Of a stretch of 64,000 nucleotides of DNA, positions 1-64,000 are shown one piece after another. Position numbers and translations under genes: made by a program. This DNA comes from Actinomycetota bacterium (lineage in GTDB: Bacteria; Actinomycetota; Thermoleophilia; RBG-16-64-13): assembly GCA_016278725.1 (NCBI GenBank), contig JADQBG010000011.1, positions 62,001 through 126,000 on the forward strand. Reading direction: 5' to 3'. A model generated the notes under the pieces. It worked only from the letters and a program-made list of their open reading frames with translations, was not told the DNA's origin and did not search any database. Every line of letters starts with the position of its first letter. Positions within the stretch are counted from its first letter, which is position 1.

Positions 1-724
1 CCGCCTTGCGGCTGACGGCGTCGTCACCCAGCGCAAAGACGTCGCGCCCGGCGAGGTCGTTTTCGAAGATGGCCGGATCCTGGGGAATCGTCATCGCAGG
101 CTCGAGCGAGGTGTGTTCGAGCAATGCCTGCACGTCCAGACCCTCCGGCACGCGGTTGACCACCACGTAGCGTTCCTTGACCACGAGACCCATCTCGTCG
201 ATCAACTCATTGACCCGCTCCACGGTGCGCATCCCGCGCACACTGGGATCGGTGACCACCAACATCACGTCGACGTCTCTGGTGGTGTGCCGGCTCAGGT
301 GTTCGAGGCCACCCTCGTTGTCCATCAGCACCCAGTCGTACTCCTTGGCCAAGGTCTTGATGTACTCCCGCAGGAGGTTGTTGGCGTAGCAGTAGCAACC
401 GGGCCCTTCCGGACGGCCCATCACCAAGAGGTCGTAGCCCTTGGCCTCGGCCAGAGCCTCGTGCATCTTGTACTCGATCCAGCTCTGCTTGTCCCAGCCG
501 GTCGGGATCTCGCGCGCGCCGACGAAAGCTTCTTCCCGCAGGCCGCCCACAGTGGCCGGAGCCTTGACCCCCAGGACCTCGCCGAGGTTGGCATTCGGAT
601 CCGCATCGACCACCAGGATCGGCGCCTCATCGCGCTCCACCAATTCGCGGAGGATGAGGCCCGTCAGGGTGGTCTTGCCCGTCCCCCCTTTGCCGGCCAC
701 CGCCACGGTTCTCGTTTCGCTCAG
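1..724 (-). CDS. cooC: CooC-type nickel-insertion ATPase (3' part beyond window)
   Basis: This MinD/CooC-family P-loop ATPase is expected to help insert nickel into carbon monoxide dehydrogenase in the cytoplasm. The N-terminus carries the deviant Walker A motif GKGGTGKTT (about residues 11-19), followed by a Walker A'-like VVDADPNANLGE and later LMDNEGG. About 241 residues are visible and the frame is still open at the left edge. No ATG is available. A CTG at 724-722, 6 nt after GGAGG and overlapping the upstream TGA, gives MSETRTVAVAGKGG, a typical start for the family; GTG at 706 has no ribosome site. It is last of the visible fhs-RACo-cooC operon. Family assignment is secure; the substrate is inferred from context. 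Confidence 0.88.
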   Translation of the reverse strand, partial: MSETRTVAVAGKGGTGKTTLTGLILRELVERDEAPILVVDADPNANLGEVLGVKAPATVGGLREEAFVGAREIPTGWDKQSWIEYKMHEALAEAKGYDLLVMGRPEGPGCYCYANNLLREYIKTLAKEYDWVLMDNEGGLEHLSRHTTRDVDVMLVVTDPSVRGMRTVERVNELIDEMGLVVKERYVVVNRVPEGLDVQALLEHTSLEPAMTIPQDPAIFENDLAGRDVFALGDDAVSRKA

Positions 725-2676
725 GACGCGCCTCCGGTCTCGTTCAACACCTTGTCCATGTTGGGGAAGTAGGTCATGTCCGTGTGGGGCAGGAACATGG
801 CCGCCATATAGTAGTCCATGAAGGTCTGGTTGTCGGAAAGCTCCACGTTGGTCATCGAGGTGGCGATCTGCTCCGCCGAGCGCAGCAGCTCCTTGGAGAA
901 CGACACCAGTCTCGCGCCCAGCAACGAGCCGTTGCCCACGAAGGTGAATTTCTCGAAGTCAATCTCGGGGAACAGGCCGATGGCCTGGGCCTGCTCGATT
1001 CTCAGGTACTTGCCGAAACCACCCGCGACGTAGACCTGCTCCAGGTCGCTCCAGTCGAGCGCCACGCTCTCCAAAAGAGTCTGGATGCCCGCGTAGATGG
1101 CCGCTTTGGCGCGCACCAGGTTGTCGATGTCCGCCTCGGTGATGACGATGTCGTCTCCCGTGCCCGAGTACTCGGCCTCGACCAGGACGTACTCGTTCGC
1201 CCCCTCGGTCTCCCGCACCCGCCAGGTGTCCAGTTCCGTGCGGAACTTGCCGTTCTGGGTGATCACCCCGGTCTCCAGAAGTTCGGCGATGGCGTCGATG
1301 ATGCCGGAGCCACAGATACCCACCGGGGAGACCTCGCTGATGGTCAGAATCGTGGGATCGTACGTCACCGGGTCGATGCGCACGCTTTCGACGGCCCCGT
1401 CCGTCGCCCGCATGCCGTGCTTTATCCCGCCCCCCTCGAACGCCGGTCCGGCAGAACAGGAGGTGGCCAGCAGCCAGTCTTTGTTGCCGACCACGGCCTC
1501 GCCGTTGGTGCCGATGTCCATGTAGAGCGTGATCTTTTCGGTGCGGAACATGCCGGAACCCAGCACGCCCGAAACGATGTCTCCACCCACGTAGCTGGAA
1601 ACGCTGGGGAAAGTGTAGAGGTGGACATGCCGGCCCACCTCGATCCCGTCGCCCAGATTCGCCGCCCTGACCGGCGGAATGAAGTCCGCGGGCGGCACGT
1701 ACGGCGTCATCCGCAAATACTTGGGGTCGATACCGACCAGCAGGCAGGTCATGGTGGTGTTGCCCGCAGCCACCAGGTGGCTGATCTTCATGCGGTCGAT
1801 GCCCGAGGAAGCCACCAGGCTGTCGATGATGTCGTTTATGGTGTTGACGATCGCCTGCTGCAGCCGTTCCCGGCCGCGGCTCTTCTGGGAAAAGACGATC
1901 CGGCTGATAACGTCCTCGCCGAAGCTGATCTGCCGGTTGTACTCGGAGGCCTGGGCCAGGCTCACCCCTTGCTTGAGGTCGAGCAACTGGCCCCAGACGG
2001 TGGTGGTGCCGATATCGAGGACCACCGAGTAATCCTCATTGCAGACGGCGCCCGGCTCGAGGTTGATCACCTTGTAGCCGTAATTGGTGTCGACCACCGT
2101 CGCCGTGACCGACCAATCCTGCTCGCGCAGGATGTGCGGCATGTTGCGGATCCAGATGGAGTCGACGGAAGCGTTCTCCAAATGGTGCTCGTCCTTCAGC
2201 CCCTTCTTGAAGCGGGCGAGGTCGTTCAGGTTGTCGAGCGCGCTGGGCTCCGGGAGCGTGAGGCAGACCTTCTTCACCACCGGGTCCAGGGTCCAGTCCG
2301 GAACCAGCGATTCCAGTTCTGCCGGGGTGAGCAGCTTGCCCTTACGGTCGCCCACCATCTCCCGGTCGAGCACCGCCGCATTACCCATGCGCGATGTCTC
2401 CGGGACGAAGACCACAACATCCGAGCGGAGGTAGGTCTGGCAGGCCAGCCGCAGCCCGGATTCCCAGTCGGCGTCGTCGATTTTGGAGGCGCGCTCGGCC
2501 ACGGTCTCGCCGGACACCAGTTTGACCACGCACTTCCCGCAGGAACCGGCGCCGCCACACGAGGCGTTGATGTGGACGCCCGAGCGCATGGCCGCGCGCA
2601 GAATGGATTCATCCGGGGCGACGTCGCTTATGGCGAGGTCGCCCGGTTGAAAGGTGAGGGTGTAGCGCTCGGTCAC
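721..2676 (-). CDS. RACo-type ASKHA corrinoid protein reductive activator (DUF4445)
   Basis: The 651-residue protein has an N-terminal plant-type [2Fe-2S] ferredoxin domain with Cys40, Cys46, Cys49 and Cys79 (CGGAGSCGKC, then LACQ). A linker and a C-terminal ASKHA ATPase domain of the RACo/RamA type follow. Characterised relatives use ATP to drive reduction of inactive Co(II) corrinoid proteins back to Co(I). Between formyl-THF synthetase and CooC, the likely client is the corrinoid iron-sulfur protein of the Wood-Ljungdahl pathway, but a methyltransferase corrinoid protein is possible. The start is GTG at 2676, with GAGGG about 6 nt upstream. The stop overlaps the proposed cooC start. Confidence 0.9.
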   Translation of the reverse strand: MTERYTLTFQPGDLAISDVAPDESILRAAMRSGVHINASCGGAGSCGKCVVKLVSGETVAERASKIDDADWESGLRLACQTYLRSDVVVFVPETSRMGNAAVLDREMVGDRKGKLLTPAELESLVPDWTLDPVVKKVCLTLPEPSALDNLNDLARFKKGLKDEHHLENASVDSIWIRNMPHILREQDWSVTATVVDTNYGYKVINLEPGAVCNEDYSVVLDIGTTTVWGQLLDLKQGVSLAQASEYNRQISFGEDVISRIVFSQKSRGRERLQQAIVNTINDIIDSLVASSGIDRMKISHLVAAGNTTMTCLLVGIDPKYLRMTPYVPPADFIPPVRAANLGDGIEVGRHVHLYTFPSVSSYVGGDIVSGVLGSGMFRTEKITLYMDIGTNGEAVVGNKDWLLATSCSAGPAFEGGGIKHGMRATDGAVESVRIDPVTYDPTILTISEVSPVGICGSGIIDAIAELLETGVITQNGKFRTELDTWRVRETEGANEYVLVEAEYSGTGDDIVITEADIDNLVRAKAAIYAGIQTLLESVALDWSDLEQVYVAGGFGKYLRIEQAQAIGLFPEIDFEKFTFVGNGSLLGARLVSFSKELLRSAEQIATSMTNVELSDNQTFMDYYMAAMFLPHTDMTYFPNMDKVLNETGGAS

Positions 2677-2713
2677 GCTACACCCTCGAACCGTTGTCTG
2701 CTGCAGACGCCAC

Positions 2714-4387
2714 CTAGAACAGACCGACGATCTTCCCGTCGCTGGTCAGGTCGATGTTCTCGGCGGCCGGCTTTTTGGGCAGCCCGGGCATGGTCATCAT
2801 CTTGCCGCAGACGGGCACGATGAAGCCGGAGCCCGTGTTCAGCCGCACCTCACGCACGGTCAGCCGCCAATCCCTCGGCCGGCCGACCTTGGTCTTGTCG
2901 TCGGAAAGGGAGGCTTGGGTCTTGGCCATGCAGATGGGCAGGTTGCTGTAGCCCAGTTGGTTGATGCGCTCGATGGACTCTTCCGCCTCGGCGGCGTAAT
3001 CAACGCCGTCGGCTCCGTAGATCTTGGTCGCGATGGCCTCGATCTTCTCTTTGATGGGCTGCTCGACGTCGTAGAGGAACTTGAAGTCCGGCTCCTCCTC
3101 GGAGCACATGCGCACGATCTCCCGCGCCAAGTCCACGCCGCCTTCGCCCCCGTTGGCCCACACGTCGGACAGCACGACCTTGGAGCCCATCTCCTTGACC
3201 CGCTTGTCCAGGTGCGCCAACTCGGCGTCGGTGTCGGTGGGGAACTTGTTGATGGCGACCACGACCGGTACGCCGAACAGTTGCATGTTCTCGACGTGCT
3301 TCTGGAGGTTCTCCAGACCTTTGTCCAGCGCGTCGACGTTCTCTTCCTTCAGGTTCTCGAAGGCGACACCGCCGTGCATCTTCAGCGCGCGAACGGTGGC
3401 CACGAGCACCACGGCGTCCGGGACCAGGCCGGCGTAACGGCACTTGATGTCGAAGAACTTCTCCGCGCCCAGGTCGGCGGCGAAGCCCGCTTCGGTGACC
3501 ACGTAGTCGGCCAGCTTGAGAGCCAGCTTGGTCGCCTGCACCGAGTTACAACCGTGAGCGATGTTCGCGAACGGGCCGCCGTGAACGATGGCGGGAGTGT
3601 TCTCCAGAGTTTGCACCAGGTTGGGCATGAGCGCGTCCTTGAGCAGGACGGCCATGGAGCCCGAGGCCTTGATGTCGGCGGCGGTGATCGCGTTCCCGTC
3701 CTTGTCGAAGCCCAACGTCACCCGGCCGAGCCGCTCCTTGAGATCGTCCAGGTCGTTCGCCAGGCAGAGGATGGCCATGACCTCGGAGGCCACGGTGATG
3801 TCGAAGCGGCTATCCCGTTCGACGCCCTCGCCTTCCTTGCCGATAGTGACGGCGCGCAGGGCGCGGTCATTCAGGTCGACCACGCGCGGCCAGACGATGT
3901 TCTCGGTGTCGATGCCGAGATCGTTGCCCTGGAAGAGGTGGTTGTCGAGGATGGCGGCGCACAGGTTGTGCGCGGTGGTGATCGCGTGCAGATCGCCGGT
4001 GAAATGCAGGTTGATGTCCTCCATCGGGACCACCTGGGCATAGCCGCCGCCCGCGGCGCCACCTTTGATTCCGAAAGAGGGACCCAGAGAGGGCTCGCGG
4101 AGGGTGGTGATGACCGATTCGCCGATCTTGGCGAGGCCCATCGAAAGACCCACGTTGGTGGTGGTCTTCCCCTCGCCGGCCGGGGTCGGGGTAATTGCCG
4201 TGCAGAGAATCAGTTTGCCGTCGGGATTGTCCTTGACTCGATCCATCACATCCAGATGGATCTTCGCCTTGTACTTCCCGTATAGATCGAGATCATCCTC
4301 CGAGAGGCCAAGCTTGTCAGCCACCTCGATGATCGGCTTGAGCTCAGCCTCTTGCGCGATTTCGATATCGCTCTTGTACTCCGCCAA
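2714..4387 (-). CDS. fhs: Formate--tetrahydrofolate ligase
   Basis: The enzyme ligates formate to tetrahydrofolate using ATP, the second step of the methyl branch of the Wood-Ljungdahl pathway. The nucleotide-binding motif [11 protein letters not shown] is at about residues 67-76, and the N-terminus KSDIEIAQ is characteristic. I prefer a TTG start at 4387: GGGAGG lies just upstream, the product (557 aa) matches the usual length, and the candidate promoter at 4431-4459 would leave only about 13 nt before the alternative ATG at 4411, which has no Shine-Dalgarno. It is the first gene of the operon with RACo and cooC. Confidence 0.96.
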
Positions 4388-4430
4388 TGCCCCTCCCTTT
4401 ACCTTTTCCATTGTTTCAGCTGGCGCGACG

Positions 4431-4459
4431 ATTCTAAGTGACGAAAGATGCTAACGCAA
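4431..4459 (-). promoter_or_regulatory. Candidate sigma70 promoter for fhs-RACo-cooC
   Basis: On the minus strand there is TTGCGT (4459-4454), a 17-bp spacer and TAGAAT (4436-4431). Transcription would start near 4424, about 37 nt before the preferred TTG start. This is a consensus match by eye only. Confidence 0.5.
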
Positions 4460-4503
4460 ATAGGTAAGACCGTTCAAGTTCGGTCTCGCCCCGCTCCTCC
4501 TTC

Positions 4504-5763
4504 CTAGGTGCCGTTCCCCGGACCGGCACTCCTCCTGGCGGCGACCGCCTCGTGCATGACCTGCTTCAGCGAGCGCCCGCTCTGCTCCGCCACCCGGCGG
4601 CAATCCTCGTACTCCGGGGAACAGGTGACCTCGACCCCCTTCCAATAGCCTACCTTGACCGAGACCTCGCCGTCCCCCACAGACACGCATTCCGTGCGCC
4701 GCTCGAGTTCATGGCGCCCGCTCAGCCTCCGTCTCAGGCCGAAAGTGGTGGATTCGGCAAAGATGGCGTCCACCAGCGGATCTTCGTCCTCGGGGCGGGC
4801 GATCACGGTCAGTTGCACTCCCGGCCGGCTTTTCTTCATAAGCACCGGGACCAGATAGACGTCCAGAGCGCCCAGCGCGAACAGGCGGCTCTGAAGGAAG
4901 CCGAGGACTTCGGGCGTGGCGTCGTCGATGGCGGCTTCGAGGACCAGGCAGGAGGGTTCCGCTTCGGCCAAGGCGTCATCTCCGGATTCGCCGGGAATTT
5001 CGGCGGTCTTCCCCACGACCGCCCGCAGCAGGTTCGGTCCGTGCTCGAGGACGCGATGGCCCGCTCCGTAACCCACGGCCTGCACGGTCATGGGCGGCAA
5101 TCCGCCCCAAAAGTCGGCCGCTTCGGTGAGAAGCAGGGCGCCCGTGGGCGTCGTCACCTCGCAGCTTTCCGGCCCGGCCGTGACCGGCACACCCTCGAGG
5201 AGAGCCAGGGTGGCTGGTGCGGGAATCCCCACATCCCCATGCTCGGTCCGCAGCCTGCCTTGGCCCAGAGGCACCGGCCCCACGGCCACGCGCTCGATAC
5301 CGAGCTCGTGAAGCAGGCTGAAGAAACCCACCACGTCGACCATCGTGTCGACCGCACCCAGTTCGTGGAAGTGGACCTCGTTGACGGGGACGCCGTGCAG
5401 GTCGGCCTCCACTCGGGCGAGACGGTCGAGGGCCTTCAGCGAACGCTGCCGCACCTGCTCGGGCAGCGCAGCCGCCCGAACCAACGCAGACACCTCCCGG
5501 GGCCCCCGGCGCGGCTGCCCGCCGCCATCCTCCACGGTCAGGCGCGTGCAGGCGAAGCCCTTCTCCACCCCACGCTCCGCGCGAACCCTGACGTTCGGGA
5601 GGCCCAGGGCCGCGATCGTCCCGGCGAGCCCCCGTTCCAGGTCTCGCTCCGGAAAAGCGTCGAGGAGGGCCGCCAGGAGCATGTCTCCGGCTGCGCCCGC
5701 CCAGAGGTCCACATATAAAAGCGTCCTCGGTCCGGTCTTGGTCTTATCAGTCTGGTTTTCCAT
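4504..5763 (-). CDS. larC: Nickel pincer cofactor biosynthesis protein LarC
   Basis: LarC is the CTP-dependent cyclometallase that inserts nickel into the pyridinium dithiocarboxylate precursor of the lactate racemase-type cofactor. The protein (419 aa) has the expected N-terminal motif DLWAGAAGDMLL (residues 19-30) and full family length. No larA, larB or larE lies in the window, so the client enzyme is unknown; LarA-like racemases other than lactate racemase use the same cofactor. The ATG at 5763 has no clear ribosome site, and a possible promoter lies very close upstream. The gene is transcribed divergently from the XRE regulator. Confidence 0.93.
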   Translation of the reverse strand: MENQTDKTKTGPRTLLYVDLWAGAAGDMLLAALLDAFPERDLERGLAGTIAALGLPNVRVRAERGVEKGFACTRLTVEDGGGQPRRGPREVSALVRAAALPEQVRQRSLKALDRLARVEADLHGVPVNEVHFHELGAVDTMVDVVGFFSLLHELGIERVAVGPVPLGQGRLRTEHGDVGIPAPATLALLEGVPVTAGPESCEVTTPTGALLLTEAADFWGGLPPMTVQAVGYGAGHRVLEHGPNLLRAVVGKTAEIPGESGDDALAEAEPSCLVLEAAIDDATPEVLGFLQSRLFALGALDVYLVPVLMKKSRPGVQLTVIARPEDEDPLVDAIFAESTTFGLRRRLSGRHELERRTECVSVGDGEVSVKVGYWKGVEVTCSPEYEDCRRVAEQSGRSLKQVMHEAVAARRSAGPGNGT

Positions 5764-5775
5764 GGCAGAAAGACA

Positions 5776-5804
5776 ATCTTATGGTCCCGCGCTGGGCATC
5801 ACAA
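5776..5804 (-). promoter_or_regulatory. Candidate promoter for larC
   Basis: TTGTGA (5804-5799), a 17-bp spacer and TAAGAT (5781-5776) lie on the minus strand. The -10 box ends 12 nt before the larC ATG, which would give a leader of only a few nucleotides. The match to consensus is moderate. Confidence 0.35.
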
Positions 5805-5834
5805 GCGGGTTCGCGGATCTCTCCCGGGTTTTCG

Positions 5835-5863
5835 TTGCAATAGCGTCCGCATCTTTCTAGACT
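5835..5863 (+). promoter_or_regulatory. Candidate promoter for XRE-CPBP pair
   Basis: TTGCAA (5835-5840), a 17-bp spacer and TAGACT (5858-5863) lie about 55 nt upstream of the XRE ATG in the divergent larC/XRE region. Each hexamer matches consensus at 4 of 6 positions. Confidence 0.35.
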
Positions 5864-5916
5864 TCGGGATATCGCCGCCAGCGTACGGAACCCCACCCGA
5901 AGCGGACAGGGATGGA

Positions 5917-6288
5917 ATGATCGAAGAGAGGCTCGCGCACTACATCGGCCGGACCGTGAGGCGCCTGCGCCTGGAGCGCGACTTCACCCTGCAGGCGCTG
6001 GCCGATGAGTCCGGTATCTCCAAGAGCTATCTGGGGGATATCGAGAAGGGACGCAAGAACCCGACCACCGACGTCCTCGAGTCGATCGCTCGAGCCCTGG
6101 CGGTGCCGTCGCGGCAACTGCTCTATCAGGCCGCTCTCGACGAAGGTGCGGCGGCGGGAGGTCAGTTGGTCCTGGAGGAGGACCGTGACGAAGAGATGGA
6201 GGTCCGGGAGATTCAACAGTTGTCCCGCCGTCTGGGCCCTCGGGACCGACGGCTCTTGATAGACCTCGCCCGGCGCCTGTCGAAATGA
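5917..6288 (+). CDS. XRE-family helix-turn-helix regulator
   Basis: This 123-residue protein begins with a Cro/C1-type DNA-binding domain (about residues 12-68) containing the helix-turn-helix ALADESGISKSYLGDIEKG and the typical NPTTDVLESIARAL that follows. The remaining ~55 residues are acidic, without a recognisable sensory fold. It overlaps the CPBP protease gene by 4 bp (ATGA), so the two are translationally coupled. It may control this operon or the divergent larC. Its ligand is unknown. Confidence 0.85.
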   Translation: MIEERLAHYIGRTVRRLRLERDFTLQALADESGISKSYLGDIEKGRKNPTTDVLESIARALAVPSRQLLYQAALDEGAAAGGQLVLEEDRDEEMEVREIQQLSRRLGPRDRRLLIDLARRLSK

Positions 6289-7235
6289 GCCGGCCTCCGA
6301 CTGAAGACCGAGACGAGTTCCGGCCGGGCGGGTCTCGAGCGGGATCCGGCCCCGACGACGCCGGATTCGACGCCGACAATGCCGAGCCGGGGGCGGCGGA
6401 TGTGGGGCCGCGAGGCGAGGATCCGGGCCATGGGGCCGACCATGGCGAGCCGGGGCCGGCCGCCAACGCCGGCTCTGCGAGCGGCTTCTACTCCACGAGG
6501 CTTGCCCACTACGGCAGCTGGAGGATGGTGGTGGGGCTCCTGCTGCTGTCCGTGCTCCTGGCCAACCTGGCCGGTCTCGCCATCTCCTTCGCGGCGCTGG
6601 GCCTCGACGTCCAGAGCAGCGAACTCCTGAGCAACCCGGTGACCGTGCTGCTCCTGCTGTTCTTGCAGGCGGTGATCTTCGTTTCGGTGGTCTACTACTT
6701 CATGGTCCGCCGACGGGTGACATCTTGGCGGGAAATGGGAGTGGCCGACTACGGACCGGGGAGCTCCATCCTGCGCGGCCTCGGTTACGGGCTGCTCTTC
6801 CTTTTCGTATCGGGCGTGGTAGGCATTCTTCAGTCGCTTCTGGGCATCGAGCAGACCGATCCCCTGCCTTTCGACGTGGATACCCACAGCCTCTTCGGAC
6901 GCGCCTCGCTGCTCTTCGGAGGCGTGGTGCTCGCCCCCATCAGCGAGGAGATCTTCTTCCGGGGATACATCTTCCGGGCGATGGCCGCCCGCAAGGGCCT
7001 GATCCTGGGGATCGTCTACAGCTCCGCCCTATTTGGCGCCATCCACCTGATACGGGATCTTCCCAGCGATACCGCGGGCCTGCCCGGCTACTTCTCGGTC
7101 TTCCTGCCGATCGCCGTGGGCTCGACCCTGCTGGCAGTCGCGTATCACCGCAGCCGCGACCTCTGGACCCCAATCGTGGCCCACGCGATCAACAATGCTT
7201 TCGCCATCGGGGTTCTCTTCGCCGCCGGTTCCTAG
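6285..7235 (+). CDS. CPBP-family intramembrane metalloprotease
   Basis: The protein (316 aa) has a disordered Gly/Asp/Glu-rich N-terminal tail of about 65 residues, then hydrophobic segments at roughly 80-105, 118-140, 165-185, 205-220, 237-252 and 270-288. Family motifs are EEIFFR (residues 221-226), GAIH (His254) and HAINN (300-304), the glutamate/histidine set of the CPBP (Abi, Rce1-like) glutamic intramembrane proteases. Its substrate is unknown. It is translationally coupled to the XRE regulator. Its final codons and stop lie in a 22-bp tandem duplication. Confidence 0.88.
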   Translation: MSRPPTEDRDEFRPGGSRAGSGPDDAGFDADNAEPGAADVGPRGEDPGHGADHGEPGPAANAGSASGFYSTRLAHYGSWRMVVGLLLLSVLLANLAGLAISFAALGLDVQSSELLSNPVTVLLLLFLQAVIFVSVVYYFMVRRRVTSWREMGVADYGPGSSILRGLGYGLLFLFVSGVVGILQSLLGIEQTDPLPFDVDTHSLFGRASLLFGGVVLAPISEEIFFRGYIFRAMAARKGLILGIVYSSALFGAIHLIRDLPSDTAGLPGYFSVFLPIAVGSTLLAVAYHRSRDLWTPIVAHAINNAFAIGVLFAAGS

Positions 7236-7266
7236 CGCCCGCTCCGCCGGTTCCTAGCGCCCGCTC
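7223..7266. repeat. Perfect 22-bp tandem duplication over a stop codon
   Basis: Two identical 22-bp units lie at 7223-7244 and 7245-7266. Unit one contains the last codons and TAG stop of the CPBP protease gene; unit two repeats them downstream. The convergent metallopeptidase stop is at 7270. Confidence 0.95.
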
Positions 7267-7269
7267 CGC

Positions 7270-7647
7270 CTAGCCCCAGCCCATCTCTTCCAGCCGCTCG
7301 TCGGAGATACCGTAGAAGTGGGCAATCTCGTGAATCACGGTGCGCTGCACCTCTTCGCGCACCAACTCCGGCTCCTCGCCGGCAGCCCGCTCGAGGGGAC
7401 GCTGATAGATGACTATGCGGTCGGGAAGCACTCCGGCATACCAGGAACCCCGATCGGTCAGGGGTATCCCGTGGTAGAGACCGAGCAGGTCCGCGGGATC
7501 GGCTCCCTCCATGCCGGCATCCTCCAAGTCGTCTTCGGTGGGCCACTCCTCGATCACCACCTCGACGTTTTCCAAATGAACCAGGAACTCCTCGGGCAGG
7601 GAATCGAGCGCCTCGGCCACCAGTTCTTGAAAGCGATCCGATTCCAT
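7270..7647 (-). CDS. Zincin-like metallopeptidase (PF06262 type)
   Basis: This small cytoplasmic protein (125 aa) has the zinc-protease motif HEIAH at residues 106-110 with a nearby acidic residue (Glu117) in GISDERLEEMG, matching the short zincin-like metallopeptidase family common in actinobacteria. Its physiological substrate is not known. I chose ATG at 7647 because it begins the conserved ESDRFQELVAEALD segment and lies 4 bp after the rdgB stop; longer starts would run into rdgB. It is probably cotranscribed with rdgB, rph and murI. Confidence 0.85.
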   Translation of the reverse strand: MESDRFQELVAEALDSLPEEFLVHLENVEVVIEEWPTEDDLEDAGMEGADPADLLGLYHGIPLTDRGSWYAGVLPDRIVIYQRPLERAAGEEPELVREEVQRTVIHEIAHFYGISDERLEEMGWG

Positions 7648-7651
7648 AGGC

Positions 7652-8335
7652 CTAGCTGTCGCCGCCAGGGGAAGGCAGATCGCCGCCCGGGGAAGACAGA
7701 GCGCCGCCCGGCGGAGAGCCAATGGACTGCCACAGCGCGACGAGTGCCCTCACCGCGTCGCCGCGATGGGAGATTGCATCCTTTTCGTCCGGACCGCCTT
7801 CGGCGAGAGTGCGCTCCCAACCGGCCGGCCGGAAGACCGGATCGTACCCGAAACCGGTCTCCCCTCGGGGCTCCAGGGTGATGGTGCCTTCGAGCGTGCC
7901 TCTGGCCTCGAGCAATCCCGTTCCGGCAAGTCGAGCAAGTTCGGGTGGAAGGAGCAAGGCAAGCGCACAGACGAAGCGTCCGCGGCGGTCGCTCCGGCCG
8001 GACAGCTCCTCGAGCAGCCGAAGGACGTTCTCCCGATCGCCGGCATCCTCTCCGGCGTAGCGCGCGGACCTCACCCCCGGCTCGCCACCGAGAGCATCGA
8101 CTTCGAGCCCGGAATCGTCGGCCAACACGGCCACCTGGCCTCCGACCTCGGCGAAGCCAGCGCCGGCCTTGAGCAAGGCATTCTCGGCGAAAGTGGACCC
8201 GTTCTCCGGCGGCAGGGTTACGTCTGGGGCCAGCGGTTCAACCGCGAACCAGGCGCCCAGCAGGCGGCCGAACTCGCGCACCTTGCCGGCGTTGCGCGTC
8301 GCCAGATAGAGCCTTGGCCGGCCAGGCGGCGCCAT
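7652..8335 (-). CDS. rdgB: RdgB/HAM1 non-canonical purine NTP pyrophosphatase
   Basis: The enzyme hydrolyses XTP, dITP and related non-canonical nucleotides to monophosphates, cleaning the nucleotide pool. Visible motifs are LATRNAGKVREF at the N-terminus, ADDSGLEVDALGG in the middle and SHRGDAV near the C-terminus. The protein is 227 aa; the last ~22 residues are a family-atypical tail made of three Pro-Gly-Gly heptads encoded by a 21-bp tandem repeat. It sits between rph (3 bp away) and the small metallopeptidase; rdgB next to rph is a common arrangement. Confidence 0.95.
   Translation of the reverse strand: MAPPGRPRLYLATRNAGKVREFGRLLGAWFAVEPLAPDVTLPPENGSTFAENALLKAGAGFAEVGGQVAVLADDSGLEVDALGGEPGVRSARYAGEDAGDRENVLRLLEELSGRSDRRGRFVCALALLLPPELARLAGTGLLEARGTLEGTITLEPRGETGFGYDPVFRPAGWERTLAEGGPDEKDAISHRGDAVRALVALWQSIGSPPGGALSSPGGDLPSPGGDS
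7659..7721. repeat. Three 21-bp tandem repeats in rdgB 3' end
   Basis: The units are 7659-7679, 7680-7700 and 7701-7721, imperfect copies encoding three successive seven-residue P/S-PGG units immediately before the rdgB stop. Confidence 0.9.
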
Positions 8336-8338
8336 CGG

Positions 8339-9097
8339 CTAGCGGCTCAAGTAGCTCCGGGCGATGGTCTGCGCCTGCACAGAGCCGATCTCACGGATGC
8401 CTTCGGTGGCCAGATCGAGCAGCAGGTCGAGTTCACTGCGGTCGAAGAAACCCTCTTCCGCCGTGGCCTGCACCTCGATCAGCCCGCCGCTGCCGTTCAT
8501 CACCACGTTCATGTCTACCCCGGCGCTGCTGTCCTCGAGGTAGTCGAGGTCGAGCCGGGGTTCGCCCTCGACCAGGCCGACGCTGACCGCCGCGACCGAG
8601 TCCGACAGCGGCATCTGACGCAGGATTCCGGCTTCCACGGCCTTGTGCAGCGCGGCGTGGAGCGCGAGGTACGCCCCCGAGATGGAGGCGCAGCGCGTGC
8701 CGCCGTCGGCCTCGATCACGTCGCAGTCCACGTAGATGGTGCGCTCGCCGATTCCCTTGAGATTGATGATGCTGCGAAGGCTCCTTCCGATCAGCCTCTG
8801 GATCTCGAGAGTGCGCCCGCCCTGCCGGCCCCGGGAGGCCTCCCTGGCGGTGCGGTCCGAAGTAGAGGCGGGCAGCAACGAGTACTCGGCCGTCAGCCAG
8901 CCCTCGCCGCTTCCCCTGCGCCAATTGGGAACCCCGTTCGTTACGGTCGCCGTGCAAATCACCCGGGTCTTGCCGGCCTCGAACAAAACGGAACCGTCGG
9001 CCGATGAGATGAAGTCCGGGGTGACCCGCATCTCCCGCATCTGGTCCGACAGTCGGCCGCTCGGGCGCTCCTTGGCTTTGGGCTTAGCGGTGTCCAT
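8339..9097 (-). CDS. rph: Ribonuclease PH
   Basis: This phosphorolytic 3'-5' exoribonuclease trims tRNA precursors. The 252-residue sequence covers the complete fold, including FEAGKTRVICTATV, the conserved SLRSIINLKGIGERTIYVDCDV region and the C-terminal ATAEEGFFDRSEL. It directly follows murI, with the start immediately after the murI stop region, and precedes rdgB, so murI-rph-rdgB is one transcription unit. The first ~18 residues are charged and variable; a slightly later start cannot be excluded. Confidence 0.96.
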   Translation of the reverse strand: MDTAKPKAKERPSGRLSDQMREMRVTPDFISSADGSVLFEAGKTRVICTATVTNGVPNWRRGSGEGWLTAEYSLLPASTSDRTAREASRGRQGGRTLEIQRLIGRSLRSIINLKGIGERTIYVDCDVIEADGGTRCASISGAYLALHAALHKAVEAGILRQMPLSDSVAAVSVGLVEGEPRLDLDYLEDSSAGVDMNVVMNGSGGLIEVQATAEEGFFDRSELDLLLDLATEGIREIGSVQAQTIARSYLSR

Positions 9098-10012
9098 CTA
9101 TCTCGTCGCCTCCTCGCGCTCCCGGTGCGCCGGTTGACTCCGCAGCGCCGGGTCGGAGCCTTCGCCCGACCAAAAAGCGACCTCACGGATGGGTAACTGC
9201 AAGAATCTGCGGCCGACCGAACGGAACTGCTCGGGGTCGCCGGTCGCCACAAAACTGTAGCGTCCTTCTTCCGAGGAGCGGTTGGCGATCCCTTTGCGCT
9301 CGAGGATCTCCCCCACTTCCCGCGCGATCTCCTGCGCCGAGTTGATCAGGGCCACTCCCGGGCCCAGCAACCGCCTGAGCATGGGCGTCAGCAGCGGATA
9401 ATGCGTGCAACCCAGGATCACCGTGTCCACTCCAGCAGCCTTTAGCGGCGCGATGTACTCCCTGACCGCCGACTCGACCTCCTCGGAGAAGACGTCGCCC
9501 TCCTGAATCAGGGGGGCAAGGCGGGGACAGGCAACGGGAACCACCTCGAGTCCCGCGTCGAGCGCGGTCAAAGCGCGTTGGTAACCGCCGGAGTTGACCG
9601 TGGCTTCAGTCGCCATCAGTCCGACCCGCCGGTTACGCGTCTCCTGCATGGCGGCCCGCGCCCCAGGCATGACCACGCCGACGATGGGAGTGGTGAAGGC
9701 GGCCTGAAGTTGCGGCAAGGCGGCCGCGGCCGCCGAGTTGCAGGCCACGATGATCAGTTTGACCCCCTGCTCCACCAGAAAGCCGGCATTGCGAAAGGCC
9801 AAGGCCTGCACCTGCTCCTGCGTCTTGGGGCCGTAGGGGAACGATCCCGTGTCTCCCAGGTAGATGAAGTCCTCGTGCGGAAGGCTGACGAGACACTCGT
9901 GCAGAACCGTCAGTCCTCCAACGCCGGAGTCAAAGAGCCCGATCGGGCTCTCCCGGGCTTCTGGCGTGACCGCATCCGCAGCGCGGCCTGCGCCTAATGT
10001 CGCTTCTTCCAT
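9098..10012 (-). CDS. murI: Glutamate racemase
   Basis: MurI interconverts L- and D-glutamate for peptidoglycan synthesis. The motifs are FDSGVGGLTV (about residues 27-36), the first catalytic cysteine in ACNSAAA (Cys91) and the second in GCTHYPLL (Cys201), in a 304-residue protein. I place the start at ATG 10012: a TAGAAT box ends exactly 8 nt upstream and there is no Shine-Dalgarno, suggesting a leaderless mRNA. The next upstream in-frame start would overlap that box. It is divergent from hypF. Confidence 0.95.
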   Translation of the reverse strand: MEEATLGAGRAADAVTPEARESPIGLFDSGVGGLTVLHECLVSLPHEDFIYLGDTGSFPYGPKTQEQVQALAFRNAGFLVEQGVKLIIVACNSAAAAALPQLQAAFTTPIVGVVMPGARAAMQETRNRRVGLMATEATVNSGGYQRALTALDAGLEVVPVACPRLAPLIQEGDVFSEEVESAVREYIAPLKAAGVDTVILGCTHYPLLTPMLRRLLGPGVALINSAQEIAREVGEILERKGIANRSSEEGRYSFVATGDPEQFRSVGRRFLQLPIREVAFWSGEGSDPALRSQPAHREREEATR

Positions 10013-10020
10013 GGCGATGC

Positions 10021-10026
10021 ATTCTA
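10021..10026 (-). promoter_or_regulatory. Candidate -10 box, leaderless murI
   Basis: TAGAAT on the minus strand ends 8 nt before the murI ATG, placing the transcription start at or next to the start codon. No convincing -35 was seen. Confidence 0.45.
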
Positions 10027-10084
10027 ACACCCGCCGCCGCCGCTTCCCCGGCGCCGACGGGCTTTAGCCCAACGGCCTTCGTGC

Positions 10085-10090
10085 TAGTGT
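10085..10090 (+). promoter_or_regulatory. Candidate -10 box, leaderless hypF
   Basis: TAGTGT (TANNNT type) ends 7 nt before the hypF ATG, and no Shine-Dalgarno lies between them. This is consistent with leaderless expression of the hyp operon. Confidence 0.35.
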
Positions 10091-10097
10091 CTGCCGC

Positions 10098-12683
10098 ATG
10101 AGTCCGGGCCCAGGCAACAGCCGGAAACCGCCTTTGGCTCCCGGCGGTCTTCTGATCCGCGTGCGTGGAAGGGTCCAGGGCGTCGGTTTTCGCCCCTTCG
10201 TCAAGCGATTGGCCGAAGCCGAGGGTCTAGCCGGCCGGGTGTGGAATCATCCCGAGGGCGTCGAGATCGAGGTGGAAGGACCCTCCATGGAGTTGCAAAC
10301 CTTCCTAGCCAGGTTGAGCGCCGAGCCCCCTCCGCTGGCCCAGATCGATTCTCTGGCAAGCGAGAGCGTCCCGGGACAAGGTTTGCGCGGTTTCTCCATC
10401 GGCCCCAGCGAATCCGGCCCCTCGGCGACGCTTCCCCCACCCGACGCCGCCACCTGCGACGCCTGCCGCCACGAGATCTGCGACCCACAGGATCGCCGTC
10501 ACCGCTACCCTTTCACCACCTGCGTCGACTGCGGGCCCCGCTACACCATCATGCGCTCGCTTCCCTACGATCGCCCCTACACCACGATGGCGGATTTCGA
10601 GATGTGCGCCGAGTGCCGGGCCGAGTATGAGGACCCGGCGGGGCGCAGACTTCACGCCCAGACCAACGCCTGTCCGGTCTGCGGCCCGCAGCTCATCTGG
10701 TTCTCCGCGGCAGAGGCGGACTCGTTCCTGGCGGAGCTCAGGGGGCCCGTGCCCGATGAACCCTTGCCCGGGGTGCCCGCGCCCGCGCCCCCAAAGCTTG
10801 CCGAAGGACCCCTGCCCGAATGGATCACGGGTGAAGCGGCCCTTCAGCAGGCGCTTCGAGGTCTGCGCCGAGGTCAGATCCTGGCCATCAAGGGGATCGG
10901 CGGCTACCACCTGGCCTGCGACGCCACCTCGCCGACGGCGGTGGCCAAGCTCCGCCGGCGAAAAGGCCGCGACGGCAAACCCTTCGCGCTGATGGCCCGG
11001 TCGCTGGAGGAGGTGCAGCGCTACGCCGTGGTCTCTCCCCACGAGGAGAGATTGCTCCAGTCCTCCGAGCGTCCCATCGTCCTGCTCGAACGGCGGGAGA
11101 AATTGGACCCTTCGCCGTTCGAAGGGGACGCCGCGCCCGGTTCGCGCCCCGCAGAGCCAGGGGAATTGGCGGATGGGGTCGCCCCGGGATCCCCGGATCT
11201 GGGGTTCTTTCTGCCCTACTCCCCCCTCCACCATCTGCTGATGGACGGGTTGGCCGCACCGCTGGTGCTCACCTCGGGCAATCTGAGCGACGAACCCATC
11301 GCCTACCAAGACCGGGACGCCGTCCATCGCCTGCGGCGGGTCGCCGACGGCTTCCTGCTCCACGACCGCTCGATCGAGCATCCCGCCGACGACTCGGTGG
11401 TCCGGGTATTTCGGCAGAAGCCCTACCCCGTCCGGCGAAGCCGCGGCTACGTACCCAACCCGGTTCCCTTCCGGGGCGCGGATCTGCCCCTGCTTGCCGT
11501 GGGCGCCCACCAGAAGAACAGCTTTTGCCTGACCCGCGGTGCCCGGGCCTTTCTCAGCGTCCACCACGGCGACCTCGACCACCCGGAGGCCTTTCAGGCG
11601 TTCGAACGCTCCATCGGGGGGCTCACGCGGCTGCTGGGGATCGATCCCCGGATGATCGTCCACGACCTCCACCCCGATTACGGCTCCACTCGTTTGGCGG
11701 TCAAACTGGGGGAGCGTCTCGGCCTGCCTTTGGCCGGCGTTCAGCATCACCAGGCCCACGTGGCGTCGGTCCTGGCCGAAAGCCGGCACGCCTCAAAGGC
11801 AGTGGGCATCGCCTACGACGGCACCGGCTACGGCACGGACGGCACCATCTGGGGAGGGGAATTCTTTGTCGGTGAGGCCGCGGACCTCAACCGGCGTGCC
11901 CACTGGGAGCAGTTCCCGCTTCCGGGAGGAGAACTGGCCGCGAGGCAACTGTGGCGTTCGGCCCTGGGCCTGCTGGTCACCGTGGCCGGCAATCTGCAGG
12001 AAGATGACGACTGGACCGCGGGCCGCCTCGCCGCCCTGCCCGCCGCTCAGGCATGGGGGGCACTCCCCTGGCGCCCGCTGGCTCGAGCGGCCAGGCACGG
12101 CTTGGCGTCACCCATGACCTCGTCGGTGGGGCGCATGTTCGATGGAGTCGCCGCCCTTCTCGGAGTCCGCCACCAAGCCTCGTTCGAAGCCGAGGGCGCG
12201 ATCCTGCTGGAAGGACTCGCCCGAACCCACTTCCGCGGCGGCCTGCCCTCCGCGGCGGCCCCCCCTCCCTGGTCCGGGCAGGCAAGCGAGGGAGTCCCCA
12301 AGCCGGCTTCCCCGAAAGCTTCCGAGGCGAATCCCCCGGCGGGTCCCCAGCCGGTCAGCCCGCTCGCTCTCCCCCTGCGTCCTCTGCTGACCGGTCTGTT
12401 CGAGGATCTGAACGCGGGGCTCGGCGTGGCTGCGATGGCCGGCCGTTTTCACCATCAGCTCGCCTGGACCACGGCGGACGTCGCCGGCTCACTGGCCGAG
12501 CAGGCGGGGACCGATACCGTGGCGCTCGGGGGCGGCGTCTTTCAGAACCTGGTTTTGCTCGAACTGACGGTCCGCTTCCTGGAGGGCAAGGGGCTGCGCG
12601 TGCTGGTCCACCGGGAAGTCCCCACGAACGACGGCGGTCTTTCGCTGGGGCAGGCGGAGATCGCCGCCGCCCGGCTGGCCTGA
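10098..12683 (+). CDS. hypF: Carbamoyltransferase HypF
   Basis: HypF makes thiocarbamate on HypE from carbamoyl phosphate, the source of the cyanide ligands of the NiFe-hydrogenase active site. The 861 residues show the full order: acylphosphatase domain with RVQGVGFRPFV (about residues 24-34), a paired zinc-finger region (CDACRHEIC, CVDCG, CAECR, CPVCG, about 115-190), a YrdC-like domain (about 245-450) and a Kae1-like carbamoyltransferase domain with HHQAHVASVLAES. A Pro/Ala-rich linker of about 45 residues near residue 730 is unusual. It heads the plus-strand hyp island. No hypC follows it. Confidence 0.97.
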   Translation: MSPGPGNSRKPPLAPGGLLIRVRGRVQGVGFRPFVKRLAEAEGLAGRVWNHPEGVEIEVEGPSMELQTFLARLSAEPPPLAQIDSLASESVPGQGLRGFSIGPSESGPSATLPPPDAATCDACRHEICDPQDRRHRYPFTTCVDCGPRYTIMRSLPYDRPYTTMADFEMCAECRAEYEDPAGRRLHAQTNACPVCGPQLIWFSAAEADSFLAELRGPVPDEPLPGVPAPAPPKLAEGPLPEWITGEAALQQALRGLRRGQILAIKGIGGYHLACDATSPTAVAKLRRRKGRDGKPFALMARSLEEVQRYAVVSPHEERLLQSSERPIVLLERREKLDPSPFEGDAAPGSRPAEPGELADGVAPGSPDLGFFLPYSPLHHLLMDGLAAPLVLTSGNLSDEPIAYQDRDAVHRLRRVADGFLLHDRSIEHPADDSVVRVFRQKPYPVRRSRGYVPNPVPFRGADLPLLAVGAHQKNSFCLTRGARAFLSVHHGDLDHPEAFQAFERSIGGLTRLLGIDPRMIVHDLHPDYGSTRLAVKLGERLGLPLAGVQHHQAHVASVLAESRHASKAVGIAYDGTGYGTDGTIWGGEFFVGEAADLNRRAHWEQFPLPGGELAARQLWRSALGLLVTVAGNLQEDDDWTAGRLAALPAAQAWGALPWRPLARAARHGLASPMTSSVGRMFDGVAALLGVRHQASFEAEGAILLEGLARTHFRGGLPSAAAPPPWSGQASEGVPKPASPKASEANPPAGPQPVSPLALPLRPLLTGLFEDLNAGLGVAAMAGRFHHQLAWTTADVAGSLAEQAGTDTVALGGGVFQNLVLLELTVRFLEGKGLRVLVHREVPTNDGGLSLGQAEIAAARLA

Positions 12684-12692
12684 TGGCCCGCG

Positions 12693-12698
12693 TATAAT
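12693..12698 (+). promoter_or_regulatory. Perfect TATAAT between hypF and hypD
   Basis: A perfect -10 hexamer lies 10 bp after the hypF stop. Transcription from it would start near 12705, leaving about 40 nt before the hypD GTG and excluding the upstream ATG at 12702. No good -35 is visible. Confidence 0.35.
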
Positions 12699-12743
12699 GC
12701 CTTGCAGTCCAGAACCCGTGACTCCGGCCAGGGAAGGACGCAC

Positions 12744-13904
12744 GTGCGTTATGTAGACGAGTATCGTGAGCCCCGGTTGGTCCGTGAATTGATGGACGAA
12801 CTCGGCAACCTCCGGGTCCCCCGCCCCCTGACCATCATGGAGGTCTGCGGGAGCCACACCATGGCGCTTTCGCGGTTCGGGCTCCGCAGAGTCTTGCCGC
12901 CCGATGTGCGCTTGGTCTCCGGCCCGGGATGCCCGGTTTGCGTAACCCCCTCGGGATATCTCGACCAAGCGATCGCCCTGGCCGGGCGGCCCGAGGTCAT
13001 CGTGGCTTCGTTCGGCGACCTGCTGCGGGTTCCGGGCTCCAGACAGAGCTTGGAAGAGGCCCGCGCCGAAGGTGCCGACGTGCGCGTGGTCTACTCCGTG
13101 CTCGACGCCCTGGAGTTGGCCCGCGCAAACCCAGAGCGCGCGGTGGTCTTCCTCGCCATCGGCTTCGAGACCACCGCGCCCACCGCCGCCGCCGCGGTCG
13201 CCCAGGCCGAAGACGAAGGCATCGCCAACTTCTACCTCCTCACCGAACTCAAGGTCATGCCCCCGCCCATGCGCGCGCTTCTCGAGGCACAGGACGTGCG
13301 GGTGGACGGATTCCTGCTTCCCGGGCACGTCAGCGCGATCGTCGGCTGGGGAGCCTTTCGCTTCTTGCCCGAGGAGTACGGGGCGGCCTGCGCGGTCGCG
13401 GGTTTCGAACCCGTGGACCTGCTGCGCGCCTTGGCCGCAGTGATGGTCCAATTGACCGAAGGCCGGCCTTCCCTCGCCAACACCTACGGCCGGGTGGTCA
13501 CCGAGGAGGGCAACCTCGCGGCCCAAGCGCTTCTTCGGAAATACTTCCGGCCGGTGAGCTCGCACTGGCGCGGAATTGGAGAACTGCCGGCGAGCGGCCT
13601 GGGTCTCCTGCCCGGCCTGGCCCACCGGGACGCCCGCACGGCCTTCTCCCTCGAACCGGCCGAGGGCAGAGACAACCCGGCCTGCCGCTGCGGCGAGGTC
13701 CTGCGCGGGGCGATCACTCCACCCGAGTGCCCCTTGTTCGCGGGGCGCTGCACTCCGGCTTCCCCCCAGGGAGCCTGCATGGTGTCCTCGGAGGGGACCT
13801 GCGCAGCCTACTTCCGCTACGAGCGCCTGGCCGGCGGCCGGCATCCGGACGACCGCGGAAGTTCGGCCGGCTCCGCTCGCAAAGCCAAAGAGGTCGCCTC
13901 GTGA
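12744..13904 (+). CDS. hypD: Hydrogenase maturation protein HypD
   Basis: HypD is the iron-sulfur scaffold on which, with HypC, the Fe(CN)2CO group of NiFe-hydrogenases is assembled. The sequence has MEVCGSHTMALSRFG, the conserved GPGCPVCVTP and the C-terminal cysteine-rich region (RCGEVLRG, ECPLF, GRCTP, GACMVSSEGTC) that binds the [4Fe-4S] cluster. I chose GTG at 12744 (386 aa) because GGAAGGA lies 6 nt upstream and the product starts with the conserved YVDEYRE; the ATG 42 nt earlier has no ribosome site. The stop overlaps the hypE start. Confidence 0.96.
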   Translation: MRYVDEYREPRLVRELMDELGNLRVPRPLTIMEVCGSHTMALSRFGLRRVLPPDVRLVSGPGCPVCVTPSGYLDQAIALAGRPEVIVASFGDLLRVPGSRQSLEEARAEGADVRVVYSVLDALELARANPERAVVFLAIGFETTAPTAAAAVAQAEDEGIANFYLLTELKVMPPPMRALLEAQDVRVDGFLLPGHVSAIVGWGAFRFLPEEYGAACAVAGFEPVDLLRALAAVMVQLTEGRPSLANTYGRVVTEEGNLAAQALLRKYFRPVSSHWRGIGELPASGLGLLPGLAHRDARTAFSLEPAEGRDNPACRCGEVLRGAITPPECPLFAGRCTPASPQGACMVSSEGTCAAYFRYERLAGGRHPDDRGSSAGSARKAKEVAS

Positions 13905-14902
13905 GCGGGCGCGTACTTTTGGCTCACGGCGGCGGAGGCGGACTCGCCCGGCAACTTATCCTCGACGAGATGCTTCCCCCACTCACCAACCCGGCGCTCG
14001 CTCCCCTGGCCGATGCCGCGGTGGTCGAAGGCGCGCCCCGCATGGCCTTCACCACCGACGCCTACGTGGTCACCCCCACCTTCTTTTCCGGGGGCGACAT
14101 CGGCCGGCTCGCGGTGTGCGGCACGGTGAACGATCTGGCCGTCTCCGGCGCGCGGCCGCTTTACCTGAGCTTGGCCGCCATCCTGGAAGAAGGTTTCCCC
14201 CTGGCGGACCTGCGGCGGATTCTCGCTTCCGTCAAGCAGGCGGCGCTGGAGGCAGGGGTAGCCGTGGTCACCGGCGACACCAAGGTGGTGGAGCGGGGCG
14301 CCGCCGACGGGATTTTCCTGACCTCGGCAGGGGTGGGGAGCTTGGGTTCCCTGCCTGCGGGCTGGGGTGCCCCCGAGCCGGGAGATGCCCTCCTGGTCAA
14401 CGGAAACCTGGGCGATCACGGCTTCACCATTCTCGCCGCCCGCGAGGGCCTCACCTTCGACCACCCTTTGAAGAGCGACGCCGCCCCGCTCAACGGTCTG
14501 GTCTTCGCCTTGCTCGAGGCGGGGGTCCGCGTTCGGCTGATGCGCGACCTCACTCGGGGGGGCCTTGGGGCGGCGCTCAACGAGTGGGTTACCGGCCGCC
14601 CCTGGGGTTTCGCGGTGCGGGAAGCCCGGCTTCCCTTCTCCCCGGGCGTGCGCTCCCTGGCCGAACTGCTCGGGCTCGACCCGGTCTTCTCCGCCAACGA
14701 GGGCAAGCTCCTGGCCATCGTCCATCCTGACGACGCCAACCGGGCGCTCGAGCTGATGCAGGCCCACCCTTTGGGACGGGAAGCGGCGGTGATCGGGCGG
14801 GTAACCGAGGCCAACCCCGGCTTGGTCGTGACCGAGACCGCTTTCGGCTCCAGGCGCATCCTCGACCAACCCGCCGGCGACCCGCTCCCCCGGATCTGCT
14901 GA
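13901..14902 (+). CDS. hypE: Hydrogenase expression/formation protein HypE
   Basis: HypE receives the carbamoyl group from HypF on its C-terminal cysteine and dehydrates it to thiocyanate with ATP. The protein (333 aa) starts with LLAHGGGGG, contains the PurM-like motifs TDAYVVTP and GTVNDLAVSGA, and ends in PRIC, placing the required cysteine exactly at the C-terminus. The start is GTG 13901, overlapping the hypD TGA by 3 bp (GTGA), with GAGG 7 nt upstream. Long upstream extensions in this frame overlap hypD and are not real. Confidence 0.96.
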   Translation: MSGRVLLAHGGGGGLARQLILDEMLPPLTNPALAPLADAAVVEGAPRMAFTTDAYVVTPTFFSGGDIGRLAVCGTVNDLAVSGARPLYLSLAAILEEGFPLADLRRILASVKQAALEAGVAVVTGDTKVVERGAADGIFLTSAGVGSLGSLPAGWGAPEPGDALLVNGNLGDHGFTILAAREGLTFDHPLKSDAAPLNGLVFALLEAGVRVRLMRDLTRGGLGAALNEWVTGRPWGFAVREARLPFSPGVRSLAELLGLDPVFSANEGKLLAIVHPDDANRALELMQAHPLGREAAVIGRVTEANPGLVVTETAFGSRRILDQPAGDPLPRIC

Positions 14903-14909
14903 GCGCCTG

Positions 14910-15275
14910 ATGCACGAGATGTCACTGGCGATGGGGCTCATGCGCGAGATAGAGCGTCAGCTCGAGCCTTACGGGCCGGAGGCGCGGGCCACGCGCGTAT
15001 TCCTCGAGGTCGGAGGCCTGCGCGCGGTCGTCCCGGAAGCCATGCAGCTCTGCTTCCGGGCGGCTGCTCAGGGGACCGTGGCCGAGGGAGCCGAACTGGT
15101 GATCGAGCAGATCGCGCCGCGGGGACGATGCGTGGGCTGCGGCCGGGAGCGGGAAATCGACCATAGACTGTTTCTCTGTCCCGACTGCGATCTGCCGGTG
15201 AGATTGCTTACCGGCGAGGAGCTCCTGCTGCGCTCGATCGAAATCGAGGAGCCCGAACGGAAAGGCCACAAATGA
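14910..15275 (+). CDS. hypA: Hydrogenase nickel incorporation protein HypA
   Basis: HypA delivers nickel with HypB to the hydrogenase large subunit. The 121-residue protein has the N-terminal MHE nickel site (His2) and a structural zinc site formed by Cys74, Cys77, Cys90 and Cys93 (CVGC and CPDC). It follows hypE by 7 bp and overlaps hypB by 4 bp (ATGA). The same protein can also supply nickel to other enzymes such as CO dehydrogenase. Confidence 0.95.
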   Translation: MHEMSLAMGLMREIERQLEPYGPEARATRVFLEVGGLRAVVPEAMQLCFRAAAQGTVAEGAELVIEQIAPRGRCVGCGREREIDHRLFLCPDCDLPVRLLTGEELLLRSIEIEEPERKGHK

Positions 15276-16138
15276 GATTCGACCGCGCAGAGGCGGCCCG
15301 CTTTCATCGGGGACACGGAAAACCGCCGGGTCACGCGCACCCCGAGCACCCAGACCCGGCGCAAGTGGCGCGTCACGCCGAAGTGAGCTCAACACCCGGG
15401 GGCCCTGCGGGCGCCACCGGCACAGCCGACGATACCGAAGCTGAGCGCTCGGCCACAGGAGCCCGCAGGGAGATCGAGGTCCGGTTCGACCTGCTGGACG
15501 AAAACCGCCGGCACGCAGCCTCGATCCGGGAGCGACTCCGCGAAGCGGCCGTTTTCGCCGTCAACCTGATGAGCTCCCCCGGTGCGGGCAAGACCGCGCT
15601 GCTCGAAGTCACCCTGCCCCGTCTGGGATCGACCCGCGCGGCCGTGCTCGAGGGTGACATCGAGACCTCGGCCGACGCCGAGCGGCTCGCCCCCTTCGGC
15701 GTGCCCGTCGTGCAGATAAACACCGGCCCGTTCGGCGGCGATTGCCACCTCCCGGCCCCGCTGGTGGCGGACGCGATGGAGAAGCTGCCCCTCGCCGAAA
15801 TCGACCTGCTCTTCATCGAGAACGTGGGCAACCTGGTCTGCCCCGCGGAGTTCGACCTGGGCGAAGCCCGCAAGGTCGTGCTGCTCTCGGTGACCGAGGG
15901 CGAGGACAAACCTCTGAAATACCCCCTGATCTTCCGGGAGTCTTCCCTGGCGCTGATCACCAAGACCGACCTTCTGCCCCACCTGGACTTCGATCTGCCT
16001 CGGCTCGAGGAGAACCTCAGGCGGGTCAACCCCGAACTGAAGGTCGTGCAGCTCTCGACCCGCTCAGGCGAGGGCCTCGAGGAATGGTTAAAGTGGCTCG
16101 CTGATGAGCGGGGAAAAGCGACTCACCTGACTGAGTAG
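15272..16138 (+). CDS. hypB: Hydrogenase nickel incorporation GTPase HypB
   Basis: HypB is the GTPase that drives nickel transfer with HypA. The first ~40 residues are a histidine-rich stretch (about seven His between residues 12 and 35) likely to bind or store nickel. The P-loop SSPGAGKT is at 101-108 and FIENVGNLVCPAEFDLGE follows. Residues 36-65 form a low-complexity linker. It is the last gene of the hyp island and converges on yihY. There is no hydrogenase structural gene in the window. Confidence 0.96.
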   Translation: MRFDRAEAARFHRGHGKPPGHAHPEHPDPAQVARHAEVSSTPGGPAGATGTADDTEAERSATGARREIEVRFDLLDENRRHAASIRERLREAAVFAVNLMSSPGAGKTALLEVTLPRLGSTRAAVLEGDIETSADAERLAPFGVPVVQINTGPFGGDCHLPAPLVADAMEKLPLAEIDLLFIENVGNLVCPAEFDLGEARKVVLLSVTEGEDKPLKYPLIFRESSLALITKTDLLPHLDFDLPRLEENLRRVNPELKVVQLSTRSGEGLEEWLKWLADERGKATHLTE

Positions 16139-16159
16139 GCTCCGCTTCGCGAGCGGCGG

Positions 16160-17149
16160 TCACACCACGATCGGTTTGCCGTCGTCGTCGGTGGGCGGAT
16201 GCCCGCTTCCCGGACCCAGCTTCACGCCCCCCGGGCCCCTCTGCGATCCCGACAACCCGCCTTCATCCAGGCGCCGGTCGAGTACCGCGTTGATTTCCCC
16301 GCCCACGAGGACCGAGAAGCCCATCAGGTAGAGCCAGAGCAGGATGACCAGCATGAAGCTGAATGAACTGTAGGTCAGCCAGGTGATCTGGAACATGTTC
16401 TGCGAGATGAACCAGCCGAGCATCCAGGAGAGCAGGGCCATGGCGATCACCGCGAACAGGCTGCCCGGAGTGGTCCAGCGCCATTTGCCGCGGTGGACCG
16501 GCGCGAAGTGATAGAGCAGGCCGAGCCCGATTCCCATCAGCACGAAGGCCACCGGCCAGCGAAGGATGCGGATGGCGAAAGTGGGGATGAAGCCCAGACC
16601 CAGGGCACTGGTGATCGGCTCCAGAAGCTGCGCGCCGAAGATGCCGAAGAGCACCCCGCCAATGAGAAAGACCAAGAGGGCCAGGGTCATGGCCAGCCCC
16701 ATCAACCGCCGCTCCAGATAATTGCGCTGGTCCTCCATTCCGTAGGCGCGGTTGATGCCCTTGACCACGACGCCGAACCCCCGTGAGGCCCCCCATAGGG
16801 TCAGGATGATGCCGACGGAAAGCAGACCGTTCCGGCGGCTCTGCGCCGGTTGCAGGATCTCCTCTTTGATGATGGTGAAGAGACGGCCGTCGTCGCCGGA
16901 GGTCATCTGTTGGATCATGTCGAGAATCCAGGGAATCACCCTGGTTCCCTTGGGCAGATAAGGCTCGAGCGACTGCAGGAGGATCACGAACGGGAACAGG
17001 CTGAACATGCCGTAGAAGGCGACCTCCGCCGAGAGACCGACGACGTCGTCGTCCATCGCCTCCTTGGCGGTCGCATAGCCCACCTTCCATCCCCGGTTGT
17101 GAAACCAGGAGCGGGGGCTTTTTTCGAGTTTCTCCCGGACGCTATTCAC
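16160..17149 (-). CDS. YihY/virulence factor BrkB family membrane protein
   Basis: This integral membrane protein (about 329 aa) has around six hydrophobic helices. Family features include the AFYGMFSLFPFVILL segment, LWGASRGFGVVVKGIN and FSFMLVILLWLYLMGF followed by GGEINAVLD. Once annotated as RNase BN, the family has no proven transport or enzymatic role. GTG at 17149 is preferred because GAGGGG lies about 9 nt upstream; a TTG at 17206 would overlap the MFS gene and lacks a ribosome site. The C-terminal tail is short and charged. Confidence 0.85.
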   Translation of the reverse strand: MNSVREKLEKSPRSWFHNRGWKVGYATAKEAMDDDVVGLSAEVAFYGMFSLFPFVILLQSLEPYLPKGTRVIPWILDMIQQMTSGDDGRLFTIIKEEILQPAQSRRNGLLSVGIILTLWGASRGFGVVVKGINRAYGMEDQRNYLERRLMGLAMTLALLVFLIGGVLFGIFGAQLLEPITSALGLGFIPTFAIRILRWPVAFVLMGIGLGLLYHFAPVHRGKWRWTTPGSLFAVIAMALLSWMLGWFISQNMFQITWLTYSSFSFMLVILLWLYLMGFSVLVGGEINAVLDRRLDEGGLSGSQRGPGGVKLGPGSGHPPTDDDGKPIVV

Positions 17150-17195
17150 AAGCAGCCACCCCTCTGCAGCGACGCGCAGGTAAGTAGCGCGTCCG

Positions 17196-18470
17196 TCAGC
17201 CGCCAAAATCCCCGTTCCGCTGCGGCCGCCAAACCCGCGTCGGCCTTACCCTCTCCTCCGGATTGGCCCGCCAGAAGAAGAAGGCAGATAGCGCGACGGC
17301 CACGGCCGCCACCCCCCAGATCATGTTGTAGCCCCGGGTCTCGGTGAGGAACGGAGCGCTGGCGTCGATGGCAATCCCGGCGATCACCGGGGAAACGATC
17401 ACCGCCAAGGCGCGGGCCATGGAAAAGTAACCGGTGAACTGCCCGTAACGCCCGCGCGGAACCATGTTGACGAAGATGGCGTAGGGCAGGGTGAGCACGG
17501 TCGAGCCCCCCAATCCGAAGATCGGCAGCAAGAAGAACCCCAGGCGCAGATCGCGCAGGAAGAAGCCGATCACGCAGCCCACGAAGTACACCGCCATCCC
17601 AATCCACATTATGCGGGTGCGCCCGAAGCGGTCTCCCAAGTAGCCGCTGAGGATGGCGGCGGCGACATGGACCACCCCGACCACCCCAAGCAAGAGCGCG
17701 CCGGTCCGGGTATCGGCCCCCAACGCGTAGAGAAAGTAGAGCATGATGAACGGGCGAATGCCGGAGATGGTGGCCTCCCAGAGGAAGTTCGCGACCAGGA
17801 AGCGCCGGATACCGACTCGCCCCACCAGCGAAGAGGCAATGTCGCGCAGGCCGGCGCTGAAGCCGAGCGACACCGCCGCGTCCTCGGGATCGGGGGTGGG
17901 TTCCTTGATGGTCGCCACCGTGACGAAGGTGACCACCATGATCAAGCCCGCCGCGCCCAGGAAAGGCAGCGGTTGCCACAGGTCGAAGAGAATGCCGCCA
18001 ACGAGCATGCCGAAGAACATCCCCCCTCCCCGCATGAAGTTCTGCGCCCCCTGGATGCGCCCCTGCTGCTCGAGCGGAGCGACGTCGGGGAGCAGCGATT
18101 GGTAAGGCGAGGTGTAGAGGTGATAGGCGGCGAAGAAGAGGAAGGTGATCACCGCGAGCGGGATGAAACCCTCTTGAAAAGGCGCGAGGATCAGGGCAGC
18201 GGCGATGAAGGGTGCCGAGAAGATCATGAAGGGCTCCCGCCGCCCCCAGCGGGTCCAGATGCGGTCGCTCATGTATCCACCCAAAAGCGGGATGGCCAGG
18301 CCGAAAATACCTTCACCGCCGATGGCAAATCCGATCAGTGTGGCGGAAGAAGTATAGGCGGCAAGCAGCAGCGGCAGGTAGGTGGTGACCACCGAGAGCG
18401 CGGTGGAAGAGCCCAGCGTGGCCGCCGTAAGCTCGAGCATCCCCCGCAGCGTCAGGCGCTCCTTCTCCAT
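17196..18470 (-). CDS. MFS transporter, 12 transmembrane segments
   Basis: This 424-residue protein belongs to the major facilitator superfamily; the first half resembles the sugar:cation (GPH/SLC45-like) branch, with GGYMSDRIWTRWGRREPFMI between helices 2 and 3 and a second-half counterpart GYLGDRFGRTRIM. The substrate cannot be read from sequence. ATG at 18470 is chosen because it begins the conserved KERLTLRGMLELTAAT stretch and follows the glycerate kinase stop by 16 bp; longer starts overlap that gene. Linkage to glycerate kinase makes an organic acid or sugar acid a reasonable guess only. Confidence 0.85.
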   Translation of the reverse strand: MEKERLTLRGMLELTAATLGSSTALSVVTTYLPLLLAAYTSSATLIGFAIGGEGIFGLAIPLLGGYMSDRIWTRWGRREPFMIFSAPFIAAALILAPFQEGFIPLAVITFLFFAAYHLYTSPYQSLLPDVAPLEQQGRIQGAQNFMRGGGMFFGMLVGGILFDLWQPLPFLGAAGLIMVVTFVTVATIKEPTPDPEDAAVSLGFSAGLRDIASSLVGRVGIRRFLVANFLWEATISGIRPFIMLYFLYALGADTRTGALLLGVVGVVHVAAAILSGYLGDRFGRTRIMWIGMAVYFVGCVIGFFLRDLRLGFFLLPIFGLGGSTVLTLPYAIFVNMVPRGRYGQFTGYFSMARALAVIVSPVIAGIAIDASAPFLTETRGYNMIWGVAAVAVALSAFFFWRANPEERVRPTRVWRPQRNGDFGG

Positions 18471-18486
18471 GACGGCCCCCGGGGGG

Positions 18487-19845
<1,359 letters not shown>

Positions 19846-19851
19846 CGGCCG

Positions 19852-19857
19852 ATTCTA
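19852..19857 (-). promoter_or_regulatory. Candidate -10 box, leaderless glycerate kinase
   Basis: TAGAAT on the minus strand ends 6 nt before the first of two tandem ATG codons. No -35 element is evident. Confidence 0.35.
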
Positions 19858-19864
19858 GCAAACC

Positions 19865-20452
19865 CTACCCCTTGGCCCGCGCATACTGCTTGGCCACGAA
19901 GTCCCAGTTGATCACGTTGAAGAACGCATCGATGTACTTGGGGCGCGCGTTACGGTAGTCGATGTAGTAGGCGTGCTCCCAAACGTCCATGGTGAGCAGG
20001 GCGGTCTGGCCGTGCGCGAGCGGCAGATCGGCGTTCATGGTGTCGGTGACCTTGAGCTTGCCGCCCTCCATCACCAACCAGGCCCAACCCGAGCCAAAGC
20101 GCCCTGCGCCTGCCTGGCTGAACTCCTCCTTGAAATTGGCGAAGGAGCCGAACTCGCTCTTGATGGCTTCCGCCAGCTCACCGGAGGGTTCGCCGCCACC
20201 GTCCGGAGACATGCAGTTCCAGTAGAAGGTGTGATTCCAGACCTGAGCGGCGTTGTTGAAGAGACCGCCTTTCGCCGACTTGATGATCTCGTCCAAGTCC
20301 TTGCCGGCATTCTCCGTGCCTTCGATCATCGAGTTGGTCTTCTCGACGTAGGCGTTGTGGTGTTTGTCGTGATGAAACTCCAGGGTCTCGGCGCTGATGT
20401 GGGGCTCCAGGGCGTCCTTGGCGTAGGGCAGGTCCGGAAGCTCAAAGGCCAT
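19865..20452 (-). CDS. sodB: Superoxide dismutase, Fe/Mn family
   Basis: This cytoplasmic enzyme disproportionates superoxide. The 195-residue sequence has all metal ligands: His27, His74 (WNHTFYWN), Asp156 and His160 (DVWEHAYYIDYRN). The GGGEPSGELAEAI segment and general look are closer to iron-type enzymes, but metal choice is uncertain. ATG 20452 follows GGAGGG at good spacing; longer starts lack one and add unrelated residues. Its presence in an otherwise anaerobic gene set suggests at least transient oxygen exposure. Confidence 0.96.
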   Translation of the reverse strand: MAFELPDLPYAKDALEPHISAETLEFHHDKHHNAYVEKTNSMIEGTENAGKDLDEIIKSAKGGLFNNAAQVWNHTFYWNCMSPDGGGEPSGELAEAIKSEFGSFANFKEEFSQAGAGRFGSGWAWLVMEGGKLKVTDTMNADLPLAHGQTALLTMDVWEHAYYIDYRNARPKYIDAFFNVINWDFVAKQYARAKG

Positions 20453-20661
20453 CTCTTTCCCTCCTCTGGATTGGGTGATGCCTGATCGGGCAATCGCCGC
20501 AAGGTCTACCCCCGGCCCTTCGTCGGCCAAACGAAGTCGCCACCGGCCCGGCCGGTGCTCCGCTCGTGCCATTTGTCCGCGCCAGACAATTCTGGATCCC
20601 GGTTTTGCGGGAGGTTCGAGACAGGAAGAACCCGAGAGAGCACCACATCGGAGGGCGGATC

Positions 20662-21198
20662 ATGAACCTAAAAGGCAAGCGCATAGTCATCCTCGCGGAA
20701 CGGCAGTACGAGGACCTGGAGCTCTGGTATCCCAAGCTTCGGCTGGAGGAAGCCGGGGCGGAGGTGGTGATCGCCGGGACCGGCAAAGCCGAATACGCCT
20801 CCAAGCACGGCTACCCTGTGCGGGTGGACGCGAACGTGGGCGATCTGCCCCCCGCCGACTTTGCCGGCGTGGTGGTACCCGGCGGCTGGGCCCCCGACTA
20901 TCTGCGCCGAGATCAAAAGGTCACGGCTTTCGTGGCCGCGATGGACGCAGCGGGCAAACTGGTCGCCGCCATCTGTCACGGGGGCAGCGTCCTGGTATCG
21001 GCGGGGATTCTGCGCGGACGCCAAATGACGTCGGTCACGGCGATACGCGACGACCTCGTCAATGCCGGAGCCACCTGGGTAGATGCCGAAACCGTGGTGG
21101 ACCGTAACCTGGTCAGCGCCCGCCGTCCGGACGACCTACCGGCGTTCCTGCCCGCCATAATCGCCGTTCTCGCCGAGGAGCCCAACGAAGAGCCCTAG
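20662..21198 (+). CDS. DJ-1/PfpI family protein
   Basis: This 178-residue protein belongs to the PfpI branch of the DJ-1 superfamily. It shows the nucleophile elbow AICHGGSV, with the reactive cysteine after an Ala-Ile, and VVVPGGWAPDYLR. Family members are described as proteases, deglycases or chaperones, and the activity here cannot be assigned. ATG 20662 is supported by GGAGGG about 7 nt upstream. It is alone on the plus strand and divergent from sod, so a stress role is plausible. Confidence 0.88.
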   Translation: MNLKGKRIVILAERQYEDLELWYPKLRLEEAGAEVVIAGTGKAEYASKHGYPVRVDANVGDLPPADFAGVVVPGGWAPDYLRRDQKVTAFVAAMDAAGKLVAAICHGGSVLVSAGILRGRQMTSVTAIRDDLVNAGATWVDAETVVDRNLVSARRPDDLPAFLPAIIAVLAEEPNEEP

Positions 21199-21205
21199 CG
21201 ACTGT

Positions 21206-21229
21206 GGGCGGGCCGCCTAAGGCCCGCCC
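21206..21229. terminator. Hairpin between convergent genes
   Basis: A perfect 9-bp stem GGGCGGGCC/GGCCCGCCC (21206-21214 with 21221-21229) and a 6-nt loop lie between the convergent pfpI-like gene and the 90-residue hypothetical gene, whose stop lies in the loop. There is no T tract, so it may act as a bidirectional 3'-end hairpin rather than a classical terminator. Confidence 0.4.
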
Positions 21230-21489
21230 CAACTCTCGGCCTCGCGCATGATGCCTTCCACCAGATTGGCCACCCCCCGGTCGAGGTCCTGGTCGTCGAC
21301 CTCGAGCCCCTTTTCCATTGCCAGCGTCGCCAGCATCTGGCGAAGCGCCGCCACGCCGGATCGCCAGATCACCCCGTCGAAACGATAGTGCTCCGGAGTG
21401 AGTCCCAGAGTTTCCCGGTAACGGGGATGGTCCTTCAGAAACCATCCGGTTAGCCGCATGCTCGGCGGTCGAAAATCTTCCGTCGACAT
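21217..21489 (-). CDS. Hypothetical protein, 90 aa
   Basis: I do not recognise this family. ATG 21489 is preceded by GAGGTGA at 5-nt spacing, a strong ribosome site that argues for a real gene. The product is soluble, with WFLKDHPRYRETLGLTPEHYRF followed by an alpha-helical second half (RSGVAALRQMLATLAMEKG, DLDRGVANLVEGIMREAE). There is no cysteine pair, membrane segment or signal. It lies between pfpI and the cyclic diphosphoglycerate synthetase gene, 39 bp downstream of the latter. Confidence 0.7.
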   Translation of the reverse strand: MSTEDFRPPSMRLTGWFLKDHPRYRETLGLTPEHYRFDGVIWRSGVAALRQMLATLAMEKGLEVDDQDLDRGVANLVEGIMREAESWGGP

Positions 21490-21528
21490 GGCAGTCACCT
21501 CGCGCCGGCAGTCTTGCGAATCTCCCCG

Positions 21529-22872
21529 CTACCCAAGCAGGTTCCTATCCCGCAGGAAGGCCTCGACCAGGGTGGAAAGACGCGGTTCCTCCATCTCCTG
21601 CAACTCGTAGTCCACCTGAACCAGCGACGGGCCCACCTCTATCAGCTTGCCCAGGTCGATAGGCGTCGCGCTGACCACCACCTCCGACGGGACCGCGGCG
21701 AGCGTGGCCTCCAGATCGGCGAGTTGCGAGGGGAAATAGCCCACGGCGGGCAGGATCGGGCCCAGGTGAGGGTACTTCTCGAAGATGGCGGCGATCTCAC
21801 CCACGGCGTACGGCCGGGGATCGATCAGACTGCGGGCGCCCTCCTGCAGCGCCGCCTCCGCCCCGGCGCCGGTCTCCATGCCGCCGTGAGTCAGGGTGGG
21901 ACCGTCTTCGATTACCAACACGTCGCGGCCTTTGATTCTGGCGCCGTCGCCTTCGCCTTTCAAAGTGATGTGCGAGCGCGCCATGACCACGTGCGCCTCG
22001 GGATTCACCTCGGCGATGGTCTTTAGCACTCGGGCGACGTTCTCCTCCGGTGCGGAGCCGACCTTGTTCACCACGAGGATGTCCGCCCTGCGCAGGTTGA
22101 CCTCCCCCGGGTGATACTCGCACTCGTGTCCCGGGCGAAACGGATCGAGCACCACGATGTCCAGATCGGGACGGACAAAGGGAAAGTCGTTATTGCCCCC
22201 GTCCCAGATGATCAGGTCGGCTTCCGCCTGCGCCTGCTTCACCACGGCTTCGTAGTCCACCCCCCCGTAGACGACCAACCCCCGGCGCAGATGCGGCTCA
22301 TAGTCTTCGCGTTCCTCGATGGTGGCATGGTGCCGCTCTAGGTCCTCGAGTTCGGCGAAACGTTGCACGCGCTGCTCCACGAGATTGCCGTAGGGCATGG
22401 GATGGCGGATGACCACCGGGTGCACGTCCAGGGAGATCAAGAGATCGGCGAGAAAGCGAGAGGTCTGGCTCTTGCCCGCCCCGGTCCGGACCGCGGTCAC
22501 CGCGATGACCGGCACCTCCGCCGGCACCATGGTCGAGTCGGGGCCGAGCAGCCTGAAGTCGGCGCCCGCGGCCAGCGCCCGGGAAGCCTGGTGCATCACG
22601 TACTCGTGAGAAACGTCGCTGTAGGCGAAAACCACTTCGTCGGCTTCTTCGTCGCGCACGGTGCGCTCCAAATCCTCCTCGGGAACGATGGGGATCCCCT
22701 CGGGATAGCCCTCCCCGGCGAGTTCCGCGGGGTAGCGCCGTTTTTCGATACCGGGGATCTGGGCGGCGGTAAAGGCGACCACCCGAGTGGTGGGGTCGCC
22801 CCGGAAGACGGTATTGAAGTTGTGGAAATCGCGCCCCGCCGCCCCCATGATAATCACCCGTCGCTCGTCCAC
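21529..22872 (-). CDS. Cyclic 2,3-diphosphoglycerate synthetase homologue
   Basis: The 447-residue protein resembles the archaeal cyclic 2,3-diphosphoglycerate synthetase family, which closes 2,3-bisphosphoglycerate to a thermoprotectant cyclic diphosphate using ATP. It has an N-terminal nucleotide-binding stretch RVIIMGAAGRDFHNFN, a P-loop TAVRTGAGKSQTSR (about 126-139) and a central metal-type region IIWDGGNNDFPF. GTG 22872 has GAGGAG 7 nt upstream. Bacterial members are poorly characterised and may do something else. The nearby glycerate 2-kinase and pgk/gpmI genes fit a three-carbon phosphoglycerate role. Confidence 0.78.
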   Translation of the reverse strand: MDERRVIIMGAAGRDFHNFNTVFRGDPTTRVVAFTAAQIPGIEKRRYPAELAGEGYPEGIPIVPEEDLERTVRDEEADEVVFAYSDVSHEYVMHQASRALAAGADFRLLGPDSTMVPAEVPVIAVTAVRTGAGKSQTSRFLADLLISLDVHPVVIRHPMPYGNLVEQRVQRFAELEDLERHHATIEEREDYEPHLRRGLVVYGGVDYEAVVKQAQAEADLIIWDGGNNDFPFVRPDLDIVVLDPFRPGHECEYHPGEVNLRRADILVVNKVGSAPEENVARVLKTIAEVNPEAHVVMARSHITLKGEGDGARIKGRDVLVIEDGPTLTHGGMETGAGAEAALQEGARSLIDPRPYAVGEIAAIFEKYPHLGPILPAVGYFPSQLADLEATLAAVPSEVVVSATPIDLGKLIEVGPSLVQVDYELQEMEEPRLSTLVEAFLRDRNLLG

Positions 22873-22971
22873 GCGGCACTCCTCTCGTTCCTTGAGTAAG
22901 ACGTCTTCCCCAGACAGCGTCGGACGGGGAAGCCACGACCCTTCTTCCCCAAAAGACTCCTAGATATGGCG

Positions 22972-23001
22972 AAGGCCCTTTCCTGTACGGAAAGGGCCCT
23001 T
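22972..23001 (-). terminator. Hairpin after rnpB
   Basis: On the minus strand a GGGCCCTTTCC/GGAAAGGGCC-type stem with a 6-nt loop immediately follows the RNase P RNA. The following T run is poor, but the position fits 3'-end formation. Confidence 0.5.
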
Positions 23002-23002
23002 C

Positions 23003-23368
23003 ACGACAGCAGCCCTGTAAGCCGGATTCTGTCAGCGGTAGCCATCCATCTGGGACGCGTGTTGCCACGCATCTCCGTGCGGCCAACCCGGAAGCATCGG
23101 GCGAGCAGCCCTCGAACGCTCCCCTATTCGGCCTTGCACCGGGTGGGGTTTGCCTAGCCGCCGTGTCACCACGGCGCTGGTGCGCTCTTACCGCACCTTT
23201 TCACCTTTACAGCCAACGCACGTGGCGTGGCGTGCCGTGTATTTCTGTGGCACTTTCCCGCGGGTTTCCCCGGCTGGACGTTATCCAGCACCCTGCTCTT
23301 CGGTGTCCGGACTTTCCTCGACGGTCTCCGTCCTCGGACGAGAGGCCGCCGCGACTACCCGGGCTGCA
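23003..23368 (-). ncRNA. rnpB: RNase P RNA (bacterial class A)
   Basis: This is the catalytic RNA of RNase P, which matures tRNA 5' ends. On the minus strand I can see the conserved GAGGAAAGTCCGGAC of P4/CRI, GGTAAGAGCGCACC, the GCAAACCCCACCCGGTGCAA region and the 3' conserved ACAGAATCCGGCTTACAG. Helix P1 is formed by GCAGCCC at 23367-23361 and GGGCTGC at 23015-23009, which sets the ends within a few nucleotides. Length is about 365 nt. A TATAAT box lies 7 nt upstream, and the gene lies between oppF and the cyclic diphosphoglycerate synthetase gene. Confidence 0.95.
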
Positions 23369-23374
23369 CGGCAG

Positions 23375-23380
23375 ATTATA
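23375..23380 (-). promoter_or_regulatory. -10 box of rnpB
   Basis: A perfect TATAAT lies 7 nt upstream of the inferred RNA 5' end. The -35 region would overlap the oppF stop codon and is not recognisable. Confidence 0.6.
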
Positions 23381-23397
23381 CCGCCAAGCGGTGCACC

Positions 23398-24444
23398 CTA
23401 ACTGAGCGCCCGTGACTCGTGATCGAGCGGGAAGTAACAGGCGGCGGAGTGACCATGCCCGTGATCTTCCATGGGAGGCATCTGCTGGGTACAGATCGGC
23501 TGCGCCCGGAAACAGCGCGTGTGGAAGACGCAACCGGTCGGCGGGTGATCGGGGCTGGGCACATCGCCCTCGAGCACCTTGTGCACCCGCTTCTTCTCCA
23601 GCACGGGGTCGGGAATGGGGATGGCCGCGAGCAGACCGAAGGTGTAAGGATGGACGGGGTTCTGGTAGAGTTCCTCGCTCGGCGCGATCTCCACGATCTT
23701 CCCCAGGTACATCACCGCCACCCGGTTCGAGATGTGCTTGACCACGGAAAGGTCATGGGCGATGAAGAGATAGGCCAGGTTGAACTCCTGCTGCAGGCGG
23801 TCCAGCAGATTGAGCATCTGCGCCTGGATCGAGACATCGAGGGCCGAAACCGGCTCGTCGCAGATGATCAGTTTGGGATTGAGAGCGAGCGCCCGGGCGA
23901 GTCCGATCCGTTGGCGCTGTCCGCCGGAGAACTCGTGCGGATAGCGGTTGGTGAAGTTGGGGTTCAGGCCGACGATATCGAGCAGTTCCCGCACCCGTCC
24001 TTTGCGTTCCCTGCGCTTGCCGATGCTGTGAATCGCCAGAGGCTCCCCCACGATAGTGCCCACGGTCATCCGCGGATTGAGGGAAGCGTAGGGGTCCTGA
24101 AACACGATCTGCATCTCCCGGCGCACACTCTGGAGTTCCGACCGCTTCAGTTCGGTCAACTCCTGTCCCTCGAAGACGACGCTGCCCGAGGTAGGCTTGT
24201 AGAGCTGCAGGATGCAACGGCCGGTGGTGCTCTTGCCGCAGCCGGATTCTCCCACCAGTCCGAGGGTCTCGCCGGTGTCCAGTTCGAAGCTAACGCCCTC
24301 GACCGCGTGGATATAGCCAACCGTGCGTTGAAAGACGATCCCCGACGTAATCGGAAATCGCTTGACCAAGTCTTTCACCCGCAGAAGGGGACCCTCGTAG
24401 GTCTTGGCGGGGGTGACTCGGAGTTCTTCGGTAACCGTGGGCAC
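23398..24444 (-). CDS. oppF: Oligopeptide ABC transporter ATP-binding protein OppF
   Basis: One of two ATPase subunits energising peptide import. The 348 residues contain Walker [10 protein letters not shown] (65-73), the signature [15 protein letters not shown], Walker [13 protein letters not shown] and the C-terminal oligopeptide-transporter extension with CVFHTRC. GTG at 24444 has AGAGGGAGA upstream. It is the last gene of the oppB-oppC-oppD-oppF run and ends where the rnpB promoter begins. Nickel/dipeptide transporters share this structure, so substrate is uncertain. Confidence 0.95.
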
Positions 24445-24456
24445 GCTCTCCCTCTC

Positions 24457-25446
24457 TTACTTCTCTCGGGAATCCCGGTAGTGCCAACACGCGACCAGAT
24501 GACCCGGGCCGCCGTCGTACGGCGCGAGCGGGGGTTCCTTGTCCACGCAGATCTGGGTCGCATAGCGGCAGCGCGGGTGAAAACGGCACCCGGAAGGCGG
24601 ATTTACCAGGTCGGGCGGCAGACCGGGAATGTTCGCCAGTTCGCGCCGGCGGGTGTCGTCCAACCGGGGAATCGACCCGAGCAAGGCCTCGGTGTAAGGG
24701 TGCTGGGGGTTTCCGAAAAGTTCGTCGGTGTCGGTGTGCTCGACAATCTTGCCCGCGTACATGACTACGATGTCGTCGCTCACTCCGGCGACCACGCCCA
24801 GGTCGTGCGTGATCAGGAGCATGGCCATCCCGAACTGATCCTGCAGTTGCTCGAGCAGATCGATGATCTGCGCCTGAATGGTCACGTCGAGTGCGGTGGT
24901 GGGTTCGTCGGCGATCAGCAGCTTGGGGTCGCAGGAAAGGGCCATGGCGATCATCACCCTCTGGCGCATGCCTCCCGAGAACTGGTGGGGATAGTCGTCC
25001 AGGCGGTTGCGGCCCGCGGGGATCCCCACGGCGTCCATCAATTCCACCGCCCGCTCCTGGGCTTCCTGCTTGCTCATGCCCAGATGGATTCTCATGCCCT
25101 CGGTCAGCTGATAACCGATGCGCAAGACCGGGTTGAGTGAGGTCATCGGGTCCTGAAAGATCATGGCGATGTCGTTGCCGCGAATGGACTGCAGCTGTCT
25201 CTCCGAGGCTTTCGTCAAATCCTTGCCTTCAAAGAGGATCTCGCCTTCGACGATCCTGCCCGGCGGCATGGGAATCAGTTTCATGATGGTCATGGCGCCG
25301 ACCGACTTGCCGCAGCCGCTTTCCCCCACGATACCGAGTGTCTTACCCCGGTCGACCGTGTAGCTGATGCCGTCGACGGCGTGCACGACCCCCTCTCTGG
25401 TAAAGAAGTGCGTGCGTAGGTTGTTGATCTCGAGCAGGTGGCTCAA
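24457..25446 (-). CDS. oppD: Oligopeptide ABC transporter ATP-binding protein OppD
   Basis: This is the second ATPase subunit (329 aa), with Walker [10 protein letters not shown] (41-49), signature [15 protein letters not shown], Walker [15 protein letters not shown] and the C-terminal [11 protein letters not shown] motif found in Opp/Dpp ATPases. Its start overlaps the oppC stop by 4 bp and oppF follows after 12 bp, so the subunits are translationally coupled. Confidence 0.95.
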
Positions 25447-26438
25447 CGGGTCTCCCGAGTGCGGGGGTCGATCGCGTCCCGGAAACCGTCGCCCACGAAG
25501 TTGAAGGCCAGTACCGTGACGGCGATGAAGATTGCGGGCAGGAAGATCAGCCAGGGGTGCGAGCGCAGGCCCTGATAACCCTCGAGCGCCATGGTGCCCC
25601 AGGAGGCATTCGGCGCCGAGATGCCCAGACCGAGAAACGACAGGGTGGCCTCACCGATGATGTTGGCCGGTATCTCGAGAAACAGGGCGATGACGATGAT
25701 GCCAAGCGTGTTGGGCAGCAGATGGCGGAACATGATCCGTCCCCGGGAAGCGCCCAGAGCGCGCCCCGCCTCCACATACTCGTTCTGCTTTAGGGTGAGG
25801 ATCTGCCCGCGCACCAGGCGCGACGGTGTCAGCCACGACACGACGGCCAGGGCGAGCAGCATCGGCCCGATGCCCCCGCCCAGGATGACCAGGAGAATGA
25901 TGGCGAATGGCAGATAGGGCAGGCCATAGAGAATGTCGACAAAGCGCATCATGCCGTCGTCCAGAATGCCGCCGACAAAACCGGCCACCGAGCCGTAGAT
26001 CACCCCCACCGCCAAGATGATCCCGCTGGCGGCAACCGCCACGAGCAACGAAACCCGGCTCGCCATCGCCATCCGCACGAAGAGGTCCCGCCCGAACATG
26101 TCGGTGCCCATCCAGTGGTCCGCGTTCGGTAGCTGGTGGGCGACGGAATAATTGATCTCGGCAAACCCGTACGGACGCAGATACGGCCCGACAATGGCAT
26201 ACGCCAGCAGCAGAAAGAGGAAGGCGGTGGCTGCCATCGCGGCCTGGTTCCGCACGTAACGCCGGAGAACGTCCCCCCAAAGGGTGCGCTGCTCGGGATA
26301 GAGCAGTTCGCCGGCCTCCGCCACACCGGTGGCCGCCACGGTCGCCAATTTGGTTTGCTCCGGGAGATAGCCCGGGTCCTCCGGATAGACCCGATGTCCG
26401 GGCTTGTCTCCGGTGTACAGTCCTCTGTCGTCAGCCAT
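25443..26438 (-). CDS. oppC: Oligopeptide ABC transporter permease OppC
   Basis: The inner-membrane permease (331 aa) has a long N-terminal cytoplasmic extension of about 70 residues before the first membrane helix (AMAATAFLFLLLAYAIVGPYL), then the OppC-type sequence HWMGTDMFGRDLFVRM and the EAA loop EAGRALGASRGRIMFRHLLPN. It overlaps oppB by 1 bp and oppD by 4 bp. Confidence 0.95.
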   Translation of the reverse strand: MADDRGLYTGDKPGHRVYPEDPGYLPEQTKLATVAATGVAEAGELLYPEQRTLWGDVLRRYVRNQAAMAATAFLFLLLAYAIVGPYLRPYGFAEINYSVAHQLPNADHWMGTDMFGRDLFVRMAMASRVSLLVAVAASGIILAVGVIYGSVAGFVGGILDDGMMRFVDILYGLPYLPFAIILLVILGGGIGPMLLALAVVSWLTPSRLVRGQILTLKQNEYVEAGRALGASRGRIMFRHLLPNTLGIIVIALFLEIPANIIGEATLSFLGLGISAPNASWGTMALEGYQGLRSHPWLIFLPAIFIAVTVLAFNFVGDGFRDAIDPRTRETR

Positions 26439-27355
26439 CAGTCGTACCTGATGCGCGGGTCCAGGAAACCGTAGAGAATGTCGACCACCAGATTCGCAAG
26501 AACGATCACCGCCGATAGGATGACCGCAAGCCCGAGGACGATCGAGTAGTCGCGGTTGGTCACGCTATCCACGAAATAGCGGCCCATGCCCGGTATGGAG
26601 AAGATGTACTCGGTCAGAAAGCTGCCGGTCACCAGAAAGCCGAGCAGCGGTCCCGCCTGGGTCACGACCGGGATTAGCGAATTGCGCAGCACATGCCGCC
26701 ACACCACTTTGCCCCACGGAAGTCCCTTGGCCTTGGCCGTGCGAACGTAATCCTGCTGCAGCGTCTCGAGCATGGCGCTGCGGGTAAGCCTTGCGAAGTA
26801 AGCGGTGAAACCGGTGCCCAGAGCGATGATGGGCAAGACCATGCGCTCGGTGTCTCCCCAGCCGAACGCGGGGAAAAAGCTCCAGCGCACGGAAAAGAAA
26901 TAAATCAGAAGAGGGGCGATGATGATGACCGGGATGGCCCAGCCGATACTCGCAACGAAGATGGCCAGGTAATCGGCCCAAGAGTTGTGCCTGAGTGCCG
27001 CGATCACCCCCAGCGGCACGCCTATGACCATTGCGAGAGTGAAGCTGCCGAGGCCCAGTTGCATGCTCACCGGGAACGCGTTGCCGACGATGCTGGTCAC
27101 CGTCCGGCCCCGCTGGGTCATGCTGACGCCCAAGTCTCCCTGAACGGCATGGTAGATGTAGCGGGCGTACTGGATGTACCAGGGGTCGTCCAAGCCGTAC
27201 TTCTCGTTCAGATTGTCCACGATCTGTTGCGGGAGCGATACCTCGCGAGTGAAGGGTCCCCCGGGAATCGCCTTCATCAGCAGAAACGAAAACAGGACCA
27301 CGGTCAGCAGAACCGGAATAGTCCAGAGTATTCGGCGAATGATGTACTTGGCCAC
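26438..27355 (-). CDS. oppB: Oligopeptide ABC transporter permease OppB
   Basis: The partner permease (305 aa) begins with the typical MAKYIIRRILWTIPVLLTVV first helix and carries the EAA-loop VRTAKAKGLPWGKVVWRHVLRN and the C-terminal NLVVDILYGFLDPRIRYD, a hallmark of OppB/DppB. It starts about 196 bp downstream of oppA; the hairpin in that gap may separate high-level oppA expression from the rest. Confidence 0.95.
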   Translation of the reverse strand: MAKYIIRRILWTIPVLLTVVLFSFLLMKAIPGGPFTREVSLPQQIVDNLNEKYGLDDPWYIQYARYIYHAVQGDLGVSMTQRGRTVTSIVGNAFPVSMQLGLGSFTLAMVIGVPLGVIAALRHNSWADYLAIFVASIGWAIPVIIIAPLLIYFFSVRWSFFPAFGWGDTERMVLPIIALGTGFTAYFARLTRSAMLETLQQDYVRTAKAKGLPWGKVVWRHVLRNSLIPVVTQAGPLLGFLVTGSFLTEYIFSIPGMGRYFVDSVTNRDYSIVLGLAVILSAVIVLANLVVDILYGFLDPRIRYD

Positions 27356-27502
27356 GGTTTCCTTGGTCTAGCTTGATTTCAAAAGGCCGACCGGCAGATG
27401 GATCGACGCATTATGTCACAACTTTCGGCGCACGAAGAGCCGTTCGTGGAGCAGCAATCATGGTCGCAAGCGAACCATCGAAGGCGAGAGAAGGCAAAGG
27501 AA

Positions 27503-27528
27503 GGGAGCGCCGCTAATGCGGCGCTCCC
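27503..27528. terminator. Perfect hairpin in the oppA-oppB gap
   Basis: An 11-bp perfect stem (GGGAGCGCCGC with its complement) and a TAAT/ATTA loop lie 24 bp after oppA. On the minus strand only a mixed TTCCTTTG follows, so it may be a weak terminator or 3' mRNA stabiliser for oppA. On the plus strand it is followed by TTTT. Confidence 0.6.
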
Positions 27529-27551
27529 TTTTGCCTCGATAGAGCAGCCGC

Positions 27552-29255
27552 CTACTGAGCGGCGATGCTTATCTCTTCGAAGTTGGTGGTCTCACCGAGG
27601 GCGTTCGGGTGCCACCCTTGAACGTAGGGCTTGATCAGGTCGGGGTCGGTATACCAATAGATGGGAGCAACCGGGACCTCGTCCGCGAGCAGTTGTTCCA
27701 TCTGCTGATAGGCCTCGTAGCGGGCCTGATCATCTCCGGCCTCGAGAGCGCTGGAGAGCAGTCCGTTGTACGTGTCGTTGCTCCAACGGGTGTAGTTGTT
27801 GCCGCCGCCGCCCCGCAGGACGTCGAGGAAGTTGTACGCGTCGTTGAAGTCGGCCACCCAACCCATACGGTAGGCCTGCACCTCGGGATTGTTCTGCACG
27901 AAGTCGAGGTACTGCTTCCATTCCATGTTCTGCAGTTCGGCATTGACGCCGACCTTCTGCCACATGCTCTGAATGGCGGTGGCGATGGCCTGATGGCCTT
28001 CGTCGGTGTTGTAGTAGATGGTTACGTCGAGCGGCTTGCCGCCCTCACCGTAGCCGGCATCGGTCAGCAACTGCTTAGCCATCTCCACGTCAGCGGTGGG
28101 CTGAACGTCGGTCTGGATGTCGCTGAAGGTCTCGAAGCCGGGCATCCCCTGGGGCGTGAAGCTGGTAGCCGGGGTTTGCCCCTGCTTGCTCACGTTCTCC
28201 ACGATGGTGGTCCGGTCGATGGCGAGAGAAAGCGCCTTGCGCACGTTGACGTCGCTGAGGGCCTCATTCTCGACGTTGAAGCCGTAATAGTAGATCCCCA
28301 GAAGCGGGAACGTCTCGTACTCCGGCAGGTCCTTCAGGCGGTCCACGTCGGCGACGGGGATGTCGCGCTGCACATCGACTTCGCCGTTCTCAAACGCGGC
28401 GACGCCGGTGGTGGCTTCCTGGATCATCGGCAGCTCTACGGTCTCGAGAGACACATCGGCCGCGCCGTGCCAATCCGGGTTCTTGGCCAAAGTGATGTCC
28501 TGCTCGTGGTTCCACTCCTCGAGCGTAAAGGCGCCGTTGGTCACGATGTTGGCGGGCTCGGTCCACTGGTCACCGAATTCCTCGACCGTGGCCAGAGGAA
28601 TCGGGAAGTAGGACTGGTGGCTCATCAGGGGGACGAACCACGGGGCCGGAGCCTTGAGCGTGACTTCCAGAGTCTTGTCATCCGGGGCGGCGATGGCTAC
28701 GTCTTCGACAGCACCTTCGCCTGCATTGTATTCTTCGGCACCCTTGATGAAGAACAGCTGATACGCATAGTCAGCGGCCGTTTCCGGGTTGAGAATACGG
28801 AGCCAAGAGTTCACGAAATCCTGGCTGGTAACCGGGTCACCGTTGGTCCAGGTCGCGTCATCACGAAGGGTGAAGGTATAGGTGAGACCGTCTTCGCTCG
28901 CCTCCCAGCTCTCAGCAACACCGGGAAGCGGGTCGCCATTCGCGTCCAGGCGGACCAGCCCTTCGAAGATGTTGTTGATTACCAGGGCCGAGGTGGTGTC
29001 CGTGGCCAGGTTGGGATCGAGGCTCGGGGGTTCGGAAGCGATCTGCACCGTGATCGTTTGATCCTCGGCCAGAGCGCCGGCGGCCGCCTCACCCTCAGAG
29101 GTGTCGGTCGTAGCCTCGGTGTCGGTCGCCTCGGTCCCTGTGGTGTCCGTGGTGTCGCCATCGTCGCCGCCGCAACCAACAGCGAAAAGGCCGAAGGCCG
29201 CAACTAGGACCAGCACCAGGACGGCGCCCATCCACGGCTTAAGCCATTTTTCCAA
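27552..29255 (-). CDS. oppA: Oligopeptide-binding lipoprotein OppA (SBP family 5)
   Basis: This extracytoplasmic solute-binding lipoprotein delivers peptides to OppBCDF. With TTG 29255 as start (AAGGAG 8 nt upstream) the product has a lysine-containing n-region, a hydrophobic core and the lipobox FAVGC, with the lipidated Cys at about residue 28. An Asp/Thr/Glu-rich tether (about 29-65) follows, then the family-5 fold starting ITVQIASEPPSLDPN. Length is 567 aa. Longer starts lack a ribosome site and would spoil the signal peptide. Family 5 also binds nickel or dipeptides. Confidence 0.93.
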   Translation of the reverse strand: MEKWLKPWMGAVLVLVLVAAFGLFAVGCGGDDGDTTDTTGTEATDTEATTDTSEGEAAAGALAEDQTITVQIASEPPSLDPNLATDTTSALVINNIFEGLVRLDANGDPLPGVAESWEASEDGLTYTFTLRDDATWTNGDPVTSQDFVNSWLRILNPETAADYAYQLFFIKGAEEYNAGEGAVEDVAIAAPDDKTLEVTLKAPAPWFVPLMSHQSYFPIPLATVEEFGDQWTEPANIVTNGAFTLEEWNHEQDITLAKNPDWHGAADVSLETVELPMIQEATTGVAAFENGEVDVQRDIPVADVDRLKDLPEYETFPLLGIYYYGFNVENEALSDVNVRKALSLAIDRTTIVENVSKQGQTPATSFTPQGMPGFETFSDIQTDVQPTADVEMAKQLLTDAGYGEGGKPLDVTIYYNTDEGHQAIATAIQSMWQKVGVNAELQNMEWKQYLDFVQNNPEVQAYRMGWVADFNDAYNFLDVLRGGGGNNYTRWSNDTYNGLLSSALEAGDDQARYEAYQQMEQLLADEVPVAPIYWYTDPDLIKPYVQGWHPNALGETTNFEEISIAAQ

Positions 29256-29360
29256 TTTCTTCTCTCCTTCTTCGATTTGCGTACACACTTGCCAACCTCC
29301 GGACTGCCGCCTGAGGAGCGGAGCCAAGAGGGTACTTCTACTGAGCGCGGTAGCCCTACG

Positions 29361-29591
29361 CTATACGATGAAACCCAGGACGATCGTCACCACGAAAAAA
29401 GCAATTGCAAAGGCGACGGTCAGTCTGTCCAGGTTCTTCTGAACCACTCCGGTGCCGCCGAAAGTGCCACCCGAGCCGCCAAATGCGGTCGAAAGGCCGG
29501 CGTCTTTGCCGGAGTGCAGGAAGATCAGCACCAAAAGTCCGATGCCGAGCACCGTATCCAGAACGGTCAATAACACTTGTACGATCGTCAA
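29361..29591 (-). CDS. secG: Preprotein translocase subunit SecG
   Basis: This small two-helix membrane subunit of the SecYEG channel is 76 aa when started at TTG 29591 (AGGAG about 10 nt upstream), the usual length. The first helix runs through VLDTVLGIGLLVLIFLHSG, then the conserved glycine-rich loop (TAFGGSGGTFGG) and a second helix ending the protein. In actinobacteria secG normally follows tpiA; here an ECF sigma/anti-sigma pair and gpmI sit between them. Confidence 0.9.
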   Translation of the reverse strand: MTIVQVLLTVLDTVLGIGLLVLIFLHSGKDAGLSTAFGGSGGTFGGTGVVQKNLDRLTVAFAIAFFVVTIVLGFIV

Positions 29592-29799
29592 GGTCGTCCA
29601 TCTCCTGAGTCTATTGAACAACCGCTAAAGGCTATCACGGCTCAACAAGCAAGGCATACCCACGCAACAGCGACAGGCGGCCCAACTCGCATGGTACGAC
29701 GACCGAGGCGGCTGGATGGTTAGTAAGCACGGGGCGATTCCGGGAAAGCCGAGCGCTCGAGGCTCGGAGGAACGCGAACGAACCGGCTAGACGACCCGC

Positions 29800-30471
29800 C
29801 TAGAGGCCTTCCGGACGGAAGTGATATTCCTCGTAAAAGGACATCGGCGACTCGAAGAACAGCAGCTTTTCGTCCGCCGTGCCTGGCCTGATCTTGATGC
29901 CGGAGCCTCCGACCTTTCTCTGGAGGTAGGGCACGTAGGCGGGGTCCAGGTTGCGGGCGAGCAGCACCTGCGGGATCGCGATCGCCATGTGGTTGGTCGC
30001 CGGCTCCGATTGCCAGGGCGGATCCGAAGCCAGGCCGCTTATAACGAGGATCGCTGCAGCCGCCAAAGACACCGCGGCCCGGCGCCAAACCGGCCAGGTG
30101 AGGGGGCGCATCAGCCAGCGGACGGCTGGTGCCGGCGAGAGGGAGGCTCCCGTCCGCGTGGCGGCCGGGGAAGCCGACAGCGCCCTAGTAGAGGTCGCAC
30201 CGCTCGCTCGGGAAAGAACGCCGGTCGCCGCGACCATCCGCTCGACCAGGGCGGCGGGAGGATCAGGCTCCTCGGCTCGGATAGCCTCGAAAAGGAGTTC
30301 GGCCTGTTCCCGTTCCACCAACTCGGCGAAATCCCGGCAGTCCGGACAAAATCTCAGATGGCGCTCGACCGTGGCCCGCCCCAGATCGTCCGCCTCGCCG
30401 TCAGAGCAGGCGGAGATGAGCGGGCGCACCGCCTCACAAACCAGGAAGCTCTCTGTCCACCGTCCGTTCAT
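29800..30471 (-). CDS. Anti-sigma factor with zinc-finger (ZAS-like) domain
   Basis: The 223-residue protein has an N-terminal HX3CX2C motif (His38, Cys42, Cys45 in HLRFCPDC), a Ser/Ala-rich linker, one membrane helix at about 131-149 and an outside domain of about 75 residues. This is the architecture of membrane anti-sigma factors that hold an ECF sigma factor until a redox or envelope signal arrives. It overlaps the sigma gene by 38 bp, fixing the pairing. The nature of the signal is unknown. Confidence 0.85.
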   Translation of the reverse strand: MNGRWTESFLVCEAVRPLISACSDGEADDLGRATVERHLRFCPDCRDFAELVEREQAELLFEAIRAEEPDPPAALVERMVAATGVLSRASGATSTRALSASPAATRTGASLSPAPAVRWLMRPLTWPVWRRAAVSLAAAAILVISGLASDPPWQSEPATNHMAIAIPQVLLARNLDPAYVPYLQRKVGGSGIKIRPGTADEKLLFFESPMSFYEEYHFRPEGL

Positions 30472-31078
30472 TGCCTCTCTCGTGGGACCGCTCCGCGGAG
30501 GCGAGGGTTCCTGCCTCGAGCCGGTCCGTCGTCACCCCCACCTCTCCGCCCAATTCCCGGAAGCGCCGCTGCACACGCTCGCGGGCCTCGTAGATTCGCC
30601 ACTTGACCGTCGACAGCGTGGTGTCGAGGATCTCCGCTATCTCCTGATAGCGAAAGCCCATGAGGTCCCGAAGCAGCAGAGCGGCCCGCAGATCCTCGTT
30701 GAGGGCGCGAATGCTCGCCCAGAGCAACTCCGAATCCTCGAGCCCCAGAGTGCCGTCGTACTCCATCGGGGGAAGCTCAGCCTCCGCCTCATCCCGGCGC
30801 CGCCGGTCCAACTCGCGCTTGCGCAGGAAGTCGATACCCGCATTCTTCGCGATCTGGAAGACCCAGGTGCTGAAGCGCGAGCGTCCGTCGAAACCGCCCA
30901 GGCTGCGGGCCACCCGGATGAAAACCTCTTGCGAGAGATCCTCCGCGTCTTCCCGGCTGCCCACGAACCGATGCAGATACTGCAGCACCGGCCCGTAGAA
31001 CTCGAGCACAAGCTCTTCGAGCGCTGCCTCGCTGCCGTCGGCTGCGCGCCGGAGCTGTTCCGGCGTTGGCTGCTCCAA
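30434..31078 (-). CDS. RNA polymerase ECF-type sigma factor
   Basis: This sigma70-family protein has region 2 (EELVLEFYGPVLQYLHRFVG, then DAEDLSQEVFIRVARSL and FSTWVFQIAKNAGIDFLRKR) and region 4 (LLLRDLMGFRYQEIAEILD then LSTVKWRIYEARERVQRRF), the ECF two-domain layout; length 214 aa. TTG 31078 is chosen because AGGAGG lies 7 nt upstream. A 60-residue acidic segment links the domains. It probably controls a small regulon with its cognate anti-sigma factor and may activate its own operon. Confidence 0.92.
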   Translation of the reverse strand: MEQPTPEQLRRAADGSEAALEELVLEFYGPVLQYLHRFVGSREDAEDLSQEVFIRVARSLGGFDGRSRFSTWVFQIAKNAGIDFLRKRELDRRRRDEAEAELPPMEYDGTLGLEDSELLWASIRALNEDLRAALLLRDLMGFRYQEIAEILDTTLSTVKWRIYEARERVQRRFRELGGEVGVTTDRLEAGTLASAERSHERGNERTVDRELPGL

Positions 31079-31150
31079 ACTGGTCCTCCTGCCTACTCTG
31101 ACGTTTGCGTACGCCGCTTGGTTAGCGGCGTGGCCGCGTCCGAAGTCCGA

Positions 31151-31180
31151 TTTATCATGCCACATCCCCGCCGCCATCAA
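31151..31180 (-). promoter_or_regulatory. Candidate promoter of the sigma/anti-sigma operon
   Basis: TTGATG (31180-31175), an 18-bp spacer and GATAAA (31156-31151) on the minus strand lie between gpmI and the sigma gene, giving a leader of about 65 nt with the AGGAGG site. Confidence 0.4.
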
Positions 31181-31198
31181 CAGCGGACGGCCGCCACC

Positions 31199-32743
31199 CT
31201 AGTCCTTCGAGGGCTGGGGACAGAGCGCGGTTCCTGTCATCTCTGGGGGTACGGGCAAACCCAGGAGGCAGAGGACGGTCGGCGCGATGTCCGCCAGACC
31301 ACCGCCCTCCTTCAGTTCGGCCCCGTGGTCCACGTAGATCAGGGGGACCGGGTTCGTGGTGTGAGCCGTGTTGCGGCTCTGATCGGGCTCGAGCAGATAC
31401 TCCGCGTTGCCGTGATCAGCCGTGACGAAGACGTGAGCGCCGTCTTTGAGGAGCGGCTCGAGCACGATCCGCAGACAGTGGTCCACGTGTTCTACGGCTT
31501 CAATGGTCGCCTCCAGGTTTCCGCTGTGCCCGACCATGTCCGCGTTCGCGAAGTTCAGCACCGTGAAGTCCGGACGCCTGTGCCGGTAGATGTCGGCAAA
31601 GGCCTCGGCCACTTCGTGGCAGCTCATCTCCGGCTTTTGGTCGTAGGTGGCCACCTCCTGCGGCGAGGGGATCAGCTTGCGCATCTCGCCGGGATAGGGG
31701 TCCTCCCGTCCTCCGTTGAAGAAGAAGGTGACGTGCGCGTATTTCTCGGTCTCGGCAATGTGCAGCTGAGTGAGTCCGTGCTCGCTCAAAACCTCGGCCA
31801 GGACTTGGTGCGGCTCCACGTCGGGGAAGGCCACGGGCACGCCGAAGTCCGCCTCGTACTGAGTGAAACTCACCAGGTGGACGGCCGGTGGATTCGGTCC
31901 CCGATCGAAGTCGGCGAATCCTTCGTCGATGAGAGCCCGGGTGAGTTGTCTCGCCCGATCGGGCCGGAAATTGTAAAAGACGACGGAGTCCCCGTCGGAA
32001 ATCGCCGCGTCCTTGCCCAGGATGACTGTCGGCAGGATGAACTCGTCGGTGATGGCCTCTTCGTAAGAGGCCTCGATCGCGGCGAGTGCATCCTCCGCCT
32101 CGATCCCCTCCCGATGGACCAGGGCGTCCCAGGCAATCTTGGTCCTTTCCCAGCGGCGATCGCGATCCATGGCGTAATAGCGGCCGATGACGTCGGCGAT
32201 CCTGCCCACCCCCTGCTCCTCGAGCTTCGACTGGAGATCCTTGATCAGGTCGCGCCCGTGCCACGGGGAGGTGTCCCGCCCATCCATGAACGGGTGCAAA
32301 TAGAGCTCCTCCACCCCCATGCGGGCGGCGAGCTCGACCAGAGCCTCGACGTGGCGGATGTCTCCGTGAACCCCGCCGTCGGAGAGCAGGCCCATGAGGT
32401 GCACCGCCCCGCCGCTCTGCCGGGCCTTCTCGAAGGCTTCGCGCAGGACCGGGTTCTCGAAGAAGGTGCCCTCCGCGATCATCTTGTTGATGCGGGTGAG
32501 GTCCTGGTAGACCACGCGGCCCGTCCCCAGGGTGAGGTGGCCCACCTCGGAATTGCCCATCACCCCGTCGGGCAGACCGACCGACAAGCCGCTGGCATTG
32601 AGCAAGACCCAGGGGTACTCGGCGAACAGCCGGTCCATGGTGGGTGTGTCCGCCAGGCTGATGGCGTTCGCGGGGCCCGGTTCGGCGTAACCCCAACCGT
32701 CCAGCACGATCAGCGCGACCGGACGACGCTCCGCGAGATTCAC
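31199..32743 (-). CDS. gpmI: Phosphoglycerate mutase, cofactor-independent
   Basis: The enzyme interconverts 3- and 2-phosphoglycerate with a phosphoserine intermediate. The 514 residues hold the N-terminal metal motif LIVLDGWG (Asp15), the catalytic serine in MGNSEVGHLTLGTGR (Ser65) and the second metal site HVFVTADHGNAE. GTG 32743 is the likely start. It follows tpiA by about 80 bp, continuing the gap-pgk-tpiA glycolytic operon. Confidence 0.96.
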   Translation of the reverse strand: MNLAERRPVALIVLDGWGYAEPGPANAISLADTPTMDRLFAEYPWVLLNASGLSVGLPDGVMGNSEVGHLTLGTGRVVYQDLTRINKMIAEGTFFENPVLREAFEKARQSGGAVHLMGLLSDGGVHGDIRHVEALVELAARMGVEELYLHPFMDGRDTSPWHGRDLIKDLQSKLEEQGVGRIADVIGRYYAMDRDRRWERTKIAWDALVHREGIEAEDALAAIEASYEEAITDEFILPTVILGKDAAISDGDSVVFYNFRPDRARQLTRALIDEGFADFDRGPNPPAVHLVSFTQYEADFGVPVAFPDVEPHQVLAEVLSEHGLTQLHIAETEKYAHVTFFFNGGREDPYPGEMRKLIPSPQEVATYDQKPEMSCHEVAEAFADIYRHRRPDFTVLNFANADMVGHSGNLEATIEAVEHVDHCLRIVLEPLLKDGAHVFVTADHGNAEYLLEPDQSRNTAHTTNPVPLIYVDHGAELKEGGGLADIAPTVLCLLGLPVPPEMTGTALCPQPSKD

Positions 32744-32822
32744 GGCGTCCGTCCTGGGGGGATCACGCCGTCCGTCCAGGGGAAGCGTGTTTCACCGTGC
32801 GGCCCACCCGCGTCCGACTCAC

Positions 32823-33590
32823 TCACGTCCGGCGCTCGTAGCGGACAAGGGACTTGAACGAGTCGACGGCCAAGCTGGCGCCGCCCACCAGAGCCCCGTC
32901 GATGTCGGGCTGGGTCATGATGTCCGCAACGTTGTCGGGCTTGACGCTGCCGCCGTAGAGGATGCGGGTGCGCGCGGCAGAAGCAGGGTCCGCCACCTCC
33001 GCCAACCGGCTGCGGATGAAGGCGACCGCCTCCTGGGCAATTTGCGGCGTGGCCGTGCGCCCGGTGCCGATGGCCCATACCGGTTCGTAAGCGACAACCA
33101 TTTCGGCCACCTCTTCGGGCGCCATGCCCTGAGTCCCGCCGAGCACCTGCCGCTCGAGCACCTGCTCGGTGCGGCCCTCCTCGCGTTCGGCTTCGATCTC
33201 GCCCACGCACATGATGGGAACGAGCCCGGCGCCGATCGCCGCCCGCACTTTGCGCGCAACCTCCTCGTCGGTCTCGCCGAAGATCTGTCGCCGCTCCGAA
33301 TGACCGATGATCACGTACTTGACGCACAGGTCGGCCAGCATGGAGGGCGACACCTCGCCGGTGTAGGCCCCCGATTCCTCCCAGAAGATGTCCTGGGCCG
33401 CCACCCGCACCACGCCCTCGCCGGCCGCCTCGACGGCCGCCTGGAGTCCGGTGAAGGCGGGAGCGACCACCACCTCCACCCCTTCGGGGTCGGCCAACTC
33501 ATCGGTCAATTGCTCGACGAAAGCGGCGCCTTCACGCGCCGTCTTGTGCATCTTCCAGTTGCCGGCCATTATCGGAAGGCGGTCGGCCAT
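32823..33590 (-). CDS. tpiA: Triosephosphate isomerase
   Basis: TpiA (255 aa) interconverts dihydroxyacetone phosphate and glyceraldehyde 3-phosphate. The catalytic set is complete: Asn11 and Lys13 (AGNWKM), His97 (IIGHSERR) and Glu169 (AYEPVWAIGTG). ATG 33590, 14 bp after the pgk stop with GGGAGGG upstream, is clear; longer readings of this frame run into pgk. It lies in the gap-pgk-tpiA operon. Confidence 0.97.
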   Translation of the reverse strand: MADRLPIMAGNWKMHKTAREGAAFVEQLTDELADPEGVEVVVAPAFTGLQAAVEAAGEGVVRVAAQDIFWEESGAYTGEVSPSMLADLCVKYVIIGHSERRQIFGETDEEVARKVRAAIGAGLVPIMCVGEIEAEREEGRTEQVLERQVLGGTQGMAPEEVAEMVVAYEPVWAIGTGRTATPQIAQEAVAFIRSRLAEVADPASAARTRILYGGSVKPDNVADIMTQPDIDGALVGGASLAVDSFKSLVRYERRT

Positions 33591-33604
33591 CGGTCCCTCC
33601 CCTG

Positions 33605-34792
33605 CTAGCGGTCTTCCAGCGCGGCAACCCCGGGGAGTTCCGCGCCCTCGATCAATTCGAGCGAGGCTCCGCCTCCGGTCGAGACGTGGCCCATGCGCTC
33701 GGCCAAACCCAGTTGCTGAACGGCGGCGACGGAATCGCCGCCGCCCACCACGGTGAACGCGGGGCTCTCCGCCATGGCCCGGGCAATCCCGCGGGTTCCT
33801 TCCGCGAAGCGGTCCATCTCGAAAACCCCCATGGGCCCGTTCCAAAAGACCTGGGCGGCGTCCAGGATGCGCCGTTCGTACTCGTCGGCGGTCTCCGGGC
33901 CGATGTCCAGCCCCATCCAACCTGGGGGAATATCGCCGACAGCGACCACCTTCGCCTCGGCATCTTCGGCGAAGCGGTCGGCCACCACCAAGTCGCGGGG
34001 CAAAACCAGCTCGCAGTCAGACTTGCCGGCCTTTTCCAGGGCCCGGCGGGCGGTTTCGATACCCGCTTCGTCCTCGACCCGGGAAGCGCCCACATCCAAG
34101 CCCTGAGCCTTGAAGAAGGTGAAGCACATGGCTCCGCCGATGAGGATCTGGTCGGCCAGGTCGAGGAACCGTTCGATCACCCCGATCTTGTCGGTCACCT
34201 TGGCGCCCCCGAGCACGGCCACGAAGGGGTGCTTCGGTGAATCCACCAGTCCCTGAAGCGCGTCGAGTTCCGCCTGCATCAGGAAACCCGAGACGGCGGG
34301 CAGGCAGGCCGCCACCCCCGCCGTGGTGGCGTGCGCCCGGTGAGCCGCGCCGAAGGCGTCGTTCACGTACAGGTCGGCCAGACGGCAGAGCTCCTGCGCC
34401 AGTTCGGGATCGTTCTTGGTCTCGCGCGGATCGAAGCGCGAGTTCTCGAGGAGCAGCACCTCGCCCGCCTGCAGGGAATCGGCGGCCTCGGTGACCTCCG
34501 GCCCGGTCAGCCGGTCGACCTTGCGCACCGGCGCATCGATCAGCTGCGAGAGCCGAGCGGCGACCGAGTTCAGCCGGAGTTCCTCTTTGGGTTCGCCTTT
34601 CGGGCGCCCCAGGTGAGAGGTGAGAATCAGCCGCGCGCCCTGCTCCCTCAGGTACTCGATGGTGGGAAGCGCCCCCCGGATGCGGGTGTCGTCCGCGACC
34701 TCACCCTCATCCGTGAGCGGCACGTTGAAGTCGACTCGGACGAGGACGCGGCGCCCGGCCACGTCCACGTCGCGAATGGTCTTCTTCGCCAT
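33605..34792 (-). CDS. pgk: Phosphoglycerate kinase
   Basis: Pgk (395 aa) transfers phosphate between 1,3-bisphosphoglycerate and ADP. The N-terminal substrate site [18 protein letters not shown], the central [14 protein letters not shown] and the C-terminal nucleotide-loop [15 protein letters not shown] and [13 protein letters not shown] are all present. ATG 34792 has AGGAGG 6 nt upstream, and gap lies 10 bp before it. Confidence 0.97.
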
Positions 34793-34802
34793 CAGATCCT
34801 CC

Positions 34803-35856
<1,054 letters not shown>

Positions 35857-35864
<8 letters not shown>

Positions 35865-36840
35865 GGCCGAGTCTAACATTCGTCTCCGACGTCTCCGACC
35901 AACCCGCCTCCCGGGCGTGCTTCAGCAGGCGCCTGAGCCGATGATTCACCGCGGATCGCGATAACTCGGCATCGCTTTCCTCCGCCAGTTCGGAAAGCGT
36001 CGACCACGGATTCTCCAGACGGAGTTCCGCCACCTCCTGGAGGGCCGCCGGAAGGCCTCCCAGAAGCTCCGCACTTTCCAGAAACTCAATCGCCGAAAGC
36101 TGCTCCAGCGCGGCGGCGCTGGTACGGCCCAGGTTGGCCTGGTCGCAGTTCGCGGCACGGTTGGCCTGCGCTCTGACCTCTTTGAGCACGGCGTGTTCGG
36201 CCACCTCGAGCGCGGCTTCCTGGGCCCCGGCGAAGGCGAGAAGCTCGGAAACCTGCTCCCGGCCCTTCAGGTAGACCACGTGGACTCCGCGCCGCAGATA
36301 TACCCCCGGTCGAAATTCCAAACCGGTGAGGAGGCCCGCCAGATCCTCGGCAAAGGCCAGGTGCGGAGTCACGATTTCCAAGTGTGCGCCGCGCTGCGGA
36401 GGATTGACGGAGCCCGCCCCGATGATGGCCCCGCGCACCAGAGCGGCCTTGCAGCAGCGCCGCTGAATCAGCCTCCCCGGGACCCCGGGATTCAGGCGGA
36501 AGCTGTCGCTGAGCACGCCGACCTCGTTGAGAGCCTGAATCACCCGGGGCGATCCCTCCAGGCGGAGCACGTACACCAGTCGCCGGCGAAAGCGGTGCTC
36601 CCGGGTGGTCAGAAGGGTGCCGTCCGCTCCCAGGGCCTTGAAATAGGAGTAGACCAGGCTCGCCGCCGCCTGCACCGGAGTGGAGAGTTCCAGGCCGTAG
36701 CGCTCGCCCTCTTCGCCTCCGCGAATGCGAAAGGTTCCGGCCGACTTCACGAGGCCCGCAACCTCGGCCGTCCGGCAGCATTCACGGGTTTCCCGTCGAT
36801 GGGCGAGTTCGTCACGCACCTGCCGTGAGAACGAAGCCAT
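35857..36840 (-). CDS. whiA: DNA-binding protein WhiA
   Basis: WhiA (327 aa) combines an N-terminal LAGLIDADG-like fold with a C-terminal helix-turn-helix (LSELAEESDAELSRSAVNHRLRRL). It regulates sporulation in Streptomyces and cell division or chromosome segregation in other Gram-positives. CCR-type motifs RECCRTAEVAG and QRRCCKAALVRGA are present. ATG 36840 begins the family-typical ASFSRQVRDELAH; upstream extension would run into yvcK. Its place between yvcK and gap is the standard actinobacterial order. Confidence 0.95.
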
Positions 36841-36845
36841 GGGGA

Positions 36846-37778
36846 CTACCCGGCCAGGGTCAGGAGAGCCTGCGCCAGATCGAGGGGGTCGTGCCTGACG
36901 AAGCGATTGACATCGGCAAGGGGAGCGGACACCACCCGCACCCCCAGATCTCCCGATTTGGGGCTCCACTTCACGGGTTCGGCGCCCTCCCTCTCGTAGA
37001 GGGCCAGTAGTTCTGCGGGGATGGGGCGCTCGTTCACCAGCATGACGTCGATCACTCCCTCGCCCAGGTGGCTGAGGATCCCCCGCAGGTGGTCTGCTGC
37101 ATCGTAACCCTGGGTCTCTCCGGGCTGGGTCATGACATTGTTCACGAATACCACCCGAGCGCGCGTCTCGTGCAAGGCTTCGGCCATGCCCCCGACGAGC
37201 AGGTTGGGGATCACGCTCGTGTACAGGCTTCCGGGACCCAACACGACGAGTTCCGCCTGCCGGATTCGCTCGAGAGCCAGGGGCAGCGCCGGAGCCTCCG
37301 TCGGCTCCAGCCAGACCTGCTGGATCGGAGACTGGGCCTTTGCAATCACCGACTGGCCGAAGAGTTGAGACCCGTCGCGCAGCCGGGCTCCCAAACGAAC
37401 ATCGGTGGTGGTGCTGGGGAGCACGCTGCCCCGGATGGCCAGCACCCGACCCGACTCCAGGACGGCCTGCTCAAAATTACCGGTAACCTCGGAAAGGGCC
37501 GCCAGGAACAGGTTGCCAAAGCTGTGGCCGGCAAGGGAACCGTTCTCGAAGCGGTAGGCAAAAAGCCGGCGCATCAGGGACTCGTCGTCCGCGAGGGCGA
37601 CCAGACAGTTACGCACGTCGCCGGGGGGCAGCACGCCCAACTCTCGGCGCAGGCGTCCGGAAGAACCGCCGTCGTCCGCCATCGTCACGATGCCGGTGAG
37701 CGAATCGGTGAGCGACTTCAGGCCCCGGAGAAGCGTGGCGAGGCCCGTGCCGCCGCCCATGGCCACAACCCGCGTCAT
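36846..37778 (-). CDS. yvcK: YvcK/GlmR gluconeogenesis factor (CofD-like)
   Basis: The protein (310 aa) belongs to the UDP-sugar-binding YvcK/GlmR family, needed for growth on gluconeogenic carbon sources and for envelope homeostasis in Gram-positives. Motifs are VVAMGGGTGLATLLRGLK, VTMADDGGSSGRLRRELG, PPGDVRNCLVAL and VVLGPGSLYTSVIPNLL. It lies between rapZ (3 bp) and whiA (5 bp). Confidence 0.95.
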   Translation of the reverse strand: MTRVVAMGGGTGLATLLRGLKSLTDSLTGIVTMADDGGSSGRLRRELGVLPPGDVRNCLVALADDESLMRRLFAYRFENGSLAGHSFGNLFLAALSEVTGNFEQAVLESGRVLAIRGSVLPSTTTDVRLGARLRDGSQLFGQSVIAKAQSPIQQVWLEPTEAPALPLALERIRQAELVVLGPGSLYTSVIPNLLVGGMAEALHETRARVVFVNNVMTQPGETQGYDAADHLRGILSHLGEGVIDVMLVNERPIPAELLALYEREGAEPVKWSPKSGDLGVRVVSAPLADVNRFVRHDPLDLAQALLTLAG

Positions 37779-37781
37779 GAG

Positions 37782-38666
37782 CTAACCCTTCCTTCCCACG
37801 TCCCGGTGGCGGACCGCCGTGACCACCGCCGGCACCTGTTCCAGCGCGCCCGCAAGCGTCTGAACCAGAGCCACGGAGCGGTGCCGCCCTCCCGTGCAGC
37901 CCACGCCGACCAGGAGCTGCCGCTTCTGCTCGGCCAGGTAAGAAGGGGCCAGATAGGTCAGCAGGTCGACCACGCGCTCGACGAAACCCTGGGTCTGCAC
38001 CATCGACAGCACGTAGTCCTGCACGGGTTCGTCGAGGCCGGTCAAAGGCCGGAGTTCGGGAACCCAATGCGGGTTGGGCAGGAAGCGGGCGTCGAAGACC
38101 ATATCGACCTCGCGGGGCACGCCGTACTTGTAGCCGAAGGACATGAAGGTCATCAGAATCTGATCCTGCAACTCCCCCGCGAGCACGGTCTCCTGGATGT
38201 TCCGGCGCAGGTCGTGCACGTTGAGCGAGGTGGTGTCTATGACCACGTCCGCCCGCTCCCTGAGCTCCGCCAGCATCTCCCGTTCCCGCTGAATCCCCTC
38301 GGCCAGGTTGTCCGAGCCGGTCAGCGGATGGGTCCGGCGGGTCGAGTGAAAGCGCGCCACCAGCGCCTCGTCCGAGGCCTCGAGAAAGACCACCCGGCAA
38401 AGGACGTTCAGCCGGTCGAGTTCCGCCAGCGCCTCGTCCAGATAGGAGAGGCTGTCGCCGGCCCGCGCGTCCAGAACGAGAGCGGCTCGATCGACCTTAC
38501 TGCCGTCCAGGGAAAAGAGTTTCGCCACCTGGGTGAGCATTTGCGGCGGCAGATTGTCGATGCAGAAGTAGCCCATGTCCTCGAAGGTGGCTATCGCCAG
38601 CGACTTGCCCGCGCCGGACAGGCCGCTGATGATGGTCATCTTCAGATCCGTGTTCTCCGCCGTCAA
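37782..38666 (-). CDS. rapZ: RNase adapter RapZ / nucleotide-binding YvcJ family
   Basis: RapZ (294 aa) has a P-loop GLSGAGKS (15-22) and the conserved C-terminal GVGCTGGRHRSVALV. In E. coli it guides RNase E to a small RNA controlling glucosamine-6-phosphate synthesis; in Gram-positives the role of the YvcJ version is less clear. It overlaps ogt by 4 bp. Confidence 0.95.
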   Translation of the reverse strand: MTAENTDLKMTIISGLSGAGKSLAIATFEDMGYFCIDNLPPQMLTQVAKLFSLDGSKVDRAALVLDARAGDSLSYLDEALAELDRLNVLCRVVFLEASDEALVARFHSTRRTHPLTGSDNLAEGIQREREMLAELRERADVVIDTTSLNVHDLRRNIQETVLAGELQDQILMTFMSFGYKYGVPREVDMVFDARFLPNPHWVPELRPLTGLDEPVQDYVLSMVQTQGFVERVVDLLTYLAPSYLAEQKRQLLVGVGCTGGRHRSVALVQTLAGALEQVPAVVTAVRHRDVGRKG

Positions 38667-39202
38667 AGCGCCCCTTCGGCCCGAAGCAGGTCGACCTTGT
38701 AAGAGTCATTCGGACCGTAGCGTCCGGGACTGCCGTCGGACCGGACCACCCGGTGACAGGGAATGACCAGGGGCAGGGGGTTGGCGGCCATGGCCGTGCC
38801 CACCGCCCGGGCGGCTCCCGGGTAACCCGCCTCGCGGGCGAGCGTTCCGTAAGCGATCGTATCCCCGCGGGGAACGGTCAGGAGGGTCCGATAGACCGCC
38901 CGCCGGAAACCCGGCTCCACCACAAGCTCAGGACGAAAGCCGTCGGGCCACCGGGACTCCTCGCCCCGGGCCGCAGCCTCGAGCGCCGCGATCCACGCGG
39001 CCGCCTGCGGGTTCAGCGCGCGGACGCCACCGTTCCCTGCGCCGGCGACAGCAGGCTCCCAATCCGGGCGGTTGCCTGAGGCAACCGCGGCCTCAGTTCT
39101 CGTTCGGGGCAGGGTCACTTCCACGAGTTGTCCCTCGGCAAAAAGGGCCTCGCCGGGTCCCCAAGGAGTACGAAATGGGTGTGTTGCTGTGTTCTTCATC
39201 AT
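38663..39202 (-). CDS. ogt: Methylated-DNA--protein-cysteine methyltransferase
   Basis: This suicide repair protein (179 aa) removes O6-alkyl groups from guanine. The acceptor cysteine is in VIPCHRVV (Cys149), with the Asn-hinge MAANPLPLV before it and SPGRYG after. It sits between uvrC and rapZ, interrupting the usual direct uvrC-rapZ junction; keeping it beside uvrC groups two alkylation and bulky-lesion repair functions. Confidence 0.94.
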   Translation of the reverse strand: MMKNTATHPFRTPWGPGEALFAEGQLVEVTLPRTRTEAAVASGNRPDWEPAVAGAGNGGVRALNPQAAAWIAALEAAARGEESRWPDGFRPELVVEPGFRRAVYRTLLTVPRGDTIAYGTLAREAGYPGAARAVGTAMAANPLPLVIPCHRVVRSDGSPGRYGPNDSYKVDLLRAEGAL

Positions 39203-39208
39203 TCAAGT

Positions 39209-41077
39209 CTACCCCGTCTTGTGAACGAAGTCGTAGACCTCCCGCGCCACCTTCCCGGGCAGTCCGGGCACGGCCTCGAGTTCGTCCCGGGAGGCCGCGA
39301 GAAAGCGCTCGGGGGAGCCAAAATGCAGCAGGATCGCCCGCTTGCGCTTCTCTCCCACTCCCGGCAGGCCGTCGAGGATCGAGGCATGGCCGGCCGAGCG
39401 GCGGCGCGTGCGATGGAAGCTGACGGCGAAGCGATGCGCTTCGTCCCGCAGGCGCTGCAGCAGCAGCAGGGCCGGATCATCGCGCGCGAGCAGCAGGGGA
39501 TCCGGGCGTCCCGGCAGGTACACCTCTTCTTCCCGTTTGGCCAAAGAGATCACCCCCACGGCGGCGTCCAGTCCCAGTTCCTCGAGAACGCCAACGGCCA
39601 CCCCCAACTGCCCCTTGCCTCCGTCGACCACCACCAGATCGGGAACCGATTCGAAGGAGGGATCGTACTTCTCCGGAGCGGTGGCCGCGGCCCGGGCGAA
39701 CCGGCGGAGCAGGGCCTCTCTCATGGCGGCGAAGTCGTCCTGCCCCTCGGACCCCGCGATGGAAAACTTGCGGTAGTCCGCTTTGCGGGGCACCCCGCCC
39801 TCGAAGACCACCATGGAGGCGACGATGTGCTCGGGACCCAGGTTGGAGACGTCGTATCCTTCGATGCGCATAGGCATCCCCGAAAGCCCCAAATGGTCGC
39901 GCAGACCGGTGAGCGCTCCCCAGCGGCGTTCGCGCGAACGCTCGGTGCGCAGGCGTTCGTGCTGCAGGGCGAGGACGGCATTGCGGTCGGCCAACTGCTG
40001 CAGCCGACGCTTGTCGCCCCGCTCGGCCGTCCTCACCGTGACCCGGGAGCCGCGCAGTTCGCTCAGGAATTCGGCGGTCTGCCCGTCCCGCTCCCCCAGC
40101 GCGGGCACGATTATCTCGGGAGGCAGAGTGAGTGCCATGGAGTAGCACTCGGCGAAAAAGCGCTGGAGTACGTCTTCGTCGGACTCGCCTTCCACGTTCT
40201 CGAGGCTGAAACTCCGCCGGTCGCCGAGCACTCCGTCGCGCATCTGAAAGACCTGGACGTTGGCGTTGCCCTCGTCCCGGGCCATGCCCACGATGTCCAC
40301 GCTCCCCATGGCCGACTGCCGCGCGCGCTGGCCCTCCATCACATGGCGAACGGCGTCAAGCCGGTCGCGGTAGAGCGCCGCCCTCTCGAACTCCATTTCC
40401 TCGGAGGCCCGGCGCATACCCGCTTGGAGACCCTGAGCGATCTCCTTTTGCCGGCCGGAAAGAAAGACGATCACCTGATCTATCAGTCTCCGATACTCCT
40501 CCGGGGTGATGTAGCCCGCACAGGGAGCGTCGCAGCGTTTTATCGAGTACTGCAGGCAGGGCGAACCGCTGTGCCGGCCCGGGGTCTTGCCCCGGCATTT
40601 GCGGAAGGGGAAGATGCGGCCCAGTGTGTCCAGAGTCTCCCGGACCTTGGCCGCGTTGGCGTAGGGACCGAAGTAGGCGTTCCCCTTGCGGTGCGGCTGG
40701 CGCGTGAACATCACCCGCGGGAATTCGTCCTCCAGGGTCACCACGATGTATGGGTAAGACTTGTCGTCGCGCAGGCGGATGTTGTAGGGCGGGCGGTGGC
40801 GCTTGATCAGGTTGTCCTCGACGATCAAGGCCTCGGTTTCGTTGGCGGTCACGATCCAGTCGACCGATTCGGCTTTGGCCCCCATCTCGGCCACCTTGAC
40901 CGGGATCCTGCCCCCGGCGCCGCCTCTGGCGGCCGGAATATAGCTGGCCAGGCGTTTCTTCAGCGACAGGGCCTTGCCCACGTAGAGCACTTCGCCGGCG
41001 TCGTCCTTGAACAGGTAGACGCCGGGCAGGTCCGGAGCCCCTTTTATCTGCGTGACAATTTCTTCGCGGCCGGTCAT
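39209..41077 (-). CDS. uvrC: Excinuclease ABC subunit UvrC
   Basis: UvrC (622 aa) makes both incisions around bulky lesions. It has the N-terminal GIY-YIG nuclease domain (LPGVYLFKDDAGEVLYVGKA), a cysteine quartet after it, the UVR domain (EEMEFERAALYRDRL), the RNase H-like endonuclease domain (IEGYDVSNLGPEHIVASMVVF) and C-terminal helix-hairpin-helix motifs (LPGVGEKRKRAILLHFGS). ATG 41077 begins the family-typical GREEIVTQIKGAPDLPGVY but lacks a clear ribosome site. Confidence 0.96.
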   Translation of the reverse strand: MTGREEIVTQIKGAPDLPGVYLFKDDAGEVLYVGKALSLKKRLASYIPAARGGAGGRIPVKVAEMGAKAESVDWIVTANETEALIVEDNLIKRHRPPYNIRLRDDKSYPYIVVTLEDEFPRVMFTRQPHRKGNAYFGPYANAAKVRETLDTLGRIFPFRKCRGKTPGRHSGSPCLQYSIKRCDAPCAGYITPEEYRRLIDQVIVFLSGRQKEIAQGLQAGMRRASEEMEFERAALYRDRLDAVRHVMEGQRARQSAMGSVDIVGMARDEGNANVQVFQMRDGVLGDRRSFSLENVEGESDEDVLQRFFAECYSMALTLPPEIIVPALGERDGQTAEFLSELRGSRVTVRTAERGDKRRLQQLADRNAVLALQHERLRTERSRERRWGALTGLRDHLGLSGMPMRIEGYDVSNLGPEHIVASMVVFEGGVPRKADYRKFSIAGSEGQDDFAAMREALLRRFARAAATAPEKYDPSFESVPDLVVVDGGKGQLGVAVGVLEELGLDAAVGVISLAKREEEVYLPGRPDPLLLARDDPALLLLQRLRDEAHRFAVSFHRTRRRSAGHASILDGLPGVGEKRKRAILLHFGSPERFLAASRDELEAVPGLPGKVAREVYDFVHKTG

Positions 41078-41203
41078 CGGAAAATCTCGGACAACTTTCG
41101 CAGGTGGAGAGAGGGAGAGACGAACCGCTCCGCATCCTGGCCCGTGCCGACTCAACAGGGCAAGCACCGGCGGTCAAATGAGGAGGCGGGAAGCGGCCCG
41201 AGA

Positions 41204-41209
41204 ATTGTA
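41204..41209 (-). promoter_or_regulatory. Candidate -10 box upstream of uvrC
   Basis: TACAAT on the minus strand lies about 127 nt upstream of the uvrC start, downstream of the fabI hairpin. No -35 is obvious. Confidence 0.3.
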
Positions 41210-41220
41210 CCTCAGCCGCG

Positions 41221-41246
41221 GAAAGGGCGCCCACGAGTTGGCGCCC
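41221..41246 (-). terminator. Hairpin downstream of fabI
   Basis: On the minus strand a perfect GGGCGCC/GGCGCCC stem with an 8-nt loop is followed by a short T run (CTTTC), about 100 bp after the fabI stop. Confidence 0.45.
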
Positions 41247-41343
41247 AATAGCCGGCCCCCGCGCAGTACGGACCCGAGACCCGGCGCGCCGGAGGGACAG
41301 CGGGGGAAAAGGCGGCGGGCGGCGCAACCGTTGGGCCGGGAGG

Positions 41344-42135
41344 CTACTCCTCTTCCACCACCGGGGGCACTCCGGTGATGTGGTAGCCGCCGTCGACGTG
41401 CAGCACTTCCCCGGTGATCTGCCTGGTCCAATCGCTGAGGAGCGGCACGGCGGCGTTACCCACCTCTTCGATCGTGGTGTTGCGGCGCAAAGGCGAGTTG
41501 CGGTCGTACCAGTCGAAGATCTTGCGAAAGTCGCCGATCCCCGAGGCGGCCAGCGTGCGAATGGGTCCCGCGGAGATGGCATTCACCCTGATGCCGCTGG
41601 GTCCCAGATCGGCCGCCAGGTAACGCACCGCGGCCTCCAGTCCGGCCTTGGCCACACCCATCACGTTGTAATGAGGGATCGTCCGCTCGGCGCCCAGATA
41701 GGTGAGCGAGACGATACTGCCGCCCTCTCTCATCAGCGGGACGGCGCTGCGGGTGGTGGCCACCAGCGAATATACGGAAACGTCCAACGCCACCCGGAAG
41801 CCCTCGCGCGTCGTGTTGTAGAACTCGCCCGTCAGTTCTTCCTTGTTGGCGTAGGCGATGGCGTGCACCAGGAAGTCGAGCGACCCCCAGCGCTCCCCCA
41901 GAGCCTCGAAGCACCGTTCGATCTCTTCGTCCGAACGGACGTCGCACGAGAGCACGACGTCACTGCCCAACTGCGCCGCAAGCGGCCGCACGCGCTTCTC
42001 GAGCATCTCGCCGGCGTAGGTGAAGCCCAGCTCCGCCCCTTCGCGCCTTGCCGCTTGGGCGATTCCCCAAGCGATGCTGCGTTCGTTGGCCAAACCCATT
42101 ATCAGGCCGCGGCGGCCTTCGAGTAGTCCTGGCAT
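41344..42135 (-). CDS. fabI: Enoyl-ACP reductase FabI
   Basis: FabI (263 aa) performs the last reduction of fatty-acid elongation with NADH. It is an SDR-fold enzyme with the divergent nucleotide motif [13 protein letters not shown] and the FabI catalytic pattern Tyr146, Tyr156 and Lys163 ([11 protein letters not shown]). ATG 42135 has AAGGAGAG upstream; the longer frame adds unrelated residues. It is transcribed alone, divergent from the M42 peptidase gene. Confidence 0.96.
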
Positions 42136-42258
42136 TCTCTCTCCTTCTCCGGGGCGCTCAAGATACCACGACCGCGACGTGTCTTTTGGGAAGCCCGGAG
42201 GGTAGGTAGGTGCAAGAACTTCATCCATCCTGACTATTCAACCGGAGGTCGACCGCGC

Positions 42259-43314
42259 ATGGACCAGCTACGCGAACTGCTCGCCACCTTTGCCAACGCC
42301 CAGGGAGTTTCGGGCTACGAGGACGACATTGCCGGGTTGCTGCAGGAGCACCTGGCGGACCTGACCGACGAAGTGCGCACCGACACGATGGGCAACGTGA
42401 TCGGCACCAGAAACGGTGACGGCCCGAAGATCATGATCGCCGCGCACATGGACGAGATCGGTCTCATGGTCAAGTACATAGACGACAAGGGCTTTCTTCG
42501 TTTCGTGCCGCTCGGAGGGTGGGTCGATCAGATCCTCCTGGGCCAGCGGGTCGTGGTTCAGGGGCGCGAGGGCAACCTGTACGGCGTGGTCGGGTCCAGG
42601 CCCCCCCACATCATGGAGCCCGATGACCGCAAGAAGGTCATCAAACTAAAAGACATGTTCATCGACATCGGGGCTTCGTCCCGGGAAGAAGCCGAAGAAT
42701 TCGGCGTGCAGATTGGCAGCACGATCACCATCGATCGCGATCTACGGCCTCTCAAAGGAAACCTGGTGACCGGAAAGGCATTCGACGACCGCGCCGGGAT
42801 GGCCATGATGGTGGCCGCCATGCGGCGGCTCAAAGACCTGGAGGTGCGCGCCACGGTCTACGCCGTGGGCACCGTCCAGGAAGAGGTGGGGCTGAAGGGC
42901 GCGCGCACCAGCGCCTACGGCTTGGATCCTGACGTGGCGCTGATCTCCGAGGTCACCATCCCCGGCGACCACCCCGGGGTTACCAAGGAAGAGCGCCACG
43001 TGACCATCGGCGGCGGACCGGTGCTGACCGTGGCCGACTCCGACGGGCGCGGAATCCTGGTGCAGCGGAAGGTGATCGACTGGCTGCGCGGCACCGCCGA
43101 CGCCAAAGGAATTTCCTACCAGATGGACGTGGGCAGCGGCGGCACCACCGACGCCACCGCCATTCACCTGGTCAAGACCGGGGTCCCCTCAGGCGTGATC
43201 AGCGTGGCCACCCGCTACATTCATTCGCCCATCGAGGTGCTCAGCCTGGAAGACCTCGACCGAGGCGCTCAGTTGATTGCCGAGGCGGTGATGTCCGCCC
43301 ACGAGCACCTCTAG
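42259..43314 (+). CDS. M42 family metallopeptidase
   Basis: This cytoplasmic dinuclear metal aminopeptidase (351 aa) of the tetrahedral TET/FrvX type has the ligands in AAHMDEIG (His63), AFDDRAG (Asp176) and the catalytic pair in TVQEEVGLKGA (Glu208/Glu209), with TDATAIH near the C-terminus. It would trim peptides, complementing the oligopeptide importer encoded upstream. The ATG is preceded by GGAGGTCG. It is the only plus-strand gene in this part. Confidence 0.95.
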   Translation: MDQLRELLATFANAQGVSGYEDDIAGLLQEHLADLTDEVRTDTMGNVIGTRNGDGPKIMIAAHMDEIGLMVKYIDDKGFLRFVPLGGWVDQILLGQRVVVQGREGNLYGVVGSRPPHIMEPDDRKKVIKLKDMFIDIGASSREEAEEFGVQIGSTITIDRDLRPLKGNLVTGKAFDDRAGMAMMVAAMRRLKDLEVRATVYAVGTVQEEVGLKGARTSAYGLDPDVALISEVTIPGDHPGVTKEERHVTIGGGPVLTVADSDGRGILVQRKVIDWLRGTADAKGISYQMDVGSGGTTDATAIHLVKTGVPSGVISVATRYIHSPIEVLSLEDLDRGAQLIAEAVMSAHEHL

Positions 43315-43329
43315 AAACGGGGGCTTCGG

Positions 43330-44166
43330 TCAGGGCCGCGCGCCGGCCAAATAAGTCAGGAGTTCGGGCACCTCGTCGAAGGTAATCTCCAAATCGGCCC
43401 ACTGAATGAGGTCCTCCGGTGACTCGTCGGAGACCACGGCGACGCTGACCGTGTACGCGTTCGCACTGGAGCGCAGCGCCTCGAGGGCGCGGAAGGCGTC
43501 GATGTCGGTTCGGTCGTCCCCGATGTAGACGGCCGCCCGCAATTGACGGTCCTCGAAGAGGCGCCGCACGGCGGTTCCCTTGTTGATCCCTGTCGGCCGC
43601 AGGTCGACGACTTTGCGCCCGGGCAACATGATCAGATCGCGCTCTTCTGCCTGAAGTTGGGCGGCTTCCAGCACCGCCCGCCAGGCCCGCGGCTCATCGG
43701 GGACACCCCGCGTATGCAGGGCGACGCTCGCGGTCTTGTTCTCGATGCGCACCCCGAGCGCCCGCAGTTCCGGGTTCAGTTCCAGCGCGGCGGTTGCCTC
43801 CTGCACCCTGTCGATGACCTCGGGCGGCACAAGGTAATCGTGCTCGCCGGCGAGCAGCAACTCCATCCCGTGATTGCCCACCACCAGCACTTCATCCAGG
43901 CCGAGCAGCCCGGCAGCGTCGGGCGCGGCTCTCCCCGAAACCGCCGCCACCAAGCGGTAGTGTTCGGTCAGCCGGCGCACCAGCTCACGGGTAGCCTCGG
44001 GAACGAAGGTCTCGTCGGGCCGGGGACGGATGGGCGCGAGCACGCCGTCGACATCGAGGAAGATGCCCGCGGCAGCAGCCCGGCCGATCACCTGATCGAG
44101 TACGCCAAACCGGTGAGGGCCGCCATTGGCACCACTGCCGAACTGCTCATTCCGGGTATCAGCCAT
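43330..44166 (-). CDS. otsB: Trehalose-6-phosphate phosphatase-like HAD hydrolase
   Basis: The protein (278 aa) belongs to the OtsB/T6PP branch of HAD phosphatases: DxD motif FLDVDGVLAPI (Asp38/Asp40), VGNHGMELL, DLRPTGINKG and YIGDDRTDIDAFRAL. It would dephosphorylate trehalose 6-phosphate or a related sugar phosphate, though no otsA is in the window. ATG 44166 has GAGG about 6 nt upstream and overlaps the upstream GalT-like gene by 8 bp, so the two work together in expression. Confidence 0.86.
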   Translation of the reverse strand: MADTRNEQFGSGANGGPHRFGVLDQVIGRAAAAGIFLDVDGVLAPIRPRPDETFVPEATRELVRRLTEHYRLVAAVSGRAAPDAAGLLGLDEVLVVGNHGMELLLAGEHDYLVPPEVIDRVQEATAALELNPELRALGVRIENKTASVALHTRGVPDEPRAWRAVLEAAQLQAEERDLIMLPGRKVVDLRPTGINKGTAVRRLFEDRQLRAAVYIGDDRTDIDAFRALEALRSSANAYTVSVAVVSDESPEDLIQWADLEITFDEVPELLTYLAGARP

Positions 44167-45376
44167 CTTCCGCCTCACGCTCGTCGTGTTCCCGCACCTG
44201 CCGGGCAACCTCATGGGGATCGCGCGTGGTCACCACAAACCCGGTGGTCTCTTCGAAACCCCCGGGCACGTTGACCAGAGAGCGGGGCACCACCTCGGCG
44301 TGCAGGTGGCCGACGGCCTCCCCGCTGCGCAGCGCCACCACGTAGGCGGGCACCCCGCCCAGAAGCGACTCGTAGCGGCGCACGGTCCAGGAGAGCGCCT
44401 CGGCGAAGGCCCACATATCGGGAAGCTCGCCCAGGCGCTCACCCTCCTCGTCAGAGGCGATGACAAAGGTCAAATTGCGGCTGGGCGCCGGGTGCACGGC
44501 GACGCGCACGTCTCCGAAGCGCTTGACCAGCAGATGCGGGTCGCCAATGATGGCGCAAATGGGACACCCTCCCAGCGAACGCCGCTCGCGGAGCGAGCGG
44601 AACAACGGAGGGAAGTCGTCCTGGTCCACCGCGAAGAACTGACTGTGGAAACACTCCAGCGACTGCCCGGAGAGCGGGTTCTTGCCCCCATTGATGAAAG
44701 GAATCGGCACCAGATCGCGGTAGTAAGACCACTCTTCGAGCACCTGCCAGGAGGTCAGCAGCGCCTCGAGGGCCGGGATGGGAAGGGCGCGCTGTTCCCC
44801 GGAGGGATTGTGCTTGAGGACCCCGATATCCATGTCGTGGTACGGCGGCGGCAGGGTCAGCACGAAGCACTCCGCCGCGCTTCCCGACTCGACCAGAATG
44901 GGAACGAAATTGAGGAAGGTGCGCACCAGATAGGGCCGGCCGGGCAGGGTCGCCGGGGTGAAATCACCCTTCCAATCCGGGTGTCTCGTGCGCATCAGGA
45001 TACGGATCGCTTCCCAAGGATCGGGCTCTTCCCCGGGGGGAAGGGAGGCTTCGTACCGGGCGAGGGCGCCGAAGGATTCCCGCTCGGTTTCCACCCGGGG
45101 CCGACCCACCTCGATCTCCCCCGGAGTATCGCTCGTGAATACGTCCTCGGGCTGGGCTTCGATGTAGAAGAGCGTGGGCGGCGTCTGGCCGCTGCAGAAA
45201 GGACAACTTCCGGCCCCGGTGGGCCGCTGCGAGCGGCGCGGGTTCAGCAGCACCTCGTTCCCGCGCAGGGGATCGAACAGCCGGACGTGCTCTCCGCTGC
45301 GGACCTGCACGGGCAGATCGCGGCAGGCGCGGATGCGGGCATCGAGCTTTTCCAGGAACGAATGCTCTAGAATCAT
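44159..45376 (-). CDS. GalT-like HIT-superfamily nucleotidyltransferase
   Basis: This 405-residue protein resembles galactose-1-phosphate uridylyltransferase relatives. It has two zinc-type CxxC pairs (CPFC and CPIC), GHLHAEVVPRS near the C-terminus, and CFHSQ where GalT has HPHxQ, so the second (nucleophilic) His and the Gln are kept but the first His is not. It may act on a different nucleotide sugar or as a phosphorylase. It is paired with otsB. A TATACT box ends 8 nt before ATG 45376, with no Shine-Dalgarno, suggesting a leaderless mRNA. Confidence 0.72.
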   Translation of the reverse strand: MILEHSFLEKLDARIRACRDLPVQVRSGEHVRLFDPLRGNEVLLNPRRSQRPTGAGSCPFCSGQTPPTLFYIEAQPEDVFTSDTPGEIEVGRPRVETERESFGALARYEASLPPGEEPDPWEAIRILMRTRHPDWKGDFTPATLPGRPYLVRTFLNFVPILVESGSAAECFVLTLPPPYHDMDIGVLKHNPSGEQRALPIPALEALLTSWQVLEEWSYYRDLVPIPFINGGKNPLSGQSLECFHSQFFAVDQDDFPPLFRSLRERRSLGGCPICAIIGDPHLLVKRFGDVRVAVHPAPSRNLTFVIASDEEGERLGELPDMWAFAEALSWTVRRYESLLGGVPAYVVALRSGEAVGHLHAEVVPRSLVNVPGGFEETTGFVVTTRDPHEVARQVREHDEREAEDG

Positions 45377-45384
45377 CGCGCGCT

Positions 45385-45390
45385 AGTATA
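45385..45390 (-). promoter_or_regulatory. Candidate -10 box, leaderless galT-like gene
   Basis: TATACT on the minus strand ends 8 nt before the ATG of the GalT-like gene. A -35 element is not evident. Confidence 0.45.
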
Positions 45391-45420
45391 CCTAGGCGGG
45401 CCGGATTTCCACCCGGCGCA

Positions 45421-45452
45421 CAAAGAAAGCGGGCGGCCCTTGGCCCGCCCGC
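45421..45452 (-). terminator. Rho-independent terminator after prpE
   Basis: On the minus strand a GCGGGCGG/CCGCCCGC stem is followed by TTTCTTTG. It lies about 30 bp after the prpE stop. Confidence 0.75.
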
Positions 45453-45481
45453 TCAATCTGCAAACCGCCACCGGTCAGGAG

Positions 45482-47392
45482 TTAGGCCGGGGAGTCCTTC
45501 TTGCCGTACCCCCGTTCGCGTAACACCGAGTCGATCTCCTCGAGGATGGCGGGGTCGTCGATGGTGGATGGGGGCGCAACCGCCTGGCCGTCCGCTATCT
45601 TGCGCATGGTGCCGCGCAGGATCTTGCCGGAACGCGTCTTGGGCAGGCGGGAAACCACCAGCGCTGCCTTGAACGAGGCCACGGCCCCCACCTCTTCCCG
45701 GATCATGCCCACGAGTTCCTTCTCGAGACCGGCAGCATCCCGATCCACGCCGGACTTGAGCACGCAGAGACCCAGCGGTATCTGTCCCTTGAGGTCGTCC
45801 GCGACCCCCAGCACCGCGCACTCGGCCACGTCGGGGTGTTGGGCGATGACCTCTTCCATGCGGCCCGTGGAAAGCCGGTGGCCGGCCACGTTGATCACGT
45901 CGTCCACCCGGCCCATGATGTAGATGTAGCCTTCCTCGTCGATGTAGCCGCCGTCGCCGGTGAAGTAGAAGCCGGGGAAGGCGCTGACGTAGGACTCCAC
46001 AAAGCGAATGTCGTCTTCCCACAGGGTGGGCAGGCAGCCGGGAGGCAGCGGCAGCTTGATGCCGACGATCCCCTCTTGCCCGGGGGGCACGTCCTCGCCC
46101 GATGGGTCGAGAATCTGCACGTTGTAGCCCGGCACCGCCTTGGTCGGCGACCCCGGTTTGATGGGAAAGGGCTCTATGCCCATGCAGTTGGCGGCGATGG
46201 GCCAGCCGCTCTCGGTTTGCCACCAGTGGTCAACCACCGGCACTCCCAGCAGGTCCGACGCCCAGTGATAGGTATCGGGGTCCAAACGTTCCCCCGCCAG
46301 GAAGAGATAATCGAGGCTCGAGATGTCGTACCTCTCGAGGTGTTTACCCTCGCTGTCTTCCTTCTTGATGGCGCGGATGGCGGTGGGCGCGGTGAATAGC
46401 ACCCGTACTTTGTGGTCCTGAATCACCCGCCAGAAGGCGCCGGCATCCGGGGTGCCCACCGGCTTGCCCTCGTAGAGCACCGTGGTGCACCCGTAAAAGA
46501 GTGGTGCATAGACGATGTACGAGTGGCCCACCACCCAGCCCACGTCGGAGGCGGCCCAGTAGACATCGCCGGGCTGCACGTCGTAGACGTTCTTCATCGA
46601 CCAGTGCAGCGCGACCGCATGCCCGCCGTTGTCCCGCACCACGCCCTTGGGCTTGCCCGTCGTACCCGAGGTGTAGAGGATGTAGAGGGGATCGGTGGCC
46701 TCGACCGTGGTGCAGCCCACCGCCTCGGCCTCCGCCATCGCCGACGCCCAGTCGACGTCCCGGTCTTCGGTCATTGCGGCCTGGCACAGGGGCCGCTGCA
46801 GGATCACGCAGTTATCGGGTTTGGATTCCGCCATGCCGATTGCCCGGTCGAGCAGGGGCTTGTACTCGATCACCCGCTTACCCTCGATCCCGCAGGAGGC
46901 GGACACGATCACCTTGGGTTTGGCGTCGTCCACCCGCACGGCGAGCTCGTGGGCGGCGAACCCGCCGAAGACCACGGAGTGTACGGCCCCGAGCCGGGCG
47001 GTCGCGAGCATGGCGATCAAGGCCTCGGGCACCATGGGCATGTAGATCACCACCCGGTCGCCCTTAGTCACACCGAGTCCGGAGAGCACCCCGGCGAAAC
47101 GGGCGACTTCGTCGGTCAACTCGCGGTAGGAGTAGCGCTTGACCTGATCGGTGACCGGGCTGTCGTAGATCAAAGCCACCTGGTCTCCGCGGCCGGACTC
47201 CACGTGGCGGTCCAGCGCGTTGTAGCAGGTGTTCAGCCGGCCGTCGGGGAACCAGCGGTAGAAGGGAGGATTGCGGTCGTCCAGGACGCGGCTCCAGCCG
47301 GCTTCCCAGTCGATGCCCTGCGCGGCTTCCCCCCAGAAGGTTTCCGGATCTTCAATCGACTGCCGGTAGACGTCCTCGTAGCGGTCCCCCAT
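45482..47392 (-). CDS. prpE: Propionyl/acetyl-CoA synthetase (PrpE-like)
   Basis: This AMP-forming acyl-CoA synthetase (636 aa) activates short-chain acids with ATP and CoA. The P-loop YTSGTTGKPKG is at 240-250, and the following VVRDNGGH is closer to propionyl-CoA synthetases than to Acs. WWQTESGWP, YFTGDGGYID and the acetylatable lysine in PKTRSGKILR complete the family motifs. ATG 47392 has GGGGGAG upstream. It is a single-gene unit with a promoter and a terminator. Acetate versus propionate preference is not certain. Confidence 0.9.
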   Translation of the reverse strand: MGDRYEDVYRQSIEDPETFWGEAAQGIDWEAGWSRVLDDRNPPFYRWFPDGRLNTCYNALDRHVESGRGDQVALIYDSPVTDQVKRYSYRELTDEVARFAGVLSGLGVTKGDRVVIYMPMVPEALIAMLATARLGAVHSVVFGGFAAHELAVRVDDAKPKVIVSASCGIEGKRVIEYKPLLDRAIGMAESKPDNCVILQRPLCQAAMTEDRDVDWASAMAEAEAVGCTTVEATDPLYILYTSGTTGKPKGVVRDNGGHAVALHWSMKNVYDVQPGDVYWAASDVGWVVGHSYIVYAPLFYGCTTVLYEGKPVGTPDAGAFWRVIQDHKVRVLFTAPTAIRAIKKEDSEGKHLERYDISSLDYLFLAGERLDPDTYHWASDLLGVPVVDHWWQTESGWPIAANCMGIEPFPIKPGSPTKAVPGYNVQILDPSGEDVPPGQEGIVGIKLPLPPGCLPTLWEDDIRFVESYVSAFPGFYFTGDGGYIDEEGYIYIMGRVDDVINVAGHRLSTGRMEEVIAQHPDVAECAVLGVADDLKGQIPLGLCVLKSGVDRDAAGLEKELVGMIREEVGAVASFKAALVVSRLPKTRSGKILRGTMRKIADGQAVAPPSTIDDPAILEEIDSVLRERGYGKKDSPA

Positions 47393-47440
47393 CTTGTGAC
47401 TCCCCCGGTTTCATCTAGTGTGACGGATTCAAGTCCCGGA

Positions 47441-47469
47441 ATCTTAAGAGCGGGCTCGAAGGCTTTCAA
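47441..47469 (-). promoter_or_regulatory. Candidate sigma70 promoter for prpE
   Basis: TTGAAA (47469-47464), a 17-bp spacer and TAAGAT (47446-47441) lie on the minus strand about 49 nt upstream of the prpE ATG. Confidence 0.5.
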
Positions 47470-47520
47470 CGAGAAGACGATTAACGGACCGAATGGTAGG
47501 ACCACCGGTCGCGGCTTTCT

Positions 47521-48021
47521 CTACAGGTAGCGCAGTTCCAGGTAGGACCTCTGCGGAACCACGGGATCCACCCGGGCGACGCACCTACTCCCCGCGCTGA
47601 GGGCGGCCGCGCGCTCGTTCCAGTTCAGGGTCTCCAGCCTTTGGTAGCGCCGGCCGCGGTACTCGAAACTGTAGAGGACCCGAGTGCGGGCCCGCAATCG
47701 CCAGACCTGCTCCACGGTGGCCTGGACCGCGGTCCCTTCACGGAACAGCCTGCGGATCTCACGCGTTCGTAGAACCAGGGGAAGCACTCCGGCGACGGTG
47801 AAGCCCAGCGCCAAGAGCAGCGGGACATCCCCGGGCACGAGCAGGCCGGGGGTCTGGAGGTCTTCCTGGCGCCCGACGTAGAGAAGCGACAGGAGGGCAA
47901 GCAGCCAAAGGCCGCCGGCCATTGCCACGATCAGGCTGAGCTGCAGGTCCGCGGCCACGATCCGTCGGACGGAGGGTAGGCTACGGCGGGCACCGCCCTG
48001 GGTCTGCTGCCCGCCGGTCAA
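47521..48021 (-). CDS. DUF3592-like membrane protein
   Basis: The protein (up to 166 aa) has two hydrophobic helices (about 30-50 and 68-90) and then a soluble beta-rich part with GTAVQATVEQVWRLRARTRVLYSFEYRGRRYQ, typical of the DUF3592 family of small membrane proteins of unknown function. TTG 48021 is the longest start; no ribosome site is convincing, so the exact N-terminus is uncertain. It lies 28 bp after hflX and may be cotranscribed with it. Confidence 0.65.
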   Translation of the reverse strand: MTGGQQTQGGARRSLPSVRRIVAADLQLSLIVAMAGGLWLLALLSLLYVGRQEDLQTPGLLVPGDVPLLLALGFTVAGVLPLVLRTREIRRLFREGTAVQATVEQVWRLRARTRVLYSFEYRGRRYQRLETLNWNERAAALSAGSRCVARVDPVVPQRSYLELRYL

Positions 48022-48049
48022 ACGGAGAAAGGCCCGCGTGCGGCCGTAT

Positions 48050-49378
48050 TCAGGAGCCGTCGCCGGAGCCGGAGACTCCGGAGGTCAGAGCCCGGCGCCA
48101 GCGTGCGGCGGCGTCTTCCAGTTCCCCGGCGAGCGGTGCCGCCACCTGGCCGGTCACGAGCACGTCCTGATCCCGATAGTCGATCTGCACCGAGCCCCGC
48201 TCCCGCACCCGGGAAAGCAACGAGCCGGCAGTGTAGGGAATGGCCGCCTCCACCTCGACCCACATCTCGGACAAGGTCGCGGCCAGCTCTTCTCTCAACC
48301 GGTCGAGGCCGCGGCTCTGCCGGGCCGCCACCGCCACCACGTGTCTATCGTCACGGGGCGGCCGGAAGGGGTGATCCATCCCGGCTTCCACCAGGTCGAT
48401 CTTGTTGTAGACCACCACTTTGGGCTTGTGCCCGGCCCCGAGCTCGTCCAGCACGTCGCGCACGGTGCTGCGGTGTTCCTTGGCCAGCGGGTCCGAGGCG
48501 TCGACCACCTCGAGCAAGAGATCGGCCCGGGTGACTTCTTCCAGGGTTGCCCGGAAGGCCTCCACCAACTGGTGCGGGAGCTTGTGGATGAAGCCCACGG
48601 TGTCGGTCAGGATCAGGGTCTGCCCATCGCCCAGACTCACCTTGCGGCTGGTGGGATCGAGGGTGGCAAAGAGCATGTCCTCGGCTCCGACCACAGCCTC
48701 TCCGACGAGCGAGTTGAGCAAAGTCGATTTGCCCGCGTTCGTATAGCCGACGATGGCCGCGGTGGGAAGGCGGGCCTTCTCCCGGCTGCGGGCCGCGGTT
48801 TCTCGGCGGAGGCGGACTTCTTCCACGCGTTCACGCATCTTTCTGATGCGCTCGCGGATAATGCGCCGGTCGGTCTCCAGCTGCGTCTCCCCGGGGCCCC
48901 GGGTGCCAATGCCGCCACCGGTTCGGGAAAGGTGCTCCCACAGCCGGGTCAGCCGCGGCAGCTGATACTCGAGTTGGGCGAGTTCGACCTGCAGCCGGCC
49001 CTCGTGCGTGCGGGCCCGCTGGGCGAAAATGTCCAGGATGAGCCCGCTCCTGTCGAGTACCTTGACCTTGGTGATGGTCTCCAGCGCCCGCTGCTGTTTG
49101 GGCGAGAGCTCATCGTCGGAGATGAGCAGGGTGAAGCCGGTGCGCGACTTCCACTCCTTGAGCTCTTCCGCTTTGCCCTTACCCAGGTAGTAGTTGGGAT
49201 GGACGGTTTGGCGCTTCTGTGCGAAAGAACCGACCACTTCGGCTCCGGCCGTGGTGGCCAGCGAAGCGAGCTCCTCCAGAGACTCCTCGGCCGACCAACG
49301 CGGATCGTCCCCGGTGTCCACCGCGATCAGCAGAGCCTTCTCGGCCGGTTGGGCTGATTCGATGTATTCCTTTGTCAC
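48050..49378 (-). CDS. hflX: GTPase HflX
   Basis: HflX (442 aa) is a ribosome-associated GTPase that splits stalled ribosomes under stress. It has the N-terminal HflX domain (GSFAQKRQTVHPNYYLGKGK, then GRLQVELAQLEYQLPRL and GPGETQLETDRR) and a G domain with GYTNAGKST (211-219) and DTVGFIHKLP. GTG 49378 has AGGAG 7 nt upstream. The C-terminal ~60 residues end in a beta-rich domain. Confidence 0.95.
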   Translation of the reverse strand: MTKEYIESAQPAEKALLIAVDTGDDPRWSAEESLEELASLATTAGAEVVGSFAQKRQTVHPNYYLGKGKAEELKEWKSRTGFTLLISDDELSPKQQRALETITKVKVLDRSGLILDIFAQRARTHEGRLQVELAQLEYQLPRLTRLWEHLSRTGGGIGTRGPGETQLETDRRIIRERIRKMRERVEEVRLRRETAARSREKARLPTAAIVGYTNAGKSTLLNSLVGEAVVGAEDMLFATLDPTSRKVSLGDGQTLILTDTVGFIHKLPHQLVEAFRATLEEVTRADLLLEVVDASDPLAKEHRSTVRDVLDELGAGHKPKVVVYNKIDLVEAGMDHPFRPPRDDRHVVAVAARQSRGLDRLREELAATLSEMWVEVEAAIPYTAGSLLSRVRERGSVQIDYRDQDVLVTGQVAAPLAGELEDAAARWRRALTSGVSGSGDGS

Positions 49379-49447
49379 CAGTGAGCTCCTCGCCCGGTTA
49401 GCCTCGTCTGTTGGGGCCGGCTTCGCCCTTCGGCAGCCGGGCTCAGA

Positions 49448-50179
49448 CTACTCCGAGTCCCGCTTGAGGCTCTGCAGATAGACCAACCCCGGGCCGGTCA
49501 GCTTGGTCATGAACAGACCCTCTCCCCCGAACAGGATACGCCGAGCGCCGCTCACGCGCTTGATGTCGTAGTCCAGGTCTTGGGAGAAGGCGGCCAGATT
49601 GCCCGTGCTCACCAGGATGGACTCGCCTTCGCGAAGCTGCTGCTTATGGAAGTCTCCGCTGCCGTGAATCAGCACGCTGCCCTCGCCCTGGATCTTCTGC
49701 AGGAAGAGTCCGGCCCCGCCGAAAAGAGCCGCGCCCGCCCGCTTCGCCACCGTGACGTCGATCTGGATCTCAGGGCCCCAGGCTGCCAGGAACGAGCCTC
49801 TCGTGGTAACCACCGGTCCGTCGGCGAGGTCCCATTCGAGGATGTGGCCCGGTCGATTGGAAGCCAGGAGCACCTCCTGCCCGGGCCCCTCCGCCGTGAT
49901 GTGGGCGAGCGACACCCCTTCTCCCGAGAGAGAACGCCGCACGACACCCTCCAAACCCCCGGGGATGCGCAGAACCCATTGCACCCCGGGGGTGTGCGCC
50001 ATGATCGAGCCTTTGCTGGCCCACACCCTCTCGCCCGGAGCGAGCTCGAGGCGCGCGGTTTGAGCTATCTCTCCCTTGATGGTGAACCGGGTTGCGCTCC
50101 CGGCCACGGTCTGGTCTGCTTCACCGATTACTTCGCCACCTTCGAAGGAGGCGCCGGCCCCGTATTCCCCCGCCATCAT
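49448..50179 (-). CDS. TIGR00266/AIM24 family protein
   Basis: This 243-residue beta-rich protein has the family signatures VWASKGSIMAHTPGV, GEGVSLAHITAEGPGQEVLLA and LFGGAGLFLQKIQGEGSVLIHGSG. The family has no established biochemical function. The start is placed at ATG 50179, overlapping the OsmC gene TGA (ATGA); a second ATG follows directly. It is translationally coupled to the OsmC-like gene upstream. Confidence 0.85.
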   Translation of the reverse strand: MMAGEYGAGASFEGGEVIGEADQTVAGSATRFTIKGEIAQTARLELAPGERVWASKGSIMAHTPGVQWVLRIPGGLEGVVRRSLSGEGVSLAHITAEGPGQEVLLASNRPGHILEWDLADGPVVTTRGSFLAAWGPEIQIDVTVAKRAGAALFGGAGLFLQKIQGEGSVLIHGSGDFHKQQLREGESILVSTGNLAAFSQDLDYDIKRVSGARRILFGGEGLFMTKLTGPGLVYLQSLKRDSE

Positions 50180-50640
50180 TCCGACATCGGGGTTTCGTCT
50201 TCTTCCAGCTTGGCCTCCAGCGTGATCTCCACGTTTCCCCAGAGAGCCTTGGAAACCGGGCAACCCTCTTTGGCCGCCTGCGCGGCTTTCTCGAACTCAG
50301 CCTGGTCCACGCCGGGGACCACGCCGCGCACGGTCAGGTCCATGGAGGTCATTTTGAGACCGGCCTCTGTGTCATCGAGCGTCGCCACGGCGTCCACATC
50401 GAGCCTCTCGGGTGGAGTCCCCGCCTCGTCGAGCTCGTTCGAGAGCTGCATGGAAAAGCAACTGGCGTGTGCCGCCGCGATCAGTTCCTCGGGACTGGTC
50501 ATCCCGTCCGAACGCTCCGTCCGCGAGGCCCAGGTAACGTCGAAATCCTGAAATGCGCCGCTGGCGGCGGTTATCTTCCCTTTGCCGCGGGAAAGGTTGC
50601 CCTCCCACGTGGCATGAGCTCTGCGTTCCGCGATCGCCAT
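50176..50640 (-). CDS. OsmC/Ohr family protein
   Basis: The 154-residue protein is an OsmC-type peroxiredoxin, reducing organic hydroperoxides with two cysteines: Cys61 in AAHASCFSMQLS and Cys127 in AKEGCPVSKAL. The HASCFSMQLS form is typical of the OsmC rather than the Ohr subgroup. ATG 50640 is preceded by GAGGAGG. It shares an operon with the AIM24-like gene and is divergent from the zinc-ribbon gene. Confidence 0.92.
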   Translation of the reverse strand: MAIAERRAHATWEGNLSRGKGKITAASGAFQDFDVTWASRTERSDGMTSPEELIAAAHASCFSMQLSNELDEAGTPPERLDVDAVATLDDTEAGLKMTSMDLTVRGVVPGVDQAEFEKAAQAAKEGCPVSKALWGNVEITLEAKLEEDETPMSE

Positions 50641-50768
50641 GTCGTCCTCCTCGTTAGTGATTTTGCCCCTCTACCCGCGTCGCCCGCAGACTAACGCAGA
50701 CCCCCTGCGGCTCTGTCCGCCTGAGCGCGTAGACTGAAAGTCATGAACCCACCACCCGGCGAACGACC

Positions 50769-51338
50769 ATGAACGACGCACCCAAGCGCGCCAGCCGCGC
50801 AAAAACGGCCGCGGGGCCTACGGCGGGCGAGCGCCCATCCGTGCCCGGGTTCGAAGTACAGCTGGTCTGCGCCAACGGGCATCTTCTGAACGACTGGGCC
50901 CAAGCGCAGGCCGCGCCCAACGCCAAGTTCTGCCCCGAGTGCGGCGAGGGCACGCTCTCCCGCTGCCCCGAGTGCGATACCCCGCTCCGGGGCCGCTTTT
51001 TACCGGAGGGCGCGGAGCGCGAACCTGACGGCGGGAAGCGCATCGCACGGGCGCCCCGCTACTGCCACGAGTGCGGCAGCCCCTTTCCTTGGACGGCGGA
51101 ACGGCTGCTCGCCGCCGACGAACTCGCAGCCCAGTTGGACGATCTATCCGACGAGGAGCGTCGCCTGCTGCGGGCGGCCTTCCGCGACATCCTCACCGAG
51201 AATCCGCGGACGGAGGTGGCGGCGCTGCGGATCAAGCGCGCGGCCGAACACGCGGGCAAGGGGGCGAGCCGCATCCTCTTCGAAGTGGTGGAGAATCTGG
51301 CGAGCGAAACCGCGAAGCGCCTGATACTCGGGCCCTAA
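50769..51338 (+). CDS. Zinc-ribbon protein (DUF2321-like)
   Basis: This 189-residue soluble protein has a basic N-terminus, then three CxxC-type zinc ribbons (CANGH, CPECG and CPECD, and CHECG with a PFPW tail), followed by a helical C-terminal half (LDDLSDEERRLLRAAFRDIL). The organisation matches the DUF2321 group of unknown function. It is alone on the plus strand, convergent with uvrA. A nucleic-acid or protein-docking role is only a guess. Confidence 0.75.
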   Translation: MNDAPKRASRAKTAAGPTAGERPSVPGFEVQLVCANGHLLNDWAQAQAAPNAKFCPECGEGTLSRCPECDTPLRGRFLPEGAEREPDGGKRIARAPRYCHECGSPFPWTAERLLAADELAAQLDDLSDEERRLLRAAFRDILTENPRTEVAALRIKRAAEHAGKGASRILFEVVENLASETAKRLILGP

Positions 51339-51352
51339 AGACCTACAGCTCC

Positions 51353-51405
51353 GAGGCGTTTACGCCGCCTCCACGGGCTGAGGCCTTACGCCGCCTCCAC
51401 GGGCG
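51353..51405. repeat. Tandem ~26-bp duplication of the uvrA 3' end
   Basis: Copies at 51353-51379 and 51380-51405 share TTACGCCGCCTCCACGGGC, i.e. the last codons and the TAA stop of uvrA on the minus strand, with the second copy just downstream of the gene. Confidence 0.9.
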
Positions 51406-54376
51406 CGGGCACCAGGTGCCCGCCGGTCTCCCCGTACTCCTCGAAGCCGGGGAGCACCCGGCGGAGAAACTCTCCGGTATGGCTGTCGGGATGGGCGGCC
51501 ACCTCTTCGGGAGAGCCCACCGCGAGCACCCGGCCACCGCCCGCGCCGCCTTCGGGGCCCAGATCGATCAGCCAGTCGGCCGACTTGATCACGTCCAGGT
51601 TGTGTTCGATCACCAGGACGGTGTTGCCGGCATCCACCAGCCGCTGGAGCACCTCGAGCAGCTTCTCGATGTCGGCGAAGTGCAGACCGGTGGTCGGCTC
51701 GTCCAGGATGTAGAGCGTATCGCCCGTGGCGATCTTGGAGAGCTCGGTGGCCAGCTTGACCCGCTGCGCCTCTCCCCCGGAGAGAGTGGTGGAAGGCTGG
51801 CCCAGCTTGATGTAATCCAAGCCCACGTCGTGCAGGGTCTGCAGGCGCCGGGCGATCTTGGGCTGGTTCTCGAAGAAGCCGACGGCCTCCTCGACGCTCA
51901 TGTCCAGCACCTCGGCGATGTTCTTGCCCTTGAACCGCACCTCCAGGGTCTCCCGGTTATACCGCTTGCCGTGACAAACCTCGCAGGGCACGTAGACGTC
52001 GGGCAGGAAGTGCATCTCTATCTTCAGGGTACCGTCGCCGCGGCAGGCCTCGCAGCGGCCCCCCTTGACGTTGAAGCTGAACCGGCCGGGCTTGTAGCCG
52101 CGCACCCGGGCTTCCTTGGTCTGGGCGAACAGCTGGCGGATATGATCGAACACCCCGGTGTAGGTGGCCGGGTTCGAGCGAGGCGTACGGCCGATGGGCG
52201 ACTGATCGATGTCGATGACCTTGTCGAACACCTCGATGCCCTCGACCTCGCGGTGCGCGCCCGGGCGGATCCCGCTGCGCTGCAGGCGTGCGGCCAGGCC
52301 CTTGTAGATAACCTCGTTAACCAGGGTCGATTTCCCGGAACCCGACACTCCGGTGACGCAGGTGAACTTGCCCACCGGGACTTCCACATCGATATTCTTC
52401 AGGTTGTGCTGGCTGGCGCCGCGTACGGTGAAGTATCCCCGGCCCTTGCGCCGCGTGGCGGGAACGGGAATGGTGCGCTCGCGGGAGAGGAACTGCCCCG
52501 TGACCGAACGGGGCTCTGCCATCACCTCCGCCGGCGGTCCGCTGACGACCACCTCTCCCCCGTGCTCGCCGGCGCCCGGCCCCATGTCCACGATGTGGTC
52601 GGCGGAGAACATGGTCTCCTCGTCGTGTTCCACCACGATGACCGTGTTGCCCAGGTCGCGCAGCCGCAGCAGGGTCTTGATCAAGCGCTGATTGTCCCGC
52701 TGGTGCAGGCCAATGGAGGGCTCGTCCAGGATGTAGAGCACGCCCACCAGGCTGGAGCCGATCTGGGTGGCCAGACGGATGCGCTGGGCCTCTCCCCCGG
52801 AGAGCGTGCCCGCGCTCCGCGAAAGCGACAGGTAGCCCACCCCGACCGACTGCAGAAATCCCAGGCGTTCCCGGATTTCTTTGAGGATGCGGGCGCCGAT
52901 CAGCTGATCGCGCTCGGAGAGATCCAGCTCATCCAGGAAGGCGAGCAGGTCGCTGACGGAGAGCAGGGTCATCTCATAGATGCTGCGGCCGCCGACGGTC
53001 ACCGCCAGGCTCTCCGGCCGGAGACGGGCACCTTCACACTTGGGACAGGGGGTCTCGGCCATGTATTCCTCGACCTTGCCCCGCACATAATCCGAGTCGG
53101 TCTCGCGGTACCGGCGCTCGAGCCAGCCGACGATGCCCTCGAAGCGGGTCATGTAGCTGCGCTTGCGGCCGTAGCGGTTCCGATAGTTGACGTACAGCCG
53201 CTCGCCCTCGAGACCGTGCAAATAGGCCCGCTGCACCGCCTCGGGGAGCTCCTTCCAGGGAGTGTCGAGGTCGATCTCGAATCGGTCGGCTACCCCTTGG
53301 AGCACCTGGTCGTAGTACTCGGAACTCGAACCGTTCCACGGCAAGATCACCCCGCCGGCCACAGACAGTTCCGCATCGCCGATCACCAGTTCGGGGTCGA
53401 TCTCCTGGCGAAAGCCGAGGCCGCTACAGGCCGTGCAGGCGCCATGCGGTGAGTTGAAGGAGAAGATGCGGGGCTCGATCTCGGGAAGGCTCACGCCGTG
53501 TTCCGGGCAGGCCAGATTCTCGCTGAAGACCAGCGTGGTGAACTGGGCTTCGCCCGCCTTGTCACCCTTGCCCTTGCCGCCCTTGTCGCCGGTGCCGCCC
53601 TTGGCCGTCGCCTGGCCGTGGCCGTTTCCACTGCGCTCCGCCCCGCCGGCTCCGAGGAAGACATCGACTTCGATCAGACCGCCCGCTTCGTCCAGGGCGG
53701 TCTCCACGGATTCGGAAAGCCGGCGCCGGACCCCTTCCTTCATCACCAACCGGTCCACCACCACGGAGATGTCGTGGCGCACGTTCTTGTCCAGTTCGGG
53801 CAGCTCCTGGTCCAGCGTGTACTGCTCCCCATCGATCTGCACGCGGGTGAAACCCTCCTGCCGGACGCGGTCGAGCACCTCCTTGTGCCAACCCTTCTGC
53901 CCGCGCACCATTGGCGAGCGGACCACGAAACGCGTTCCCGGCTCGAGCCCCAGAATCTGATCGACGATCTGCTCTTTGGTCTGGCCTTCGATCGGCCGGC
54001 CGCAGATCCAGCAGTGCGGTTTGCCGATCCGGGCGTAGAGCAGGCGCAGGTAATCGTAGATCTCGGTGACCGTCCCCACCGTGGAGCGCGGATTGCGCGA
54101 GGTGGTCTTTTGGTCGATGGAAATCGCCGGGGACAGACCTTCGATCGAGTCCACGTCGGGCTTGTCCATCTGGCCCAAGAACTGGCGCGCGTAGGAGGAG
54201 AGACTCTCCACGTAGCGGCGCTGTCCCTCGGCGTAGATGGTGTCGAAGGCCAGGCTGGATTTGCCCGAACCGGAAAGGCCGGTTATGACGATGAAGCGAT
54301 CCCGGGGCAGGCGGAGACTGATGTCTTTGAGATTGTGCTCCCGGGCGCCGGCGACGATTAATTCATTGGAGCCCAC
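51386..54376 (-). CDS. uvrA: Excinuclease ABC subunit UvrA
   Basis: UvrA finds bulky DNA lesions and loads UvrB. It shows the first Walker [22 protein letters not shown], the zinc CxxC pairs, two ABC signatures ([14 protein letters not shown] and [14 protein letters not shown]), the second Walker [11 protein letters not shown] and DEPTTGLH. A Gly/Lys-rich insertion of about 36 residues near position 245 is unusual. I place the start at GTG 54376, 8 nt after a perfect TATAAT and with no Shine-Dalgarno; TTG 54385 would overlap that box. Length is about 996 aa. Confidence 0.96.
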
Positions 54377-54384
54377 AGCATCCA

Positions 54385-54390
54385 ATTATA
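54385..54390 (-). promoter_or_regulatory. TATAAT box, leaderless uvrA
   Basis: A perfect TATAAT on the minus strand ends 8 nt before the preferred uvrA GTG. A TTGACC 22 bp upstream of it is too far for a normal -35. Confidence 0.5.
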
Positions 54391-54430
54391 CAGGGGAAGC
54401 CGGACAGAGACCGGTCAAAAAGCCCGCAGG

Positions 54431-54811
54431 CTACTCCGATTCCTGCAGGCGGGCCGCCCCCACGCTCGCCGCGTCGAAGCCCTCGGGCAACCACATCCGC
54501 GTGCGGATGATTCCGGCAAATTCCCCATCGCCGTCGCGCCGGGCCTTGTAGCGGATCAACTGACCCACCGCGAACTTGGCGTGCTGCTCCATTTCCCCGG
54601 CGCGCATCTGCTCGACCATCCGCCCGATGGTCTCGCGCGACTTGGGCTTATGGCACGTGGTCATGATGTCCCGGCCGACGAGCTCCTCGTTCGCGAGGCG
54701 ATAGAAGTCCGACTCGAACTGGTTGGCGTAGACCACGCGCAGGTCCGCGTCGGTGACCAGGACCCCGGTCTGCAGGTGCTCGGTCAGAGCAGCTAGTTCG
54801 AATGCATCCAA
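54431..54811 (-). CDS. Single PAS-domain protein
   Basis: This 126-residue protein is essentially one PAS fold: MDAFELAALTEHLQTGVLVTD, ADLRVVYANQFESDFY, VGRDIMTTCHKP and a C-terminal GEFAGIIRTRMWLPEGF. There is no kinase, HTH or other output domain, so it would act through a partner. GGAGGG lies about 9 nt upstream of ATG 54811. It follows uvrA's promoter region; no functional link is evident. The CHKP segment could carry a cysteine/histidine cofactor site. Confidence 0.78.
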   Translation of the reverse strand: MDAFELAALTEHLQTGVLVTDADLRVVYANQFESDFYRLANEELVGRDIMTTCHKPKSRETIGRMVEQMRAGEMEQHAKFAVGQLIRYKARRDGDGEFAGIIRTRMWLPEGFDAASVGAARLQESE

Positions 54812-54892
54812 GGGGCCCTCCAGGGCTCGCCGGTACGGTCGTCAGGAGATGGACCGGAGCTTAGCTATCGAACGGCCGATCCTCGTGCAAGT

Positions 54893-55120
54893 CTACTCAC
54901 CGGCACGGATTTTCGGTCCGCTCATTGGGCAGCCGAAGAGAGGTGCGAAAACACAAAAGTCGAACAGACCGGCCAGCAGAGGGACCGCTCCGACCACCGC
55001 CACGATGGCCGCCGTCGCGCCGCCGAGTCTCATCACGCCCCAGGCGATCAGCACGACACCCGCGACGACGCGAACAATCCGACCAGCAGCAGAGGCCATG
55101 AATGTGCAGAACGGGTTCAT
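54893..55120 (-). CDS. DUF2892 (YgaP-TM-like) membrane protein
   Basis: This 75-residue protein begins MNPFCTFMASAAGRIVRVVAG and has two membrane helices with a short glycine-containing loop, ending in GLFDFCVFAPLFGCPMSG, matching the DUF2892 family, often fused or adjacent to rhodanese and other sulfur-handling proteins. ATG 55120 is supported by AGAGG at 7-nt spacing. A sulfur link would suit the Hdr/TusA operon 1 kb away but is only suggestive. Confidence 0.75.
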   Translation of the reverse strand: MNPFCTFMASAAGRIVRVVAGVVLIAWGVMRLGGATAAIVAVVGAVPLLAGLFDFCVFAPLFGCPMSGPKIRAGE

Positions 55121-55463
55121 CTCCGGTCCTCTCGAGTAGGTGATTCTGACTAGGGAGTTCATTCCCGTTGGGGCCGAATCACAATATAACGGCTCTGCCC
55201 AACGTCTCTGCGCTACACCTGTAGACCGAGGCCGTTTGCAGCCCGGGCAGAGCATAGCTCTCCATGCCGACGTATGTTAGAGCGGAAGCGTGTGTTAGGC
55301 GTCTGCGTCGCCGGAGTCCCGCTCCTTGTTTCCACAGAACGCAGCGGCCATCGCAACACCTACACCGATTTCAGCTTCGTCGGAGAGCTCGGCGCGATGT
55401 GGCTAGCGCTCGGCTGCATTTCTGTCATAACGGGTACGATCGCTCTGGGTGGGAGGCACAGAA

Positions 55464-55586
55464 ATGAACGCCACTCTGACAGCCACTTCTCCCCGAGAAA
55501 CCCTGCCGAGCCGGGATATCGGCAACGCTGCCGTTGCCGATATCTGCGACGCCTGTGGCCGAAACGGCCACCCTCCGACCAGGTGA
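55464..55586 (+). CDS. Possible 40-aa small protein with CxxC
   Basis: ATG 55464 has GGGAGG at 7-nt spacing and opens a 40-codon frame ending at 55586. The product is soluble and ends DICDACGRNGHPPTR, with a CxxC plus His that could bind zinc. Part of it is encoded by a perfect inverted repeat, which lowers trust in coding. No homology is recognised. Confidence 0.35.
   Translation: MNATLTATSPRETLPSRDIGNAAVADICDACGRNGHPPTR
55515..55544. repeat. Perfect 13-bp inverted repeat with 4-nt loop
   Basis: GATATCGGCAACG and its complement are separated by CTGC. The palindrome could form a strong hairpin or be a protein-binding site; no T tract follows. Confidence 0.8.
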
Positions 55587-55665
55587 GTCTCGGTCACGGC
55601 CAGCCAAATACAACTCGAGCAACGAAAAGGTCGCCGAGTGATAACTGAATCCGAGGAGGCATGAA

Positions 55666-56073
55666 ATGGAACGGGAATTCCCCACAGACGACGTCGAAAT
55701 GACCGTGCTCCTGGTGGTGAGCGACGTCGAGCGGGCCAAGGTCTTCTACCGCGACGTGCTGGGCGCCTCGCTCTACCGCGAGTACGCGGGCACCAGCGTG
55801 GTTCTCAGCTTCCAGGGGACCTGGCTCCTCCTGGTCACCGGGGGCGGCCCCACCGACGACAAGCCAAACGTCACCTTCGCTCCGCCCGCCGACCCCAACC
55901 GAGTCAGCCACGAGCTCACCTTGCGCGTCCCCGACTGCCACGACGCGTACGAGGCCCTGCGGGCCCGCGGCGCCCAGTTCCTTACACCTCCCATGACCCG
56001 GGGCAGCGAGACCAGAGCCTTCTTCCGCGATCCCGATGGGCATCTGCTCGAAATCAGCTCAATCGCGACGTGA
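55666..56073 (+). CDS. VOC (glyoxalase/bleomycin-resistance) family protein
   Basis: This 135-residue protein has the paired beta-alpha-beta-beta-beta modules of the vicinal-oxygen-chelate superfamily: VLLVVSDVERAKVFYRDVLGA in the first half and ETRAFFRDPDGHLLEISS with the C-terminal metal glutamate. It could be a dioxygenase, glyoxalase or drug-binding protein; substrate is unknown. GAGGAGG lies 6 nt before ATG 55666. It stands alone on the plus strand among minus-strand genes and is enclosed by 12-bp inverted repeats, suggesting it arrived as a module. Confidence 0.88.
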   Translation: MEREFPTDDVEMTVLLVVSDVERAKVFYRDVLGASLYREYAGTSVVLSFQGTWLLLVTGGGPTDDKPNVTFAPPADPNRVSHELTLRVPDCHDAYEALRARGAQFLTPPMTRGSETRAFFRDPDGHLLEISSIAT

Positions 56074-56194
56074 CCGAGACGTTGGGCGCGGCGGCGGGAA
56101 GACGACCCGGCCGGTGCCTGTTTCACTCACGGCGATTTCATGACGCCTCCACGCCGAGGCAAGGTCGCCGGCCGGATTTGGGAAAAATACGCGC

Positions 56195-57337
56195 TTACGG
56201 CAAGGCCAGCGGCTGTGCACCCTTTGCTTCCGCCGCGGCCGCCGCCTCGGCGTGCAGCTGCACGCGGGCCAAGTAGACCGCCAGCGGCCGGTAAGCCATG
56301 TGCGCCCACTTGCCGAAGGGCACCTCCAGCACCAGCATGGGCACGACCCCCATCAGGTGAATGACGTAGGTCACGTTGGCCGCCGCATCCAGGCCTGAGC
56401 GGTGAAGTACGTGCTGCAAGACCCCGGTCGTCGCCACCACCAGGAGCAGGATCAGGAAGATCCAGTCCGACTCATGAGAGTGGGTGTGCTGGGGGGAATC
56501 GCGCCGTAGCCGCCCGCGGAGATTCAGCAGCACGGCGCCGATCAGACCCGCCGAGGCCAGGTAGCCGAACACGTGCACCCGCCAGTCGATTTCCGGTCCG
56601 CTCGCCAGCTCACCCAGGAAGAACATGACCAGCACCAGCATGGTGACGTAACTCAGCATCAGGGCCAGGTGCACCGCCCAGGGACGTTTGCGGTCACACT
56701 CCCTGTACTTGGGCTGCGCGAAGAAGTGCACGGGCAGCGCCGGGAGGCTCACCAGATAGGAGCTCAAGGAAGCTCGCACATCTCCGGCTTTGGTGAAAAA
56801 GCGCCACATGCGCGCCACGTTCATGCCCAGCAGGAATACCAGCAATCCGGCCATGGCCCAGTCGAAGACGTGGATCTTCGCGCTCGGCAGAAAGGCGTTG
56901 GGGCCGTCATAGTTGTTGATGCTGCCCTGAGACATGCCGAACAAGGTGAAGCCGATTCCGGTCGCGATCGCGGCCAGGACTATGATCAGCAACTCCCACT
57001 TCCAGGAGCGGTAGAACAGCCGCGAGATGCCGGTGAAGTCGTACTTGGAAGTCAGCCAGCGGCGCATGCTCATCATGGTCTCGGCCGGTTCCGCTCCCTT
57101 GGGGCACTGCTCCGAGCACTCTCCGCAGTAGTAGCAGAGCCACGGCTCCAGGGATCCCTGTAACTTATCCTCGGCCCCGAGTTGCAGGGCATGCATGGAC
57201 CGCCGCGGGATCACGTGCCGCGCCTCGGAGTGCACACACAGCGCCGAGCAGTTGCCGCAGTTGAAGCACTTGCTCACGTCTTCGGCCCCGTAGGCTTCCA
57301 GCTCGTCGGCGAGCCCCGGGTTCAATCGTGTCGCCAT
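56195..57337 (-). CDS. QmoC-like membrane FeS/cytochrome b subunit
   Basis: The protein fuses an HdrC-type dicluster domain (from the upstream TTG reading: Cys34/37/40/44 in CFNCGNCSALC and Cys78/81/84/88 in CYYCGECSEQCP) to a five- or six-helix NarI/HdrE-like membrane part with histidines suited to heme b. This is the layout of QmoC, which exchanges electrons between quinone and HdrA-like QmoA/B. I use ATG 57337 (380 aa), 4 nt after GAGGAG; numbers then drop by 10. It is the last gene of the tusA-hdr operon. Other HdrC-cytochrome b fusions are possible. Confidence 0.85.
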   Translation of the reverse strand: MATRLNPGLADELEAYGAEDVSKCFNCGNCSALCVHSEARHVIPRRSMHALQLGAEDKLQGSLEPWLCYYCGECSEQCPKGAEPAETMMSMRRWLTSKYDFTGISRLFYRSWKWELLIIVLAAIATGIGFTLFGMSQGSINNYDGPNAFLPSAKIHVFDWAMAGLLVFLLGMNVARMWRFFTKAGDVRASLSSYLVSLPALPVHFFAQPKYRECDRKRPWAVHLALMLSYVTMLVLVMFFLGELASGPEIDWRVHVFGYLASAGLIGAVLLNLRGRLRRDSPQHTHSHESDWIFLILLLVVATTGVLQHVLHRSGLDAAANVTYVIHLMGVVPMLVLEVPFGKWAHMAYRPLAVYLARVQLHAEAAAAAEAKGAQPLALP

Positions 57338-57384
57338 CGTTCTCCTCGATCGTTCGGACGTTGACAAAGGAAGCTCATCATCCG

Positions 57385-57870
57385 CTAGATGAACAGGTTC
57401 ACGTTGGCTTCGTCGGCTTCGCCCAGATAGGCGGCCACCCCGGCGAACTCCACGCCGTCCACCAGTTCTTCCTCGCAGAATCCGAGGATGTCCATGGAGA
57501 GAGTGCAGGCGACGAATTTCACGCCCTGTTCCCTGGCGCTCTCGACCAGCTCATCGAGGGACATGGCGTTCTGTTGCTTCATCACCTTCTTCATGAGAGG
57601 CGCGCCCGCGCCGGCAAAGTTCATCTTGGAAAGGCCCAGACGCCCGGTGCCTTTGGGCATCATCCGCCCGAACATCGACTGCAGGGTGCTCTTCTTGTGA
57701 CCGTTGGTCGACACCTTCCCGTCTTTGCGCAGCACGTTCAGCCCCCAGAAGGTGAAGAACATGGTGACCTCATCCCCCATGGCGGCGGCTCCGTTGGCGA
57801 TGATGAAGGCCGCCATCACCCGGTCGAAGTCGCCGCTGAACAGGATGATGGTCTTCTTGCTGGTATCCAC
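57385..57870 (-). CDS. DsrE2-family sulfur-trafficking protein
   Basis: This 161-residue protein belongs to the DsrE/DsrF-like DsrE2 family: DFDRVMAAFIIANGAAAMG, VTMFFTFWGLNVLRK and the reactive-cysteine segment VACTLSMDILGFC (Cys122, Cys132), ending GEADEANVNLFI. Relatives carry persulfide sulfur between TusA and sulfur enzymes. GTG 57870 has AAGGAGG upstream. It lies between the wHTH gene and the QmoC-like gene in one operon with tusA, which supports a relay role. Confidence 0.92.
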   Translation of the reverse strand: MDTSKKTIILFSGDFDRVMAAFIIANGAAAMGDEVTMFFTFWGLNVLRKDGKVSTNGHKKSTLQSMFGRMMPKGTGRLGLSKMNFAGAGAPLMKKVMKQQNAMSLDELVESAREQGVKFVACTLSMDILGFCEEELVDGVEFAGVAAYLGEADEANVNLFI

Positions 57871-57898
57871 TATCGTCCTCCTTCGCCGTCGGGGCTCA

Positions 57899-58189
57899 TC
57901 ACAGCTCCCGGGGAACGGCCTGGTATTGGAAGTAGCCTTCGTCGGTCGCCTCTTTGATCTCGGCGACGTATCCGTACTTGCGCATGCCCATGATCCAGAA
58001 GACCACCTCGTGGGTCGGCCGGCCGATCGCCTCGGCGATCTCGGGCACCGTGAGCGGTCCCTCGGCCAGCACCTCGAGAATCCGCGCCCTCATGAAGTGC
58101 TCGTCCCGGATGATCTCCCGCACGTCGCGGTTGGCCACTGCCGGGGCGGGCCGGTTTCCATTGGAACCGGAGCCGAGAGCGGCGCTCAT
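57899..58189 (-). CDS. Small winged-helix protein in the hdr operon
   Basis: The 96-residue product has a helix-turn-helix of winged type: FMRARILEVLAEGPLTVPEIAEAIGRPTHEVVFWIMGMRKYGYVAE would be the recognition region (about 35-80), followed by an EGYFQYQA strand pair. It could regulate the operon or serve as a docking subunit, as no ligand site is visible. ATG 58189 overlaps the hdrA TGA (ATGA), so expression is coupled to hdrA; longer frames run inside hdrA and are not real. Confidence 0.75.
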   Translation of the reverse strand: MSAALGSGSNGNRPAPAVANRDVREIIRDEHFMRARILEVLAEGPLTVPEIAEAIGRPTHEVVFWIMGMRKYGYVAEIKEATDEGYFQYQAVPREL

Positions 58190-59922
58190 ACCCCCACCCC
58201 CAGCATGCCGTCGATCATGGAGCGGATCTGCGCGTCCGTGTAACCCTGCAGGTCGATGGCGCCCACCGGACAGACCGGTACGCACCCCCCGCACCCCTTG
58301 CAGGCGGTCTTGGCGATCACCGCGACCTCCTTGCCCGCGTGCTGGTCCTGCGAGATGGCGTCGTAGGGGCAGGTGTCCTGACAGGCGCCGCACCACTCGC
58401 AGACGTCCAGGTCGACCGTGGCGACCAGCGGGTCGAGTTCGGCGAAACCCCGTTTGAGGATGGCGGCGCTCTGTGAAACCGCGGCGAGACCCGACTGCAC
58501 GCTCTCCGAGGAGTTCCGCGGGGCCTGGCAGCAGCCGGCGATATAAACGCCGTCCACCACCGTCTCCACCGGGCGCAACTTCGGGTGGATCTCGTTGAAG
58601 AAGCCGCTCTGGCCCACCGGTAGCTTGAGCGCCTTGGTCAAACCCTGGTTCTCTCTGGGCACCATGCCGGTGACCAGCACGACCAGGTCGGCGTCCAAGG
58701 CGAGTTCCTCCCCTTCGGAGAGGAGGTCGCGGGCCGTCACGGTGAGCCGGCCGCTCTGCGGGTCCTTCTCGATGGTCGGCGGCTCTTCGTCGGGGTATTT
58801 CACGTAGGCGGAGCCCTTTTCCAGCGACTCGGCGTAGAGCAGCTCGAAGCTGCCGTAGGTGCGCATGTCCCGGTAGAAATGGTACTGGTGCACCCTGCCC
58901 GGCAGCGCATTCACCTGCAACGAGGCGTGTGTGGCGGCGTTGCAGCAGTAGCGCGAGCAGTAAGTGTTGGCCCCTTCCTCGTACTGCGGCTGCCGGCTGC
59001 CCACGCAGTAGACGTAGGCCACGGTCTTCACCGGCCGGCCGTTGTACTCCAGCGGACCGCTCGAGGCCTCCACCAGCTTCTTGAACTCGGCGATGGTGAT
59101 CACGCCGTCCTGTCCGTAACCGAACTCACCGTCCGCCGGCTGATAGGTGTCGAAGCCCGTGGCCACCACGATGGAGCCAACCTGCACCTGAATGGTCTCC
59201 AGCCGTTCCCCCTGAATCGCGATGGTTGCCTGATAGTTGCCGAAGCTGCCGCTCTTCGCGATCAGCTCGGCACTCGTGAAAACGGTGATGTCCGGGTGCG
59301 CGCGGACGGCGCTCTCGAGTTGGGTCACCAACTCCCCGCCGTTACGCCCGTGCGGGTACATCTCCTTGAATTCGGAGACCCATCCGCCCAGCCGGTCTTC
59401 CTTCTCCACGAGAAAGACCGAGAGCCCGATCTGGGCCAAGCCGAGGGCCGCCCGCAGTCCGGCGATGCCGCCACCGACGACCAGGCTCTGCGGCGTGGTC
59501 TCGACCACGATCGACTCGAGAGGCTCGGTCAGGCGGGTGCGGTTGATTCCGGCGCGCACCAGGCGCAGAGCCTTCTCGGTCGCGCCCTCGTGGTCGTCTG
59601 TGTGCGTCCAGGAGCACTGCTCCCGTACGTTCACCTGGGTGTACTGGAAGGGGTTGATGTCCGCGCGGCGGGCCACGTCACGGAAGGTGTAGGTATGCAG
59701 TTTGGGCGAGCAGGAGGCGACCACGAGGCCGTCCAGGCCCTGCTCTCTAGCGTCCGCGACGATCTCCTGCTGCGTCGAGTCGGAGCAGGTGAACATCGCC
59801 GTCTTGGCGACCGCGACCCCCGGCTCCTTGGACGCCGCCTCCACCACCCGGTCTACGTCGACGTAGTCGCCGATGTTGCCCCCGCACTGACAGACATAGA
59901 CTCCGATCTTGCGGGCGCTCAT
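58186..59922 (-). CDS. hdrA: HdrA/Qmo-like FAD iron-sulfur oxidoreductase
   Basis: This 578-residue subunit has the N-terminal HdrA cysteine domain (VYVCQCGGNIGDYVDVD with Cys11/13, TAMFTCSDSTQQEI with Cys46, ASCSPKLH with Cys71), an FAD-binding GGGIAGLRAA (150-159), a central cysteine cluster (CVGSRQPQ and CSRYCCNAATHASL) and two C-terminal ferredoxin motifs (CEWCGACQDTCP, CKGCGGCVPVCP). HdrA subunits bifurcate or branch electrons at the flavin. No HdrB-type catalytic subunit is encoded nearby, as in Qmo complexes. It overlaps both neighbours by 4 bp. Confidence 0.93.
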   Translation of the reverse strand: MSARKIGVYVCQCGGNIGDYVDVDRVVEAASKEPGVAVAKTAMFTCSDSTQQEIVADAREQGLDGLVVASCSPKLHTYTFRDVARRADINPFQYTQVNVREQCSWTHTDDHEGATEKALRLVRAGINRTRLTEPLESIVVETTPQSLVVGGGIAGLRAALGLAQIGLSVFLVEKEDRLGGWVSEFKEMYPHGRNGGELVTQLESAVRAHPDITVFTSAELIAKSGSFGNYQATIAIQGERLETIQVQVGSIVVATGFDTYQPADGEFGYGQDGVITIAEFKKLVEASSGPLEYNGRPVKTVAYVYCVGSRQPQYEEGANTYCSRYCCNAATHASLQVNALPGRVHQYHFYRDMRTYGSFELLYAESLEKGSAYVKYPDEEPPTIEKDPQSGRLTVTARDLLSEGEELALDADLVVLVTGMVPRENQGLTKALKLPVGQSGFFNEIHPKLRPVETVVDGVYIAGCCQAPRNSSESVQSGLAAVSQSAAILKRGFAELDPLVATVDLDVCEWCGACQDTCPYDAISQDQHAGKEVAVIAKTACKGCGGCVPVCPVGAIDLQGYTDAQIRSMIDGMLGVGV

Positions 59923-62654
59923 ACCGTGACCTTCGCTTTCGACTCTTCCTTCGCTTTCGGCTCTTCCTTCGCTTTCAGCTTTTCCACGTGGGCCGCAGCC
60001 TGGGCCACAGCGGCTCCGGCGTGCAGGATGGAATCCGGGATGTCCTTGACGCCCGAGGCCGCGCCGGCGACGAACACGCCGGGAAGGTTGGTGCGCCCGG
60101 GATCGATGTCCTCGTCGGCCTCACCGACGTAGAAGTACTCGTCCAAGGCCAGGGAACCCTCTTCAAACAGCCCCGCGACCTCGAGGTTCGGTTGAACGCC
60201 CACCGCCAGGACGACCATGTCGTACTCGGCTTCGACCACTCCGCCGTCCCCTTCTACGTCTTCATAACGAACGATGAGGTTGCCGTCCTCTTTCTCGGTG
60301 ATCTTGGCCACGCGGCCTTTGATGAACACGGCGCCCATGTCCTTGGCCTGCTGATAGAACTCGTCGTAGCCCTTGCCCACCGCACGCACGTCCATGTAGT
60401 GGACGGTCACGTCCGCGAGCGGCAGGGCGCCCATCACGAGCTGATTGTGCTTTACGGAGTACATGCAGCAGATCCGCGAGCAAAGCGGGTTATCCACGGT
60501 GGCATCGCGCGATCCGGTGCACATTATGTAGGCGATGTTGTCGGGGACCTTGCCGTCTCCGGGCCGCACCACCGAATTGAAGGGCCGGGTGGGAGCGAGC
60601 AGGCGGTCCATCTGCATACCGGTGATCACGTTGCGGTAGCGCCCATAGCCGTACTCCGGCTTCGCGTCCGCCGGAAAGAGCTTGAACCCGGTGGCCAGCA
60701 CGACAGAGGTGACGTCGACCTCCATCTCCTCGGGCCGCATGTCCAGCTTCACCGCGTCGGCCGGACAGGCGTCCACGCAGGCATGGCACTCGGAGCAAAC
60801 CCCGCAATCGAGGCAGCGGGCGGTGCTGTCCAGCGCCTGCTCCTCGGTCATCGTCGCTTCGGTCTCGGCAAAGTCGATGGGAGCGGCGCTCATCGTCTCG
60901 CTGGATTCGAGCGGCTCGCGGCGGTCATAGACGTCCTGCCGCCGGAGCACCTCGAGCTTGTCCACGCGGGGCAAGAACTCCTCGAAGGCGGCGGGATCCA
61001 GCTCGGTTCCTTCGAGGTACCGGTCGATCATGAAGGCGGCGCGGCGTCCCTGGCCCACCGCCTGAGTGATCATGGTGGGGCCTGTGACCACGTCACCGGC
61101 CGCGAAGATCTGAGGAACGGCGGTCTGCAGCGTGCCCGGATCGGCCTTAAGCGTTCGGTTCGGGTTGGTTTCGAGACCAAATGCCTCGGTGTCCGCGCCC
61201 ATCCCCGCGGCCACGATGACCACGTCGCACTCCAACTGCTTGCGCATCTTCTCGTCGTATTCAGGAGCAAAGCATCCGTCGGCGTCAAAGACACAGGTGC
61301 AACGCTTGAGCTCAGCTCCCTGCACGCGCTCCCCGCCGGTCAGTTCGGCAACGCCCCAGCCGTCATGAAGCGTGATGCCTTCGGCCTTGGCTTCCTCGAC
61401 CTCGAAATCATGGGCGGGCATCTCGTCGCAGCTTTCCAGACTGGCCTGATGCACGGAACCGGCGCCCAGGCGCCTTGCCGTGCGGGCCGCGTCGATGGCG
61501 ACGTTGCCCCCGCCGACCACCAGCACCTGCTTGCCCGCGAGATCCACGTCCTCTCCGAGCTTGACCGCCCGCAGGAACTCGAGGGCGGTGGTGACCCCTT
61601 GCTTGTCCTCCCCGGGTACGCGCAGGCGCACCGACCGGTGGGTACCCGCCGCCACCAGGACGGCGTCATAACCGTCGTACAGCAGCCCTTGAGCGTCCTC
61701 CACCCTGGTCTGCGTGGCGATCTCGACCCCGAGCGACGTCACGTTGGCTATGTCGTCGTCGATGACCTCATTGGGCAGCCGGTAAGCCGGGATGCCCAAC
61801 CGCAGCATGCCGCCTGGCTGGGGGGCCGACTCGAAGATCTTGACGCCGTAGCCCTTGCGGGCGAGTTGCCAGGCTGCGGTCAATCCCGCCGGCCCCGAGC
61901 CGACCACGGCCACCTTCTTTCCGTTGGATTCGGGAGCCTCCGGGCTCGGCTGGAATTCCTGGCCATAGCGCCGGTCGGCGATGAAGCGCTTGAGCTGACG
62001 GATGGGCAAAGCCCCTTCCAGCTCGCCCCGGGTGCATTGCTCCTCGCAGGGCGCGTAACAGGCACGCCCCAGGCTGCCCACCAGCGGAGTGGACTCCAAC
62101 ACCAGTTCGAAAGCCTCGTCATATTGGCCGCTGCGCACCCGCGCCACGTAGCCGTGAGCTTTGATGCCGGCGGGGCATTCATGGGTGCACGGCGAGACCC
62201 CGGCGCGGTCGACGACCGCCTTCTTCGGCACCGCTTGGGGGAAGGCTATGTAGGCTGCCCGCCGCGACACCATGTCCGCGTTGAACTCATCCGGCACCGC
62301 GACGTTGCAGGCCATCTCGCACTGCCGACAGCCGGTGCAGGCCGCCTCGTCGACGTACTTGGGGTTCTGCCGGATCTGGGCGTGATAGCCGCCGTTGCCG
62401 TCGCTGCGGATGGACTGGACCTCAGAGTAGGTCAGCACATCGATGTTGGGATGGTGGATGGTGGCGGCCATCTTCGGAGTGGAGATGCAACTGGCGCAGT
62501 CGAGCGTCGGAAACACCTTGCTCAACAGGATCATCTTGCCCCCGACGCTGGGCGCCTTCTCGACCACGAGCACCTTGTAGCCCATGTCTCCCAGCTTGAG
62601 GGCCGACTCCATTCCTCCGATGCCACTCCCGACCACGAGCGCGTCGTATTTCAT
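59919..62654 (-). CDS. HdrA with inserted GltD/NfnB-like NAD(P)H module
   Basis: This 911-residue protein is an HdrA whose chain is opened by a glutamate synthase small-subunit-like module. Residues 1-140 give the HdrA FAD half (VVGSGIGGMESALKLG) with a [4Fe-4S] site (Cys106/109/112/116). Residues ~150-570 form the GltD-like part: cysteines 156, 160, 199, 203, 207, VVGSGPAGLTAAWQLA and the NAD(P)H fold VVGGGNVAIDAARTARRLGA. Cysteines 614-630 then bind clusters and the HdrA C-terminal half resumes. It should tie NAD(P)H to the Hdr/Qmo electron pathway. ATG 62654 has GGAAGG; it overlaps mvhD by 4 bp. The tail is a Lys/Glu repeat. Confidence 0.92.
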   Translation of the reverse strand: MKYDALVVGSGIGGMESALKLGDMGYKVLVVEKAPSVGGKMILLSKVFPTLDCASCISTPKMAATIHHPNIDVLTYSEVQSIRSDGNGGYHAQIRQNPKYVDEAACTGCRQCEMACNVAVPDEFNADMVSRRAAYIAFPQAVPKKAVVDRAGVSPCTHECPAGIKAHGYVARVRSGQYDEAFELVLESTPLVGSLGRACYAPCEEQCTRGELEGALPIRQLKRFIADRRYGQEFQPSPEAPESNGKKVAVVGSGPAGLTAAWQLARKGYGVKIFESAPQPGGMLRLGIPAYRLPNEVIDDDIANVTSLGVEIATQTRVEDAQGLLYDGYDAVLVAAGTHRSVRLRVPGEDKQGVTTALEFLRAVKLGEDVDLAGKQVLVVGGGNVAIDAARTARRLGAGSVHQASLESCDEMPAHDFEVEEAKAEGITLHDGWGVAELTGGERVQGAELKRCTCVFDADGCFAPEYDEKMRKQLECDVVIVAAGMGADTEAFGLETNPNRTLKADPGTLQTAVPQIFAAGDVVTGPTMITQAVGQGRRAAFMIDRYLEGTELDPAAFEEFLPRVDKLEVLRRQDVYDRREPLESSETMSAAPIDFAETEATMTEEQALDSTARCLDCGVCSECHACVDACPADAVKLDMRPEEMEVDVTSVVLATGFKLFPADAKPEYGYGRYRNVITGMQMDRLLAPTRPFNSVVRPGDGKVPDNIAYIMCTGSRDATVDNPLCSRICCMYSVKHNQLVMGALPLADVTVHYMDVRAVGKGYDEFYQQAKDMGAVFIKGRVAKITEKEDGNLIVRYEDVEGDGGVVEAEYDMVVLAVGVQPNLEVAGLFEEGSLALDEYFYVGEADEDIDPGRTNLPGVFVAGAASGVKDIPDSILHAGAAVAQAAAHVEKLKAKEEPKAKEESKAKVTV
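59932..59985. repeat. Three 18-bp tandem repeats in the HdrA/GltD 3' end
   Basis: Units 59932-59949, 59950-59967 and 59968-59985 encode repeated KAKEEP/KAKEES hexads at the C-terminus of the HdrA-GltD protein. Confidence 0.9.
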
Positions 62655-63088
62655 GCGGTCGCCTTCCGAGATGGTCCCAGGTCGGCCAGGGACCTCGAGT
62701 ATTCGTGCATGTAGTTGGTGAAGGGTTCGGCACAGACCGAGCAGACCGCCGCCATGCGCACCCGCTGGGGTTCGTAGCCCGCCTCGGACAGCAGTTCCTG
62801 CGCATCCGTCATCACGCCGGCGGTGCGCTCTGCACAATCGGGCAGGTAAGCGCACTCTTCGCCGTCGGCGGCGATGAACACCCCGTCGAAGCCCTGCTGT
62901 ACCGCGTAGAGAATCCAGCTCGGCTTGATACCGCTGGTGCAGGGCAGGCTGATCACCATCACGTTGGGCGAGTAGTGCATGTGCGAACTGCCCGCCAGGT
63001 CTATGCCGGGGTCCGAAATGTTGTTGGTGGAGAAGACCAGGATTCGCGGTGCGATCGCCTGGCTCTCGCCTGTCGCAGTCGCAGTCAT
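62651..63088 (-). CDS. mvhD: MvhD/FrhD-like iron-sulfur electron-transfer subunit
   Basis: This 145-residue protein resembles the MvhD/HdrD-partner delta subunit that passes electrons to HdrA via a [2Fe-2S] cluster. The five cysteines are Cys50 (SLPCTSGIKP), Cys79 (GEECAYLPDC, with Cys85) and Cys116/119 (VCSVC), with FDGVFIAADGEECAY matching the family core, though spacing is diverged. ATG 63088 overlaps the tusA stop (TAATG) and its stop overlaps the next gene by 4 bp. It probably links the HdrA proteins to an electron donor or acceptor. Confidence 0.85.
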   Translation of the reverse strand: MTATATGESQAIAPRILVFSTNNISDPGIDLAGSSHMHYSPNVMVISLPCTSGIKPSWILYAVQQGFDGVFIAADGEECAYLPDCAERTAGVMTDAQELLSEAGYEPQRVRMAAVCSVCAEPFTNYMHEYSRSLADLGPSRKATA

Positions 63089-63339
63089 TACTTCATCTTC
63101 TTGACGAAGAGCTTCAGGAAGCCGGGCTCCTCGACGTTGCCCAAGTAGTCGTGCCCCATCTTCTTGCACCAGGCCGGGATGTCTTTGAGCGTCCCGGTGT
63201 CGGTCGCCTGGACTTCCATCACCCCGCCGACGGATACCCCCGGCATGCCCTTCTTGGCAGCAAGGATGGGACCCGGGCAGGAGGTGCCGCGCGCATCCAC
63301 GACCTTCTCCACTTGAATCGAGCTGAGGTCCAACGTCAT
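63088..63339 (-). CDS. tusA: TusA-family sulfurtransferase
   Basis: TusA (83 aa) carries persulfide sulfur on Cys21 within the CPxP motif DARGTSCPGPILAAKKG, the universal TusA signature, and keeps the second-half AWCKKMGHDYL. Here it heads the mvhD-hdrA-hdrA-wHTH-dsrE2-qmoC operon, so it probably delivers or accepts sulfur for the DsrE2/Hdr system rather than only tRNA thiolation. ATG 63339 has GAGGAG 8 nt upstream. A promoter with CsoR/CstR-like sites lies about 100 bp upstream. Confidence 0.95.
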   Translation of the reverse strand: MTLDLSSIQVEKVVDARGTSCPGPILAAKKGMPGVSVGGVMEVQATDTGTLKDIPAWCKKMGHDYLGNVEEPGFLKLFVKKMK

Positions 63340-63428
63340 TTGCTCTTCTCCTCGTGTCGTTTCGCACTTTGTGATTGTGTTCCGTTTCGCAACGTCTGAG
63401 GTACCGAGCTCGAGAAAGCTCTCACAAA

Positions 63429-63459
63429 TACCCCTGGGGGTTTTGTACCATGGGGGGTA
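63429..63459. promoter_or_regulatory. Pair of CsoR/CstR-like operator sites
   Basis: Two 14-bp sequences, TACCCCTGGGGGTT (63429-63442) and TACCATGGGGGGTA (63446-63459), start 17 bp apart on the plus strand. Both fit TACC-N3-GGGGGT, like the G-tract operators of the copper/persulfide-sensing CsoR family (for example B. subtilis TACCCTACGGGGGTA). One lies inside the promoter spacer and one over the expected start site, which suits repression. No csoR/cstR gene is in the window. Confidence 0.6.
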
Positions 63460-63471
63460 TACGCTTGACAA
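63442..63471 (-). promoter_or_regulatory. Sigma70-like promoter of the tusA-hdr operon
   Basis: On the minus strand TTGTCA (63471-63466) and TACAAA (63447-63442) are separated by 18 bp that contain most of the second operator-like site. Transcription would begin near 63436, leaving a leader of about 97 nt. Confidence 0.55.
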
Positions 63472-63513
63472 TCCCTGGCGGTGAAACTTTTCGCATGGAG
63501 GGTGGGCGTGCCC

Positions 63514-63545
63514 AAAAGAAAGGGGCCCCGTCTCCGGGACCCCTT
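63514..63545 (-). terminator. Rho-independent terminator after tRNA-Ala
   Basis: On the minus strand AAGGGG...CCCG/CGGG...CCCCTT (11-bp stem with one G-T pair, loop GAGA) is followed by TCTTTT, 8 bp after the tRNA 3' end. Confidence 0.85.
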
Positions 63546-63553
63546 CGAGAATA

Positions 63554-63629
63554 TGGTGGAGGTAAGGGGACTCGAACCCCTGACCTCAACGCTGCCAGCG
63601 TCGCGCTCTCCCAGCTGAGCTATACCCCC
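63554..63629 (-). tRNA. tRNA-Ala (anticodon GGC)
   Basis: The 76-nt sequence folds as a full cloverleaf: acceptor GGGGGTA/TACCTCC, D stem GCTC/GAGC, anticodon loop CTGGCAG with anticodon GGC, T loop GGTTCGAGTCC and an encoded CCA end. It reads GCC alanine codons. A strong terminator follows directly, so it is a single transcript. Confidence 0.97.
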
Positions 63630-63731
63630 ACGTCGAGCGGGGACGAATTATAGCCCCCCCAGGCAGCGCCTGCAACCGCGCCCTGTTCGCCCTCGCCGAG
63701 CCGAATAAGACCGGCCGGCGGTCGAGGCGGA

Positions 63732-64000
63732 TCAGTCTTCGACAGGCTCGGTCGCGCCGGCCTCCGTGGCCTCGTCGGCCTCCGTGGCCTCGCCGGCCTC
63801 CTTGGCCTCGCCGGCCACACCCTCGCGGGTGCCGGAGTCGTCATCCCCTTGGATGCGCTCGACCGGCGCGTCCTTCCAGAGGTTGTCCAGCCGGTAGAAA
63901 TCGCGGGCCTCGGGGGTGAACACGTGAACGACGAAGTCCAGGTAGTCCATTAGGATCCAGTCCGCCTGCTCTTGGCCTTCCACGTGGCTCGGGATCAACC
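63732..64000 (-). CDS. rsfS: Ribosomal silencing factor RsfS (5' part beyond window)
   Basis: The visible C-terminal part of RsfS/Iojap binds L14 and blocks subunit joining under starvation. Diagnostic sequence is [37 protein letters not shown]. The start lies beyond the right edge. The last ~30 residues are an unusual Ala/Glu-rich tail ([12 protein letters not shown]) encoded by 18-bp repeats, absent from typical family members. Confidence 0.9.
63760..63813. repeat. Three 18-bp tandem repeats in the rsfS 3' end
   Basis: Units 63760-63777, 63778-63795 and 63796-63813 are near-identical and encode the Glu/Ala-rich C-terminal tail of RsfS. Confidence 0.85.

Follow-up and report, generated by a model that had tools for sequence, protein, structure and literature searches.

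Several arrangements of HdrA-like proteins have already been described that resemble parts of the locus considered here. HdrL, either a fusion of HdrA with glutamate synthase or a large HdrA with NADH-binding domains, was reported together with MvhD in Desulfobacterium autotrophicum and in locus VI of Desulfotomaculum reducens, as these loci are presented in the accessible text of the two reports (PMC2702500, PMC4759654). More recently, the main text of a survey of Qmo proteins introduced a 'type II' QmoABC, in which HdrA-like QmoAB occur with or without Dsr/Apr, and left its role to further experiments (Neukirchen 2023, PMC10504309). The replacement of QmoC by HdrBC was reported there for the Qmo of Gram-positive sulfate reducers (PMC10504309).

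The locus lies within a window of 64,000 nucleotides (positions 62,001 to 126,000 of contig JADQBG010000011.1) from the genome of an actinomycetotal bacterium (GCA_016278725.1), the window being the whole stretch of DNA analysed. Seven genes on the minus strand (56195-63339) form an operon, in the order tusA, mvhD, hdrA with a GltD insert (hdrL), hdrA, a winged-helix gene (wHTH), dsrE2 and qmoC. The first, tusA (63088-63339), encodes a sulfur carrier with a CPGP motif and a Cys21 that is invariant in 64 homologues (Pfam TusA, 67.4 bits). It is followed by an mvhD-like gene (62651-63091) for an Fe-S subunit with five invariant Cys residues (Pfam FlpD/MvhD, 101.3 bits); its start is a GTG, with an alternative ATG at 63088. 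The hdrL gene (59919-62654) contains Pfam Pyr_redox_2 (153.7 bits) and Fer4_20 matches in an HdrA frame, together with NCBIfam and PDB matches, and the second hdrA (58186-59922) encodes a protein with a C-terminal 2x[4Fe-4S] region that scores 470.5 bits with the HdrA2-like model and 386 bits with PDB entry 5odc. The remaining genes encode a small acidic winged-helix protein (57899-58189) with a weak winged-helix family match, a DsrE2-like sulfur carrier (57385-57870; Pfam DrsE_2, 210.1 bits; closest solved relative 3pnx) with an invariant Cys122 (kept in at least 95% of 51 homologues), and a QmoC-like protein (56195-57337; NCBIfam qmoC, 173.9 bits) that combines an HdrC part bearing two [4Fe-4S] motifs with a membrane part bearing conserved His residues. 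The curated NCBIfam cut-offs are 1100 for the HdrA2-like model and 300 for the qmoC equivalog, and because the window proteins score below both, HdrA and QmoC are named '-like' only.

From tusA to wHTH the genes overlap, by 1-4 bp at the first junction and by 4 bp at each of the next three, and gaps of 28 and 47 bp separate wHTH from dsrE2 and dsrE2 from qmoC, respectively. The original prediction of seven co-directional genes was borne out in its coordinates and junctions and, by Pfam and NCBIfam searches, in its family names, HdrA and QmoC counting as '-like' proteins. Upstream, the operon is bordered by a tRNA-Ala gene (63554-63629); downstream lie an unrelated small frame on the opposite strand (55666-56073) and then uvrA. 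Within the window, no genes for HdrB, AprAB, Dsr or LbpA stand beside the operon. Their absence, already noted in the original prediction, holds for this locus, but for HdrB it is limited to this version of the operon, about half of the relatives carrying HdrC and a one-CCG HdrB.

When 84,980 species genomes were scanned with the second HdrA, 258 related stretches were obtained, and the best 80 were taken as loci. These 80 loci are spread over Actinomycetota, Chloroflexota, Bacillota, Myxococcota (one titled Deltaproteobacteria), Armatimonadota and Dormiibacterota, and share a near-constant order, tusA-mvhD-hdrL-hdrA-wHTH followed by QmoC or by HdrC and HdrB, with dsrE2 mostly last. Counting only loci whose contig leaves enough sequence, among these best 80 of 258 stretches tusA is present in 63/63, wHTH in 73/73, an outlet unit (QmoC or HdrBC) in 65/65 and a DsrE-family carrier in 41/44, while the genes flanking the module differ from locus to locus. 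The recurrence of this order in 80 loci and many phyla makes the operon more than a product of chance. The co-occurrence expected if the seven families formed one system was thereby found, and the order is not unique to this contig.

Within HdrL, the GltD/NfnB-like NAD(P)H domain spans about residues 154-550. The nucleotide site of the window protein, GGGNVAIDAAR...LES, is NADH-like, many relatives having YRR instead, and its LES end suggests the use of NADH rather than NADPH. HdrL proteins that are otherwise alike were seen to differ at this site of the GltD insert, some having YRR (NADPH-like) and others LES/LE (NADH-like). For comparison of the core, AprAB-linked Qmo genes from seven hosts served as the reference set. 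QmoA of this set is 33-36% identical to the HdrA part of HdrL; QmoB, a single HdrA-MvhD fusion, is 28-30% identical to the cluster HdrA over about 620 aa, and its C-terminus is 24-31% identical to the window MvhD. The ligand motifs for Fe-S, haem and NAD(P) are all retained. The 81 cluster HdrA proteins form one clade (support 100), apart from both AprAB-linked QmoB and the other HdrA of the genome. By these alignments, HdrL would correspond to QmoA with an NAD(H) module, HdrA to the N-terminal and MvhD to the C-terminal portion of QmoB. With QmoA, QmoB and QmoC homology in its core, the system is a relative of QmoABC to which an NAD(H) site was added and in which QmoB is split, and the operon is predicted to encode a complex on the QmoABC plan with TusA and DsrE2 as dedicated neighbours in place of AprAB. 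The NAD(P)H-binding and quinone-linked parts foreseen in the original prediction are both present, but its placing of the locus apart from Qmo did not hold, given that the core is homologous to QmoABC subunit by subunit and that the window QmoC groups with AprAB-linked QmoC. The same genome also encodes, on contig C15 (L101:5304-12556), another Hdr operon, HdrC-HdrB(two CCG)-HdrA-MvhD, distinct from this one; genes for Fe-S and FAD/NAD subunits come next in it, and the arrangement resembles FlxABCD-HdrABC.

The outlet unit is the variable part of the module. In an alignment of homologues, the window QmoC has eight ligand Cys and four conserved His residues, and with four relatives it clusters with AprAB-linked QmoC (support 100/100); a second type of QmoC, found in Chloroflexota and other clusters, stands apart from this group. 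At exactly the position of QmoC, 35/65 loci of the best 80 of 258 stretches carry HdrC and a one-CCG HdrB, and both forms occur inside the window's own family. The last unit of the module is therefore swappable, which suggests that the chemistry common to both forms lies in the core and not in the outlet; with one core and two outlets, any chemistry on TusA and DsrE2 should be sought in HdrL, HdrA and MvhD, not in HdrB. A single Myxococcales genome (L040 and L119) contains both a TusA-linked cluster with QmoC of the Chloroflexota type and an AprAB-linked Qmo locus, the QmoC of the latter being 56% identical to that of the window; this hints at QmoC exchange between TusA-linked and AprAB-linked systems.

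The window TusA is the sole TusA of its genome. In some Chloroflexota and Actinomycetota, the module has two TusA proteins and an additional member of the DsrE family in which a Cys is conserved. Some Bacillota and others (L074:3513-3926, L079:6919-7335 and 11 more loci) encode, beside the cluster, a protein of 137-140 aa with a conserved HxC motif; a Pfam search returned no match for it, and it may be an unrecognized DsrE-type carrier. A true DsrC was also sought, and the single sub-threshold match was rejected on account of a stop within its frame.

The winged-helix protein was followed with a profile run on 61 genomes sampled among the window's relatives, the window's genome counted in, of which 16 carry it. 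In 12/12 inspected loci, including that of the window, hdrA immediately precedes its gene and the outlet unit or dsrE2 follows; the gene belongs to the invariant set of the module and is no incidental neighbour. Its relatives have a median pI of 5.4, an alignment of homologues reveals no conserved Cys, and the AlphaFold model is a plain winged helix of ArsR/SmtB-like form (pLDDT 87.5); no strong PDB match to the profile was found. The acidic pI and the invariance suggest a structural role, the alternative being a regulator, and the protein is a marker of the module and probably a part of the machine. A DsrD-like activator was considered and set aside, the model matching generic ArsR/SmtB winged helices, with DsrD not among the matches listed.

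In the promoter region of tusA, two adjacent G/C-tract inverted repeats were read in the sequence (63426-63462, on neither strand in particular) as candidate CsoR-family operators. They sit between and over a possible -35 (63466-63471) and a possible -10 (63442-63447). This element is retained in a genome of the same genus (G050) despite differing flanks; similar ATACCC..GGGTAT repeats precede tusA in L036, L048 and L053, and a divergent CsoR-family gene is also found at L036 and L053. A strict CsoR-like consensus gave zero matches in the window and a looser regular expression matched 6/64 upstream regions, some weakly. As the consensus searches are weak, the candidate operator is argued mainly from the same-genus comparison. 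Both CsoR-family genes found in the genome show a copper-type H..C pattern, neither is a CstR candidate, and a persulfide sensor of its own was consequently rejected. Among 130 close neighbours in the relatives, ArsR-family (20), DsrE2-like (9), rhodanese (6) and CsoR-family (6) proteins are among the commonest that are recognizable; the ArsR and CsoR families include reactive-sulfur sensors (PMC9918477, PMC10318464). YeeE/YedE, the transporter that accompanies TusA and DsrEFH in YTD clusters, does not appear among the 25 commonest of 92 neighbour families. The ArsR genes of actinomycetotal loci have extra Cys residues, and next to Desulfotomaculum-type operons most CsoR-family genes show a C...C-H pattern that lacks the third copper ligand; we take both patterns to resemble those of persulfide sensors. 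Hemerythrin-like and PadR-like genes recur near the cluster in Chloroflexota (L028, L029, L058, L081 and others).

With respect to the hosts, dsrA exceeds its cut-off in 10/50 genomes and is thus absent in 40/50, and aprA is present in 9/50 and absent in 41/50. The proposed independence from sulfate reduction was in this way upheld, the clusters not always being accompanied by aprAB. Neither gene exceeds its cut-off in the window's genome, which is 99.65% complete. COX1-family genes, encoding haem-copper oxidases or relatives, occur in 33/50 host genomes (32/40 without dsrA and 1/10 with it), the window's genome having four such genes, and some of these PF00115 matches may be NO reductases. 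They are found in 18/19 QmoC-bearing hosts vs 13/28 HdrBC hosts, an association with a Fisher p of 0.0006 when relatedness is ignored that is not significant on the tree, where only three independent changes are seen; the link between the QmoC form and oxidases is suggestive only. Nine of the 50 hosts have anaerobic-type genomes with dsrA and without an oxidase, and one direction can therefore not be assumed for all. The dsrA profile also gives matches in controls such as the E. coli genome but has none in the window's genome; the cell may therefore lack a siroheme sulfite reductase for assimilation and may depend on sulfur in reduced form. The dsrA match of the Myxococcales genome (L100, G027:C153) contains one in-frame TAG.

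It is proposed that HdrL, HdrA with MvhD (as a split QmoB) and QmoC would assemble into a membrane-attached flavin/Fe-S complex of the Qmo type, the soluble redox partner of which would be persulfide sulfur on TusA and DsrE2, not APS reductase. Electrons would move among three partners: the carried sulfur (sulfide/thiol vs persulfide), NAD(H) bound by the GltD domain, and menaquinone at the QmoC subunit. We give an even chance to this general scheme of exchange among TusA/DsrE2-bound sulfane sulfur, NAD(H) and menaquinone: in its favour count the subunit homology, the conserved carriers with their Cys residues, the sole TusA of the genome, the rhodaneses and the sulfur-linked regulator families; against it counts that the QmoC version is without any CCG protein, there being none in the operon and the CCG genes of the genome lying on other contigs. 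In the window organism, reduced sulfur would be loaded onto TusA and DsrE2 as sulfane sulfur and its electrons delivered to menaquinone, with part of them possibly bifurcated to NAD+. The midpoint potentials are about -270 mV for sulfane sulfur/sulfide, -75 mV for menaquinone and -320 mV for NAD+; hence, passing electrons from reduced sulfur to menaquinone is exergonic and could drive another electron pair to NAD+, and the reverse reaction needs pmf or another donor. Oxidation is probably the direction in this organism, being the better guess from Qmo homology, carrier conservation, oxidase-family genes and the lack of Dsr/Apr, and the presence of haem-copper oxidase-family genes in most hosts, that of the window included, favours it over sulfur respiration. 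Taken to its fullest extent, the oxidative reading becomes a hitherto unrecognized cytoplasmic route of sulfur oxidation that would rely on neither Dsr, Sox, sHdr nor SQR: Qmo-type loading of TusA/DsrE2 would be coupled to bifurcation to menaquinone and NAD+ with conservation of energy, and HdrBC would be the outlet of the same core in anaerobes; so complete a route appears doubtful.

In Bacillota sulfate reducers, the core with HdrBC instead of QmoC could run the opposite way, and a reductive function has to be weighed for the module as a whole. Electrons from NAD(P)H and menaquinol, by confurcation and with the assistance of pmf at QmoC, would then reduce the sulfane sulfur of TusA/DsrE2 to sulfide, the complex acting as a cytoplasmic sulfur, polysulfide or thiosulfate reductase. 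The accessible text on D. reducens records its related HdrL-HdrA-MvhD-HdrBC locus as more abundant on sulfate (PMC4759654). The cluster itself occurs in Desulfotomaculum-type sulfate reducers with an outlet of HdrC and one-CCG HdrB, a layout common to DsrK. The usual reaction of GltD domains, such as that in HdrL, is the oxidation of NAD(P)H, which again agrees with reduction of sulfur; however, most hosts are without dsrA and have COX1-family genes, and menaquinol is a poor donor to sulfane sulfur (about -75 vs -270 mV), such that a reductase is possible but on balance unlikely. Alternatively, TusA and DsrE2 could be thiol/disulfide electron carriers, as was proposed for DsrC with Flx-Hdr, or biosynthetic sulfur donors, with the complex serving mainly to balance electrons among NADH, menaquinone and disulfides and not as an oxidoreductase of sulfur compounds. 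TusA does have a biosynthetic role in other bacteria, the only TusA of this genome lies here and a search for siroheme reductases of the dsrA superfamily found none in the genome, but a dissimilatory or detoxifying handling of sulfur accords better with the joint conservation of two or three carrier families with the Hdr core and with the rhodanese genes and sulfur-linked regulators nearby; we judge such a balancer improbable. Full oxidation of sulfane sulfur to sulfite, sHdr-like, might be thought of given that TusA, DsrE2 and HdrA-like proteins are common to sHdr loci (PMC6067878, PMC4378227). It is very improbable in light of HdrL and MvhD replacing the sHdr set and of the absence of LbpA near the operon and of HdrB from the window version; the four GCV_H matches in the genome are all off the operon's contig, C19 (on C24, C23, C8 and C25). 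The earlier view that this is not an sHdr locus was confirmed on the same two absences.

In comparison with known systems, the module resembles QmoABC in that homologues of QmoA, QmoB and QmoC are all encoded in the operon. It differs in that the QmoB equivalent is not a fusion but a separate hdrA and mvhD with hdrL between them, in the NAD(H) domain of the QmoA-like subunit, in the inclusion of wHTH, TusA and DsrE2, in the missing link to AprAB (no aprA in the window's genome nor in 41/50 hosts), and in a QmoC below the curated cut-off (173.9 vs 300 bits). For 'type II' Qmo, the main text mentions neither the GltD insert nor a pairing with TusA, DsrE2 and wHTH (PMC10504309). With the HdrL clusters, the window shares a GltD-like domain inside an HdrA frame and an adjoining mvhD, and HdrA, HdrB and HdrC are present in some of the published loci; as presented in the accessible text, however, those clusters have formate dehydrogenase or dsr partners, and TusA, DsrE2 and wHTH are not reported there (PMC2702500, PMC4759654). 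In joining an HdrA-like protein to TusA and DsrE carriers at a single locus, the window operon recalls sHdr, but it has neither LbpA nor the HdrB/HdrC pairs and carries NAD(H) and quinone modules instead. Unlike HdrABC-MvhAGD and Flx-Hdr, the operon has no CCG HdrB, hydrogenase or Flx partners, and the YTD/DsrEFH type II clusters, which likewise contain TusA and a DsrE-type carrier, are without the Hdr/Qmo core. In the open-access literature, to which the search was confined (subscription papers and supplements lying outside its scope), no description of a module with TusA, DsrE2 and wHTH was found. HdrL (PMC2702500), the HdrL-HdrA-MvhD-HdrBC locus (PMC4759654) and 'type II' Qmo (PMC10504309) are already published; what is new relative to the searchable literature is the conserved and widely distributed pairing of an HdrL/Qmo core with sulfur carriers and wHTH. 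The role of HdrA-like Qmo/HdrL proteins outside sulfate reduction was explicitly left open (PMC10504309), and the module offers this question a concrete, testable substrate, pointing to sulfur redox metabolism in Actinomycetota and Chloroflexota of peat, permafrost and the subsurface, which are not usually counted as sulfur bacteria.
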